64,000 nt of DNA from Lepraria neglecta (Eukaryota; Ascomycota; Lecanoromycetes; Lecanorales; Stereocaulaceae): contig CM065647.1 in the NCBI GenBank assembly GCA_033220425.1, positions 2,728,001-2,792,000 on the forward strand. Reading direction: 5' to 3'. The notes below the pieces were generated by a model. It was not told the origin of the DNA, ran no database searches, and saw only the letters and a program-made list of their open reading frames with translations. Position numbers and translations under genes: made by a program. How positions within the stretch are numbered: position 1 is the first letter of the stretch; the number at the start of each line of letters is the position of its first letter. Positions 1-64,000 of this stretch are shown here, one piece after another.

Positions 1-1197
1 TTGTATATTGTATATGATGACGAATACAGCTCATGGATCATGAGATCGATCCTGGGGCTTTGTGCTACACACGGCAGAGGCGAAGCAAAGTGACAGGTCA
101 CCAACGCCCATTGACGGACCGCCGCAAAGTCTATCATTGCTTCCCCGCAAAAATCCAAAGCTCAAACAGCATATTTGACAGATCTAAAACATAGGTCCGG
201 GAGCCGCATGATATTCGGAAAATAATGATCGCCGTGTGAGGCTCAGGAGGATATACGCGATCGTCCCGCGCCATTCGATCTGAAGCTAATCTGGAACGTC
301 TAAGCCTCGCATTATCGCATGGAGATCCACGACGCCTATTCATGGTGTTGTGGACTGGAATCCGATACTCCATTCGAAACGTGGTCAAAGATTCCCATTT
401 GTTGTTTTCATGGTGAGGCAGGAAAGATTACGCGATATCAGCTTTCGGGAAAATCGGCCCGGGAGGGCTATAGCCTTCAGAACGCGGGTTGAGGAATTGC
501 AATCTTCTTATTTGCTATGTCTCTCAACGTACGGCAGAAATGCTCTGTTGATGTCCTCGCTCCCTTCTTGAAACTCTACAATGTTGATGTCCTACAAAAC
601 AGGGTCCGTAAGCGCATAGACCGCAGCTCCAGTGCAAAAACTGCGTGAACATGCAGAATACACCAACCACCCTGCTTTCTTCCGCCATGTCTACTTTCCA
701 GTACAGATAAGCCATAAGACTTTCTCTCTTTCAGCGGTCTTATGCGTAAGGATAAGAATTTACTGGCTTAGCAGCAAATGTGCAAAGTCTTCAATTCTCT
801 AAGATACACAGAGGTACCGCTCTTAGACCACCAGACCCTGTGCACAGGAAATGGATGAAACACGAAGCATGAAACCGGCACGCGATGCTGCCCGTTGAGG
901 CTCAGTCAGTACAATCGTTAATGGCTCGTCTAGACATTATGATACCTTATGAGTTTCTCCCCTTGTTGGCTGTATACATCAGCTATTTTCAGTGTTTTCA
1001 ATATTTAGACGGCAGAGAGGTTCACGTTGTCGCCAATGAGCATATAAGAGCGCTGGTTATGCTTCGATATTCATATCTCAGCATTCGATTCGGACTCCCC
1101 TGAAAAGAGACTTCTGATACTACGTTGCAATACCTTCGCAAAATTTTGATCTCCATCTCAGCAAAGCTATATACTATTGACCCCACGTACAGCCACT
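1..1197. other. Intergenic, no supported gene
   Basis: Only short overlapping ORFs in several frames, none with a recognisable domain or a consistent splice structure. The last part is the promoter of the secreted GH45/expansin-like gene: a TATA-like CATATAAG lies near 1039-1046 and another AT-rich run at 1168-1177, close to the start codon. Confidence 0.5.
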
Positions 1198-1912
1198 ATG
1201 AATGCCCAGCTCCTCTCCCTGCTGGCTCTCCTCGTCACCAGCGCCCATGTCTACGCACAGTCTGTAGGCTCCTGCAGCAACATCACGACCGAAGGCGGCT
1301 GGCAAGGTGTTGCAAGTATCTCGGTCACTCAACCCTCCCATCCCACCCATCACTCATGTCCTCGGTGACTGACATTGAAACCAGTACTACGCCTACATGG
1401 GCACAGCATGCAACTGCGGCAACGGCAACGAAGGCGCTGCAAACTGGCAAGGCAACACTGGCGCGGCCCTCGGTATAGGTCAAGGCTACTACTCTGGCGC
1501 TGTCAACCAACTGCTATTCCAAGGCAACATGGCCAGCGGCGAGCCAAACTGCGGTTCTGGGTGCGGAGTCTGCTATGAGCTGCAAACCACGGGTGTGAAC
1601 GCATACAACGGTGGAGTCGGGCCGGGCTCGAGTATCACGGTCATGGTGGTCGATGCATGCCACAACAATAACGGAGCTCCGAATTGGTGTACTAGTGCTA
1701 CTGGCGGACCGGATGATTTTGGCTGCATAGTCCATTTCGATATCGATACTGATCCGACTGCTTATAACCCTACCCCGCCAAATCCGGTAGGCCAGGATGG
1801 CACGCAGTGGGCTAATGGGGGAGAATTTGTTCAGTATAGACAGGTGCCTTGTCCGCCGGCTATGGCGAGTGCTTTTGCTTCGGATTGTGCAGGTGATTGT
1901 CCGGCTCATTAG
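1198..1912 (+). CDS. Secreted GH45 / expansin-like double-psi beta-barrel protein
   Basis: Predicted secreted protein of 212 residues. The start at 1198 gives a signal peptide ending near AHVYAQS. Exons are 1198-1308 and 1385-1912; the 76-bp intron ends in CCAG and is phase 0, joining GGWQG to YYAYMG. The mature part has the Cys-rich layout of fungal GH45 endoglucanases and expansin-like proteins: an ACNCGNGNEG segment, a NQLLFQG segment, CGVCYEL, a VVDACH core with the aspartate typical of the fold, then FGCIVHFD near the end. No cellulose-binding module is present. Likely role is loosening or hydrolysis of plant or fungal cell-wall glucan outside the cell. It could be an expansin-like protein without hydrolase activity; the sequence alone does not settle this. 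Confidence 0.8.
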
Positions 1913-2092
1913 TCGCTGGGCGGAGCGTGGACAGTAGGCGGGCGGTGGAGAATCGTGAAGGCCGGCTCCAGACTGTTTTTGCATCATCTGGAATGAGTGT
2001 CAGCTATTGCGTAAAGTTGCTGTAGAAAGATGGGATTTGATCCGTTCTGCATCATCTTGATTTACCCTTCAAAGCCTACCTTCTTTTATTCG

Positions 2093-2628
2093 CTATAGTT
2101 TTGACTTAGCCGGGTCGATATTGACCTTCCCGTGTTCGCAAGTCGCAACCACAACCCCATCCCTCACCCTCCTCATCGTCCCTTTAACATGAGCTACCAC
2201 CCGTCAGCCCCATCACTCCAAGACAACTTAGAATCTCACTCACCCAACCTCTTCCCAATCCCCACAATCTCCCCCTCAACCTCAATCTCCTCCCCTTCCG
2301 CCACTGCCGCAAGGTACGCAACATTAAGCGTCCTGGTCACGCCCGCCAGTTGCCAGAAACCCTCTTTCCTAGCAAGCGCAAGAGGCACCGTAGTGCAATT
2401 ATCAAAAATAGTAGCCGTTGCGCCGCCGTGGAGATTGCCCATTGAGTTGCATAGTGAGGGCGTGATTGTCAGGCGGGTTGTAACGCGGGGCGTGGGTGTA
2501 AAAGAGGCGGAGGGTACGGTGAAGGCGCGGAGGAGGGCTGCGTCGTGGCCTGCGTAGTCGGGATTGGCGAGAAGGGCGGAGACGAAGTTTTGCGCTATAG
2601 CTACGGCTTTGGGGTCTGAGGAGGGCAT
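2093..2628 (-). CDS. Hotdog-fold acyl-CoA thioesterase (PaaI/ACOT13-like)
   Basis: Predicted protein of 161 residues from exons 2628-2244 and 2193-2093. The 50-bp intron has a GTGAGT donor and TAG acceptor and is phase 1. Splicing replaces a premature end with a normal C-terminal strand ([12 protein letters not shown], ending DPAKSKL). The core [20 protein letters not shown] is the PaaI/thioesterase-superfamily signature: HGG and the following acidic residue line the active site of this family. The family hydrolyses acyl-CoA or aryl-CoA thioesters, in fungi usually in mitochondria or cytosol. It is divergently transcribed from the MFS transporter across about 550 bp. Substrate cannot be told from sequence. 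Confidence 0.88.
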
Positions 2629-3174
2629 TGTGGGTGTGGGCGTTAGGTGGGAGGGTGGGAGGTTAGGCAGATGAGGTGTATAGGGGAGGCAGCATGTTAC
2701 ATGCTGTTTTGTTTATACAGGGCGATGGAGATGTCATTGAGGTTATGATCAATAATCTCCTGGACCGAGGTTGATATTGATTGGTATTCGCACGTCAGAG
2801 GTCTCGGGGCTTTCGAGTTGGTCGAGGCACACAGCTGGTCGCCTGATCATGATCTTCTCGCAAACATCCCAAGCGCGTCCTCCTGCCTTATCTGCTCTAG
2901 CCTGTCGAGACTACGTCTCAGATATCCAATCATACAATTCTCCTCCCGAGTAACTAACCTGCAACGTCCCCGCTGCGTAGTAGCGGGTTCATGGCCGATA
3001 ACGACATAAATGGCGCGATTGGTGGGGGCGGTGGTGCAACATAGAGGGGAGCTGTGACACCGGACCATGGGTCGATCCCATGCCTTGAAGCTTCTATATA
3101 ATAGAGTTCCGTCCGCTGGCGATCAAGAGTCAACATTGAAGTCGTCGAGCCTCCCCCTAGCTACGCCCGCAAAG
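2629..3174. promoter_or_regulatory. Divergent intergenic region between thioesterase and MFS transporter
   Basis: About 545 bp separate the two opposed start codons, so the region should hold both promoters. A TATA-like run (TATATAATA, 3095-3103) lies about 72 bp upstream of the MFS start. No other motif is claimed. Confidence 0.45.
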
Positions 3175-4790
3175 ATGGACAACTCCAAGGATACGAAGGA
3201 AACGGTCGATGTCCACTCAAACCCAAGTCTGAACAATGGGCTACCAAACGAGGAGGAGTTGATAGCCACACCTCTGAAGGGTGTGGGGATCGATCCAGTC
3301 TACGAGGGGAAAGCGCGGGTCTTGAACAATGCGATACAGGATATTGGCATGGGACGTTATCAATGGCAGCTGTTCATCGTTGTTGGAGGATTCGGCTGGG
3401 CCAGCGACAACCTCTGGCCTATTGTTACTTCGTTGATCTTGCCTGCGATTACGAAAGAGTTCAAGCCGTCCAAGCCACCGCTGCTTTCGTTGTCGCAGAA
3501 CATCGGGCTGCTCGTTGGTGCTATCTTTTGGGGGTTTGGATGTATGATACTATTCCAGGCAGGCTAGGGAAGCGCTGACTTTATGCAGGTGACATATTCG
3601 GCCGCCGGTTGGCTTTCAATCTCACCATTGGCATCACCTCCGTCTTCGGACTCATTGCAGCGGGCTCCCCCAACTTCGCGGCAATCGGCTGCTTCGCTGC
3701 GCTTTGGAGTGTCGGGGTTGGCGGGAATCTGCCAGTCGACTCCGCCATCTTCCTCGAATTCCTTCCCGGCTCACACCAATACCTCCTCACTGTCCTCTCG
3801 GTATTCTGGGCTTTTGCCCAATTGATTGCAACCCTTGTTGCCTGGCCACTACTCGGATACCACACCTGCCAAGAGAAAGCAACGACATGTACGAGATCGG
3901 AGGACTTTGGATGGAGGTGGTTCTTGATTGCTATGGGCTTGATGGCAATGATCATGTTCTGCTGCCGCTTCTTCCTGTTCACGCTATATGAGTCACCGAA
4001 ATTCCTCATGGGCAGAGGCAAGGATGAAGAAGCTGTGAGAGTGGTTCATGAGGTGGCGAGGCGTAATGGCAAGACCTCAAATCTCACGCTCGCGGATCTT
4101 GAGGTGTTCAATCAGGTCGGTCAACAAGGCACTGATGCCAGTGCGGCGCTCAAGCGGAAGCTTGAGAAGGTCAATCTTACACACGTCCGAGCCCTGTTCG
4201 CAAGCCCGAAACTGGCGCGGTCAACGTCCTTGATCATGCTGATCTGGGCTTTCATTGGACTTGGCTTTCCTCTCTACAACGCCTTTCTACCATATATCCA
4301 AGCAACGCGAGGAGCAAAGTTTGGAGATAGCTCGACATACATCACCTTCCGCAACCAGGTCATCATCGCAGTCCTCGGCATACCAGGAGCCTTGCTCGGT
4401 GGTGCTCTCGTCGAGATCCCCAGGTTCGGTCGAAAAGGTGCATTGGCTCTCTCGACGGCTTTGACCGGTGTCTTCCTCTTCGCCTCCACGACGGCTCTCA
4501 CTTCAAATGCCCTCTTGGGTTGGAACTGTGCTTTTAACTTCATGGCTAATGTGATGTACGCCGTGCTTTACGCTTATACGCCCGAGGTTTTTGTCACGAA
4601 GGATCGTGGCACTGGGAATGCTATGACGGCGACGTCGAACAGGGTCTTCGGGATCATGGCTCCTATCATTGCGATCTACGCCAATCTCGAGACTGCAGCG
4701 CCTGTCTATGTTAGTGGGGCTTTGTTTATTGCGGCTGGTCTGTTGACGGTGCTGTTGCCCTTTGAACCTCAAGGGAAGGCCAGTCTGTGA
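3175..4790 (+). CDS. MFS transporter, SV2/SVOP-like sugar-porter type
   Basis: Predicted 522-residue, 12-helix membrane transporter. I chose the start at 3175 (MDNSKDTKE) over in-frame upstream sequence because the latter lies next to the TATA-like element. Exons are 3175-3541 and 3589-4790; the 47-bp intron splits a Cys codon and restores GFGCDIFGRR, the conserved loop 2-3 motif of the major facilitator superfamily. A long hydrophilic N-terminus precedes GMGRYQWQLF, typical of fungal SV2-related or NiaP-like carriers. ESPKFLMGRG in the centre is the end of the first six-helix half. Substrate is unknown; relatives move sugars, organic acids or aromatic acids across the plasma membrane. Confidence 0.88.
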
Positions 4791-5189
4791 TTGCACGATT
4801 CATTTGAATTAAGCGAATATTCATATCTTGTTATCTTGTTCATACCCATTGTCGCTGAGCTCTTAGCATTGACAAATGCCCAATGATAAAGCTTTCCACT
4901 ATCTGTTCCTAGTTACCTACCGCTTCATAGGCTGCAACGAGAGAACACTGCGTCAGGTGAGAGGCATAGCTGCTACATCCCCTACTAATTAGAGGAACGC
5001 CACAGCATTTGATTGGCTCTGTGAACAGCAAAGGCTAGCAAGGCGCAGTAAGCTGCATGAAGGATACGAAAATAGCTGGACCTTGCGTGGAGGATCTGGA
5101 CCTCCCAGCCTTACCCAAAAGCCCTGCTGACACTCAATAAATCTTACCGCAGAGCATCCTCATCTTTTTTCTCGCAAGAATCCTGAGCA
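4791..5189. other. Intergenic, promoter of secreted Cys-rich gene
   Basis: No ORF with support. It holds the transporter's 3' end and the upstream region of the next gene; a CAATAAA run lies about 55 bp before its start codon. Confidence 0.4.
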
Positions 5190-5971
5190 ATGCAGACGTC
5201 CCTTTTCTTTTCGACCTCGGCATTAATCCTGCTTCTCGGATACTACAGTACCTTGAGCGTCACGCAAGCACTAGCCAGCTCAAGCGGCTGGGCACTTCGC
5301 GCAAACGACAGCTGTTTGTCCATCGAGTCTAGTTGTGGTGTCACTGTCGCCCCATTCGCTGCTTGCTGTCCAGGAACCTCTTCTTGCATTACTCAGTACA
5401 ACAAAGTCTGCTGCCCTACCAGTGTTTAGCCGGCAAATTCCCATTAAGCTAAGAAGACAGATGACAGCTGACAATCACGGCTTATGCAGGTGACAACTAT
5501 ACACAAGCTCTCATAGCTAGCGGACCACGATGTGCGGACCCTTCGTGGACTATGTGTAACAACGGAGGGTACTTCTGTTGCTTACCTGGGTGTACCTGCT
5601 ACTCGTGGAACGAGGGCAAATATGATGGCTGCGGTGAACCCGGCTATGTGTTAGGTGATAGGGAGATCCCGTTGTCTACAATCATGCAGGTCAATCAAAT
5701 GACCTCTACTAATGGCGCTGCATCTCAAAGTTCGCCAACAACGCAAGCTTCCGAAAGTAGTAGCGGATCATCTGCGGCTTCGGCAACAACTTCCACGCCG
5801 TCCACAGAACAATCCTCCACCCCAACATCATCGAGTCAAGAGAGCGGTGGCAAACCCTTATCCGGCCTGTCGACTGATAGCTCCATTGCCGTTGGCATTG
5901 ATGTTCCTGTGGGTATAGCGACTATAGTGGCCGCGTATTACACTGTGAGGACTTACTATCGAGAATATTAA
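5190..5971 (+). CDS. Secreted cysteine-rich protein with Ser/Thr-rich tail and C-terminal membrane segment
   Basis: Predicted 237-residue protein from exons 5190-5421 and 5490-5971. The 68-bp phase-1 intron ends in GCAG and joins CCPTS to DNYTQALIASG. Residues 1-29 form a strong signal peptide. The mature domain has many cysteines in CC and C-x-C pairs (SSCGVTVAPFAACCPG; NNGGYFCCLPGCTCYSW), then a low-complexity Ser/Thr stretch likely O-glycosylated, then a hydrophobic stretch with a short polar tail (YYREY). This is the architecture of fungal cell-surface proteins held by a membrane or GPI-like anchor. Function unknown; a host or surface interaction role is only inference. Confidence 0.8.
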
Positions 5972-7445
5972 AGCAAATTATGAGACGCTTTGGATGATGG
6001 ATCGGGCATCTGCTTGAACGCTCGACGACGACACTAAGCACCAGAGCGCACAATCAGTCCGGGCGTACGACCGTGGCATGAAAATTTCACTTTGGCAAGT
6101 TTCCTTCCTTCACGCCTCGTCTGAGATGGAGCATTCGACTTTCTGACAATAGAGCTGGTACGTATGGCCCATGAAGGTGAAACTATGCGGGGAATTTTAA
6201 TTAGTAAGTCGATGCGGAGGGCCGTCTTTGTACAGCGGCTTTGCCGTACCATCGCCTGTCGCCTGTTGCTTCAACGCCACTTTCCTTGTTGCATGGCTGA
6301 AGATCGAAACGCCGAACTCATGAACAAAATCCATTCGAAACCCTAAGCTTTTGTAATGTTTTATCTCGCTGATCCTTGCCTGTTATAGAAATCGATTTAT
6401 GCCTGCTGACTCTGTTCTGTATCGTTATCAGTCTCGTCGGGGTAATCTAGGCTTTTCAAATACATGTTGATACTACAAATGCTGCGATTTACTTAATGAC
6501 AGCTTAACGAGCAATGATATGAACTGAGAGTGTGTGAAGATTCCAAGCACATTAAAAGGCAACATCTGAAAATGTTACTCCCCAGCTTCATCGAGTCTTT
6601 GCATACCTCCAGCTCACCCGCAAAGTCTGTCATTTGCGTCGTCCCTAACGTACTCATCAGCTTTCGTTTTAACCTTTCAGAAACACCGCTCTTAACCCTG
6701 AGAATTTTCACCAAACTACTCTCAACATGAAACACATGCCCATATATGCATAACCTCGATCCCTGGCATCGGTCAGACACCCTTGCCATCGAGCGATATT
6801 CCGTATATGGGTCTGCGGCAGGATTCAATAGGAAATTCTTTCAGCGTTACGCATTGGCTCATTACTTCGGCGAAACACCTCACGTACAGGATGGTAGACA
6901 CGGTTTCGAGAAGAATGCTTCAAGCTCAATGTCAAGTATAAGATAGTTCGAGGCTTTTTGCCATTGAGACACGCTGTGGAAGGGCGGGTTGGTATTGGGA
7001 GGGTTGAGAAGGAGATGCACGCACTGGGCCTGCTGAACAAAATTACCGAGACATGAGAAAGCAAGAAAAAAGCGTCAGAGAGGAAACGCGCTCTGGGGAG
7101 CTGCCAGGAGATAATCGTCTGGCTGCCCTTGCATGGACTGGGCTGACAGCGGGTACGACTCGCCTAGGACAAAACGTATTGATAAGGGAGACTTTTCCGG
7201 TCGATCAATCTTCTGCGCATGGACCTTTAGCTTTACGGATTTGCCTCCGAAGCGCGTTTCAACGGCCTGTTACAATGGGCCGTCGCATGGAGCGGAAGAT
7301 TGTCGATCTGTCGCCTATGGATCTGCAGTAAACGTATATGAAGCTCCTCAGCTTCATTTGATGTGACTTTACTTTCTGATCAAGGGACTGAAATTGGGAA
7401 AGATTGCAGGCGTGATCTCAACCCTCGATTCCACTGACCTGCAGT
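5972..7445. other. Intergenic, no supported gene
   Basis: About 1.5 kb with only short conflicting ORFs on both strands. None shows a domain, signal peptide or splice structure that I can support. Confidence 0.45.
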
Positions 7446-8629
7446 ATGCTGCTAATCTCCATTGCTGGGTTGTTGTATCTCCTTCCCCCTTCGACTTCTG
7501 CAATATCTGTGCAGAATCTTGGTGGTCGGACATTACAGCTCCCGGCTACAAACCGGACCTGGGTGGAGACCTTTCCAAATGGGCTCTCGCTGTCCAATGA
7601 ATCTTTCATCTCACTGAATGCAACCGTCAAAGGTGACTTCGACGTTAGATGTTATGGCACCCAATATGGTTTCAACCCGGACGTGGCTGATTGCCTGAAC
7701 GCTATAAATTATGTCCAACGAGGCCAAACGAGTATCACTTTTGCGGTACGCGAAACCAGTCCGCGGCCCAACATTTTCCGCCTACCGTTTATGCTTATGG
7801 GCGGTAAGTTGTCTTGGAACTTGGCCAATGCCATTTCGTACACATCATTGCTAATGCCATGTTAGACCAAGCTCTATGTTACTTTCAACCTATTCTAGTA
7901 GTGGGAGAGGTGACTGGTAGTGCAAGCTTCAATGAGATCCGCGCTGCGGCGGCTGCTCTGATATCCCAGTGTGCAGTCGGAGCACGACAAGGCGGAATCG
8001 CTAGCCACATAGGTATGTCTGAGACGGTAACCTTGGCATGCCCCAAACGAATTCAGGAAATCAAGTGCAATTACAGTGCCTAATTGGTGGCTTACAATGA
8101 ACAGGAGGAGATGACAACCTTGCTCTCGTCCTGAGCACTTATCAACCAAACGTACGATGCAGTGGTACGGTGCAGAGTTGGCCTTCTTGCAGAGACATTC
8201 TCTTTGGAATGCCTGCAACGTCAGAACACGTAATATTCGGTCCGAGCAAAGACCATGGTGCTCAAGTCACCCTCCCAAACACTCTTTCGTCCGGTAAGCA
8301 TTTACTATCAAACATGCTTACGTTACTCTCACTTGAAACCCCGCTCATTGCCTGACTTCAAATTTGTAGAAGATGGCAAATGCCACATGAAAATCCAAAC
8401 AAACACCGGGATCTCGGACTCGAGTACGTGGTACAAAATGTGGGAGGCAGCGACGGCTGTGTATTCAGTATGTGCGAGGCATATTAAAGGAGGATCTTCT
8501 TCGCCACTTGGTGAGTAAAAGGCTCTGCTGGGAGATCTTATGAGCTGCTAATATTAGATATTCTTTCTAGGCGATACTGGCCAGCTTTCCATTAGACTAT
8601 CTGGTTCCCTGATGGCCGAAGAAGCGTAG
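7446..8629 (+). CDS. Secreted protein of unknown function, five exons
   Basis: Predicted 297-residue secreted protein. Exons 7446-7803, 7866-8012, 8105-8293, 8370-8510 and 8571-8629 all join at GT-AG sites in phase 1 (donors GTAAGT, GTATGT, GTAAGC, GTGAGT), strong support for a real gene. A signal peptide (MLLISIAGLLYLLPPSTSAIS) is followed by two similar-length regions with scattered cysteines (DVRCYGTQYG, VRCSGTVQSW, DGKCHMKI, VYSVCARHI) and ends LSGSLMAEEA. The segment with SSTWYKMWEAATAV resembles a recurrent motif of uncharacterised secreted proteins of Dothideomycetes, from memory. No catalytic motif seen. The truncated gene at 11731 may belong to a related small secreted family. Confidence 0.78.
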
Positions 8630-9511
8630 TGCCAAAGACAATTTCAGCAATGAGCACACAGGCAAATAAATGCCAGGATAGAAGTACATATAGAGGTCCC
8701 ACTCTAGCTGTGAGCACACTGGAAGATCAAAAGCACAAGAAGGAGCACATAGAGATTGCACTCTATCCACAAGTACACATAAGGGTTCAATAATATAAAA
8801 GAACCGATTTACAAGGTTTCCAGGCGCTACCAGACTTTTATATCGCTCTCATGTCCGAGCGGTTATTGCCTTTTGCAATTGGCCATGCGTCATGCAATCG
8901 CGCCTAAGCCAATAGGCGGAATAGCTTCACCTGAAAATGTGCACCCGGCAACGACTTACCACCCAGGAGACAAGGCCAGGAGCGCAAAGCCCACAACCTG
9001 GACGGTAGCCTGGTCTTGGCTGGGCACCTTAGAACTCTTGGGACCTCCACCGAAGAAGATGAAGTGTCAAGCGGAAACAGCGCAGGGGAGTGCAAAAGAC
9101 CAAAGTCGACAGAGCGTACTGCATGCATGCTCCATGGGTAGAAGACGAGTCTAGAACTCATTCACTGTATCTCTTGGCAATTTTCGACCCAGTGAATGTT
9201 TTATTTACTCTTGGTCCCAGTCTGCTGGGTCGGCTCCAGATATCTGCGATTTCCATGGGGACTCATACACGTGGGCGATAAGCATTATTGAGGCGAAGTG
9301 CACTGGAATGACATTCAGCACGAGCCTCCGATATCATCCATGTGCTTGCTATGCATTAGCTTTGAAAAGACCGCCACAGGGTTTAATCTCCCGACAATGC
9401 TAGCCCCAACATAATCAAGGAGATACGTTGACAGGTTCGCTTTCTCTAGCTATTACTAGGTGCCAAACACCTTTAGCGATAATATTTGTGCTAACATGGC
9501 AAGTGCAGTGC
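8630..9511. other. Intergenic, imperfect short repeats
   Basis: No supported gene. Between about 8650 and 8790 the pattern GAGCACAC / AGCACA / GTACATA recurs irregularly. The 5' part of the following degraded membrane-protein gene may lie here but could not be traced. Confidence 0.35.
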
Positions 9512-11422
9512 TCATGCTGCCACGTATTACGGTCAGTCGAATATCAATCACGCTCTCAAGGGCACTCATCCGCTGACTCAGGATGCTCTCGTCGCACGAC
9601 AGACGTGGCATGATTTCAACACTGATTTCTGGCTAAACAACTCGGCTTCTTCATATTGGCCGCAAACGCTTACTGCTGATCACGTCGGTGATAACCACCG
9701 CAAAGGTACAGATGGGTTATATCGAGAATAGTGTGTCGCAAGAGGTCTTCTCTATCTCCAGAGCTATTACTCTTACTCTCGCAACAAAGCTGGTTATCAG
9801 ATCTTGACGCAGGATTTCCAGGTTCCTAGGGTTGTGGAAGCTGTAATGAGAATTGATGATATTAGTGCCGAAACCTGGTCGTTTGCACCTCATGCAGCGA
9901 CATCGGGCCTGATGACTGTTTTTTGGAACTTCTACCTGCGAAATAATCATCGAACAGGAGTAAGATCGGCAGCCGTGTCTTCGCATCGCTCAGCTGTCAG
10001 GGCTGTTTGTACTAGGACGGTGAAATCATTTTCAGACACGACTATGGATGTATCATTGCCCGACCTCCCTCCATATACCACTTGGGCTCCTCCAGATAGC
10101 TCTGCCGGCTCCAAGGCCAATGTTTCTGCTGCAGGCTCCTGCGCCCGCGTTCGACTACCCAGGCCTTTATAGGGAACCTCACAGGGGGCACTCACCAATA
10201 GTACAACTCTCACCACGGTTCGGATTTCACATATTGCCAATATGACCTCGGTGACGACAGGGTTGGTCGTCCTCGGCCCTCTCAACTCAACAAATCAAAC
10301 CAAGCGGTTTGGCTTGGTGTGCTCCGTAGACGTCCGATGGGATAAAGCCCAGCATACTATGACGGAATCACCAACAGCGTCTCTAGGGAACGTTGGCAAT
10401 CCGATTTATAGAGCTAATGGAAGTGGTCAGCGTTCCACTACCGCCATTCAGAGGGCTGCGTTGCCAATTGACCATGGTAATTGGACACACATCTCTGCTG
10501 ATGCAGCCTGGCTAGGTACTCTGACACCCTCTTTGCCAAAAGTTTAAGGACCCAAAGTCCCCTCGCCAGCATCAAATATGATCACAACGTTTGCGAACGT
10601 CATTCTAGCGGGTAATTATAAGTTGACGACAAGCAGTACGGCGGACCATACGGTCGAAGCAATTGAATCAATCATCTCCACCGCTTTCGCAGATGTCATC
10701 TCGCGAGTCGGCTTGTACCGGCTATTCGGGCCCAGTGTGTTCTTTGCAAATTCTGGAACCAAATATTATGGTCCAGGGCTCAAGTTCTGTCCATTGCCCC
10801 CACAAAGCGTTGTGCATACGCCGTTGACCTTTCAAGGATACTTGAACGGTGAGATTTCCTGTACAGATTTTTGAAACTGGCGAGCCATGCTGAAAGGCGC
10901 TCATCATGTAGGCTACGCCTTTCAAGCTTCAAGGGCGACAGATCATCTCGCCATCGCCGTTCTAGCCCTTCACGTCATTATCGCAGTAGTCCACATTCTG
11001 TATCTGCTTTTGACGCGATTGAGCTCGGAATGTTGAGATACATTGGAAGAGCTTCTAGCCTAGCACTGCCGTCGAAGACTGGTATGAGGATTCTCAAGGA
11101 TACATGCTCAGGGATTAAAAGTTTGAGCACAATGGGGCTCATTGCCCAGATAAGGACAATAAAAAGCGAAACCCACCTGGCGAATCGAACGAAGAGCGAT
11201 AATCAGGAGGAGGTGCAGTTCGTGATCCTTGGACCCAATGAAGTCAAATATGAAGATGGGCATGAAGGTGATGCCCAGAGGCTAAAGCCCGAGAGGGAAT
11301 ATATGGTAAATCAGATTGAAGAACCGATGTTTCAATGTCCTGAGGAGGATCTCACAGCACACAAAGGAAGTGAGTCGTTTGAAGCGCCCTTCGTACACGT
11401 CGTTATCTGGCGCCTGTTTTGA
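9512..11422 (+). pseudogene. Degraded fungal multi-pass membrane protein gene
   Basis: One reading frame carries homology-like text from 9512 to 10874 (for example YYGQSNINHALKG, WHDFNTDFW, AETWSFAPHAATSG) but is broken by stops at 9729, 10170, 10545 and 10872. A competing frame (SRAITLTLATKLVIRS, about 9750-9795) looks like the expected membrane helix, implying frameshifts on each side. Downstream a hydrophobic helix (HLAIAVLALHVIIAVVHIL) lies in a second frame and is followed by SEC-stop-DTLEELL, where TGA replaces an expected Trp codon; the text resumes in a third frame (ALPSKTGMRILKDT). The layout matches large uncharacterised fungal membrane proteins with a long extracellular loop. The 5' end was not found. 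Confidence 0.62.
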
Positions 11423-11730
11423 CCTTCAGCGACTCCAAGGGCAACATTCGTTGTCGCCAATATATGCACTCACAGATCTTTACGCACCGTTTGCCGACCT
11501 CATTCAACCCTCTAAAACGCGACTGAAAAGCGCGAACAACCACAGAAGCGAAACAGCTGTACGCGAGCCACAAGGTCATTAGCCCAACTGTCAAAGTCGC
11601 AATCGTAGCTGCACGATCTTCTTTTCCTACTCTTATGAAAGAGCAAGATGATCTGCCCATGCTTCGCCGTTCTACTCCAATTCCACAGCTTATATCTTAC
11701 AGCTGAAAAATCCTTCTCTTACAATTTCCC

Positions 11731-12163
11731 ATGACCATCATGTTGCGCCTATCCTACATTGCTATTCTACTCCAAATATGCGACTCAGCTCTTGCAGCTC
11801 CACCGCCGACGTTACCATCTGCATCGCTTCTTGATATCTCTAACACCAAATTCACGCTTCCTGTCAATGTAAAAGCACCGAGTCCTGCAAAGTGAGCCAG
11901 AGTTCCTTCCTAACCACTCCACTGACACAACGCAGTCCACTTCCCCCCGACCCATAGTCACCTATTACTTCCCCTCCACAACCATCGACCTAGCCTTCTA
12001 CAACTACCGCCGCACAATCTCGTCTATTAATACAGATTACTGCGTACTGGCGGCAATACAAGATTGCTTAAATAGAACAGACGACTGGGATCAACCCATG
12101 GGTCCAGATGGCAAGATCTACTCATCGGGCTCTGTAACACTTTCACTATATCCCGAAGAGAAT
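11731..12163 (+). pseudogene. Truncated small secreted protein gene (5' part only)
   Basis: The start at 11731 opens a good signal peptide (MLRLSYIAILLQICDSALAA from its second Met). Exon 2 reads TYYFPSTTIDLAFYNYRR and DYCVLAAIQDC. The two parts join in frame only if a weak donor at 11869 is used with the acceptor ending at 11935; the better-looking donor GTGAGC at 11892 gives a stop. The reading frame continues to a stop at 12263, but from 12164 on the DNA is the antisense of an alcohol-dehydrogenase fragment, so residues after SLYPEEN are not native. Conclusion: a secreted-protein gene cut by a rearrangement near 12163. Confidence 0.55.
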
Positions 12164-12585
12164 ACACAGATTATAGCGCCCTTCTTTGCAGCGAGCACAC
12201 CGCCTGCAGGGGAAGCCGGGTTCCATAGCTACACAGTCGCCGGGACTGAGCGATTTGACGGCTGATCCGATGGAGTGGATGGTGCCGGAGGCTTCGTGGG
12301 CCATTACTAAGGGGCTACCTGGCGTAATCTTGCCGGCGCCAATACCGCCGTGAAGCCAGAAATGGACCAAAAAATATGAATGTCAGTATTGGGCTAATCA
12401 TATTCCACTTTGAGACAATTAAGAAAACAATGAACAGCCAAAGAATGCCAAGGACCACTTACATCGCTTCCGCATACACCAACGTAGTTGACGCGGATAA
12501 TAACATCGTGAGGATCGTCGATAGCGGGAACAGCTCGGTCCTCATACTTGGCCTCGCCGGGACCATACAAGAAAATTGACGGGTT
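12164..12585 (-). pseudogene. N-terminal fragment of a zinc-dependent polyol/alcohol dehydrogenase
   Basis: Two segments read like the start of a medium-chain dehydrogenase of the sorbitol/xylitol type: 12585-12463 (PSIFLYGPGEAKYEDR to VNYVGVCGSD) and about 12370-12164 (VHFWLHGGIG, MAHEASGTIH, CRRCARCKEGRYNLC). Cys and His of GVCGSD and HEASG are the catalytic zinc ligands, and the Cys cluster is the structural zinc lobe. Damage is clear: the codon before the first segment is TAG where CAG is expected, the intron donor GTAAGT is intact but no acceptor AG precedes VHFW (only a T run then GG), and the whole C-terminal two thirds is missing after NLC. Confidence 0.75.
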
Positions 12586-12589
12586 CTAT

Positions 12590-13612
12590 GGCTTATGTTA
12601 GCGTTGACGTTCGATCAGACTTTTCTGGGAGCCTCTGTCCTATGGGGGTGTCACCTTTTCGATCATACTGGCAGCGTGGTCTGCCTTGACTGTTTATATA
12701 TATATATATGTATAGATACCCCGAACTGAGGGTAACACGTGACTACCTGCTGACTAAGGGGCTGCCGCTTTGCTCGCGCGCTAACGTCCGTTTCGTCCTC
12801 TTGCTCCCCCCCATGCCCCCTTGTTGCTCCCTCTGTGCTCCCCTCTACTCTCCCTCAGCCCTTCCTGCTGCCTTGTCGCTTACTCTCGCCATCCTGCCCT
12901 GCAACTTTAAACGATGGGACGGGCTAATCCGTTACGGAAGCCTTGCCGGAAATCCCCTGAACGCTTCAACTGTTAAAGGATCTTGTGGGTGGCGAAGTCT
13001 AGGCAGTAGGCGGGGCTTCAAGGTAATTAGAATAACGAGGGCAGCTCAAGCCGAAGGCTAGGGGACCCATTTCAGGCTCCCACCTGCTGCGCCCCTGCAC
13101 TGCCCCATAGTGCGCTCCCTCGATGCTCCCCCCTGCTCCCTCGGTGTTTGAAACTCGAGGAAACTATCTATATTTTATATATACCCCGAACTTAGGATTA
13201 GAAATTGCTGTTTCCGTTCGGGAAAGGGAGCAGGGCCGCTTTAGAGGGAGCACCGGAGGAGCACCGGCACAGCAGCGACTTTTCTCAGTGACCCTACGAG
13301 CCTTAGATTTTTGGTTGTAATTGCTGATGAGATTGCAAGTCTATATTTACAATTGGACGAATTGGGATTAGAAACCAGTCTAAAGGGATGCATTCAGTAT
13401 CTTCTTAAGTCTCACTTTAGCTTCTAAAGTAATTCCTTTTGGGCTGGGCTCTCTAGGAGAACACCGTGGCTCTCCTGTTGTAATTCGAGGATTAAGAAGT
13501 GGGGAAACATTGTCGAGCTACTCACTCCGCTAATCCTGTGGGCTCATCCAATCTTCCACGGCATGAAAAAAGCCAGTCTGCATATGCGGACTCGAAACCC
13601 ACCAAAACCCCA
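12590..13612. repeat. Repeat-like, compositionally odd block upstream of the HET gene
   Basis: A (TA)n run at about 12696-12712 leads into ATACCCCGAACTGAGG (from about 12716); a close copy, ATACCCCGAACTTAGG, follows another TA-rich run near 13180-13196. Between them TGCTCCCT-like units recur on one strand, and GGGAGCA units, their inverse, follow the second copy (about 13224-13256). This is consistent with a decayed transposon or its terminal region. No coding frame is supported. Confidence 0.4.
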
Positions 13613-15703
13613 ATGGCCCCATCCCAAGTCAACGGCCCCGCACCAGACAGCGAAGCCCGGTGTGCTCAAATCACACAGCACACCATCAATACCCATGCTG
13701 AATCAACTTATAGAATCCAGCAAGCCCACCACCGGGAATCCCTCGCTGCCATCAACTTCGCGCCGCCGGTGCTGGGGCGGCTGAACGAGACGTACACCCG
13801 ACCGCGACAGACGTACTATGCATCCAACCTCGAACCAGGCGTCGATGATGAGCTTTGTGCCACATGTGCAGCGTTAGATCTCGTATCGCTTTTCCGCGAC
13901 GGCATAGGGAACGAGACGACGCCTGATGGCATACGAATCCGGAAGGGCATTCCTATGGGATGTTCGGATGAAATATATGGGCGTGCAAGATGCCCGCTGT
14001 GCCGACTTCTGGTGGAAATTGGCGATACGAACATGAGTGGTGGCGAGCGAGATGTGGAGTTCTGGTCTATTATCACGATAAAGGGCCATGAGATTATTTC
14101 GAGCATTGCAGAACCGCTGTATGAGATTGTTGACAGGAGTGACTCAATTCCTGAGCATCTAAAGCCTGAGGCTATTTATCTCGCATTGGTTAGGACCGTA
14201 AAAGCTCCCCCGGGATACCGGTTTGAGTATCGTACGATATTCAAGGACATGATCTACGTTGGTTTGTTAGGAGCAGAAAAGCTTATTTCTTCCAGGAGGC
14301 TAGCTCTACGAAACACAGGCAATGCTGCGGACACCGTGCAAAGGATTCGCGAGTGGCTTGAAAGATGTAGTGGACACGAGACATGTCGAATCCGAAAGGC
14401 AGCTATTTCGTCTTATCCTGATGGTTTCCGTCTCTTTGACATTACAAATCTTCGTGTTGTGGATGCAAAAGGGCAAGAGCCGTACATTGCGTTGAGCTAC
14501 CCGTGGGCACAAATGGATAAATTTAACTATGTCGAGCGAGGCGAGCCCTATGTACTAGACAATCTGCCGAAAACTTTGCAAGATATCATCGGCATTGTCC
14601 GAGGGCTTGATTTGAAAACAAACCACATCTGGATGGATCAGCTTTGTGTGGATCAAAAAGACCCAGAGCAGAAGCAAAACAACATCAGCTCCATGGATGC
14701 GATATACGGCGCCGCATTAGCGACCATTATCCTCGCTGTTCCTTCTCGTGGCGAGCCCGAGCAAGGGCTCACTGGAATTTCCGTTCCACGAAGGCCGTAC
14801 CAACGCGTAGAAAGCGTTGGAAACTTGAAGCTGGCGACAACATTGCCGTCATTGGAGATGGCCATCGTAACATCCCACTGGAATTCAAGGGCATGGACAC
14901 TCCAAGAAGGCATCTTATCGAGCCGCTGTATCCTCTTTGGGCCTGAACAAGTCTACTTTGAATGCGCGCAGATGGCTTGCTCTGAATCGATCCAGGAACC
15001 CGATGTGGCAGAATCTGACCAGGACCACCTAATCCCCTATAAAAGTCGCCTTCAAAACCCATTCCTCCATGCCTATGATTTTGAGCCGCTGTACTGGCGC
15101 CTAGTTCGGGATTACACTGGCCGGGACATGACCAACGGGTCAGATGCCTTGAATGCATTTTCGGCTTTCGCAGGGCAATTCGAACGCGATGGCCACAGAC
15201 TAACATGGGGCCTACCAGCTTCTGGGTTCGCGAAACATTTGCTGTGGGAGCATGAGCCCTGGGATTTCCGCGACATACACAGACGCAGGGAATTCCCGAG
15301 CTGGTCATGGGCTGGCTGGACTGGCACAGCCGCCATGAATCTTCCGCTTGGAGCAACCTCGAAGGCGTCTTATACTTGTGCCGTGATTGAAGAGCCATCG
15401 CATGATTGTATTCTCAAATGCAATGCCAGGACTGTTCGTGTAGGCATAGCAGGTCAAGCTCCTATTTGCTCTATCGTTGGAGCTTCAGTGTCATCTTTCA
15501 TGATGGACTGTGGGATAACTACTGGACCGGGCTGTTTGCCTGAAGCTTGTACACTGATGGAAATATGCAGGGCAGACGATATGATACATTGTCTTCTATT
15601 AGAGCAAAGAGGTGAAATTGATGAGAGGATCGGGTCGGGATTCGCGAAGGCCTCTGATCTGGAAGCTGCTGGACTTCAGTGGCAGGAAGTGATGCTTGCC
15701 TGA
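13613..15703 (+). CDS. HET-domain heterokaryon-incompatibility-type protein
   Basis: Intronless gene for a 696-residue protein. The frame is open further upstream, but the first in-frame ATG is 13613 (MAPSQVNGP). Before the HET domain there are CATCAALDL and CPLCRLL, a pair often seen in this family. The HET core is complete: YIALSYPWAQM (about residue 291), NHIWMDQLCVDQ (about 337), then an IYGAALATIILAV segment and SRAWTLQEGILSSRCILFG; FPSWSWAGWTG follows near residue 564. HET proteins trigger programmed death after fusion of unlike hyphae. No partner (NACHT, ankyrin or TIR-like) domain is fused here. Intact, in contrast to its damaged neighbours. Confidence 0.93.
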   Translation: MAPSQVNGPAPDSEARCAQITQHTINTHAESTYRIQQAHHRESLAAINFAPPVLGRLNETYTRPRQTYYASNLEPGVDDELCATCAALDLVSLFRDGIGNETTPDGIRIRKGIPMGCSDEIYGRARCPLCRLLVEIGDTNMSGGERDVEFWSIITIKGHEIISSIAEPLYEIVDRSDSIPEHLKPEAIYLALVRTVKAPPGYRFEYRTIFKDMIYVGLLGAEKLISSRRLALRNTGNAADTVQRIREWLERCSGHETCRIRKAAISSYPDGFRLFDITNLRVVDAKGQEPYIALSYPWAQMDKFNYVERGEPYVLDNLPKTLQDIIGIVRGLDLKTNHIWMDQLCVDQKDPEQKQNNISSMDAIYGAALATIILAVPSRGEPEQGLTGISVPRRPYQRVESVGNLKLATTLPSLEMAIVTSHWNSRAWTLQEGILSSRCILFGPEQVYFECAQMACSESIQEPDVAESDQDHLIPYKSRLQNPFLHAYDFEPLYWRLVRDYTGRDMTNGSDALNAFSAFAGQFERDGHRLTWGLPASGFAKHLLWEHEPWDFRDIHRRREFPSWSWAGWTGTAAMNLPLGATSKASYTCAVIEEPSHDCILKCNARTVRVGIAGQAPICSIVGASVSSFMMDCGITTGPGCLPEACTLMEICRADDMIHCLLLEQRGEIDERIGSGFAKASDLEAAGLQWQEVMLA

Positions 15704-16261
15704 TTCATGTACCTAGCAGGCATAACACTCGGAATGGGGTTCTTTCAAGCCCATTTTGAGGAGTTAAGATTGGTTGTGCCTTGTGGATGGCGGATCGAAA
15801 TGGAAGAACTGGCGAGAAAAAGCTTCTGTCAAATTGGTAGGATAGTGAATGTATGGTAAGGAAGGCATCTTGGAGCTGATTGATAGTATTCTGAGATGAC
15901 TGGGATGCACGGGGAGAAAGGCCGACTCCGAAGGCAGCTCACAATAGCCGAGGTAAGCGGTGGAGTCGGAACGAGTCTAAATATGGCGTCACAGCGTTAA
16001 GGGTAAGGGAGAGACGCGAGAGTATAGTGTAATGTCAATAGACTCTATCTCTCATACAAGTTAAGAAACGTATGGGAAGTTTTCTTCGCGATCTAGTCGA
16101 TGCTATTACGCTAAAGGAGTTAAGGATGAACGTAAATGGCCGGCCTTACCTAGTTAGATAAAGTGAGGTAATTGTTATGTAATTAAGCTGAAGCTGTGGT
16201 TGAATGATTGATGAAGAATTCTATCTATGTTGAGCAAGGAAGAATGCTTCTCAGCCCTATC

Positions 16262-16380
16262 AAGGGTTCCCTGCTCAGCTGGACAGTTTGCTCAACCGGA
16301 CACTCGTAGGGCTGAAGCCCGTGAACCCTGTAGGGCGGCCCTAGAGCTAGTTAAACTGTCCAGCTGAGCAGGGAAACCTT
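16262..16380. mobile_element. 119-bp MITE-like inverted-repeat element with 5-bp target duplication
   Basis: The two ends are inverted copies: 16267-16289 and 16353-16375 are perfect 23-bp reverse complements (core CTGCTCAGCTGGACAG), and the match extends to 28 bp with one mismatch at 16262-16289 and 16353-16380. Both sides are flanked by CTATC (16257-16261 and 16381-16385), a likely target-site duplication. The interior contains GGGCTGAAGCCC and GGGCGGCCC and no ORF. This is the structure of a non-autonomous DNA transposon; superfamily cannot be assigned safely. Confidence 0.85.
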
Positions 16381-16985
16381 CTATCAGCCTTATGGTAAGG
16401 CGCAATCATTGGCATGCTCAGGTCATGCTCAGATCCATAACATAAAGGGTCTTTAGGGAGCATGAAGAAGACAAAGAGCGCACACAGGGATTGTACTTAC
16501 CCGCTCTTGTGAGAGAGCCTTCGGCGGCCTTTTAGCGGGCTATAGCTGCCATAGAAACCTTACCTAGCAATCGCCTTTTCTTATCACGCATTCGCCAAAC
16601 TCGCTGCCTAGAGTCAGCACGGCTGGTCACAAGCCTTCGGGTGCGCCTGGCCGCAGCCTCTTAGCCTTCTCGTGAGAATAACCGCTCACGGTTAATTTTC
16701 AAAGTTATATTAGGCTAGATTCTTTTCTCTAGCTAGACGCAGTCAAGTGTGTACTTGGCTTTGGGGTACTAGCTCTATGATTGGTTGCTTCACTTTTTGA
16801 CGAATCGCGGGGTCTAGTGAGAATTTTGAGTGGGAGAAGGAAGAGAAAAGAGATAAGAGGGTCGTGCTGCACATTCAAGTTCTATCGTTGTTTTCCTTTA
16901 CTTCAATACTTACTCTTTTCTAGCCCGAGCAGCGGGGTATCAGTCAGAATAACATCAAATCTATCATTTTCCTCTGTCTATCTGT

Positions 16986-17011
16986 GATAGCTATGTCTCG
17001 ACATAGCTATC
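16986..17011. repeat. Perfect 26-bp palindrome
   Basis: GATAGCTATGTC (16986-16997), a TC spacer, and its exact reverse complement (17000-17011). It lies in gene-free DNA and may be part of a decayed transposable element end or a terminator-like hairpin. Confidence 0.6.
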
Positions 17012-18032
17012 AATGTCTTCGAAACCTTCTTAACGAACACGTTGATTATAGCACATCCGAGCAGAAGCAGTGCTCCAAGTAGCCCACACGAAGAATACAG
17101 GAGATCGGATGCGAGAGAGAAGTTTATTATAAAGTCTTAGCTCTAGTCTCCTTTCTAAAGTCTCAATGCGGATAACACATGCCCCAGCAACAACTTGCGT
17201 GTGTTTACGTCGCCCTTTGAATCTTCTTTCCAACTTTTGTGCCTTTCAGCGGCTGCTTGGAGATCGTTACTGGGAAGTTGTTGCAGCCATGAAATCCCTC
17301 ACAAGCACCTACGAGCACCTCCGAGCACCTCCGAGGTCGTATATCCAGAGCTCGATCCTAAGCATTATGTGCAGCATCAGCGCGAAGAAACTGCGACTTG
17401 ACATCGGTCTTGCTCGAACTCATCAAGCTAGCTAGCGTTGGCATTATGTGGTGGAATCTCTGGCAGTTAGGGTTACGACACTAGCACTAAGCCTAATGGG
17501 GATTAGCGTAGAACTGAGAAGTGTTTACTTCTGCACGCGACTTCATAGGATTAGAATAATATGCAATATCAACACCATTCTTCTCATATGCGCTTATTAG
17601 CAAGCCCAAATGCTAAAGGCTAGCCGAAAGGCAATGGTAGACTCGCAAAAAACATTTAGTGATACTGTTCTATTACTCAATGCATTGAATCTGAACACGC
17701 ACGCACTATTTGTTGGATTCGTAGAGAACGCCACATCAAGGGATACACTCTCGAGCCAATGCAGTCGATCGACTAATTGAAGCCTCTCGATGCTCGCAAG
17801 ATTCAGGAGACCCAGCTGATAGTCGAACCTGGCAGTGTCGAGGGAAGAAAAGTATGGTGGACGTGTTCGGTCTCGCTGGAAAGCGAATCCAAGATGGTCT
17901 CAGGAAAAGCATATAAAATCGCATTCACCATGCTCTCAAACGCTTTCTTTCAACTACAATTCACTCAGTCTAATCTCCTTACTTGACCTCAAAACCCCCA
18001 ACGCTAGACATCCATTATCGAGTCTCGTCACA

Positions 18033-19217
18033 ATGTTGGGCCTTCCGACCATTGTTGGCTTAGTAGCCCTGCTATCCACCCATGTTCAAGCCTACAACAT
18101 CCAGGCAATGTTGTACGATTCCAATGGTAGAGAGACAAGAATCGACCAGACCAATCCGTTCCTGGAGACACCAAGCATCCAGAGCGATGACTTCGGTGTC
18201 ATGGCAGCCGCAACACGCTGCCCAGGAGACTACCCAGGCAATGCTACATGCGACTCTGGTAATACTTCTCCAAACCCCTCATCTTTGGCATTATGCTGAT
18301 ATACGCTGCCAGAAAATGGTACCAGCCGCATTACGCCTTCAGGTTAGTATCCACCACTCGTACAAGAAATCCCTCCGTAACTTCGCTGCTAACGTCGTCT
18401 AGGCAAACAATTTAAGCTCTATGGTAGCAAGTAGCACGGCGCAGGAACGATTCAAGTTACGAGAAGTCAATCCTTCAAAGACTGCGTTGATGCCTGCGGA
18501 GCTCGAGCGGGCTGCTTCGCCGTCGGATGGGAAAAAAATGGCGGCGTCTGCTACCAGCTTCACGCCGGATACTCACCACCATGTAAGCTATTTTCAGCTC
18601 AAGCTCACCTTTTCCTTTGCTGTATCAAATCTGTTCATGGGCTGACGAATCCTCCACAGCCACCAACAACGTCAATCTCAACGCCACCGTCCTCTTGGAC
18701 TGCGAGGTGGCCAAGCCTCTCAAATGCTCTACTGACGATAAAAAGATCTGTACTTCGTGAGTCATACCTGTTCTAGGCATATACACCCTTCCATGGGCGC
18801 CATGATTCATCTTCTGGACCTGAGCTAATAATCATTCCCACACAGTGCTGAGCGCAAATGGCGTGTGAACTGCAACATCAACAGCCCTGCCCCCACCCTC
18901 CGCCAAGTGTCAGCCTACAGCTACGAAGAATGTGCAGACGCATGCGACAAAGATGTCAGCTGCGTCCACGTGGCGATCTGGGGCCCAAGCGGTGACTGTA
19001 AGTTGTGATCAAATCCTAACAATACTCATATTTCTCATCTCTCTACTGTCTTGCCGGAGTTCTTTCGGGAGTCCGAGAATGTCTTTTGGCGCATTGGCGT
19101 ATTGCGGTTGCTAATGATGGCTGTGCAGGTTATTTGAAGTCTTCGGGGTTGAATCCCGCTACTGATGGCACTTTGAGGGACTACGTGATCTGGTTGGAGC
19201 CGTTGGCTTATGTTTAG
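18033..19217 (+). pseudogene. Secreted PAN/Apple-domain protein with one in-frame stop
   Basis: Six exons join cleanly at GT-AG sites: 18033-18258, 18313-18342, 18403-18582, 18660-18756, 18846-18997 and 19129-19217, for 258 codons. A signal peptide (MLGLPTIVGLVALLSTHVQA) is followed by a short linker and a PAN/Apple-type domain: GTIQVTRSQSFKDCVDACG, GCFAVGWE, GGVCYQL; a second Cys-rich part has SYEECADACDKDVSCVHVAIWG. These domains bind protein or carbohydrate. Exon 3 contains a TAG at 18432-18434 (GSK-stop-HGAG), for which no alternative splice gives a usable frame; CAG would fit. Everything else is intact, so this is either a very young pseudogene, a readthrough case or a base error. Confidence 0.72.
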
Positions 19218-20217
19218 ATCAGCTTTGGAGTACTTTGAGATTCTGTCACGAGACTCTGGAGGATGTGGCTAGCGTGGCAAAACGAATTGCAAAAGCGGCA
19301 GTGGAATCCGCGCGTGTTTATGATAGTATCGAAAGCTGCTGGGGTGTCTTTGGCTTTTTGCAGCTTACTGCCTTATGCCTGTCGTTACCGAAATGAAAGA
19401 AGGTAGGCTGGGTCTCCCTAATGTCAGCTACATATTTCGTCATTCGTTTGAGGACATTTCTTGGAGAGAGAGAAAAATTGTTGCAGCACAGGTCTCCAAC
19501 GCGCAGTAAACGAGAGTTGTAATATTAGCCCATAGACAACTCAGAAGGATTGCTGTAGATACAATGCTGGTTTCTGTTGGGCAAGGAAATCCGTGTAACC
19601 CACAGCCGCAACTCGTCTAAGGAGTGGTCCCCGTCATATCAAATGCACTCGATGCGTAAAAGATATCTGCCACGATCACTAGTCATATGAGCAGCAAGCA
19701 CTTTTGTCATGTGGTCTCAGGTACGCAAGCTATCGCGGATGGAATCTCCACCCCACAGCTGCGACTCTAGTGCTTTCCATTAGATCACCATCGACAGGTA
19801 GTTGTTGTATAACAGGCAAGCTTCTTTCTTAGCTTCAAAAACCTCCTTCAAAGTTGACAATTGCCAGGTGGAGGCTGTCTATAGTCAAGTGCGATAGCGG
19901 TTGTGGGCAAAATCTATCCAATGTCATTCGTCCGTGCCCTCTTCCAGCGCTTCTGTCGCCAATAACAATGCATTCAGCGTCGACCATCTTCAAAGCGCGG
20001 AAGCGCATTAAGATCAGGAGTAGATGCATGTGGCCGATCCCGCATCTCGGCCACATGCATGAGCTCGGGTGCTTTGCGGGTGAATCTCGAGCATATTGTG
20101 GCTCCGTGTCCATGTAACTCTTTTTCGTCCCCCAATCTCTTCCGACGCAACGAAAACATTACGCGTGATCAAAACATTCGTCCAGAGTGCAAGTGAACAA
20201 GGCAAACGAGGGCTGAA
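19218..20217. promoter_or_regulatory. Upstream region of the copper ATPase gene
   Basis: One kilobase without a supported gene. ORFs on both strands near 19835-20205 overlap a strong palindrome and have no domain. The palindrome at 20024-20060 is listed separately. Confidence 0.4.
20024..20060. promoter_or_regulatory. Inverted repeat in the copper-ATPase promoter
   Basis: ATGCATGTGGCCGA (20024-20037) and its exact reverse complement (20047-20060) flank a 9-base spacer, about 160 bp upstream of the ATPase start codon. The symmetry suits a dimeric regulator or an RNA hairpin in a long leader. No known copper-response consensus is matched with confidence. Confidence 0.55.
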
Positions 20218-23106
20218 ATGACAAACAAGAGTCTCAGCAAGAATATTTGCAGTGATGCCTGCTCTGATCTATCAGGAAGGGTGTCACCCGAAGGCGCTGG
20301 TGCTACAGCGGACGAAGACCTCAAGGACAGCTGCTTCAGCGGAAGATGCCCAAAACAAGGCAGTAGAGTCAAGGTTGACAAATTCGGAGACTCATCTGGA
20401 ATCGACTGCTGCAGACGTCAGCTTCAACAACCAGCTAGGAAAACTTCTGGACTCAAAGTTGATGACTGCTCTGACAGAACCTCTTGCGGTCAAAATTCCT
20501 CGGAGTCAGTCCCCCCGACCAAACACATAGAGGCAGGAACTTGCTCAGAAGCGTCCTGCTGCAATGGCGAAACTCCAATTCGCTCATCTTCCTTTGCGGC
20601 CAACAGCCCAGCACCAGACGCATTCGAGACGACCAAGACCCACACTGCAACGCCAGCTGCAGGAAACATTGTTGATCATATTGACGTTGAAAGGAGATCA
20701 TTCCTTTCCGAACATGTAATTCTGTATATTCAAGGAATGACCTGCTCTGGATGCGAGGGCAAACTCCGCAAACTACTTCAATCGCTTCGGCTAATTTCCA
20801 ACATCAAAACAAGCCTCGTCTTGGCCCAAGCAGAATTCGACTTTCATGGGGTTGACATCGCCAATCTAATCAAGAACATCGAGAGAAAGACCGGCTTCAC
20901 TTGCACGAGAGCTACGCAAGCGGGAGACGTGCTGGATATTATTGTTGGTGGGAATGCCCAAGCACTCGCTACCAAGCAGAATCTGCCCCTTGGGGTTACC
21001 GATCTAGCCGTGCTCGACAGAAACCTTGTCCGCGTCAGCTATGATCCTCGGATCGTTGGCGCCAGAGACTTGCTGTCTAACCCTTTCTTTCCGTCGGCAA
21101 AATTGGCTCCAATCGCGGCTCCATCTACGATCGCTTCAGGTAGGGCTCATGTCCGAGCAACATGTTTAATGACGCTCTTGTCTGTGTTGCTCATCGTCCC
21201 CGTCCTTATCTTGGCATGGGCTCCGCTCCCCAAGCATGATATACTCTATCAAACAGTGTCGCTTGTGCTCGCTACAATCATCCAAGTTGTCATTGCTGGA
21301 CCATTCTATCCCCGCGCCTTCAACGCTCTCGTCTTCTTAGGGACGGTAGAAATGGATCTCCTCGTTGTCCTAAGTACTACCACGGCGTACGCCTATTCGG
21401 TTGTCGCATACGCCTATTTGGTTGCAGGAAGGCCATTGTTGACTGGAGAATTCTTCGAGACTAGCAGCTTACTCGTTACCCTCATTATGGTTGGCCGCTC
21501 GGTCAGTGCATTTGCCCGGCAAAGAGCCGTCGAGTCTATCTCTATTGAGTCATTGCAGACACCGACTGCGCTTCTCGTCGGGAAAGAGTCCGGTCAAGTA
21601 CAAGAGATCGATGCAAGGCTCCTGCAATATCACGACATATTCAGGGTGCTACCCGATATGCCCGTTGTCACTGATGGAGTGGTAACCGCTGGGCAGTCAG
21701 AAGTTGATGAGTCTTTGATCACCGGCGAATCAGTATTAGTGGCCAAAAGTGCTGGAGTGTCTGTGATTGCCGGTTCGATCAACCATTCTGGCACTCTCAC
21801 AGTCCGTCTCACTCGTCTTCCAGGCGAGAATACTATCAATACTATTGGGACAATGGTCGATGAGGCTCAATCAGGTAATTCCCGGACCCAGGGCATTGCC
21901 GATCGCTTTGCTGGCTACTTCGTTCCTTTCATTCTTCTTATTGCCGTTTTAGTGTTCGCCATATGGGCCGCCGTTGGAAAGACCGCTCGTCATCAGAGTG
22001 CAACAGTTGCCTGCATTAACGCTATGACATACGCTATCTCCGCTCTCATCGTCTCGTGTCCCTGTGCCGTTGGTCTGGCAGTGCCAATGGTTGTCCTGAT
22101 AGTAGGGGGTGTTGGAGCAAAAAATGGCCTGATCTTTAAATCTGCCGAGGCAATCGAGAACGCGCGGAATATCTCCCATGTCGTCTTCGACAAGACAGGC
22201 ACGCTCACACAGGGGAAACTTTCTGTCGATTCAGAGGAATATTTTGTTAAAGACTCTGATTCACTGAAGCCAATGATTCTTGGATTGACAATCAATAGCA
22301 AGCATCCCGTATCTTGCGCTATTGCTTCACACTTGAAGCTCCTGGATGTTTTACCTTTACAGGTCGAGGATTTCGTCGTCGTACCTGGCAGTGGGATCGA
22401 AGCCATATGTAACGGAAACTTTGTCCGTGCAGGAAATCTTGACTGGCTAGGCGTCAGTGAATCAACGATGCTTGAAATAGATACTTCACTTGGTCTGACT
22501 CGGTTCTGCGTATCCATCGATGGGGCTGTTGTCGCGCTGTTTGGGCTTAGAGACATACTTCGCCCTGATGCTATCGACGTCGTCAACCTGCTCAAGAAGC
22601 GATCGATTGACATATCAATCGTAAGTGGCGATACTAAAGAGGCTGTTCACTCCGTTGCCAAACAACTTGGTATTCTCGGGAGCCGTGTTCGATTCAGATA
22701 CAGCCCAGGTGACAAACAAGCCTACGTCAAAGAGACACTTGCCCGCAAAAACAGTGTCGTACTGTTCTGCGGAGACGGCACCAACGACGCAGCAGCTCTT
22801 GCACAGGCAAGCATAGGCCTACACATGAACGAAGGCACAGATATTGCCCAGAGCGCCGCGGACGCCGTTCTCATGCGTCCTTCGTTGAGCGGCATCGTTG
22901 TCCTGATTGATCTCTCAAAGGCCTTTTATCGACGTGTTGCTTTCAACTTTGCTTGGGCTTTCACATACAATCTCTTCGCGATCCTGTTGGCTGCTGGCGC
23001 GTTACCTCATGCCCGCATTCCACCGCAGTTCGCAGGGTTGGGGGAGATTGTGAGCGTTCTGCCAGTCATTGCTATAGCAATGCAGTTGAGATGGGTAAAA
23101 TTCTAG
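20218..23106 (+). CDS. P1B-type heavy-metal (copper) transporting ATPase
   Basis: Single-exon gene for 962 residues. The enzyme couples ATP hydrolysis to export of Cu(I) or a similar soft metal across the plasma or vesicle membrane. Visible elements in order: a 150-residue N-terminus with spaced cysteines (11, 15, 39, 44, 64, 65, 84, 90, 109, 114, 115); one heavy-metal-associated domain with MTCSGCEGK (Cys 176 and 179); membrane helices; TGES actuator loop; the metal-binding CPC in helix 6 (residues 614-616); DKTGT with the phosphorylated Asp near 658; SKHPVSCAI with the conserved HP; GDGTNDA hinge; final helices. All catalytic motifs are intact. The CPC motif predicts a monovalent copper or silver ion rather than zinc. 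Confidence 0.94.
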   Translation: MTNKSLSKNICSDACSDLSGRVSPEGAGATADEDLKDSCFSGRCPKQGSRVKVDKFGDSSGIDCCRRQLQQPARKTSGLKVDDCSDRTSCGQNSSESVPPTKHIEAGTCSEASCCNGETPIRSSSFAANSPAPDAFETTKTHTATPAAGNIVDHIDVERRSFLSEHVILYIQGMTCSGCEGKLRKLLQSLRLISNIKTSLVLAQAEFDFHGVDIANLIKNIERKTGFTCTRATQAGDVLDIIVGGNAQALATKQNLPLGVTDLAVLDRNLVRVSYDPRIVGARDLLSNPFFPSAKLAPIAAPSTIASGRAHVRATCLMTLLSVLLIVPVLILAWAPLPKHDILYQTVSLVLATIIQVVIAGPFYPRAFNALVFLGTVEMDLLVVLSTTTAYAYSVVAYAYLVAGRPLLTGEFFETSSLLVTLIMVGRSVSAFARQRAVESISIESLQTPTALLVGKESGQVQEIDARLLQYHDIFRVLPDMPVVTDGVVTAGQSEVDESLITGESVLVAKSAGVSVIAGSINHSGTLTVRLTRLPGENTINTIGTMVDEAQSGNSRTQGIADRFAGYFVPFILLIAVLVFAIWAAVGKTARHQSATVACINAMTYAISALIVSCPCAVGLAVPMVVLIVGGVGAKNGLIFKSAEAIENARNISHVVFDKTGTLTQGKLSVDSEEYFVKDSDSLKPMILGLTINSKHPVSCAIASHLKLLDVLPLQVEDFVVVPGSGIEAICNGNFVRAGNLDWLGVSESTMLEIDTSLGLTRFCVSIDGAVVALFGLRDILRPDAIDVVNLLKKRSIDISIVSGDTKEAVHSVAKQLGILGSRVRFRYSPGDKQAYVKETLARKNSVVLFCGDGTNDAAALAQASIGLHMNEGTDIAQSAADAVLMRPSLSGIVVLIDLSKAFYRRVAFNFAWAFTYNLFAILLAAGALPHARIPPQFAGLGEIVSVLPVIAIAMQLRWVKF

Positions 23107-23722
23107 ATGGGAAGGAGGGAAGTAGCTGGCAGGCACTGTTTCCAACCAGGTTTGACAACAGCTATGTAACTAGGACGGTTACTGTGACAAGTGGGATAGG
23201 CATGGTGCCGGAGTATAAGAAGTTTGACGAGATTGCAGACTTCAGGCTCAAGGAGAAATCTAATGACGTGGGTGGGGGTAGCAGAAAGCGGAGCTTTGGA
23301 TGAGTCTCATGTCCAACTGCGAATAGGTGTAACCACCCGGGATACATCGTTCCTGGTTGCCTCCCATTCAAATTTAGTGCAGCCTTATCAGCATGCGGGT
23401 AAGGCAGCCGCGCTCGTCGACCAATCACGCCTTGTGGATAGCTGTAGAGTGATGGAGGCTTGGAAAAGCAACCCTACCATGTCCGCAAATAGCACAGCGA
23501 ACAGAGTGAAGCCAGCTGCTTAGATATCAGTACTAGCAGTTGGCAATGGATTATGTGCCCCGCTCTGTTGTCTCTCCGCTTTGATCTTTCCAAAGCAATG
23601 GGCGCTGCCGTAAGAAATGACCTAGAGAACGGCTGAGAACGCCAACATTTAGGCCTCCCATCCTTCGAATCTACCGTGTTTTCTCGTATTCAGAGCCTCA
23701 GCTTGCCAGGAGTACGTCGAAC
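23107..23722. other. Intergenic between copper ATPase and P450
   Basis: About 600 bp with no supported gene; it holds the ATPase 3' end and the P450 promoter. ORFs here are short and lack domains. Confidence 0.45.
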
Positions 23723-25515
23723 ATGGACCTCATAAACGTACATACGGTAGCCAAGGCGCTGCTGGTGCTCCTTGCAGGCTATGTGGTCAAGGTCCTGACC
23801 ACCTTCTACAAGAAACGACGCGCTCTCAACGGCTTGGTACGTTGTATGGGCCCCAGCGCTAGAGCAATGTACTGATTCTTTGCAGCCCCAGCCTCCGTTC
23901 AGCTTCGCCTTCGGCCATCTACCCATTATCGGCAAGCTCGTCTCGACCCTTCCAGCCAACTGTCATCCACACGTGTTGATGCACTACCTTCGCAATAAAT
24001 ATGACTTGCCTCCGATCTTCTACGTGGATACATGGCCCTTCGGCTATTCTATTTGCGTTGTCGTTGATCCAGACGTCGCATTCCAAGTTACGGTGCAGAG
24101 ATCCCTGCCAAAGCATGAAGCTGCTAGTGACGTGATATGGCCATTAGCTGGGACGAAGAACCTTGTCTCGATGGACGGACCGGAACACAAGAGATGGCGG
24201 GCTATATTCAACCCGGGCTTTTCGAGCGCTCATCTGATGACACTTGTGGATGGTATCGTGGATGACTCGTTAACATTTATGGACGTGCTGGCGGAACATG
24301 CGGAGGCGAAGGATGTCTTTTCGCTGGAGGAGGCGGCAACGAGGGCAACTGTGGACATTATTGGGAGGGTGGCACTGTGAGTGGGCACGGATTTTCCTCG
24401 ATATCGTGGACTAGAGCTGATGAAGATGCAGAGATACGCAGATGCATGCCCAGACCAAGGAAAACGACTTCGTCTCGGCATTCCGCAGCCAATTGACATG
24501 GCTTCTCGGCAGCAATGAACTCAATCCTTTGGTCATTTTCAATCCCATGCGCCGAGTCGTGTTTGCATACAATCAATGGAGAATGGACCGCTTCGTCTCC
24601 AAAGTCATGGACGAACGCTTTGCAACTCGCCCGGGAAGTAAGGCCATCAATGGCAGCAGCAAGCGCAATAGACCTGTCATCGACCTGGCACTTGACGCCT
24701 ACCTCGAGGAAGAAGGCAACAAGAGTGCCACCATCGACGCTACGTTCAAGCGCTTTGCTATGGATCAAATCAAGATCTTCATGTTTGCTGGCCATGATAC
24801 TACCAGCTCAACCATCTGCTACATAGCATATGTGCTATCAAAATATCCTGACGCGATGGAAAAGGTTCTTCAAGAGTACAATCAGGTGTTTGGAAATGAT
24901 GTCGAGCAGACTGCGCAGCGTATCAAAGAGGATCCGTATCTCTTGAACAAGCTGCCTTATTCTGTTGCCATCATAAAAGAGATCCTAAGGCTGTATCCGC
25001 CAGCAAGCAGTGCTAGAATGGGCCAACCTGGCTTCTTCCTGAACTACAATGGCAAGCAATATCCCACTGAAGGTAGGTGGTTACACCTCCAGTCTCACTG
25101 AAGCCACTACTCCATTCCACAACCTTGCACTGAAAAAGTTCTAGGCTTCATGGTCTGGCCTGTTAGCTACGCTCTCCAACGCTCACCAGACCTCTGGCCC
25201 GAGCCGGAAAAGTTCATCCCCGAACGCTGGCTCGTCAAAGAAGGTGATCCTCTTTTCCCAATCAAGGGTGCCTGGCGCCCATTCGAGTTTGGCCCAAGAC
25301 ATTGCATCGGAATCGAGCTAGCTATGATCGAGACGAAGATCATCATGGCACTGATGCTGAGGCAGTTTAACATCAAAGCTGCGTACGAGGAGCTTGATGC
25401 GGCAAGTGGGAAGGAGAAATTGAGGACAACGCCGGAGGGAGAGAGGGCGTATCAGGTTCTCATTGCAACGGCCAAGCCGTCGGATGGGATGCCAGCTAGA
25501 GTTAGTAGGAGATGA
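23723..25515 (+). CDS. Cytochrome P450 monooxygenase
   Basis: Predicted 538-residue microsomal P450 from exons 23723-23836, 23886-24376, 24432-25072 and 25145-25515. All joins keep frame (donors GTACGT, GTGAGT, GTAGGT, GTAGGT). An N-terminal membrane anchor (VAKALLVLLAGYVVKVL) is followed by a proline-rich hinge, the I-helix oxygen motif AGHDTTSS, the K-helix ExxR in KEILRLYPP, PERW in the PERF region, and the haem loop FGPRHCIG (about residues 464-471) with the Cys ligand. Complete and apparently functional. It resembles CYP families used in fungal secondary metabolism, but no PKS, NRPS or terpene gene is in the window, so the substrate is open. Confidence 0.94.
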
Positions 25516-25717
25516 AATGGCAAGGGACCGTTTGTGAACACGTTTTCTATGCTTGTGAATCCTTTGATTGTGCTATTGAATGCTCCTGCCAAAATCGAGA
25601 ACCACGGTCTCTATTCACCTATTAAACCACATCGCTGGTGATTAACCTTCATAGAAGACGAAAAATGGCCTCTTGCCCCATTGAATACCCACATTGCGAT
25701 CTCAAGCCACTGATAAT

Positions 25718-25880
25718 GCACCCTGCGACCGGTTAATAGCCCTCTCTAGAAGCACACCGAAAGATATCCTACCATTGGGAATGCACTATGCCATCGGTAA
25801 ACAACCCTCATTGACAGCACACCGAAAGATACACTACCACCGCGAATATACCGTGACATCGGCAACAACCCTTCAAGCCT
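25718..25880. repeat. About 2.5 tandem copies of a 65-bp unit
   Basis: Copies start near 25718, 25783 and 25849 and share AGCACACCGAAAGATA and ATCGGTAAACAACCCTC-like blocks (the first copy diverges to CCGGTTAATAGCCCTC). The array lies in the 3' region of the small minus-strand gene and its last, partial copy touches that gene's stop codon. Confidence 0.7.
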
Positions 25881-26330
25881 CCTCTTCATCGGTTGCCTTC
25901 CCTTTACCCTTGCCAGTAGTAGCTTCAGTGCCCCCTTTGTTGGATGTGGGAGGAGGGGGTGGGTTCATTGGATATTGCTGACGCGGGGGCAAGAGCTCCT
26001 CAGGATTCGGTAGCGGAACGGTGGTAGTCGGATGGCCCTTTTTGGCTGCCTGCTCACGAGAGGACTGGTGCATGCGTATGAGGTTCGCGTAGATGACGCT
26101 GATAGCTGGATTGTTGACTGAACGAGGGCCGGGGTTCTTCTCCAGCTGTTTCTTCTGCGCTACTGCAAGGCCGATGTGCTTTAGCTCTTTCTCACGGGCC
26201 GCCTCGGCATCTGCGCTGATCTGTTGGTTGTGAGGTAGCTTTTCATGTCGTGGGCAGGAAGCTGGGTACTCACGCCCATCTGCCTTCTTGGTGGCAGCTT
26301 GCCCTCCGCACGCTGGTTCTGGTCAGCCAT
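25873..26330 (-). CDS. Small conserved-looking hydrophilic protein, function unknown
   Basis: Exons 26330-26274 and 26220-25873 join in phase 0 through a 53-bp intron (GTGAGT...CAG) to give 134 residues starting MADQNQRAEGKLPPRR. The middle is charged and probably helical (DAEAAREKELKHIG, AISVIYANLIRMHQ); the end is rich in Pro, Gly, Lys and Glu and probably disordered. No known domain recognised. An upstream stretch on the same strand (GPNTWVPAVEGAYGDPEEKVEREQL, about 26520-26460, reported here only in part) looks coding and has splice-like ends, but I could not join it in frame, so the true N-terminus may be longer. Confidence 0.6.
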
Positions 26331-27996
26331 TTCTGCTTATGACTGAGACACTGGTTGTGGATCTTGATGGAGTTCGCGGTGTAGAGTGGGGGATTATGGA
26401 GGTGACGCATTGATTGTGTGCGGGCAAAAGGTGGTTGTGGAGTGAATTCGCTTACTAGTTGCTCCCTCTCTACTTTTTCCTCAGGATCACCGTACGCGCC
26501 CTCTACCGCGGGCACCCACGTATTCGGACCTCTGTTATATTGTCAGCTCAACTATTTCATCAAATGGACTCATTAGATGGACTCATAACATACAGGATGA
26601 CCATTTTATGCTGCACTGACTGTCATTGATGGCTGAGTGTCGTTGAGATTCAGTGTTGTGGGTGGTTGCGAAGGATGTTGAACGTGGGATGGAAGGAGGT
26701 GAGTGGGAAGAAGAAATACAGAAGCGAGAGTGTGGGCTTATCATACCGGCGACAAGGTCATCGTCAGTCAGTGTAGCTTGCCAGCGACATCGACATCGAT
26801 TTCGATTTCAGTGGGGGCAACTGGCCAGCAGCAGCAGGGAAACGCATTTGGACGGACAACAAGAGCTTACAAGCCGACTCAACAGCGTGAAAAAGGAACA
26901 TTGGAGAGGAACATGGGGCTGATGATGCTGAAGGCCAGCTCAATGATGCACAGCAAGTCATTGCACGGGGGAGAGACCGACCCCAAAGCCTCCCAATACA
27001 GCTCCAGGGTACCCAGAATCACAACGACACAGTCGAGGAACCACGCCAAGAGCTAGACATACAGCCCAGATGCCCGTATCACCCTACTACGGAAGAAGAT
27101 TCCTTGCCCTCAGCAGCTCAGGATGAACATCAAGGGCCTCCCAATGGTGAGGGAGACTGTGGCAGGCTCCATTGGCAACATCCTTCTTCTACACGCTCTT
27201 TTGTCAACTCTTCGAGCTGGCGAGATAGATGTTCATATCAGCTATGCATATTCAGCGTCTCCAAGATATGCAACGAGCTGACAAACTTGGCAGCAAGCGC
27301 TTTCTATGACCGCAGCCTAAGCTCCTCTTTCTTCAAATTCAGACACTCAAACGCAGATGACAACTTCGCAAGGGCCTGAGCCTCCGCCTTTTGATATACG
27401 ACGTGGTACAGGGCCGAAGAAAGATTGGCAGTCACCAAAAGCTACCTCATAAGCCATTCAATATGCATTCAATCTGGAGCGTATGCCCCAGTATAGGATA
27501 CGGCGAGCTACTCGTTCTCACGATGTTCAAGACAGTGGGATTAAGGGAACAGTACCATGCCTCGCTGATAAACAGCTAATAGACTGAGAGCACCACCGAG
27601 TTCTCTGAGCCTGCGAGGGAACTCTAAGTATCTGGATCGCTTGAGATGTTTCACAGTGCCCATTTGATTCAGTCTGGACAGCAAATGTATGTAAATAGCA
27701 GCCAGCTACTTCTCTGAGAGCTGTGAGGCATAGCTGCCACCTTTTTTGGACAATGAATGCAATATGTACGACATTCGAGATGAACAAAATCTTTCCCTGT
27801 CTCCTCGTAGTTCTTATGGCTAATATTAAAGCAGCAAGTATTCCCGAGCCAAGAATAGCTGCAAAATGCCCGTGCCGCTTTCACACATCTTTATCAGCCA
27901 AGCGAATCCTTCTAGAATCCATCCAAGAAATTACAGTCCATCCAGCAGCCTCACGACAGCCTCTTACGGCTCTCACGGCACCCACAACGCCCAATC
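26331..27996. other. Intergenic, possible degraded ORFs
   Basis: About 1.6 kb without a supported gene. Open stretches at 27104-27379 and 27723-28175 have no recognised domain, and the latter overlaps the following gene in another frame. The part next to 26331 may carry upstream exons of the small minus-strand gene. Confidence 0.4.
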
Positions 27997-29616
27997 ATGG
28001 TCTTCTCATTGCGCTCCCGCTGCGTCCTCCTGCCGCTAACTCTCGGCCTCCTAACCCTCACGCTCTTCACCCTCCACTTCTCCTACGGGCCCATACGCGC
28101 TCTCAGTCCACTGGCACTATCACCTCCGCTAGACGGCAAGCCACAGCTAAAGGCCCATCCCCTCTACAAACCTAAAGAAGACAAACCCAAACCCCCTCCA
28201 CTGCCCGAATACTTTCCATTGGCAGCCAGCGCCAAGTCGCCTGCAGACCTGCCACCAGTGCCGAGCTGGAACAAGCCTCCAGAGCCGCATGTTCCGGAGA
28301 AGACAAGACTGTATATCGGATTCACGAGATATTGGCCGCTGCTACAACAAGTGGTGGTATCGTACATAACATCAGGATGGCCTCCAGAGGATATATACGT
28401 GGTGGAGAATACGGGGACGTTCGACGCGAACAAGAATGGGCTCCTCACATCTCAAAACCCCTTCTACATGGATTACCACCGCCTCACGAAGATCCTCGGC
28501 GTCAATGTGATGACAACGCCCTCTCTACAGTCATTCGCCCAGCTACAAAACCTCTACCTCTCTGAAGCCATCAACAACAACCTCACTTACTACTTCTGGG
28601 CGCATATGGACACAGTTCCCCAAACTCACGAGGATGCCAAACCCTACAAGTCGCTTTACCAACTCGCCGTCGACACGATCCGCGAAAGCGTTGCGCCGGG
28701 CTACGAAGAGAAAGAGGGCCGTTGGGCAATCCGCTTCTTCGCCTATGACTGGCTTGCGCTCGTGAACGTGGTAGCATATATCGAAGTAGGAGCATGGGAT
28801 TCTATGATAGGCTATTATGGGACAGACTGCGATATGCACAGCCGACTGGCTATGAATGGGATGAAGACGATAATTGCGGATGCTGGGCATGTTTATGATG
28901 TGGGAAAGAGCTTGCCTGATCTGGAGGTGCTCTATCGAAGGAAGAAGAAGACTGCGGAGACGAAGAGGGAAGAGAAGACCACAGGGAGCACTGGTGATCA
29001 AGGCACGAAGGCGATCGAAATGGGGGCTGACGGAGTTCGGAAAGTGGCGGGTGATAATGCAGAAGAGAAGACTACCGGGAGCACATTCGATGAAGAGAAG
29101 CAGGCGGTCAGCATTGGAGAGGGCGGAAAAGTCACATTTGGGGCAACCGCAAACACCACCGCTGAAGCCGACGCTTCCTCTGACGCCGATAAGCCTGCTA
29201 CATCTCACTCTGACAAAGCTGTTCCTCCTAACTCCGATACGCCTGCTACTCCTGATGCTGGGAAACCCGCCACAGAAGCCCCAATCGTTGCCTCTGCAGA
29301 AGCCAACAAGAAATACCTCGCGGAGACGGAAGAGGACACACTTGGCAGCGAAACCTGGAGGAAGCTACAAGACACCCTCGAAGCCATGGACCAAGAGAAG
29401 AAACACGACCCGTACCGCAACTCCTGGCAACTGAAGCAACGAGGTGGAGAAGGCGAACCCTATCATTACGATACGGATGGGTGGGAGAAGGCGCTGCAGA
29501 TGACGATCGAGACAGGTGGGAGGATAATGGAGGAGAAGTGGGGACATAAGGGATGTGATATTCCGCAGGTGGGGTTGAAAGAGGGGGATCAGTGGAGGGT
29601 GGAGCATGATTGGTGA
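27997..29616 (+). CDS. Type II membrane protein, probable glycosyltransferase-like
   Basis: Intronless 539-residue protein. Residues 12-40 form one signal anchor with a short cytosolic N-terminus, as in Golgi enzymes. A proline-rich stem leads to a luminal domain: TRLYIGFTRYWPLLQQVV, YVVENTGTFDANKNG, YYFWAHMDTVPQ, where HMDT could be a DxD-like metal site, and GYYGTDCDMHSRLAMNG. Residues about 315-425 are a Lys/Glu/Thr/Ala-rich insertion, then WRKLQDTLEAMDQEKKHDPYR. The overall layout suits an uncharacterised fungal glycosyltransferase; the reaction is inference. At the stop, the donor GTGAGT (29613) could instead splice to 29653 and replace the end by FLMALFF; this is less likely but possible. 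Confidence 0.72.
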   Translation: MVFSLRSRCVLLPLTLGLLTLTLFTLHFSYGPIRALSPLALSPPLDGKPQLKAHPLYKPKEDKPKPPPLPEYFPLAASAKSPADLPPVPSWNKPPEPHVPEKTRLYIGFTRYWPLLQQVVVSYITSGWPPEDIYVVENTGTFDANKNGLLTSQNPFYMDYHRLTKILGVNVMTTPSLQSFAQLQNLYLSEAINNNLTYYFWAHMDTVPQTHEDAKPYKSLYQLAVDTIRESVAPGYEEKEGRWAIRFFAYDWLALVNVVAYIEVGAWDSMIGYYGTDCDMHSRLAMNGMKTIIADAGHVYDVGKSLPDLEVLYRRKKKTAETKREEKTTGSTGDQGTKAIEMGADGVRKVAGDNAEEKTTGSTFDEEKQAVSIGEGGKVTFGATANTTAEADASSDADKPATSHSDKAVPPNSDTPATPDAGKPATEAPIVASAEANKKYLAETEEDTLGSETWRKLQDTLEAMDQEKKHDPYRNSWQLKQRGGEGEPYHYDTDGWEKALQMTIETGGRIMEEKWGHKGCDIPQVGLKEGDQWRVEHDW

Positions 29617-30147
29617 GTCTATACCAATTGAAGTTCGGCTACACAAATGTAGGTTCCTAATGGCTTTGTTCTTCTAGGGATTGAGAGCCACGTCTCATCT
29701 GTGTATAGCAATGGGCATTCATTGGGCCTGACGCGAAGAGGACATAATGTACGCAATGGCAGGATGAGGGACATGCTACGGCCTCGACTACAGGAGCCAC
29801 ATACGACGTTCGACGCAGGTACAGATTTTGGATATATTCGTCATACGGTAGGCTCTTAGTCGTCAAGTACTTTGATAAGACTCGGGTGCAGGGGAGTTTT
29901 GGTTTGGGGGTGTGAATTGATAGATACCCTGTATAATAGCATCACGAACACACTGATGGATTGTACTGATGTACAATGTTTTGTTATTAATCAGCTGCTT
30001 CGCATCCCAAGCTAGCGAGAATTGAATCTAGCTCTGCAATGGCACGGTCTCGGCGCAGCCCATACAGCAATGTTGAGCTTTGAGGCTACACTAACCACCG
30101 AAAGCTTTGGCAATTGCCCTAGACCCACACTCTTGGGAAGAAATCCA
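29617..30147. other. Convergent intergenic region
   Basis: Lies between the 3' ends of the type II membrane protein gene and TDP1. No ORF with support; it should hold both polyadenylation regions. Confidence 0.5.
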
Positions 30148-31979
30148 CTACGCTCCATAGCCAGGCCAAACCCTCCCCATCCAATCCGCTTCAGAGCAAG
30201 GTTCCGACGCACACCAGGGCTTCTCATCATCTCGATAAGGCACGAGTGGAAGGTCATACGGCATGCGCCATCCGACAGACGTCCTTCCAACTTCCTGATC
30301 AGGCGTATCCTTCTTAAATACCGGCACCATCACCGCCTTCCCCTCTTCCCCACCAGCAGCATCATCATCATCATCCCACAGCGTCGGCCACACAACCACA
30401 CCAATCTCATAACTGCATATTCTTACTTCGCCGCCTGCGCTAGGTGCAGCGCCCCACGCTTGCGTGGAAAGATTCGCAGATGTCATCATTGCCCAATCAA
30501 TTGTTTTCATTTCATTGTCAGAGAAGCGGGCGTAGGTTTTTATATGGGGCGCTGCTCGCCGTCTGCCTGCTTCACGGACTGGATTCTGTCCGCTTGACAC
30601 GGCAGATTGAAGGGCGCCTAGAACGGATGCAGGGCTGATACTTGGAGTTTGGTCCCCAGCCCAATGACAGAGCATGGGTCTCAGAACAGCGAGCTGTTTC
30701 GCTTGCGCTGGTGTCGAGATCTTCATGTGGATCGAGGAGCCGGATCCGTAGCCATCGACTGAGCGGCGGATCTCATTTGTTGTTGGGAAGATGATTGAGA
30801 TTTTGGGTTCCTTGCCATCTTTCGTCTTAGGTCCTGTGTAAGGGGATGTGGACAAGGTGGGTATAAAAGTTGTGTTGAGCCATTTCTCGCCGACTGCTGC
30901 GACGGAGGAGACCTGCGCGACGACGCGAGGTTGTTGATCAGGATCCGAGGGAGTGGCAGATTTTGAGGAAATGCGACCAAGAATACGCTTCAAGCCAGGC
31001 CAGCCCCGGAGGAAATCGACCTCAGGATCGAGGCTTTGGATTGTCTGCTTGCCGGGTAAACTGGCAACGAGGGCGCCGCGGACCTCACTAAAATCGTAGT
31101 TTAGTAGCTGTGCGATGAGATCTTGCAGTTTCGTAGGGCCATAGCCTCGGAAGTATGCCAATAAATCGTGTTTGAATCTTGGGCCACTACCCAAGGGTGG
31201 AAATGAAGCTGCGGGACTTGTGGCTTGTTGCTGGAGTGGTAATAAGGGAGTCTTCCAGATCGCCTGTGACATTCTCCAATCTCGCTCTATGAAGTTGGCT
31301 GTGAGTAGGATCACTTGAGCTAGGTCGTCGTGCCTAAAGAGGACAATCATTTTCGAATGATGCGTTCCGTACACCTCTGGCATGTATGCTTTGACAATTT
31401 GGATATTTGCATACCGCTTTGCTGCCTCCTATTGCGGGTCAGCTACTATCAATTAGTGAGAAGCGGCGGAGAGATCCTACCTCAATACCGATACCATTCA
31501 TATCCTCTCTCTTCCAGGACCCATGGATCACTTTAACTTGAACTGTATCTCTCGTATCGGGATCGAAGTGCTTCCTGTGATCGTCAGCAGCTGGATGCTT
31601 ACCTTCAGTGAGGGTAGTCGCACATCACAAAATCCATATCAAAGAGGTAGTTGAACAGCCAGCACTCCTTAATCATAGGATCACTTAGGATACTTCCCAG
31701 ACTGACAGCATCAACATTGCTCGCTGCAGGCAGTTCCTCGATGAAATTCAGCTGAACTGGAGAAGCAACGGCCCTTCTCGAAGGGTTGTTGGCCATATAT
31801 CTGGACAATGTCTCGGGACCCTTCCCCTTATCAACAATGTTGAGCTCAATATTTGGCCCTCCAACGTGCTGTTTCAATGCAGAAGCAAGCCTCTTAGGAG
31901 GCGGTGAAATGGACCCATGCCTTAGCACCTCGGAATCATCACTGGTTCTGCGCCTCTTTACTTCCTTGCCTGAATCCAT
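30148..31979 (-). CDS. TDP1: Tyrosyl-DNA phosphodiesterase 1
   Basis: Nuclear repair enzyme that removes topoisomerase I peptides and other adducts from DNA 3' ends. Predicted 576 residues from exons 31979-31624, 31574-31481 and 31428-30148. The first intron uses an unusual donor GTGCGA inside the Met codon of DFVMKHFDPDTRD; the apparently better GTAAGC 15 bases downstream would include a stop. Both catalytic HxK motifs are present: HHSK (His174, Lys176) with a following acidic loop, and PHIKTYARF (His445, Lys447), the latter followed by TSANLSTQAWG with the conserved Asn. The N-terminus is Lys/Arg-rich (KEVKRRR), a likely nuclear signal. GVVVWPTL and an acidic insert lie near the end. A Tdp1 drug-response role is known for the family. 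Confidence 0.93.
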
Positions 31980-32456
31980 GGTAGTCGAAACAGGGCACGG
32001 AGGCTAGGGACTACAAGCATAGAAGAATGATCAAGATGGAAGGGCAGTGTTGATAAGATCAACGCGTGAACGCGTAGTGGCAGCGATCAGGCAGCAGGTC
32101 ACTATGAACGATTTTAACGGCATTATAGTGAGCATTTGGAATATTATGAAGACATCCTGTACTTCATTCTTTTCGTCTGAAACGACTTCCTCAGTAGCCT
32201 TGTAGTCACCTGGTGATTGGTGTAGATAAGATTGAATTGCCAAGGCGATCTGAGGCATTATTTATGCACATCATCATGCATGCATTAGTTCAGCCCTACC
32301 ACACGAACCGTTTCACCCCGCCAAGTGACAATGTCCCAACATCTTGTGTCCTACTTCCTTTCTCTTCCCCCATTATACCATCCCGCTACCTTCACTGATT
32401 ACTACAGAGACTCCCCATTTTCAAATATACCCCAACCCCAGCTTTCCAAAGCAAAC
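31980..32456. promoter_or_regulatory. Divergent promoter region, TDP1 / acyl-CoA-binding protein
   Basis: About 480 bp between opposed start codons, with pyrimidine-rich runs upstream of the ACBP start (about 32340-32450), a common fungal promoter feature. A TTATTTATGC run lies near 32258-32267. Confidence 0.5.
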
Positions 32457-32910
32457 ATGGTCGCCCAATCAGCCCCCTTCCAGAAAGCCATCACCGACTC
32501 CAAGAAGCTCCAAGCAAAGCCCACGGACGAAGAGCTCCTCCAGGTATTTCCCTCCTTCTCGAGACATTATCCAAATACCTTAGTGAGGCATACGCTAACA
32601 CAACCTTCAGCTCTACGCATTGTTCAAGACCGGCACAGGAGAAGACTTCTCCAAGGCCAACAAGCCCGGTAGCTTTGACTTCAAGGTTCGTGTGACCCGA
32701 CCCATCCATCCACTGAGCGTGGCATCTTGTACAACGACCAGAACAAGGTTGGCATGTCCCTTGGCTAACCATGATGGTCGTTCGCAGGGCAAATACAAGT
32801 ACAATGCATGGAAAAAAGTCGTCGATGACAAGACTACCCCGGAGACAGCACAGAAGGAATACGTCGACCTAATCGAGAAGTTGAAGGGTGACTATGGCTT
32901 CCAGGCATGA
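32457..32910 (+). CDS. ACB1: Acyl-CoA-binding protein
   Basis: Small cytosolic carrier of long-chain acyl-CoA, 94 residues, from exons 32457-32543, 32611-32685 and 32788-32910 (all phase 0). The four-helix ACBP pattern is complete: FQKAITDSKKLQAKPTDEEL, YALFKTGTGEDFSKANKPG, FDFKGKYKYNAWKKV with the Lys residues that contact CoA, and YVDLIEKLKGDYGF. The length equals the usual family length of about 87-95. The gene symbol follows the yeast orthologue. Confidence 0.95.
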
Positions 32911-33319
32911 TTCTGGGCTTAGGATGAATTGGAATACGATTCGAAAGCATACGGAACATTGGCCGGCGGGGGATCTTGTTTGATTATGAATAACGGCATA
33001 GATGTTTTTGGGCATGGAGGTAAAGGGGGGATATGCTGTGACGACTTGTTTTAGGCATTATGCATGCTGTGGTATTAAGAACAACGAAGCTATGAGGCCT
33101 CCCACGAACTGATGGCTTATAACGAGAACATGATATGATTCAAGCGAAGTGTTATCTTTTGACTAACTAGGTACCTACACGAAGAGTCCAAGTACCAAAA
33201 CAATAAACCAAGAAAACATCATGCATCTCCTTCCACCCAGCCAAAAACCCTATGCCTTTGTCCTTCATCATTATTCCACGCTCTCAAGATCCTTCTCATC
33301 GCCTTCCGTCCCTCAGGAT
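32911..33319. other. Convergent intergenic region
   Basis: Holds the ACBP 3' region (poly-A-type signals such as AATAAACC near 33200) and the end of the hydrophobin-like gene. No gene supported. Confidence 0.5.
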
Positions 33320-33951
33320 TCAGGAATAAGATGGCCCATAAACCGACGTAGGAAGACCGCATCCAGTACAAATTCCAGCGGTAACCTGCCGAGCAAGATT
33401 TAGCATACTCGCGCACAGATTAGATAGAGGCCCTAGTCTTACAACAGCAGCGCAACAGAACGGGCTGAAGCCCGTAGGACAGTAGCCGAATTCGTAGGTG
33501 ACTTGACCACTAGCCATGGCGGGCTGGGTGCCTACAAGGCAGGGTTAGCTGTGGTTATGCTCGGTGTTGCAATGTGGCAATAGGCTGGGAAGGATATCTA
33601 GCTAATGGGGGCCCCCAGGGCCCCATATATGCCCAAAACAGACAAAGAACGGCTCGCAACAGGCTTCTAGAATCGCATAGAAAGCAATCAAGCAACGGAT
33701 TGCAACACTCGGGAATGAAGGAACGGCTTACATCCCGTCTGGGTGGAGTCGGGTTCTCTAGCCACGTCTGCAATGGTTAAGCCATTGCAGCAGGTAAGCG
33801 TCTCAGGGACGGTGCAGAAGTTCTCGACGGTGGAGTTGTAGCCGCCTGGGGCTGAACCGCCGCTGCCGTAGACGTTGCTTGGGGTGGGGATAGCGAGGGC
33901 GAGGGGCGAAATGAGAGCGGCGATGAGTGGTGTGACAAAAAATACCTTGAC
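33320..33951 (-). pseudogene. Hydrophobin-like secreted Cys-rich gene lacking a start codon
   Basis: Exons end 33732, then 33531-33443 and 33385-33320 (200-bp and 57-bp introns). The reading begins KVFFVTPLIAALISPLALA, an obvious signal peptide, but the codon before the first Lys is GTC and no ATG exists on this strand from about 33890 to 34120. The mature part carries NFCTVPETLTCCNG, then GC, GYC, PFCC and GIC, a C-CC-C-C-CC-C order with spacings of 7, 18, 16, 7 and 8 residues, all inside the hydrophobin ranges, plus one extra Cys. If the last intron is retained the frame also stays open. Hydrophobins coat hyphae and spores; with the start missing, this copy should not be made unless it starts at a non-AUG codon. 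Confidence 0.6.
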
Positions 33952-34916
33952 TGCTAGTTGGTTGGTTGCAGTTTCTGGAAGGGTTTGAACCAAGACAGGA
34001 ACTGAGCACGAATAACAGCGTTGAAGGGGATGGCGAGAGACTGCGGCTGAGTTTAGAAGCTTTTGGTGCTGGTTGAGTGGTCGAGGAGGTTGTTGGGTGA
34101 GGAGCAGAGCACAGGAGACCTCAGGATACTTTATATATATTGGCTGCGTCTCCGATTATGGAGTGGTCAGCCCCGACTCCATGGCAATTTGTTGCCCACG
34201 ATCATCGATGAACCATCCATGCATGCCGCCGTTTTCCCCACAATATCATTGATTCAAGCCTCTCGCTATAGATCAAGCCAATCAAGTCAGCAGCCAGCGA
34301 TCCGCCCGTTCTCATAAACCGAATTTCCTTGGTTCGAGACATCGAGGCTGCCGTGTTTCTCCAGAAAGATCTCGAATTGAGGCGTTGACATACGAAAGTG
34401 GCTGTTCTGGAACGAAGACATGATTGCAATGTGACACTAGGTGAGCGCTTCGTGAAAAGGTCAAAGAAGTGCCACTAGGTATGGGAAATCGAATGTTGGT
34501 TATCGAAATCCGGCCAATAAATGCGGAATCCAATACACCATCAGATTCTCACGTGCTGAAACTTCCCTCGAATTGCTTCCGGGTCGTGTGATGCCCCACA
34601 TATCAAATAGTATGCAGCTAAGTATTCTGGGCTTCTCCTTGACCCGTCTCTTATGCAAATCAAGGGGTTTACACCGCAGTATGGCAAGCGAGTCGCAGGA
34701 GGAATTGTCTATGGGTAGCGACGCTGGTATGGCTTCGATCTGTGTTGACCTGAACGGACGTTAACGTGAGCCAGTAGAGGGAGGTGCATTGATGGGTGGC
34801 GGCGCTGGTCCAGCAGTTAAGGCTTTAGGACACCAAAGGACTCAGTGTGGGCACATGAACATAGGTCTTGGTAGGAGCGACTTTTTGTAGCCCGTAGTGC
34901 TGTAACTAGCACCGCC
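33952..34916. other. Intergenic, no supported gene
   Basis: A TATA-rich run (TTTATATATATTGG, about 34130-34143) could be the old promoter of the hydrophobin-like gene on the minus strand. The rest has only short ORFs. Confidence 0.4.
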
Positions 34917-35811
34917 CTACTCTATATCAGGTTCGTGGCCAAGGCTGCGATATTCGGCTCCACGCGTTCTTGCATACTCGTCCTGTTCCGGACTGACAAG
35001 CTGAGAGTCGTATCGAACGATTTCAGAGATCTCAGTGCTACTGAACCTATTAGTAGCCTGGGTCTTTCCCGTCTCCAATTGGCAGACTTCAATGTAGACT
35101 CTATGCGGAAGGCGACAGTCACAATCGAAGTTTTCGTTCTTGCCAAATGCTAATGCTCGGAATTGATCTGGCATACAACACTAGACCACACTGGGCTTGT
35201 CCGAGTCCACGTCGTATTCGTGGCTCCCATCCTTGATGCGACTTTAGCCTAGGCTATCAGAAATCTGAACTATGGGGAACACCGCAGAGAATGCTACATT
35301 CAGTACTTCATTGCGAAAACTCAAAATTAAATAACGATACAAGGACAAAATCCAGAATGAGATAGCAAAGACCAATAGTGTGACTCGGATCATTGACCAC
35401 CCAATCTCGTTTCGATAACCTATCAACGAAGGGGAAAGGGCCCAAATCAGTTGTAGAAGGATGTACTTGGCGGGAACGTAAATGATATTGTCAATATCTA
35501 TGAGGCTATGATTAAGCCCATTTGGCAGTGCTGCTGCATGGCAATAGAGTTCTGCAGGATGCATGATCCGAGCCGTGCTGTGCCTCCGATTTGCATCTCG
35601 AAACCTTCCCGCGGAATTCTGTTATGGATGGCACATTCCCGTTCCCCACCCCCCACGAAACCATTAATGGTGTCATCAGAACCAGGTTTGACTGAAGTTT
35701 CCCGAGACGGGTGACCTGTTCATCCTGTTCATCCTGCCGCCCCTCATATATTAGATCATGTAGAGCATAGCTCAGAAAATCTTGCCCAGATCGGCCACAT
35801 GGCCAAAACAA
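34917..35811 (-). other. Possible membrane-protein gene or remnant, unresolved
   Basis: Three minus-strand open stretches lie in series: 35811-35512, 35564-35244 and 35174-34917. The middle one has hydrophobic segments (WSMIRVTLLVFAISFWIL and others) that could be two or three membrane helices; the last is hydrophilic. I could not find a consistent set of splice sites joining them and recognise no family. It may be a decayed gene. Confidence 0.25.
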
Positions 35812-36610
35812 ATCGATTAGTTTCCGGGAAGTTTCCAGGCTGCAAATACCTAGCCAATATCAAGGTGTTTTTGGACGGTTGAGTAAAAGTGATTAATCAT
35901 TCCATCCACGAATGGTAATAGGACCGGCCCCCAGTAAGTCTGACAACTTTTACATCTCATTACCATTCAGGCCTTTGCAGAAAGCATAGCCAAGTACATT
36001 CTGAGCCTCCCGTTTCTTCTGGCACTTGACTTCGAGTCAGTTGATTCGCTCCCTGCCTGGCTTCGAGCCTCAACAATCAGATCCATGGGAATTAGAGAGA
36101 TTGTAAATAACGATGATGGAACAATTCCTTAAACATACTTTGCGAGAGTCACAAAAGCCGGAACAGCGGCCAGTATTCTTGCAAAAACAAAACCCTTTGA
36201 TCAAAACTTCAAGGCTTTTCTACTGGTTGTTTGAGCTGGAAGTGCTGCATGCTCGGGAATACCACGGAATTTCATGAACTGGGATTGCGTTACTAGAGGA
36301 GTCCTAGGACTTTGTGCGACCGAATCCCGAATCAATGCTAGTTGTATGTCAGTGTCTTCCTGGTTTGCTCGGTAAGAAGCTGAAGAGGGATTACACTTGG
36401 TGTCAAGTCAGTCGGTCATTGTGGAGCGGATAGAGCTTGTTTATGTGAGTCGGTGGTAGCTGGAGGGGCGTTTAGCCCGTGCTTCATGCTGAATTGATCC
36501 CTTCTGAACCTTTTCGTCCTTGTTGCATAAGGTGAGTAAGTCTCGAATATTGTCGGACCGATAGGAGATGCCACATTAAGATGTCCTTTCGGATCATGGC
36601 AAAGGCTCGT
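35812..36610. other. Intergenic, no supported gene
   Basis: Gene-free; includes the region downstream of the damaged Zn2Cys6 regulator. No repeat or ORF worth naming. Confidence 0.4.
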
Positions 36611-39294
36611 TCACCCATGCTCTTCGCGGTGTCCAGGCGCTATCATTGGCATGAAGACTGCCTGTAGGGTAGCGGGCTGCTCAGCAGTCTCTGCGCAAAC
36701 ACGAAGCGCTGCATAGGTGTCCAGAGCCACGTATTGCATGCCATAGAATTGGCACGGTAGTGACACTGCTGCTAGCGGAAGGTTGTGCTCCGCGACTGCC
36801 GTACGCAGGACCTTCTCCAGGTTGTCTACAGAATATCAACATACCAGGAAGACTAGTAGATTGTGTGGGTACTCACGAGCTAGATGCCCACACCTTTGGC
36901 TGACGTTGAACGCATGCAAGAGAGTGTCCAGACTGGGAGGTAGATCTATTGGAAAGCTCGGGCGTTCACTGGCTGATGCGTCAGCTTAAACAGCGCTTTT
37001 ATTCCAAATCCAGGGGTCCAAGGCCTACCTAGGAAAATTCTTGCCGCCACGAACATGTCGAATAGGAAGTGAGGGCTGATACATTGTAGATCGCCATTGC
37101 TGATAGCACCAACAATCGACGCCAGATCATTGCAGACTTCAAGACAACATTCAAGCGCAGGTGACTTGGCGTCGAGGTAGTTTTCAAAGCCATGAGGAGG
37201 GAGGGCTAGTCGTGAGTACAGTGCAATAGTGCCACTTAACCTGTTAGCAAGTATCATGAATGCCTAAGTTCGGGCTTGACTTACATATTGTACCCTGTGT
37301 TAGCCAGCACGATAGCCGGATCGAATCGGACTGTTCTCCCTGGCGTTGTGACATAACCGGCAAAGAGACCAGCAATCGAGACATTTCGAGCACGCCAGTC
37401 ATTCAGATAGCCTTCCACCTTCCGGAATTCTAGATCCCAAGTCTCGCACTCCTCGGATGTAGTTTTTTGAAAAGATCGCTACAGTGGGACTGTGGTTTAG
37501 TGTGTCTCATGATCAGATGCGGTTTCAGCCATGCGCCATGACCATGGGCCATAGCGAGAGATCCGTGCTTCCTGATAGCAATATTTATATGAGCATCCTA
37601 CCAGCAGTGGGCTCTTCAGTCGAGTTCATCTCTTTCAGAGCCATAGCAGTTCTTTACCGCCCACCCGCACCTTATACATAGCCTATATATAGCCTATCTA
37701 CACTCCAGGTCTATGCCGCCTAGGCATGGGAGTTTTCTAGCGCTGGGGCACCTGTTGTGGCCTTTCTAGGCTTGCTAGCCCTGGCGTTGGACCGCCCAAG
37801 CATCTATTTACATATCCACTTGTGCCGGTGTGTATAGCTTCAGGAGTGAGAACACTAACTGCCGCAGAAAGCGATGTACCTCAAACAATTCGTTAGTGAC
37901 AAAGCTGACATACAGCCCAAACCCAGACGGCGACTCAAAGTCTCCAAAAGCGAGGAAGTCAACTATGGGCTCGGTACACTTCCAATCATCATCATTGCAG
38001 GGTAGAACTTCGGTAAGCGGTGGCCGTAAGAGATGGAGGTTCCATGACGCTCCTAGTGTAGACTATCCGTCAAATGCTTCTGTCATCCAGTACGCCCTGA
38101 CTCGCTCCTCCCTTTCGATGGAATTCCGAGGCGCGGTCAACATTCGCGGAGGAACCGTGAACAGTTTGTCAGACCAATCGCCTTGCACCAAGTCCCATAA
38201 GCCGAGCTGCGTCGCCATTCTGAAATGCAGAATATCAGTAATTTTTGTCTGAGAAGAAGCTGTTGTCCCTACTTTTTGCACAGAGCAACCAGATTCCAAG
38301 CATCGGAAAATTTGCCAGTACCATAGTCGAAGATAGTGATGATCAACAGCGCCTGCAAAGACTGCAACGAGAGCGTCCCCATCGCCTCCAAAACAACCTG
38401 ACATCGAAAAGTCAGGGCAAGTCTTTGTCTGTCCCCGTCACTCAACCAACTCAATCTCGTCCCGCACGTGTCCATAACAGTTACAGCCATGATAGCCTTG
38501 AAGACAATGTATGAGGGCGAGTCTTGAAGAGGCCGAAAAGTTTTTAGAGTCTCGAGCAGCGAAGGCTTGTGAAGGATGGGAAACCACTGAAGTGGTCGGA
38601 GAACCAGGTATCCAGCAGCCCGTCAAGAATTGGTGGCGAAAGAGGTTCTATGCCAGAGGCTATGTTGTGGACGTCGAGTCGTGAAGCAGGCAACATGTTG
38701 TTCTGGTCACCCAAATTCTAATGTGATCCTGCTTTCGTCTGATGTCCTGGAGCAGACGTAGGCGGTACTGGTTCTACGCCCAATGGGGTCGATTGCTTGC
38801 TGGAAAGTGAGATCAAAGTCGTGGACATTGTTGGCAGTCTCAATGTCAGTCAACATGGGCCGCTGCGATTTGAATTCCCTAACATCCTGCTCGAGTAGTT
38901 CTGTGTATCAGTTCCAGCTCGTAGTAAAGAATGAAGCGCATAGGGATGTGGTACCTAGTCGTGTTTCTAGCTCAGAGACATATCCCGCTCGAAGTCCTCT
39001 CTCCTTCTGCGTCACAACATACTCGCAGTCCATATCATTCTTGACGCAGAGCCCACAGCGGGGCTTTCGTCTGTCACATTTCGCTTTGCGGTGGCGGCAG
39101 AGTAGACACCTATCAAGAAATTAGCATTTTGATTGATGGGTTGAAATCCAATTGAAATCCAACGAGTGGAATGGGACGTACACAGTGTGGCTCAAGTTGT
39201 CAACACTGTTATTCTCAAGTCTAGTTCTAGAGCGTGGGCTCTGAGCGCTGTCGTCCTCCTCTGAAGTCTCCCGTCGACGTTTTGCAGCGGGCAT
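36611..39294 (-). pseudogene. Damaged Zn2Cys6 transcription factor gene
   Basis: Exon 1 (39294-39182) opens MPAAKRRRETSEEDD; exon 2 (39109-38955) gives the full binuclear zinc cluster starting CLLCRHRKAKC, with six Cys at spacings 2, 6, 6, 2, 6. Downstream text of the fungal regulatory domain can be followed almost to the end (FPILHKPSLLETLK, MATQLGLWDLVQ, ASWNLHLLRPPL, WDLEFRKVEGYLNDWRARN, last exon to EEHG and stop at 36611). Lesions: one base missing between DHF and QWFP (about 38590), TAG at 38063-38065 in EAFDG-stop-STLG, and a foreign insertion between about 37500 and 37800. Intact copies of this family regulate nearby metabolic genes; this one cannot make a full protein as read. Confidence 0.75.
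37664..37790. mobile_element. 127-bp insertion with 8-bp flanking direct repeats
   Basis: ACCGCCCA occurs at 37656-37663 and again at 37791-37798, bracketing AT-rich DNA with the internal repeat ATAGCCTATATATAGCCTAT. It sits inside the reading frame of the regulator pseudogene. An 8-bp duplication is the hallmark of hAT-type transposition, but terminal inverted repeats are not convincing. Confidence 0.4.
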
Positions 39295-40491
39295 TGTTCG
39301 TGGTCCCCGAGCCTTCGAATGAAAACAATAGATTCGCAATTGCCAATTGGAGAGGACGAGTGTCAGAGTGGAGTTCGCGTTTAGTGTTTCTGGGCTGGAA
39401 GGCGGGCGAGGTGGGGTCATTGGGGCTGATCTACCTTATCAAACTGCAACATACGACTTGAAGTGTTATACCAGGCCCGATATTGTGATACATGTGCTAT
39501 GCCTCACAATACCTTACCGTCTATAAGAGTGTCTTGATATACCCTTCACGCCGTTGGCGGCCAGACGCTGTAACGACTTTCACTCAAGTTACGGATTGAT
39601 CCACAGACATTGCTCTTGTGGGCCCAGTTCATCAACTCACCAATTCCGTGCACGCTCCATGTGGGCTGAATACCCTCACTCCGCTACTGTCTTTTGGGAA
39701 AAGAATGATGTATGCTTCGGCTATAGGTAGTGGACTGCAGGAGCCATGGAGGAGACGACCCCCTTCGTTTAGATTGTGCCGACATGACATTCACTTGTCA
39801 TCATCCAGTCCAATTTTCATTATCTACACCACTTTCTTTGATGTTTTATCGATAGGCACCTCTTTGAAGGATGCCGACGAGAACGTTAAAGACGTTGTCG
39901 CGGCCGTTATGGGTGGCAAACCCTTTTCCAGAAATTCTGGAACTTTGTGCAATTTCCCCCTATTCCAATTTGGAATACTAAGGCTCAATCGAGTTAGTGC
40001 GTGAACTTTGGCATTCCAAATTAATTCAAAACCAACAAAACAATTTGTGATCATCAATTACTCGGGAACGTGTCTCGTCAATCAGCAGTCAGGCCGTGAC
40101 TGAAGACTACACGATTGGACGCGAACGCCCGAAAAATGAAATGAAGACCATTTACGGAATGGGCGCTAGGCGGGCGTTCCCATCTTGCCCGCTCATGGAA
40201 GTAGATCTGGACCGTGGCGATATCTATTAAGATACTGGGGGATTCGCATGTTTTTCGGCTGGTATACTCCACATAGCACGTCTCTCCGTTTGCAAGTCTT
40301 TCCTTCGCAAGTCGTTCCTTAATCCTTTCATCTAGTCTGTCCTTTAGAAACCCGTTTTCAGCAATACCCCCATTTCCACAATAAATCCGTCCATAGTCAA
40401 ATCTTTTTACCAGCAAAACCGTTCTGCTGGCGAGAAATTTCCCGCGGAAGGCTCTCGGAAGACTACGTTTGTTTAAGTGGCAGTATAACTC
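39295..40491. other. Intergenic, no supported gene
   Basis: About 1.2 kb. A minus-strand ORF at 40416-40078 has a Lys/Glu-rich stretch (ERIKERLAKERLANGE) but no domain, and others are shadows. It should hold promoters of the regulator remnant and of the lysozyme-like gene. Confidence 0.4.
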
Positions 40492-41420
40492 ATGATGCGG
40501 TTCTCAACGAATGTGGGTGGCCTAATGAAGTGAAGACTGTATTTAGCTGACTGGTTGCAGCTACTTCTGACCACTGTCTTCGCCGCACTTGCTCTCGCTG
40601 TTCCCACCCCTATCCCAGCGGAAGAGGGTATCTTACAACCTGAGGATCTACTTGAGACTCGAGCCACTGGCGGAAAAGTGTCCAACACCGCCCTGCAAGT
40701 AAAAACTATCAACAATTTGGACGGCGTTTTAATAGACTACTACAAGCAATATAACGGTAACGGCTCTACTGCACAGGGCTGGCCCGCAAAAACGAGCTGG
40801 CTCTCGTTCCAGGATATGTAAGTCGGAGCATCAAATCACAGCCTATCTTTTCCTAACAAGGGCAAAGGTTCAACTTTAACAAATGGATCATGCAACAATC
40901 ATGCAGTCAATTCGGCTTTGTCAGCGACTCCGCTGCTGAGATTACCAACATCTACAACGCAATCCAATCAGTCGCAGCAGCCACACTGGTTGATCACCGC
41001 TTCATACTCGCAGTCATGCTCCAGGAATCCGGCGGCTGTGTCCGCGCACCCACAACTAACGGTGGTGTTGTTAACCCAGGCCTGATGCAGTCCCACAACG
41101 GCCCAGGAACTTGCTGGAAAAAGAGCAGCACTGGAGCAGTTACCGTGACAAACCCGTGCCCCGCAGCCACTATCACGCAAATGATCTCGGACGGAGCTGC
41201 CGGTACGCCTTCTGGAGACGGTCTCGCGCAGACTCTGAATCAAGCTGGGACGAGCGATGTTTCAGCTTTCTACAGAGCTGCGCGTATCTACAACTCTGGC
41301 TCCGTTGATAAGTCTGGAGATTTGGGGAAGGGTGTTGCGACTCATTGCTATGCTTCGGATATTGCGAATCGGCTTACTGGATGGGTGCAGGCTCCCAAGA
41401 AATGCACTCTGGACGGCTGA
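40492..41420 (+). CDS. Secreted lysozyme-like (SLT/GH23-fold) protein
   Basis: Predicted 276-residue secreted protein from exons 40492-40512, 40561-40817 and 40868-41420. Exon 1 supplies the start (MMRFSTN, or Met at 40495) and completes a signal peptide ending ALALAVP. After a pro-like segment ending with an Arg-rich site (LLETRATGG), the domain has HRFILAVMLQESGGC, with Glu146 in the place of the catalytic acid of lysozyme-like transglycosylases, then NPGLMQSHNGPGTC, the glycine-rich second motif, and AARIYNSG. Expected action is cleavage of peptidoglycan or chitin-like glycans outside the cell, possibly against bacteria. Intact and flanked by damaged genes. Confidence 0.83.
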
Positions 41421-41692
41421 ACAAGCACCCTACCATTAATGTCTTGAACCGGGGCAGCTCATTCTTTTAATGGATTGAAGTTCAGGCACACGCATATCGG
41501 AGGGAGAAGCGGCGTTCTGAGGTGTCTATGACATTCTTCTATTGTTCATATTTATCTACACCGTTGATATACCCAGCATTTACAGCACGCAATGTCAATG
41601 CATAATAAGTTGATACGATTTCATACGACCAATTACAAGCAAAAGCCAGCAAGAAGTGTGGTGTTCACATGACGATGGTTGGAGCGCGATCA

Positions 41693-42292
41693 CTACTGCT
41701 TGGTCAATCCTTCCCCGATAGCCTTGATCTGCAGAGCGACAAAACGAGAGTATGTGCGGCACAAGGTAAGACTGCCGCCCATGAACCAGAAATGAGGATG
41801 TCCACTGGGTCTCCACATCTGCAGATAAACACGTCTGCAAGCAACAGATTTTTCGTGATTTGGGGACTTACAGCATTGACTTCGCCCTCGACATCAAGAT
41901 CCCACACATCCTTGCAGCGGTCGGTAACCCTGTTGCCAAGGATCTTGCGAACAGATGTACGCATGTTGTCGAAGCACGTGGCCAGCACAACAATATCAGC
42001 ATCGAGCTTAGTCTCATCTGCGAGGACCAGAGCATTCGGCTCGAACCCCTTGATTCCCATCAGGGCTCTGCTTCAGTTTGACCTTACCGTCAATGATGAC
42101 CTGGGAGCATCCGACATCGATGTAGTAACCGCCGCAACGAGTGATGTATTTGCGGTAGATACCGCTGCCGTCCTCACCAAAATCACTTTTGAACCCTGCT
42201 TTGGTCAGGCCATCGAGGTTGTCCTTCTCGGCGGCTACTATCCTCTTGGTAGAATCGACGTTGAGTGCAAATTGGACAGGAATAACTAACAT
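41693..42292 (-). pseudogene. C-terminal fragment of a flavin-containing monooxygenase
   Basis: From about 42230 to 41693 the minus strand reads like the last third of a fungal FMO: LDGLTKAGFKSDFGEDG, IYRKYITRCGGYYIDVG, LVLADETKLDADIVVLATCF, a 57-bp GT-AG intron, then MWRPSGHPHFWFMGGSLTLC and stop. An extra A near 42059 (GGG-AATC for GGG-ATC) shifts the frame between SPDG and IKGFEP. The glycine of the conserved ATGF/Y motif is Cys here. The FAD- and NADPH-binding N-terminal part is absent; the homology stops at about 42290, next to a sugar-transporter fragment on the other strand. Confidence 0.75.
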
Positions 42293-42438
42293 ATTTTAGT
42301 AGGGCTCCACCGCCATCATATTCCTGTTCTTCCACTATGCAGCTTTGGGCTGGTATGCCTCTCCACCTCCGATCATGCCTTCGACTAATAGTCTTCCTAG
42401 CACATGGGGAACGGTCCCTTGGATCTACCAAGCCGAAG

Positions 42439-42657
42439 TCAACCTTCTCGCAACGCACTCTCGAGGACTTGGATTGGTACTTTGATATTGACTTACCGCA
42501 TAAAACGATCATTCCTAATCGCGATAAGATTGCTAAGCAGCGCACAAGGCCTGTTGAGTTTATTGAGGCTGAGGTTGAGTGCATTGCTGTTGGGAAGGGC
42601 ACCGCTGAGGCGAAGAGATTTATCACTCATGTTGAGAGTGCGAACGACGAGTTGTAG
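42439..42657 (+). pseudogene. C-terminal fragment of an MFS sugar transporter
   Basis: SQRTLEDLDWYFDIDLPHKT and RTRPVEFIEAEV match the cytosolic tail of fungal hexose or lactose permeases that follows helix 12, where the family has ETKGxxLEELD. The rest of the 12-helix protein is absent; the same frame extends to 42337 without transporter-like text. Together with the monooxygenase piece this is a joint of two unrelated fragments. Confidence 0.65.
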
Positions 42658-42826
42658 CGGACCAGTATCGTAGAATTTGCTTAGTGGAACATTGATTTGG
42701 CTGTTATTACTATATCTGCTTGGACAGGATTGCATATGTTTTGAGTAGCATTGCGCGACTTGTCATTGAATATGAGCAGTCCGCATCTCTTGCTCAAAGC
42801 ACCACGCTCTATCACATGGTCACATT

Positions 42827-43897
42827 CTAAACAGCAAAAGAGCCCAAGACACCGTAGTCTATCCTAGGACTTTCAATCATCTTGTATGCGTTCTCCCACC
42901 CAAAAGCGTCAAGCCCCGCCAGCTTCCCCTCCCGCTTCTTGTTGGTATTTTCTATGCACAGATCGGAGGCTACTTTGAGGTAGTCTTTGAACTCAGCCCA
43001 GTAGTTGCCAGGACTGGCCATCTCTGTTGGCCCTAGAGATTGCGTGACGTTGAAACCGCCGTTGACTGCATCGGAACAGAAGTTGAACAAGTCCTGGACG
43101 TATTCTTTCTGGGTTTAGACATCTTGAGCGGTGCCGTAGCGGTTGAGATGGCCGCCAATGTAGGTGACGAAGTCGTGTGCAAGGATTTGATAATGCGCTT
43201 CGATCCAGCCGGGTATGTAATCGGACTGGACTAGCTCCGCGAAGGTGCCCAGCTGGGGAAGACGACATCGACTACCATGATGGTTTTGGAGCCAAGGGCG
43301 TAAATGAAGATGTTTCCAGGCTCGTGGTTTGGTCCTTTGTAGGAGAGTTCGAGGGTTTGGTTGCCGACGCAGACTTTGTATTCCTCTTGGAAGATGATGT
43401 TTGGGATTGGTCGTGCGGGATCGAGTGTGGGTATCCCTTCGAGATTCAACAGTGTTTCCACTTGAGCGATGTAATGTGTAATAGTTTCGTTGAAGATGTA
43501 GGCACCACCAACGTGATCGGAGTGGGCCTGGCTATATACGAAGTGCATAACTGGTTGATCTGTAACGCCCTTGATGGCGGCCTGAAGTTGTAGCCGATCG
43601 TTGGGGGCAGTCGACTGCAATAACGCCGGCATCACTGATTAGGGAAATGGATTGGTAGCCGCCGTCGGTGACAAAGTAGGTACCGTTGCCAATATGCTCC
43701 ATGCGATATCTCATCTTAGAGTCGATGGCGGGTCCCAAGGCTTCGGCTGACGGGGCAAGGAAATGGGTTTCGTTGGAGTCTGGTCCATGGCAAACACCCG
43801 CAAGGTCGCGCCTCTGATCTCCATGATGAGGATGAGCACTGCTAGTTATCGTGAGTGCCAGGGCGAGGAACGTGGTCGTAGAACGGTGAAAGAGCAT
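42827..43897 (-). pseudogene. Secreted metallo-beta-lactamase-fold protein, frame-disrupted
   Basis: The start at 43897 gives a signal peptide (LALALTITSSAHPHHG). The MBL-fold text runs nearly full length: GNGTYFVTDGGYQ, SDAGVIAVDC, VMHFVYSQAHSDHVGGAYIF, NHEPGNIFIY, VVDVVFPSWAP, FVTYIGGHLNRYG, to the stop at 42827. Lesions: two missing bases around VDCP/PTIGY/LQAAI (about 43600-43625), one near FPSWAP/FAEL (about 43248), and TAA in AQDV-stop-TQKEYV (about 43120). The usual HxHxDH reads QxHxDH, so one metal ligand is also lost. No intron is needed to explain the layout. Confidence 0.75.
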
Positions 43898-45041
43898 TTT
43901 GAGCCTTGTATTTCTTGTGCGAATTAGATAATGTGATAGGTGATGCGATCTCTGAAGAGCAACGACATGATAGTACTTGCTGTACCTCTAGATATATAGT
44001 AAATTGGCAGTGCCCTGTTGCCTGTCGTTACGAACGCCATGCCTGGAAGCATAGCATGCAAGATCAGATCAGAAAATGCGAGGATCCAATAGCGCCAGAT
44101 GAATGCTTTTGTCATGCTAAGGTCATGATCTGAAATCAGTACAATATCAAGGAGGGAACGGAAGGAGCCGTCTGGCTTGCTGTCAAATGTAGATGTCACT
44201 GAGATTTAGGGCAGGTACAACCCGCTTTTGGCGATACCAAGGATCGCCCCAAGTTGATTTAATAATACCTTCAAACCACTTTACATATCAACATCTCGCT
44301 CTAAAAGTGGCTGAAAACCTGGGGATAGCTGCATATAGTGCTTGGACTTGGACAGTAATTGGCTACTTGGGTGAACGCCACAACAAAAAGTAGGCCTGCC
44401 GGTCCCTAGAAAAGTATCAAGATTGAGTCGCCTCTAGCAGAACTATTTCTTTCTAGCCGCTTTTTGCTAGTCAAACTCATTTCGTTAGATCTTCGCTGCA
44501 TATCATCTATTCAAGCCTTGCCTATGGTAAGCACATGCTTAGTCAAAGAGAGGCTCGTAATGATGGAGGCGGGTTGACCTCGAGCGATCAGGGAGCCAAT
44601 TCTGCTTGAAGCTTGCGTGTTCGAAGTGAGAGATGGTAGATGCTTTAATCTTCGAGAACGAGGCACGTGTTAGTAGCTTGAGTCTGAGGGCTAATGTATG
44701 AAGGAATCGTGGTTTCACCACCTTGCCAATGTAGGAAGGCGGCGAAATTCTTGAGCAAGGCCCTAAAGCATCTATTTATGAATAGCGTGGTCAAGAACCC
44801 ATCTAGCTAAGCCCTATGAGCGGAGCTAGTAGGCTCATTAGACGGAAAAACAAAATTTTCCTGACCTTGGCTCCTGATGAACTGCGTGATACTCAAAGTT
44901 CTGGCACCGCGAATGATATAGACTAGGACGGTGCTTTTTGCATCACGACGGGCAATAAAGAGTCGCCCCAAGCGTGACCTACGTTCTTGTGCCGATCACG
45001 AGCTCATGGTCTAGCCCAAGGTCCTGAAGCGAATTCACATC
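43898..45041. other. Intergenic, no supported gene
   Basis: About 1.1 kb with short ORFs only. No repeat or regulatory motif identified with confidence. Confidence 0.4.
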
Positions 45042-45974
45042 ATGTCAACTATGGCTTTGTCCGGCCTGCTCAAGTCATCCTTGATCAGCGCATGTTCAAC
45101 TCAAGCCAGTGTCGAAGTGACCTTCTATGGATACACTGACAACGACCCACCTCGCAATGCTACAGCGTACAGCTGTGGGACGAGGAATTATGTTGCGGGG
45201 GCCGCTGGAGCATACAGTGATCCACTTACTTTCGCGAGTTGCCTCCGGAGAATTCTCCAGCTACGAAGTTATCTTCGTCCCGTACTTGAAGAAGTACTTC
45301 TTGTGTGATGAAGACTACTGCGCTCAGTGCAGTGAGTTGTTCCCTGGCTTCACGTGACATGCAGGGTAAAGTTGATTCGATCCTAGCAACCGATTGGCAA
45401 AGCAAACAGTACCACATCGACATTTGGACAGGCTCAGCTTCTGTCAATGGTGGGCAGAACCAGATCAATTGCGAGGATGACTTGACTCCAAACGCTTTTC
45501 AAACAATTATTCGGGCTCCACCAACAAATCTAGTGGTTGACTGTATGTTGAATGCCTTGGCTTTTTTCTGCCTCATCAGTACAGCGCTTACGTCAAAATT
45601 TAGATGCCAGCGGGTACAACAATGGCCAACGCAACACGGGCGACACGTACAATAACGCGGCAGCTTCTTGCCCTGTGACATCAAGTACCGCTCCCACTTC
45701 CAAGACTACATCGACAACGTCGTCTCCGACAACGAAGGCTACCTCAACGACATCATCGTCAACGTTGAAGACAAGCACCAAAACCACGACAGACGCTTCC
45801 GTAAAGCTCACCGCTACATATTCCTTGGCAGGACATTGTCTTGGTAGGTGCCTTAAATCCGTATATAAATGAAAATAGTTGCTGATTCTTGCTTGCACTG
45901 GGGCATCTTGCCAGACAGACGATGACTGCTGCGACAGCTTGGTATGTACAAATGGGAAGTTTGCAAATCCTTGA
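45042..45974 (+). pseudogene. Secreted protein with Ser/Thr linker and Cys-rich tail, one frameshift
   Basis: Exons 45042-45331, 45387-45542, 45604-45843 and 45919-45974 join at GT-AG sites. The domain reads SVEVTFYGYTDNDPP, YSCGTRNYVAGAAG, SSYEVIFVPYLKKYFL, YHIDIWTGSASVNGGQ, then a Thr/Ser linker (about 50 residues), then GHCLDDDDCCDSLVC and NGKFANP, a small knottin-like motif. An extra T near 45241 shifts the frame between LTFAS and SGEFSS; without it the protein would be continuous. The predicted leader is weaker than usual. Family is uncharacterised in fungi; extracellular role inferred. Base error and true pseudogene are both possible. Confidence 0.65.
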
Positions 45975-46129
45975 TCAAAATTTCAATGACTTGATTTCAC
46001 CGTGGTTGGACGGGGAGTCTTAGTCGGCTCTACCTAGAAGATCGACTGATTGTAAGGCATGTCGTTCGATCGAACAATGGATTCGACTTCCGTGCTAGCG
46101 AGATATGTAGACTAAGCATGTGCGCCCTT

Positions 46130-46906
46130 CTATGACTCTTCAACTTCGCGGATAACCTTCTCGAAGTTCTCAACGTTGTGAGCGAATCGTCCAAGGAATA
46201 ATCCATCGAGCCCTGCTTTCAATGTCTGCCACGTGCCCGGCTTTGCGCTGCCACCGTAAAGCATCCTAATCTCCGTCTTTCCCTCAACCGTATCAACGAG
46301 ACTCTTCAAGCTCTTGACGACGGCCAGGACGTGATCTGCTGATGCAGGCTCCTGCGCTCCAATTGCCCATGCAGGCTCGTAGGCAAAGATGATGGGTGCA
46401 TCCCCTGGCACGGCTCGTAGTACCTCCATGATCTGAGGCGAACACTCTCTGATGGCAAGCCCAACCCCTTCTGACATGATGTTGCTCTTTGCCTTCTCCC
46501 CAATGCACACTAAAGGTATCATCCCGTTCCGCACAACTGCTTTTGCCTTCTTCGCAATAACGTCATCCGCCTCGTTGATAGGTGCTCTTCTTCGTTCAGC
46601 ATGGCCTAGGCACACCATTGAGCAGCCGATCTGCTTCAACATCAAAGGCGAGACTTCCCCCGTGTAGGCGCCGCTGTCTTCGGTATGGCAATTCTGGGCT
46701 CCGAGGAGGACTTGTGGTGTAGCTTGCAGTAGTGTGTGGGCGGCACCTAGGCATGGGTATGATGGTATGATGAAGATACCGCAGGAAGAGTCGGGGGGTG
46801 GAGCGATCTTGGAGACGGAGGAGATGTAGGCTGTGGTGGTGGGTAAGTCGAAGTACATCTTGGTGTTGACACCGACGAGACTTTTGGGTAGAGTTGGCGC
46901 CGCCAT
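46130..46906 (-). CDS. Triosephosphate-isomerase-like sugar-phosphate isomerase
   Basis: Intronless, 258 residues from the Met at 46906 (MAAPTLPKS); the frame is open upstream without family text. All catalytic elements of the TIM barrel are present: Asn14 and Lys16 in VGVNTKMYFD, His102 in CLGHAERR, Glu177 in FAYEPAWAIG, and the phosphate loop LYGGSAKPG. The usual GNWKMN start is changed to GVNTKMY and the loop 6 hinge reads AIGAQEP. Such divergent copies, next to an RpiB gene, are found in bacterial erythritol operons, where the TIM-like enzyme interconverts L-erythrulose 1-phosphate and D-erythrulose 4-phosphate. I infer a tetrulose-phosphate or similar substrate rather than glycolysis. 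Confidence 0.87.
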   Translation of the reverse strand: MAAPTLPKSLVGVNTKMYFDLPTTTAYISSVSKIAPPPDSSCGIFIIPSYPCLGAAHTLLQATPQVLLGAQNCHTEDSGAYTGEVSPLMLKQIGCSMVCLGHAERRRAPINEADDVIAKKAKAVVRNGMIPLVCIGEKAKSNIMSEGVGLAIRECSPQIMEVLRAVPGDAPIIFAYEPAWAIGAQEPASADHVLAVVKSLKSLVDTVEGKTEIRMLYGGSAKPGTWQTLKAGLDGLFLGRFAHNVENFEKVIREVEES

Positions 46907-47234
46907 TGCTGTCTGCTGAAGACTCTCTGAGCGGTGTTGCTGATAAATTGGTGGGAAGACGGAGAGGCAGAGAGTTGGAAGGTAGATTTCTACGGCGAGT
47001 TGATTCGGGGTAGTTGACTCCGCAAGGATCCATAGCCCCCACGAACGCTGCAGCGCCCAGGCCATTTCTACGTCTACCATGCATGTTTAGCAGTCTAATG
47101 TCTCAATGTGGTAGTCACTGCTACAGATATGTACTTAAAGGGCCATGTCATGGCCTAGCTCCTCGAACAGTTGAAGAAACATCCATTGTAGCTTTTACCA
47201 GCCTCCAGCGCACCCCTTTCAGAGTCGAGACCCC

Positions 47235-47729
47235 TTAAGAGCTGACTTTGCCATCCGCATGCTTGGCTTCATAGTCACTGATGACCTGCACCTTCGCAGC
47301 GCTTCCACTCTCCGGATCGAACGTGTAGCCCAACCACTCTTTCGCCAATCTCCTCGCCAACTCGATTCCCACCACTCTTTGTCCCATGCAGAGTACCTGC
47401 GCATTGTTACTCAAAACAGCCCTTTCCACGCTGAAACTGTCATGTGCCGTCACTGCTCTTATGCCAGGAACCTTGTTCGCGCTGATGGCCACCCCGAGGC
47501 CCGTTCCACAGATCAAAAGGGCGCGGTCTGCTTCACCAGAGAGGATGAGTTTCGAGGCATCGACTGCTACGTGTGGGTAGACGGTTTTGTCTTCGTTGTG
47601 AATGACGCCTACGTCAATGACTTTTGCGACTCGTGGGTCTTTCTCGAGGTCGGCTTTGATGGTGTCTTTGTAGGAGAAGCCGGCATCATCGCTGCCGACT
47701 ACGATGCGAAGGCCTTGCTGTTGTGCCAT
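47235..47729 (-). CDS. RpiB/LacAB-family sugar-phosphate isomerase
   Basis: Intronless, 164 residues from the Met at 47729 ([10 protein letters not shown]). Family marks: [10 protein letters not shown] at the start, [14 protein letters not shown] with Cys74 as catalytic base, and [12 protein letters not shown] carrying the conserved His-Asp pair. RpiB enzymes interconvert aldose and ketose phosphates (ribose 5-P, allose 6-P, or D-erythrulose 4-P to D-erythrose 4-P). It lies 328 bp upstream of the TIM-like gene on the same strand, suggesting linked function. In fungi the housekeeping ribose-5-phosphate isomerase is of the unrelated RpiA type, so this is an accessory enzyme. Confidence 0.88.
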
Positions 47730-48389
47730 ATTGACCTGGTCTTGTCGGAAAAATGCTTCGACTGTAGCTGTGTTCGAAGATGCATCTCGCTGGTGCACAA
47801 GGATGATGCATTGAACATTCAATTTTCCGTTCAAATCCTGACGTCATTTCCAGTTCTCGGGAAAGTTTGCCGGGCCAATCAAAGCACCGAGAGTAGAAGG
47901 TTCCGAAGCCATTCTATTCGTGTGCCAAATTCTCAATTGAATGGCATGACGTAGATTACACAGTCCTTGTGGATGAGAGCTTGTCACGCCTCACAGCCAT
48001 GCTGACCGAGGTATGAATCGATTGGCCAGTGAACCATGCACCTAAATCGTCTCAAATCGTCTCAGAAGACGTACCCATGATTCTGTTCTTACCAAAAGTC
48101 AGAGAACAGCTAGGTTTTGTCTGTAAGAGTAAGAGCAAGAGCAAGAGCAAGCGCAAGAGCGATGCGCTTGTTTCATCTTATTACCGCTTCTCTTGCACCA
48201 TCACGCACGACGCGGGTATGGTCACGATCATGAGCATGTTTGACAAGGAGGCAAATGGTAGGCGTGCATTAACGGCCAACCAGGCCTAGTTTCTAGCCGG
48301 AGCAGGCGCAACTCTACTACAGCCCTTGCAGTTCTGACTGTGCCTCATTGATGTTCTTAGAAGAACTTTGAGGTGGATAATCGGCCAGC
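47730..48389. promoter_or_regulatory. Intergenic between RpiB-like gene and Zn2Cys6 regulator
   Basis: Divergent arrangement, 660 bp, likely to hold both promoters. A long plus-strand ORF here is the antisense of the RpiB gene. A short AAGAGC-type repeat lies at 48123-48162. Confidence 0.45.
48123..48162. repeat. Short AAGAGC-type tandem repeat
   Basis: Six to seven imperfect copies of AAGAGC (variants AAGAGT, AAGCGC) in the divergent region. Confidence 0.7.
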
Positions 48390-49984
48390 ATGGTGTACCT
48401 CGGCGTCAGTAAGGGATGTAGAACCTGCCGGAATCGCAAGGTCAAGGTAGGTGCCTTTTGAAATTTACATTAGCAAGCAACTCATCATGGTCTGACACTT
48501 CTCGTCAGTGCGACCAGGGGAAACCAGAATGTCAGCGATGCAAGAAGTCAAAACGTCCTTGTCTTGGGTACGAGGCAATCGCCTTTCGCGATCAGAGTAA
48601 ACTCGTGGAGCAGAAGGCCTGAAATGGTCGTGAGAGATGCACAGCCCAACCAATCCTGATAAGGTCCAGAGATGACGACGTGGCTGTTGCGGAGACGCCA
48701 GCTCCTATGCCATGCCTGCCACAGTCTGCTGAGGAAGATTCTCTGTGTTTCTTCATGAACCATCTTGTCATATATCAGCGGCACAAAGCAACCGCAGGAG
48801 GCCCCGTGGAGTTTCTCCCTCGATTGTATGCCAGTGCCCCCGCCAGATCTGCCTTGTCAGCGGCAACCCTGGCCGTCGGCATGGGTCGTGCTGCTTGGTA
48901 TCCCGGGCGTTCACATTACAGATTGACTTCTATCGCCAAATACGCTGAAGCAATAGGATTGGTCAATGAAGCTATTCAGGATGGGGAAGTATCGAAGTCT
49001 GATCACGTTCTTCAAGCAGTACTCATGCTTGGGTTGTGGCAGGTGAGCACTGAGGCCTTATCATTTCTATTCTAGCATGCTAAGAAACAAGGAACTAGGG
49101 TGTTAGAGCAGTCAAGGTCACCAGCGCCGAGCATGACGCACACATCAAGGGAGCCTCTGCGTTACTCAGAAATCGCGGGGTCGAGTCGTTTGGGTCTGAA
49201 ACATCTTCTAAACTCTTCCTTGCTGTTCGAGCACAGCTAGTGAGCAATTCTATCGAGTATGAAGTATTCCTTTGTTGAAACAGAGCAGGTTCAAAACTGC
49301 ATTAGGGGTGAGGACTGTACACCATTAGTTGAACTCATGAGTTTCACCGGAGACATTCATCATCGTGGCAATAATCGTCTCAAATTTGGTGACCGGCTCG
49401 CCATGCTGACTTCGATCATACCCAGCCTTGTATCGAGAGCAAAAACTCTTCGTTCAACTCCCAAGACCGCGACAAAATACCAAAAGACACTCAGGCTCAT
49501 GCAGGACGCGAAAGGAGACGACTTGTTGTTCACAAATCTATGGATCGCTGAGGCCCCAGCGGAGTTCCATTACACTTCAGTGGCCTTGTATGGGAGCAAA
49601 GATTATGCGAACAATGTCTATCCACGGACTCTGGACAGCTATCATGATGTATTCGTGGCTAATGAATGGAACCTGTGGAGGACATCTCGGATACATATAC
49701 TGACTGTCATAAAGCAATGTGCGGTCATGTGTGAAGATGTTCCCGAAGTTTTTGAGGTGGATGCTACAATTCAACAGCTTGTTGATGATGTATGCTCAAG
49801 CGTCCCGTTCCAACTAGGATATGAGAAGAGTACCGCTCAGAAGCAGCCCGCCTACCCACATGTCGCGGGATGTGCAACATGGTTAGAGGCTTTTGGTCTT
49901 CCATGTACTCTTGGGGGCTTTCTCCTCATACAGCCTTTAGGGATTGCCGTCAAAGTCGATTGTATTCCGGAGACTCAAAGATAG
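48390..49984 (+). pseudogene. Zn2Cys6 transcription factor gene with nonsense codon
   Basis: Exons 48390-48446, 48509-49042, 49099-49239 and 49289-49984 splice in phase 0. The binuclear cluster is split by intron 1 as usual for the family: KGCRTCRNRKVK then CDQGKPECQRCKKSKRPC. A TGA at 48620-48622 (VEQKA-stop-NGRERC) interrupts the frame just after the cluster, where CGA would fit. Beyond it the regulatory domain is open: CFFMNHLVIYQ, RAAWYPGRSHYRL, KGASALLRNRG, LWIAEAPAEFHY. The TAG at 49982 may be a second nonsense since WMRAYLAILNRN follows in frame. It faces the RpiB-TIM pair and could once have controlled it. Confidence 0.72.
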
Positions 49985-51435
49985 TGGATGCGGGCATACT
50001 TGGCCATACTGAATAGAAATCCTCGAGAGCTGGACAAGGAATCTCTGAAGGTTGGTCTCCCATGAAAGCCTGTTGGGAACTTGCTGGTGGGAGAGCTTCA
50101 TCTATTTCCATGCACCCAGGGGCGGCATGTTGCCGTCTCACTATTCGAATTTCGCCGCTATGAACATCAATACATTCATGCCCCCTATCTGATGTGGATC
50201 TGAGTGGCAACCTGCATAGACTCTGTCAGTTGCGGTTCGGAAGGAGCGGCCAATCGAACGGAACAAAGCCCAGATGGCGAGCGAGATTGGATCGGATCGT
50301 GGCTTGGATGGGAAAATGGGCCTAAGGATTGAGCCTACTGGAAAATCCATTTTGGGAAGCGCATCGCCGCGCGCCCACGTAATGGTGTACATTCAACTGA
50401 GCGTCTGGACACACTCCCGCTCTCACGGACGGACTGCTCTACCCGCTTCTACTGTGGCAACGGACTGCAACGAAACTGGAAACCATCTACTCATCTTGGC
50501 TCAGATAATAGTTGCTCTACCATCCACTCTATTGGCCAAAAGGTGCCGTCTAAACCGATGGCAAACCTGTTATGTGCGGAATTGCTAACGAGCATTGGAT
50601 CGGCCCGGGTTCCAACTTTGTCAATAATCGCTGGCGATTTTGATACACCTTTAGGCTTGGCGCTGAAAACACCGTAGACATTCTACCTGGAATCGTTCAA
50701 ATCATCAGGTCCTACACTTCTAGGGAATTTTGAGTGCAACGTTCGTTCTACATGCAAAGTGGCGTCGCAAAATTTCCTAGTGAGGATCAAATATCCGACC
50801 ATGCAGCAACGCTGAGAGCCTCTGAAAATCCTTCCCGCGGAGCAGGTCCAACCGTTTCATCTAGCAGCTACCTCTAACATTAGTTCAAATTTCGCCGCGG
50901 CCCGCAGTCTACGCTGACGTGTGGAAATTGATTTTAATTTTCCGCCAAACTCACACTGGAGCGCTTATAGACAAGGATTCTCCCGCCCAAAAGAGCTCCA
51001 CCGTTGCTAGCGAATAGCGATCTCAGGATACCTACCGTTCAATTGGTAATGCTCTACGCTGTTACCAATAGGGATGTGTCCCAACCGTCTGTATAGGTTC
51101 TGGAATACAAGCACGGGCCACACAATGATGTTACCACGATCATCTGATCTAGAAAGTAATACCAGACCCTCGATGGTATCATCCTACTTGCATACTGTCG
51201 CTCGGATAGCACCGACTTGCAACCAAATTCTCCGGGAACAAGCGTGCTAATGACGGAATGTCGGCACATTCCTGAGTACAAAGTCATGAAATTCCCCGAT
51301 TGCGACAGCCTACGGTGGCTCATATTTTCCCGTTACTCGCCTCTGAAGTGAACGGGTTCATTTGTATCTGACGAGACTGCCACTGTCTGACTTGGTTCTC
51401 CCTTCATCCTCCTATAACTATGACAGGTGGCCGCC
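49985..51435. other. Intergenic, no supported gene
   Basis: About 1.45 kb of small ORFs with no domain. It contains the 3' remainder of the regulator and the promoter of the rhodopsin-family gene. Confidence 0.4.
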
Positions 51436-53050
51436 ATGCCAGCCACAGGACCCCCACCGCCAGGAGGCGATGTGAACAGGGCTGGTGAAGTCCATGCCTT
51501 CACATGGATTCTGGAGATTATCTCTATCACATTTGTCGTCGGAAGAATGTACTCCCGCGTAAAGCTTACCAAAAACGTTTGGTGGGATGACTGGTGCGTA
51601 TGTATCGCGCAGGTAAGTCGGCTCTGCAAAGAAAAAAAAAGAATACGGGTGTTATCAAGGCTGACTATGACAGGTATTCGATCTTGTGATCTCCGTCATG
51701 TGGAGTGTCTATGCTGGTCGAGGTTACGCGAAGCATCTTTATTACCTCACCCCCACACAGCTATCAGACGCGCTCGAGCTCAACACAATATCTCGCTCTC
51801 TATGCATTTTCAGCATTGCAGTTGGCAAGATCTCTGTGGCGTTCTTGATAGAAAGACTCGCTGGGCCCAGCAAGTGGCGAAAATGGATGCTGCGATCAAT
51901 ATCGATTAGCGTTTTGGTCTCGGCTCTGGTCACTATCATGCTGTTCTATGTGCAATGTCAACCTGCAAGAGCACTTTGGGACAAGGGTATGATCAAGGCC
52001 GGTACTGGTCATTGCTGGAACCCACTTCCGGTCAATTATTGGGATCTTGTCATCGCTAGTAAGCTGCTCTCTCAAATTCCTTGGAAGGACTTGGGCTTAC
52101 CGAGGTCCTCATAGGTTACTGGGCTTTCTTAGACTTCGCCCTTGCCATCATACCCGTCGACATGGTGTGGAAGCTTCAAATGAATTGGCAGAAGAAGTTC
52201 TGGTTGAGTTGCCTTCTCGGTATGGGTGTGTTGTAAGTGCCACTTTCCCACCAAGTTGTATGAGTGAAGAATACGGATTGACGCCACACAGTGCTGGCAT
52301 TGCAGCAGCGGTCAAAACATCGAAAGTCCCGATCACAGTGAAAGCGGCGAGCTCCGACATTACATGTAAGTACCTGTGCTATCAACGAGGTACTACCTGT
52401 ATGCTTACGTACCTCTAGGGTCTACTATAGAGTTGCTCCTGTGGAATGGGTAAGCTTAAAGATTCTCTTCTGTGTTTCCCATGCCTCGCATCTTTGATAT
52501 TGGATAGTTCTTCCGTACTTCTCTTCTTACCCTATCGAATTGGGAAAACACAGAGTGCTCTCAGTTTTATGGCTCAGGTCAGATTTCTGCGAAAAGGTGA
52601 AGCTAAGTCATTCCTCACAGAATCGAGATGAACGTCATCATAATGGCTGCCTGTATTCCGACCCTTCGACCTCTCTTCCGCGTCATATTCGGACGTCCGA
52701 GCGCCTCTCAATATCGAACATCTGGTCGCAATCGTCGCCATTCTTCCTACCAACGAACCCCAGACTCTAATAACACCAAACGCCTTACAGCCAGGTCAGC
52801 AGCGCCTACTAAAGCCTTTAGTGCCCACACAACTAGATTCTCAGGCGGCGCTGGTGCAAAAGCACCCCAAAACACGAAGTTTTCTGACACCGATTGTACC
52901 ATAACCAGTACCACAACCATTCAAGTCTATAGCCGCGAGGTTGGATGCCGGGAGGAAGAAGGCGAGGAAGGCGAGTGGGGACATTCAAAAGGCTCTGGTG
53001 TGCCATTGAGTGAGATTGATCGGTCAGGTGGGGAGAGTGCAATGGACTGA
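51436..53050 (+). CDS. Rhodopsin-family (Pth11-like, no CFEM) integral membrane receptor
   Basis: Predicted 404-residue protein with seven membrane helices, from exons 51436-51612, 51674-52058, 52115-52232, 52292-52365, 52419-52449 and 52621-53050, all in frame. Helix text includes AFTWILEIISITFVVGRMYS with the family R-M-Y-S-R motif, WWDDW in loop 1, and DFALAIIPVDMVWKLQM (helix 6 region), GVFAGIAAAVKTSK and WNGIEMNVIIMAACIPTLRP as the last helix. This is the fungal rhodopsin-like domain (PF20684 type) shared with Pth11 receptors that sense surfaces or nutrients. The C-tail is polar with Ser/Thr-rich and Glu-rich parts. Intron 5 (171 bp) is longer than the rest, so its acceptor is the least certain. 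Confidence 0.85.
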
Positions 53051-53721
53051 TAATGGCCGAAAGCTGGCTGGTTCTGGCTGGTGCTGGATGTGTATAGAAT
53101 GAATGTTCACGTACGAGTTGATAATGCGGCCTTTGATAGCAAAATTTGTATATAGGGGACGGCTTCGCTTCGAGGATCAAGTAATGATTATACTCATCTT
53201 TCTATTTCGGCTTCAATCGCGACAGTCTGAATTGCGCTTTTCGTCAACTATCAGACAGAATGATGAACAGACGGCTTGTTGTTTGTACGCGGTCCCGAGC
53301 AATGCTATGCTTGACCAAGTCTCAGTCGATATATGCCTGCATTGATGTTATCAACGAAGCTCTGTAGCTCCACAGGGTTGTGCGCGTGCGAGCATTATCC
53401 TTGGAAAATGGCGTTCGGAAAATCTTGATCTGTTCACTGCCTTTGTAGCACTTCCCTTTGTGTGCATGCAATCCGCCACGTAGAAATTACGTAAAACACT
53501 GCTAACGTCATTCGTCTACCCTACCTACTTATCTATACCTGAACTAAAGGAAGCTCTTTGTAAGTATGGAAGCTAATTAAGAACGAAATACACACTCCGC
53601 TCGACTCCTCCCAGTCTTATCTAACAGCGGCACAGAGCAGCCATTTATCTTTCCCACCAGCAGTGACAACACACTCGCTCATAAAGCATGTGATCTTCCA
53701 ATCATACCATTCATTGCCAAT
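53051..53721. other. Convergent intergenic region
   Basis: Between the 3' ends of the receptor gene and the large MYND gene. No supported ORF. Confidence 0.5.
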
Positions 53722-56700
53722 TCATTTACGGCAGATCTTCTTATGTTCTCTCCAATTCGCGCGTTGGCATTCAGCAGAGCAGTACCTCGCACTGCGACAA
53801 CCAGCGCATCTCAGCAGGCTTTTGTCCCCGTCCTTGCCACATGCCTTACATCCATCGCCGATAAGATCTCCTAGATTTCTGTTATCGACTTCGCAAACTC
53901 CCTCTACATATGGGACAGAGAAGGACGGTGATATAGCGACTCGAGTGGCATGCTTAGAAACCGTGTCCCATCGTGGAATACCAGAGATGAACTTGGTCGG
54001 TAATATGCCCTCCCCGCATGAACATATAAACTTCTCGCCATGCTCAAGAGAGAGAGGTATCTGGGACTTGACCAGGTATTCGCAGGAAGTATGATGCCCC
54101 CACTTCCTGCAACGTTCAACCATAGCAGGAATCACTTGTCTCCATAGTCTCGCTTCATCGTCGTTGACATTGATGGGGCAGAACTTCGTACCCGATAACG
54201 CCGCCAAAAACGTATGAATGCGTGGTGCTAGTTGCTTCGTCAGAGGTAAAACAGCTGCATCAAGGACCACTGTATGGTTGGCCAAATCAAGTCTTAAGCA
54301 GGAGACAATAAGGAGGAGGACACCGAAGCCCCCTAGGGTGGTATCATTGAGGGCAAACACCCTTGACTTGTCACCTTGAAGGCCGCTGAAGCTCATGAAG
54401 ATTGAAAACAGAGAATCCTTGAAATCGAGCCTCACATCGTTGTGAATACCGTCGCTAGACATAGACTTCTTTCTCAAGATATGCTCCCGAGTTGAAAACA
54501 TGAGGGAAGTATGCGTGATGAGCCATTGCATATCTTTGGCCTTTGCCACATCGAGTATCGGCAGGCATTCGAGGCTTAGCCGAGGCACGTTCCAAATGAC
54601 AGGAAAGTGGTCGCTCATCATCAATGGGTACATGAAATGTGAAAATGCTTCTCGGTCCATGGGACCAGCAATAGGGGCTTGAACTTCCACGTAGGACGAC
54701 TTTCGAGCGATTCGAGATTTGCTCCGCGATATCAGCACTGGAGCGGGAAAAAAAAGTTGATATCGGAGGTTATGGCCGATAATGATGGCAATGATACAAG
54801 GGGAGATTTGGACAGTCTCCACCTTGGCACCCTCGCTAAGGATCGATCTGACACGTTCTGATATGAGCTCGACACGACCTGTAAAGGTAGCTATTCGCGC
54901 ATTCTGGACGTCGACGTTCGCTGTGATGGATATGCGAACGGTATCGATAGAAGGCTCGTGGGACTCTACGTTCGCACTTCTGGAATGATGCAGATACATA
55001 TCCCCCGACTGGTTCGGCCGATTCTTGGTAATGTACACGGCATTCTCGTTGCCCAAAGTTGTTTCGTAAACATTCATTTCGAGGCCGAGGGGTTCCTTAA
55101 ACGTTTGTGTGCTTTGAGGTGTGCTTTGCACCCCGAAGGCTATGGAGGCATTTCGTGGCTCAAGCAAGACCACCCAGCTGGGAGCGCAAAACGACACAAA
55201 CAGAGGAGAGCTTCCCATCCAACCATGTGGATCTTCTTCAATGCTCACCCTAAAATCATCGTTGTCTCTTGAACCCAACGTTTTAATATTCCCAAAAGCT
55301 GACTGCACAACGGCGAATATATTCTGCCACCCTCCACGAGCAAACGTGCGAGGTGACTGCACGACGCAATGGACGGGAGGTGTGCCAAGCTTTGCCTGTG
55401 AAATAGACGTGAATACTCTGAGCTTCGTTCTGGGCACCTTCAATGTGATGCGAACAATTGCTGGAATATGCTTCCATGCAGACAAACCCCCCAGACACTG
55501 GTTCGCGCGGCTATGTATAAAGGTTGGCCTGAAAATGGGTACTGAATGCACCCCAAAAAGATGCAAGTGAAGGTACAACTCCTGAATATAATTTTTCCCC
55601 ATCAACAGGGTAGCATCATTCTCAACCAGACGTAGGAATGTATCCATCACCTTGTCCCAGTCAACAACGACTCTCTCTTTCACGAGAGCAAGGAATGAAA
55701 CAAGACTTCCTCGATGGTATTGAGGGCACGAGTGATTTCGTAAGGTTTGAAGGCTGATATTGGAGAATAGAACTCTCATGTCTTCATGCCGGAACATCAT
55801 CTGGTACACTTGGTAGAAGATGTGGGCTAACTCGGCCTCGTGGAAGTGCAGGAGATGGATGCTCGTTGCCTCTGAGACGTGTGTTGATGGTATGATGGAC
55901 CGCTTCCAGGCCATTCTACTGTGCATTTGGCCCCTATCGTCTTCCTTGTTTCCCATGATACTCGCGGTTGCATCGAGCATTCCTTCATCTACGCTCGATG
56001 TAGCTGTCGCATTTGTCCAGTATTCCACAGCGAACAGTCCGAGCAAGATTGACACGGTAGGGAAATGACCACAAAGAAGATCGTCAAGCATCGCTTTGAG
56101 ATTATCTCTTCGCTTCACCAAACACTCCGTGTACAGAGTAGCCGATACGTCTTCCTCCAGCAATGGAGAACAAGCGATCAGAACGTTGAGGGCACCGACG
56201 TGGTCCACGAGGTTGGATGTGTCAATCACGTTGAATGACAAAGGCGCAGCGCCCGTAGGTGCGTGGTCTCCGCTGTCAAGTACAAGCGGTTCTAAATGGA
56301 ACGGATCACGGTACCAGCTCACCGACCCGTCGCCTTTGCCAATTTGCCGTAACGTATGGCAGAAGGCAAGGGCGTCCCCGGTAAAGAAGCGTAAAACAAG
56401 GCCTTGATGGGCGCATTCCCTGAAGGACTTGGCCCACGCTTCAAATTGAAGCTGTGCTGCTTCTACAATCTTTTGCTCTTGAGAGTTCCCGAGCGTTTCC
56501 AGGCGTAGAGGCGATGCCGATACTAACGGTACGTAGGCGATGGCAAGGTGAAAGCCCAGAAGTGGATCGGTCCCGTAATGAAGGGTATACGTATCTGTCG
56601 CTAGAGAGGCGAACATTGGATTTGGGTGTGGGGCTTTTGAGAGACTGTTACTGTCTCCATACGTCGTACCATTCTCCCAAAATTGTTCATATAGCTTGGG

Positions 56701-57431
56701 GAGGTGCTCCAACGATTGAATACTGACGGGAGCAGCGGAGCGAAAACCCGTCATTACCGGGCCATAGCCAAGGAGATCAGCCTTCTTATCCGCAGCTCTT
56801 TGGATATCAGACTTGAAGCGTTGGCGGTAGCTTTTCTTTGTGTCCTCGTTCATATCATCGACACTGTACGACTTCCAGATTTCCCTAATCCTGACCAGCG
56901 TTCCCTCATCGCAGACTCGAAGGAATCTGCCGTACTTGCTATCATGCCAGCTCCGGATCGAGGTCGACAGATTATGCAGCTTGCGTGACTGACTCTGCAG
57001 GAGTTCGAGAGATTCATTGTCAAGGAACAGGTGGTAATAGATATTCCAGATAGATCTGACGTTCGATCCTGTTGCATCGTCGAGGAGAAGGGTAAATGCC
57101 AAGACGTTGCGAGCTATTTAGATTCAGCTGGGGTCCTGAGGAGGTTTTCACAGATCTACCGAGTATTGCTCTCTCCACGTCGCAGCAAGTAACATCGAGT
57201 CGACGATTGGCTATTTTTGCGTTAGTGACCAGTTGGCATCTCGATTAAAGTTGACCAAATTGGTTCACCATCAGAATAAGTCGTGAACAAAATACTGCGG
57301 ATATCTCCGCATCCGAGGAGCAAAACGTCGGCTTGCTTCTCTCGCGGGAGATCCTGGGTCAAGCACACGGCAGGCGTATTGCCAATGGGATAGAAAAAGG
57401 AAACGATGTTAACAATTGCTGGAGTAAGCAT
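53722..57431 (-). CDS. DUF4470 protein with C-terminal MYND zinc finger
   Basis: Predicted 1201 residues from exons 57431-57269, 57210-57160 and 57113-53722. The two short introns (58 and 46 bp) rebuild the DUF4470 N-terminus: FFYPIGNTPAVCLTQDLP, ADVLLLGCGDIRSILFT, then RRLDVTCCDVERAILARNV, which the long open frame alone would miss because it has no ATG. The C-terminus is a full MYND finger: CKACGKDGDKSLLRCAGCRS, ARYCSAECQ, WREHKKIC, with the Cys and His ligands in order. The N-terminal GCGD with a later Asp-Cys-Cys-Asp resembles a methyltransferase-like fold. MYND fingers bind proline-rich peptides; a transcription or silencing role is inferred only. Confidence 0.88.
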
Positions 57432-59969
57432 GGCTGACAAGCCACGAAGCCAGAGCGAAACCTGTGTCTAGCTGTCGGTGTTAAACACAGTTCGTGAAAG
57501 TGATGAAAGTGGTAGAGGAGGTATGGCGAGAAATCGATTACATTTGTTTCTGGTGAATTCTACGCGCAATTGCGGCTTGTCATATAGCTTGGAGGATCAG
57601 GATTGTGGAGGGGACGTTGCTAGCCCACCCTCGCATGGAACTGTATATTGCCTCTTCATCCATTCATAACCGCCCACACCTCCTTCCCTTCCATCAAGTA
57701 TCATACAGCAGCCTAAGCCTTGTTTCAAGCTGATCTCGATTCCGTGCGCGGCCCAATCGTGACATCTGCTGTCGATCCTCGCTTTAGGTTTTGCAATCGC
57801 TTCTTCATTCGATGGGTTCAGAAAATCGAGGTATGGCAGCAACCCATAACATCCCGTCCCGAGGCGAGCATTCGGTATGGTCTTCAACATTCCACAGATC
57901 TCGGCTCCATAAATCCCGAAACCCCCATTCGTCGCTCTGTTTTTCTGCGATGCAATATAATAAGCTGCTTGCATAACAAACGCAGCTAGATACCGAAGAG
58001 CTCAATACTTGATGTCCAATGTTTTCGTGTGGAGTAACAGTCCCGTTCCTACTTTTCTGTTCTGGGAATAGCTGCAATTGGCGAGTTGAAAGCAGACTGT
58101 TTCTCATCCGATCTCGCGCGCAGACTGTCGCTTGCGTCTTCACCCGCGATCATTTTCAAAGCTGTTTAGGTTGCCTAGCGGGCGGATAGGAGCCGAAAAG
58201 GAAGCTAGGGCACAGCCTCGATTCCTCCGAGGCTTAGGTGGGGTAATGCATTTCTGCGTCTCTTTCTTGTGCACACTTTCGACTGCGAAAAGTTGGAACG
58301 TGGTGGCATATGATAGGTTGGAGCATAAATCCACATTATTTGCTCTGGGACATCGAACGACAGGGCATTGTGCATTTCATTAGAAGTCGGTTCGTGCGCA
58401 TATTTTACGCCGCTGGTGGCTACGTGGGAACCATGGTCGCAATCGGTTGGTCGAGTTCTGGCTGCATTCCTGTCCATCGAATAAGAGTCAATACCGACAG
58501 CTGTTTGCTCCGCACCCTCCTGACTCATGGGTCAGGCGTATTGTGGTGGCACATTCGAGATACGGTAGTGTGTGCAAGGAGAATGACTCATTTGCCGATC
58601 AGGATCGAGTAGACTGTACAGTGGAAGTGCAGAGCCACATACATTGGATGCCCAACTGGTACCTGAGTTACGATCAATATAAGACAGCACTCGATACGCG
58701 TGTGGTGGCGTGTCAACACTCGATGAAGCTACATAAACACCATCAGCAATCGCCGGTTCAATGACTGACAGAAGGACAACGACAATGCCACTGAAATAAT
58801 GCCTTCAATGCCTTAATCAAGACATCATGGTCAACTTCCCGACGCGATTGATCTTCAGAGTCTCAACGGCATTCCTCGATCGAGAGAACGCCGCCGAAAA
58901 TGATGAGCCGGATGTTCTCAGCCCGAATAGTGCTCCACTGTTTTATTTGTCGTCAGCGCAGCAGATGACGCGCTGAAATGTGCAAAACAACAATCAAACC
59001 AATGGCTCTCCTATCAGCGGCTCCAGTATAGGTGCCCAAAGTGAACAGCTGCATGTGTTCTTTGATGCATGGCCATGCATAAAGCTCCGGCTCACGGAAT
59101 CCTGCATCAGCGGAACACTTGTGAGTAGACTTTAGCCACCCATGTCCTCGGCTCTAGGTTCTGTCCAATAAGGCATTGCCCGAATCAATCGAATTTGTTG
59201 GATGAGGTATTCAGATTATTGAGACAGACCATGGGTTCTGTAATGATTGCAATTAATTGAACAAAGGGGCTTTACGAGTTCCAAAATGAGTGGGACAAAA
59301 TGCTCGTAGCTGCATGTTCCCGATCGGCAGACCATTTAATAACAAACAACTCTCTCGACTCGGCGAATCTGGTATGAGGGTCATGCAGGCTGGTGTGCTG
59401 AGCAATAGGCTTATTGTCTTATAGCGCTCTCAATCTTCGATCTAAGCAAAGTCGTCAGATTGACAGTGATCCAATAAATATGATATGGTCGATTATGAGG
59501 CCCCTTTCTGTGAGCCCGACTTTTACACCTAGTGTCAGAATGAAAATCCTGCAAATCGACCCAAGCATCAAAGATAGGAAAGGCACCATCAGACTGGCAG
59601 GGGATACGGCCTGAGGCAAGAGCCACGCAACCTTGCAGGAACAAGTAATCGAAAGAGTATTACATGAGTGGGGTAAAGATGAACAGCCAACATGTTCAAG
59701 GCATCTATACACGCTCGATCGGTGATAGGCAGAAAGAGTGGAGAATGTCTCTGGAATGGGCGTGACACAAACGTCTACTCCACCCGCTATTAATGCCTTC
59801 ACCAAGGTGAAAGCAGGAATCTCACCCTAGCCACTCTGTTCCCCATTCTTAGGGTCTTATCGGCTTAGAATTCGGTAACAGTCGATCCAATACTAAATAT
59901 TAGTAAATTCGCTGCTACAGGCTCCAGTCTCTTAGAGACAGATGCCAACAGCTCAACGCATCCAGCATT
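57432..59969. other. Long gene-free stretch
   Basis: About 2.5 kb with many short conflicting ORFs on both strands (for example around 57600-58760) and no domain, signal peptide or splice model. Likely non-coding or decayed. Confidence 0.45.
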
Positions 59970-60712
59970 ATGTCGCCGTTAAGAGGTCTCCAAGACCTAC
60001 AGGCTTTTCCAAGCTTCGAATCCTGCCCTGATGAGAACAGCGTCGATCTTCAGTATTATTCCACGGATAACGGATACTACTTTCGTCCTTCACGTCACTG
60101 GTGTCTACTTGCGGAGATCACTCATGTGGAATACTTCATACGACTACGGCTCTACGTCCGCGACAAGTCTGGCTATGAATTCCCCGTAGCATTCTATCCA
60201 GAAGGCGACGAAGAACCCACTTTAGATCAGTATCGAAAAGGCCACACCATAGCCATACTTTACCCGCATCAGCATGGGTTCATGGACATGACAATTGGCA
60301 TTCGACAAGAGAACATGTATAATATACAGGTATGGCGTGATGGGTGATAAGAGAAAAACCGTTGACTTCTAAAGGTCATCCCTTTTCGGTTGGAGGATAT
60401 TCTGAGATTCAATGACAAAGCGTCCTTACTTCCAACTTCCTTTGCGCAACCAGAACGCTGTCAAGTTTGTGAAGAGGGAGGCAGATCGTTATTAAAATGC
60501 GGTCGCTGTTGTTTGCGTTGGTATTGCGGCAAGGTGGGTACCACGCAGTTTTCTAAATGGTATCTAGCTTGCTCACATTAGACCAGAAGTGTCAAATAAT
60601 GGACTGGGAGCAAGACGGCCATAAAAATTGTTGTAAAGGCCTCAAAGCGATCAAAGGGTTTTTGACGCAAGATTGGAGCGTTTTTGAGGACTACCTTCAA
60701 TTTCCGTTCTAG
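59970..60712 (+). CDS. Small MYND zinc-finger protein
   Basis: Predicted 214 residues from exons 59970-60329, 60375-60533 and 60587-60712, all phase 0. The N-terminal 120 residues are a compact domain seen in fungal small MYND proteins (WCLLAEITHVEYF, FPVAFYPEGDEEP, GHTIAILYPHQHGF). The finger follows: ERCQVCEEGGRSLLKCGRC, WYCGK, KCQIMDWEQDGHKNCC. The last acceptor (ending 60586) was picked because it keeps the finger's spacing. It sits 2.5 kb from the large DUF4470-MYND gene, facing away, and may be a related accessory. Confidence 0.8.
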
Positions 60713-60871
60713 ACAGAATGACAGCGCCCGAAGATGGGGTCATTGCCAAGCTTAATTGGCGTTTGAACGTGTTTCACGGTCACGGCCATTGTCTTGTTTC
60801 TCAAGCTCGCTATGACTTTAAAGTCTGTCTGAGTAGATAGCTTTGCGCAATAGGTACAGAAAATTTACAGT

Positions 60872-62961
60872 TCAAACCGAGCGCAAGATACTATCTACGG
60901 GACATGCTTCGAGTAAATCACCTTGAGCCTCAATAAGCGCCTGTAGATTCCTGTGATCATTCGTCACCCCTCGAATCGTCAACTCCGGTGTATGTGAGAC
61001 TTGCGAAAGAGAATCATTGACTCCGCTGGTTTGTTCATTGCGACACAGGAGCACGTTCTGATGAGCAAAGCGGCCCTGGACGGACGCCCAAATTTGAAGT
61101 GCTGCGAGGCCGTTAGGTCCGAACGCCCTTTGCGCGAACGCCAGTACATCTGATGGGGTCCCGGGAAAGAGCGCACGATCTTGCTCATGGATGTCCGTTG
61201 ATATAAACCCGTGGAAGATGCTGGCGATAACGTCTTCAATTTTAACGTTGGGCAGGCCGTAGTCACTTGATAGCTCATTTTCACCCGGTCTTGCTCCATC
61301 GACCAGAGCAGCACTGCTCGGCGACATAATGCCTAAATGGTCATTGTCCGGTGACTCGACATCAATCATGTCGCTGTCTCGGGTTTCAATGCTCGACCCA
61401 TCGCTGCTAGACCCACGCCGTTTGAGTCAGCATTGCTAGATTCTTCGCTGCTGAGCCCTCCGATCCTCGGTGAACCGGACGTGAGTGGCATGAGACCTGT
61501 CCTTCTGATATGTAGTAATCTATACGTCGGCTGTGGAGCGATCACGCTCAAAATCGGTGCCTAGAATGGAGCGGATGGAGTCAGCGATCAGTCTGTTATC
61601 CAACCAGATCGCCGATGAGAGGCTGACGAGCATACCAAGTACACGGAAGAGTCACACAACCCAATACAATCGAGACTGTCTCCGCGGAACAACTCGCACA
61701 TTGACGTATCCCGACTCAACATCTTGTCCGCGGGCAGTTCCACAAACGCGGACTCGTCATCAATGCCCATTTCTCTCTCGTGATATACGACTCGCTTCAG
61801 CGTCGGCTTGTGATGAAGAACAGCGTTCCCAATATTTCACGCTGGGACCTTCCAGTCCGTGAATCAGCATGAAAAGATCTTCCAGGCTGTGGAACGTTTT
61901 GAGAAACCTGCATACTGCAGGCGCAGATTTGGACCATTCTGGGTGGTCATTGCACAAGACGAGCTCCAGAGACGTTAGACGAATGGTTTGGTTTGAGTCC
62001 ACCAGCACTTCGAACAAAGCATTGGTCTCAGGACAGTTCTGCAGCTTTAACGTCCGAAACTAGTCGAGGTTGAAAGCAGATGCCATGTCCTTTCTCCACC
62101 CTCGAAAAGACACGGCGGAGAGTGATAGGCTGCGGAGGCGTGGAAACAATACTCTCCGTTTGCCGGCTTCAAGTTTCAGGATGTCCCTAGCGAAGAAGTT
62201 TTTGACCGCTTTGCGCGGCCGTCGGGCCACAGCTCATTGGTACCAGTCCAGTCAATGAGATCCAGCTCCAATTGTCCTAACTCTTTTTTACTACCTTGAA
62301 GCATCCTCGCAAGCGCATTGAACTCTTCCACTGACTGCACTGCTCGCCAGGAGAGATACCGGAGGCACGCGAGGAAGGGTGAGAGAACGATAGGTATCCT
62401 TGGACTTCAGCCTAAGGCAGTTCCCGTTTCGACGACAGAAACGCGAGCACTTCGTCCGGTAGGCACGTCCCGAGTTCCCAGCTGTGACATGCGATTTCTT
62501 AGTAAGATACCTCGGAAGCGCTTAAGGGGTCCCATTACCTGAGACTTTACAGGCTGCTATCGGCGAGTCGGTCGAGCAACGGTGCCAGCTCCTCTTGAAT
62601 TTGTTCAATGCCGGCCTATTGGTGCCGTTGTTCATACATCGAAATCCTAGTCTTCGATGGAAATCCGCGGTAAGACAAAGGTGCCTCACGCATTGGAGAT
62701 AGTTGTTGGGTGTCAAGGACGTTCGCAAAAGCGGCTCGACATTATAGTCTTCCAATTCCACCCTTCACCGACGCGAAGGGTAATTGCCTGATATAGTCGG
62801 GGGACCCTGCAGTCGTAGATATGCTTGGAGACTTCGTAGAGCCTTTTGAGGTCTTTCGTATCATGAATCTGCGTTGCGTAAGACACAGAACATGGTGTCG
62901 GTCAAGGACATCCTCTTTCAAGGATCAGCTGGACCATGTCGAGCGACAATTTACCTAGCAT
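60872..62961 (-). pseudogene. Degraded F-box/leucine-rich-like gene
   Basis: The strand reads as a fungal F-box-type protein from Met at 62961 (MLGKLSLDMVQLILER) through TKDLKRLYEVSKHIYDC, VPRLYQAITLRVGEG, LQCVRHLCLTADFHRRLGF, LTSLELVLCNDHPEW, FHSLEDLFMLIHGLEG, HHKPTLKRVVYHEREM, to FGPNGLAALQIWASVQG and LEACPVDSILRSV with a stop at 60872. It needs several frame changes: near GEGW/ELED (about 62755), after VKYW (extra G near 61831), and others around 61400-61560. No intron set explains these. Subunits of this type recruit proteins to SCF ubiquitin ligases. Not functional as read. Confidence 0.6.
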
Positions 62962-64000
62962 CTTTGGAAACCATGTAGGTAACTCTCAAGGAGTGACGGA
63001 TCGAATCCACGGCGTTCAAAGGAAGTGGGCCGAGAGTTGCTTCGAAGGGCGAAAGATGGTGAAAAAGGACATGGAGGAGCAGCTCAATACCGCACACTCA
63101 ATGGAAGGGCGACTGTGCAAGACCAATGATCACGACAAGGATTGAGGATGCAATGATGAAGAAATGGGCGTCCAGAAATCGCTGTTTAATAAGCTCTTGT
63201 AGGTTCTAGACTATATTTAGCTTAGCTTTTCGGTATAAAAGGGATGTTGAACTGTAGCAGCCACTTATGTCATTCAATTAGCACTTAGAGAGCTTCGTAC
63301 GGAGGAGTTCTATTGACCCCTCTACTCCCCTACTATATATAGTACTATATAAAAGCTTTAGCCCTATATTTTTTTTTTGGATGATCGATGATCGACCGGA
63401 GCACTCGGGAACCCGCCCCTGGAGTAGGCCCGGGGTTAGTCCCAACGCGACCCCAAAATCAATCGATTCGGGTGATTTTCTCGCGGAGATAATGCCTGGG
63501 CGTCTCCCAAGGGTTGCGACAGCGGTACGTAACGGCAGTATTGGGGGGTAGCAGCATCCGCCCGTAGGAACTTGCCAACGGGCTGCGGGGACTTGCCAAG
63601 GGTAGCTGCGGGGACTAGACAAGGGGCTACAGGGGCTCGTTGAGGGGAAGCCCGAGCGACGCCCTTAACCGTGATTGGCGTGGCCCTGGGCGCACCTCGG
63701 ACCGGTTTCTGGGTGAGGCGCTCGTGGGCTCTCGGGCAACCGTCGGGCGCCCGGGGCATCCTTCGGGGCCTCCTTTGGGGCACGTTCAATTTTGCCGATG
63801 TCTGACGGGCTCTCTGAGATCGTCTACATATTATAGTCTACTGCTAGAGCGTATAGGATAGCGGCAAAGAAAAAGAGCGTACGAGTCGCTAGCTTCGGCC
63901 TTATAGCTTCTTGGTAAAGTCTAAGAGAAGTATTTAACGAACGGATATAGCAGTAAAGGGGTTACGAGAGTGACGGCAAAAAGAGAGCAAAGCTTATATA
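62962..64000. other. Gene-free end with GC-rich block
   Basis: From about 63330 an AT-rich stretch (TATATATAGTACTATATA, 63333-63350, then a T run) changes sharply to a GC-rich block at about 63395-63790, then back to AT-rich DNA. The block has repeated GGGGACT, CTTGCCAA and GGGCG units and overlapping ORFs in both strands but no domain. It may be a transposable-element end or a decayed repeat. Confidence 0.4.

Follow-up and report, generated by a model that had tools for sequence, protein, structure and literature searches.

Two adjoining genes of the fungus Lepraria neglecta, here called P0002 and P0001, probably encode a DerI (EryI)-type and a LerI (EryH)-type isomerase, respectively, for tetrulose phosphates that would probably derive from erythritol or L-threitol, as judged from family placement, signature residues and gene context. 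The genes lie in the window, which is the whole stretch of 64,000 nucleotides that was analysed, and they are given with its other features in Table 1. An earlier note on this DNA described them as intact, intronless and co-directional, 328 bp apart and with complete active sites. The ORFs confirm this arrangement, and the catalytic residues are kept in both proteins (K16, H102 and E177 in P0001; C74 and H96 in P0002).

Table 1 Features of the window
Feature	Position	Strand	Details
RpiB-like gene P0002	47729-47235	minus	164 aa; uninterrupted ORF; PF02502 LacAB_rpiB, E 2.4e-43
TIM-like gene P0001	46906-46130	minus	258 aa; uninterrupted ORF; PF00121 TIM, E 4.5e-55
Spacer between the two co-directional genes	46907-47234		328 bp, from the stop of one gene to the start of the next
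Alternative P0001 start	47080		Upstream in-frame ATG, giving 316 aa
Zn2Cys6 regulator gene or remnant	48390-49984	plus	Start approximate; end is that of the last ORF piece; zinc-cluster piece PF00172, E 7.2e-10
PCA1-like heavy-metal P-type ATPase gene	20197-23106		Pfam match
Apparent cytochrome P450	23799-25515		Split over several frames, after the P-type ATPase gene (by eye)
Gene split into two overlapping frames by an intron or frameshift	43231-43987	minus	One frame matches the metallo-beta-lactamase fold

The statement that neither gene is of the usual housekeeping type also holds. When the 42.0-Mb genome (11 contigs) was searched for these families in six frames, there was one other TIM gene, on contig C8 in two exon pieces, and one RpiA match, on contig C3, and no second RpiB besides P0002. 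Because glycolytic TIM and RpiA are found elsewhere, P0001 and P0002 look additional to the housekeeping set, and since the genome has RpiA, ribose phosphate is not necessarily the task of P0002. The sole RpiB and the sole non-glycolytic TIM found are thus direct neighbours, with a chance of about 2 in 13,000 (for an assumed, uncounted total of about 13,000 genes), and their adjacency is not chance-like. A polyol kinase or dehydrogenase close to the pair, for which the earlier note had suggested looking, was not recognised in the window (85 ORFs of at least 120 aa inspected by eye and ten stretches scanned against Pfam, by which short exons could be missed), and the single Dak1 match of the genome lies on contig C8, away from the pair.

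Among the 60 of 185 PDB sequence matches listed for P0001, the best is 3s6d (216 bits), a "putative triosephosphate isomerase" that we take to come from C. immitis, followed by 11ef (133 bits), which its depositors named L-erythrulose-1-phosphate isomerase and which ranks above the remaining TIM entries. P0001 is 52% identical to a Kineococcus protein, 50% to 3s6d, 40% to 11ef over the aligned part and 30% to the fungus's own glycolytic TIM with its pieces joined. A set of 99 TIM rows was drawn from tblastn matches with ORFs of 200-300 aa, minus duplicate loci and identical proteins, and a more careful tree was built from 64 of these, 34 having been thinned and one, L139, dropped for its long branch. 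In the 64-row tree P0001 groups with 3s6d and with TIMs from actinobacterial operons (support 100/99), and this clade joins 11ef and the RpiB-adjoining TIMs of Rhizobium and Roseibium (100/99), apart from glycolytic TIM; the quick 99-row tree also separates P0001 from glycolytic TIM. Constraining P0001 to group with the glycolytic rows makes the tree worse by 46.9 log units and is rejected (p-AU 0.000663), so the grouping with ordinary glycolytic TIM that the earlier note had held against its own proposal does not occur, and P0001 falls with the EryH/LerI-type enzymes instead.

Arg240 of P0001 aligns with the second of the Gly residues in the late phosphate loop of TIM. Arg occupies this site in all 66 LerI-type rows, P0001 included (14/14 on the EryH side, 5/5 and 47/47 in the other groups, the 47 including P0001 and 3s6d), and Gly in 32/32 glycolytic rows, the row groups having been drawn by the author from the trees with L139, one of the 99 rows, left out. 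By tree, AU test and residue 240, P0001 therefore does not group with glycolytic triosephosphate isomerase. Against the LerI-type assignment, P0001 scores too low to pass any of the nine NCBIfam TIM models listed, and its Asn14 is TIM-like, at a site that is Ser in 3s6d and in most of the group (45 of 47 rows). The group also has fixed residues of its own, Ala103 (47/47), Ala221 (47/47) and Phe241 (46/47), at which the EryH side differs, so that the substrate of P0001 could differ from that of EryH.

The nearest solved structures to P0002 are 3qd5 and 3sdw of C. immitis, at 69% identity. A scan of genome contigs confirmed at least 536 relatives, and among the best 80 of these, which were kept, identity to actinobacterial proteins reaches 78%, above the C. 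immitis value, and 79/80 are Actinobacteria by title; the 80 loci do not equal 80 genomes, as at least two genomes contribute two loci each. One of the loci, L062, has Vibrio cholerae strain 35D as its contig title. Its DAK, TIM and RpiB genes form an Arthrobacter-like set, and it groups with an Arthrobacter row; that assembly is probably misnamed or contaminated.

P0002 carries the signature C74, Arg103 and Ser107. A 104-row RpiB set was aligned (ORFs of 100-220 aa without duplicates; the bootstrap of its tree had not settled), in which Arg103 together with Ser107 is present in 103 rows, the exception being the single classic RpiB of the set. Among the 103 are 5ifz and the RpiBs that adjoin EryH-side TIMs in Rhizobium and Roseibium. 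Classic RpiB was represented by a small control set of three sequences, besides PMC3212906, and alignments place Leu and His at the Arg103 and Ser107 sites in the E. coli and T. maritima enzymes. P0002 thus lacks the ring-opening His and the Leu or Met of pentose-phosphate RpiB, having Ser107 and Arg103 instead. The available part of the C. immitis RpiB paper (PMC3212906, 2011), which names 3qd5, describes the same departure, with Ser109 in place of the ring-opening His and Arg105 where others have Leu or Met; its authors noted that RpiA could cover ribose phosphate, suspected shorter-chain substrates and left the substrate open. The present assignment offers a candidate answer to their question of what this odd fungal RpiB acts on. 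P0002 passes the NCBIfam model TIGR02133 RPI_actino, named ribose-5-phosphate isomerase, with 199.4 bits vs 168.2, and misses the rhizobial DerI model with 154.7 bits vs a cut-off of 240, a model that two actinobacterial proteins also fail (150.7 and 135) and that a Rhizobium protein passes (258.8).

The bacterial relatives of the pair lie mainly in dihydroxyacetone kinase (DAK) operons. Within the fetched flanks of the best 80 of at least 536 P0002 relatives, some of them cut by contig ends, a DAK match is present in 73/80 loci and a TIM match in 36/80. The order is RpiB then TIM on the same strand in 29 of the 36 TIM-bearing loci, which is the order of the fungal pair, and reversed in the other 7. 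An annotated Arthrobacter plasmid has, in a row, transporter genes, DAK, RpiB, TIM, a DeoR regulator and an alcohol dehydrogenase. TIM also adjoins RpiB on a Roseibium plasmid, in a region resembling an erythritol locus, while an Erwinia plasmid departs from the pattern, with DAK and TIM adjacent and RpiB about 3.5 kb off on the opposite strand. The TIM-like gene occurs, at 44-51% identity, in 11 of the 12 genomes from the family to which the Kineococcus genome belongs. RpiB precedes TIM in every one of the 12 loci fetched, two of which come from a single genome, and the matched parts are 67-130 bases apart. A draw of 396 genomes from the phylum contained no better match than that of Kineococcus, and among 60 Mycolicibacterium genomes only one match exceeded 110 bits, on a 13-kb stretch that showed no RpiB match. 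Other phyla were sampled through plasmids only, so that the link to Actinobacteria has been tested more thoroughly with P0002 than with P0001. A phage collection gave 28 matching records, of which the five rows listed are TIMs with 30-32% identity. At loci L148, L174 and L175-L178 a 3HCDH-type dehydrogenase gene was seen, with a xylose-isomerase-like TIM-barrel gene as well at some of them (by Pfam at two loci each, the rest by eye).

According to the available text of PMC10733421, LerI interconverts L-erythrulose 1-phosphate and D-erythrulose 4-phosphate, DerI interconverts D-erythrulose 4-phosphate and D-erythrose 4-phosphate, and E. coli delta-tktAB grows on L-threitol and erythritol with LerI, DerI, a kinase and a dehydrogenase. 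For the fungal enzymes we infer the corresponding substrates: P0001 would shift the carbonyl group within L-erythrulose 1-phosphate, yielding D-erythrulose 4-phosphate, and P0002 would convert the latter to D-erythrose 4-phosphate. The L-erythrulose 1-phosphate would most likely come from erythritol or L-threitol by way of a polyol dehydrogenase and a dihydroxyacetone kinase, and the kinase step would fall to the genome's single DAK on contig C8, which is of the ordinary glycerone-kinase type (its Dak1 half gives 453 bits with TIGR02361 vs 245 with the operon-type NF011049). The suggestion of a eukaryotic version of the EryH/EryI or LerI/DerI module is supported by sequence and context, that is, by the tree, Arg240, Arg103/Ser107 and the bacterial operons. 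The fungal pair has in common with those systems the enzyme families, the gene adjacency, Arg240 and the Arg/Ser signature in the relatives compared, among which the characterised mycobacterial LerI and DerI proteins were not identified. On the EryH/EryI side, P0002 shares 42-51% identity with the RpiBs of Rhizobium, Roseibium and 5ifz, and P0001 belongs to a neighbouring group outside the EryH branch.

A supply of L-erythrulose 1-phosphate from apionate was also considered. This route depends on two enzymes, a RuBisCO-like decarboxylase and a kinase for four-carbon acid sugars, and it was set aside because the PF00016 and PF07005 families gave no match in the genome (controls positive in 5 and 3 of 14). 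Genes with these two names adjoin the Rhizobium TIM-RpiB pair.

Among other explanations, the one that survives best, though an unlikely one, is that the LerI/DerI module salvages tetrulose phosphates formed as by-products, either by dihydroxyacetone kinase acting on erythrulose or by an aldolase joining formaldehyde and dihydroxyacetone phosphate, and does not serve growth on polyols. It would fit the absence of a recognised dedicated kinase or dehydrogenase near the pair in the window and the glycerone-kinase type of the sole DAK match. Pathway genes are often scattered in fungi, however, so that the missing cluster is weak evidence for salvage, and the bacterial pairs are associated with DAK operons. 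Engineered E. coli does channel aldolase-made erythrulose 1-phosphate through LerI and DerI to D-erythrose 4-phosphate (PMC10733421, available text), which is consistent with salvage. A related idea, that two adjacent genes of an actinobacterial operon were captured in a single piece and serve, instead of growth on polyols, an erythrulose-monophosphate type of one-carbon assimilation in which an aldolase joins formaldehyde and dihydroxyacetone phosphate and the product enters the pentose phosphate pathway, is highly improbable; if true, the aldolase-fed pair would be a natural route of this kind in a eukaryote.

It is also rather improbable that the substrate of the P0001/P0002 group is some other short sugar phosphate, either a different tetrulose isomer or a sugar of the branched or deoxy kind, supplied in bacteria by the DAK-type kinase. 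The fixed Ala103, Ala221 and Phe241 that set the fungal and actinobacterial TIM group apart from the EryH side would agree with such a substrate, as would the 3HCDH-type and xylose-isomerase-like genes of some bacterial loci, but Arg240 is common to both TIM groups and the same type of RpiB adjoins EryH-side TIMs (placed by tree) in Arthrobacter loci. That the genes are extra copies of the housekeeping triosephosphate and ribose-5-phosphate isomerases, as their Pfam names, kept catalytic residues and the TIM-like Asn14 might suggest, is very unlikely given the P0001 tree and AU test, Arg240, Ser107 and Arg103 of P0002 and the separate housekeeping set.

The LerI/DerI-type reading brings the pair close to a described fungal system. 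In Yarrowia lipolytica, the available part of PMC5992420 (Table 2) gives the RpiB-like EYI1 (YALI0F01628g) as 48% identical to EryI and the TIM-like YALI0F01584g, by elimination EYI2, as 37% identical to EryH, and reports that deletion of EYI1 impairs erythritol use. The pair lies there in an erythritol cluster with the kinase EYK1, the dehydrogenase EYD1 and the regulator EUF1 (PMC5992420, PMC10935855 and PMC7761004, available text). Going by this published description, TIM-like and RpiB-like families are likewise found in one region of a fungal genome, but the Yarrowia cluster includes a kinase and a dehydrogenase, neither of which was recognised beside the L. neglecta pair, the DAK being on C8. 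Proteins similar to those of Yarrowia were found by BLAST in Galactomyces, Rhodotorula and Puccinia, according to the available text of PMC10935855. A eukaryotic tetrulose-phosphate pair is thus not new, because the Yarrowia pair is already published. The present analysis adds a further fungus in which the pair is detached from such a cluster, shows the kinship of this pair with actinobacterial proteins and its operon-like order, and provides residue markers that link P0001, P0002 and their C. immitis counterparts to tetrulose phosphates. A literature search, with subscription journals mostly outside its reach, found no report of fungal TIM and RpiB pairs beyond Yarrowia or of a link to actinobacterial operons.

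The closest relatives found are the actinobacterial DAK-RpiB-TIM operons (Kineococcus, Curtobacterium and others), to which P0002 is up to 78% and P0001 52% identical. Their order is mostly RpiB then TIM, with 15 to about 150 bases between the matched parts and a DAK gene, whereas the fungal genes are 328 bp apart and have no DAK beside them. The C. immitis proteins (3qd5/3sdw 69% identical to P0002, 3s6d 50% to P0001) have the same signature residues. The lack of introns, the top identity to Actinobacteria and the kept gene order speak for transfer of two operon genes into fungi, the probable source being an actinobacterial DAK-RpiB-TIM operon whose kinase gene did not come along. This suggests that two adjoining operon genes reached fungi from Actinobacteria with their order preserved, a direction that we infer and grade as probable because the tree tests leave it unfixed.

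A 59-row RpiB tree, in which 47 rows were thinned and two classic sequences added, places P0002 and the C. immitis RpiB inside actinobacterial rows (99/100 for the 50-row set). The fungal pairs are not sisters in the trees, as P0001 branches before the C. immitis protein and the C. immitis RpiB joins a Nocardioides row (90/88). Other arrangements are nevertheless compatible with the data: a single clade of fungal RpiBs (p-AU 0.666, with the higher likelihood), a single clade of fungal TIM-like proteins (p-AU 0.203), P0001 with the Kineococcus rows (p-AU 0.332, or 0.367 with C. immitis added) and P0002 outside all other DerI-type rows (p-AU 0.337). Transfer of further operon genes is unsupported. 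The xylose-isomerase-like operon partner gave no match in the genome, in a search made without a positive control, and the 3HCDH-type partner gave two, at 33% and 32%, which could be ordinary 3-hydroxyacyl-CoA dehydrogenases.

The assignments also bear on annotation. "TIM" and "RpiB" annotations of fungal proteins of the P0001 and P0002 types are probably wrong, and Arg240 and Arg103/Ser107 provide simple search markers for them. Four RpiBs that adjoin TIM-like genes were scored with RPI_actino. Three of them (P0002, L175 and L148) pass it, the fourth, the Rhizobium protein of L142, passes the DerI model instead, and many TIGR02133 members may be DerI. The structure 5ifz, filed as a ribose 5-phosphate isomerase, has the Arg/Ser signature and groups with the Roseibium and Rhizobium RpiBs located near EryH-side TIMs (compare L146, 6001-7237), and may be an EryI. 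NCBIfam NF000722, named triose-phosphate isomerase and with a cut-off of 293, was passed by three tested EryH-like proteins of DAK/erythritol-type loci (351-419 bits), and three proteins of the fungal-Kineococcus group fell short of it (183-203 bits); this model may label tetrulose-phosphate isomerases as TIM.

Upstream of the pair, and head-to-head with it, is the Zn2Cys6 gene of Table 1, in which an in-frame TGA was seen by eye soon after the zinc cluster. The earlier note had reported a damaged Zn2Cys6 regulator facing the pair; the divergent gene is indeed present, and its damage is plausible only, as the TGA could reflect an unrecognised intron. Its link to the pair is unproved. A match to the fungal-rhodopsin domain was also obtained within the window by Pfam.
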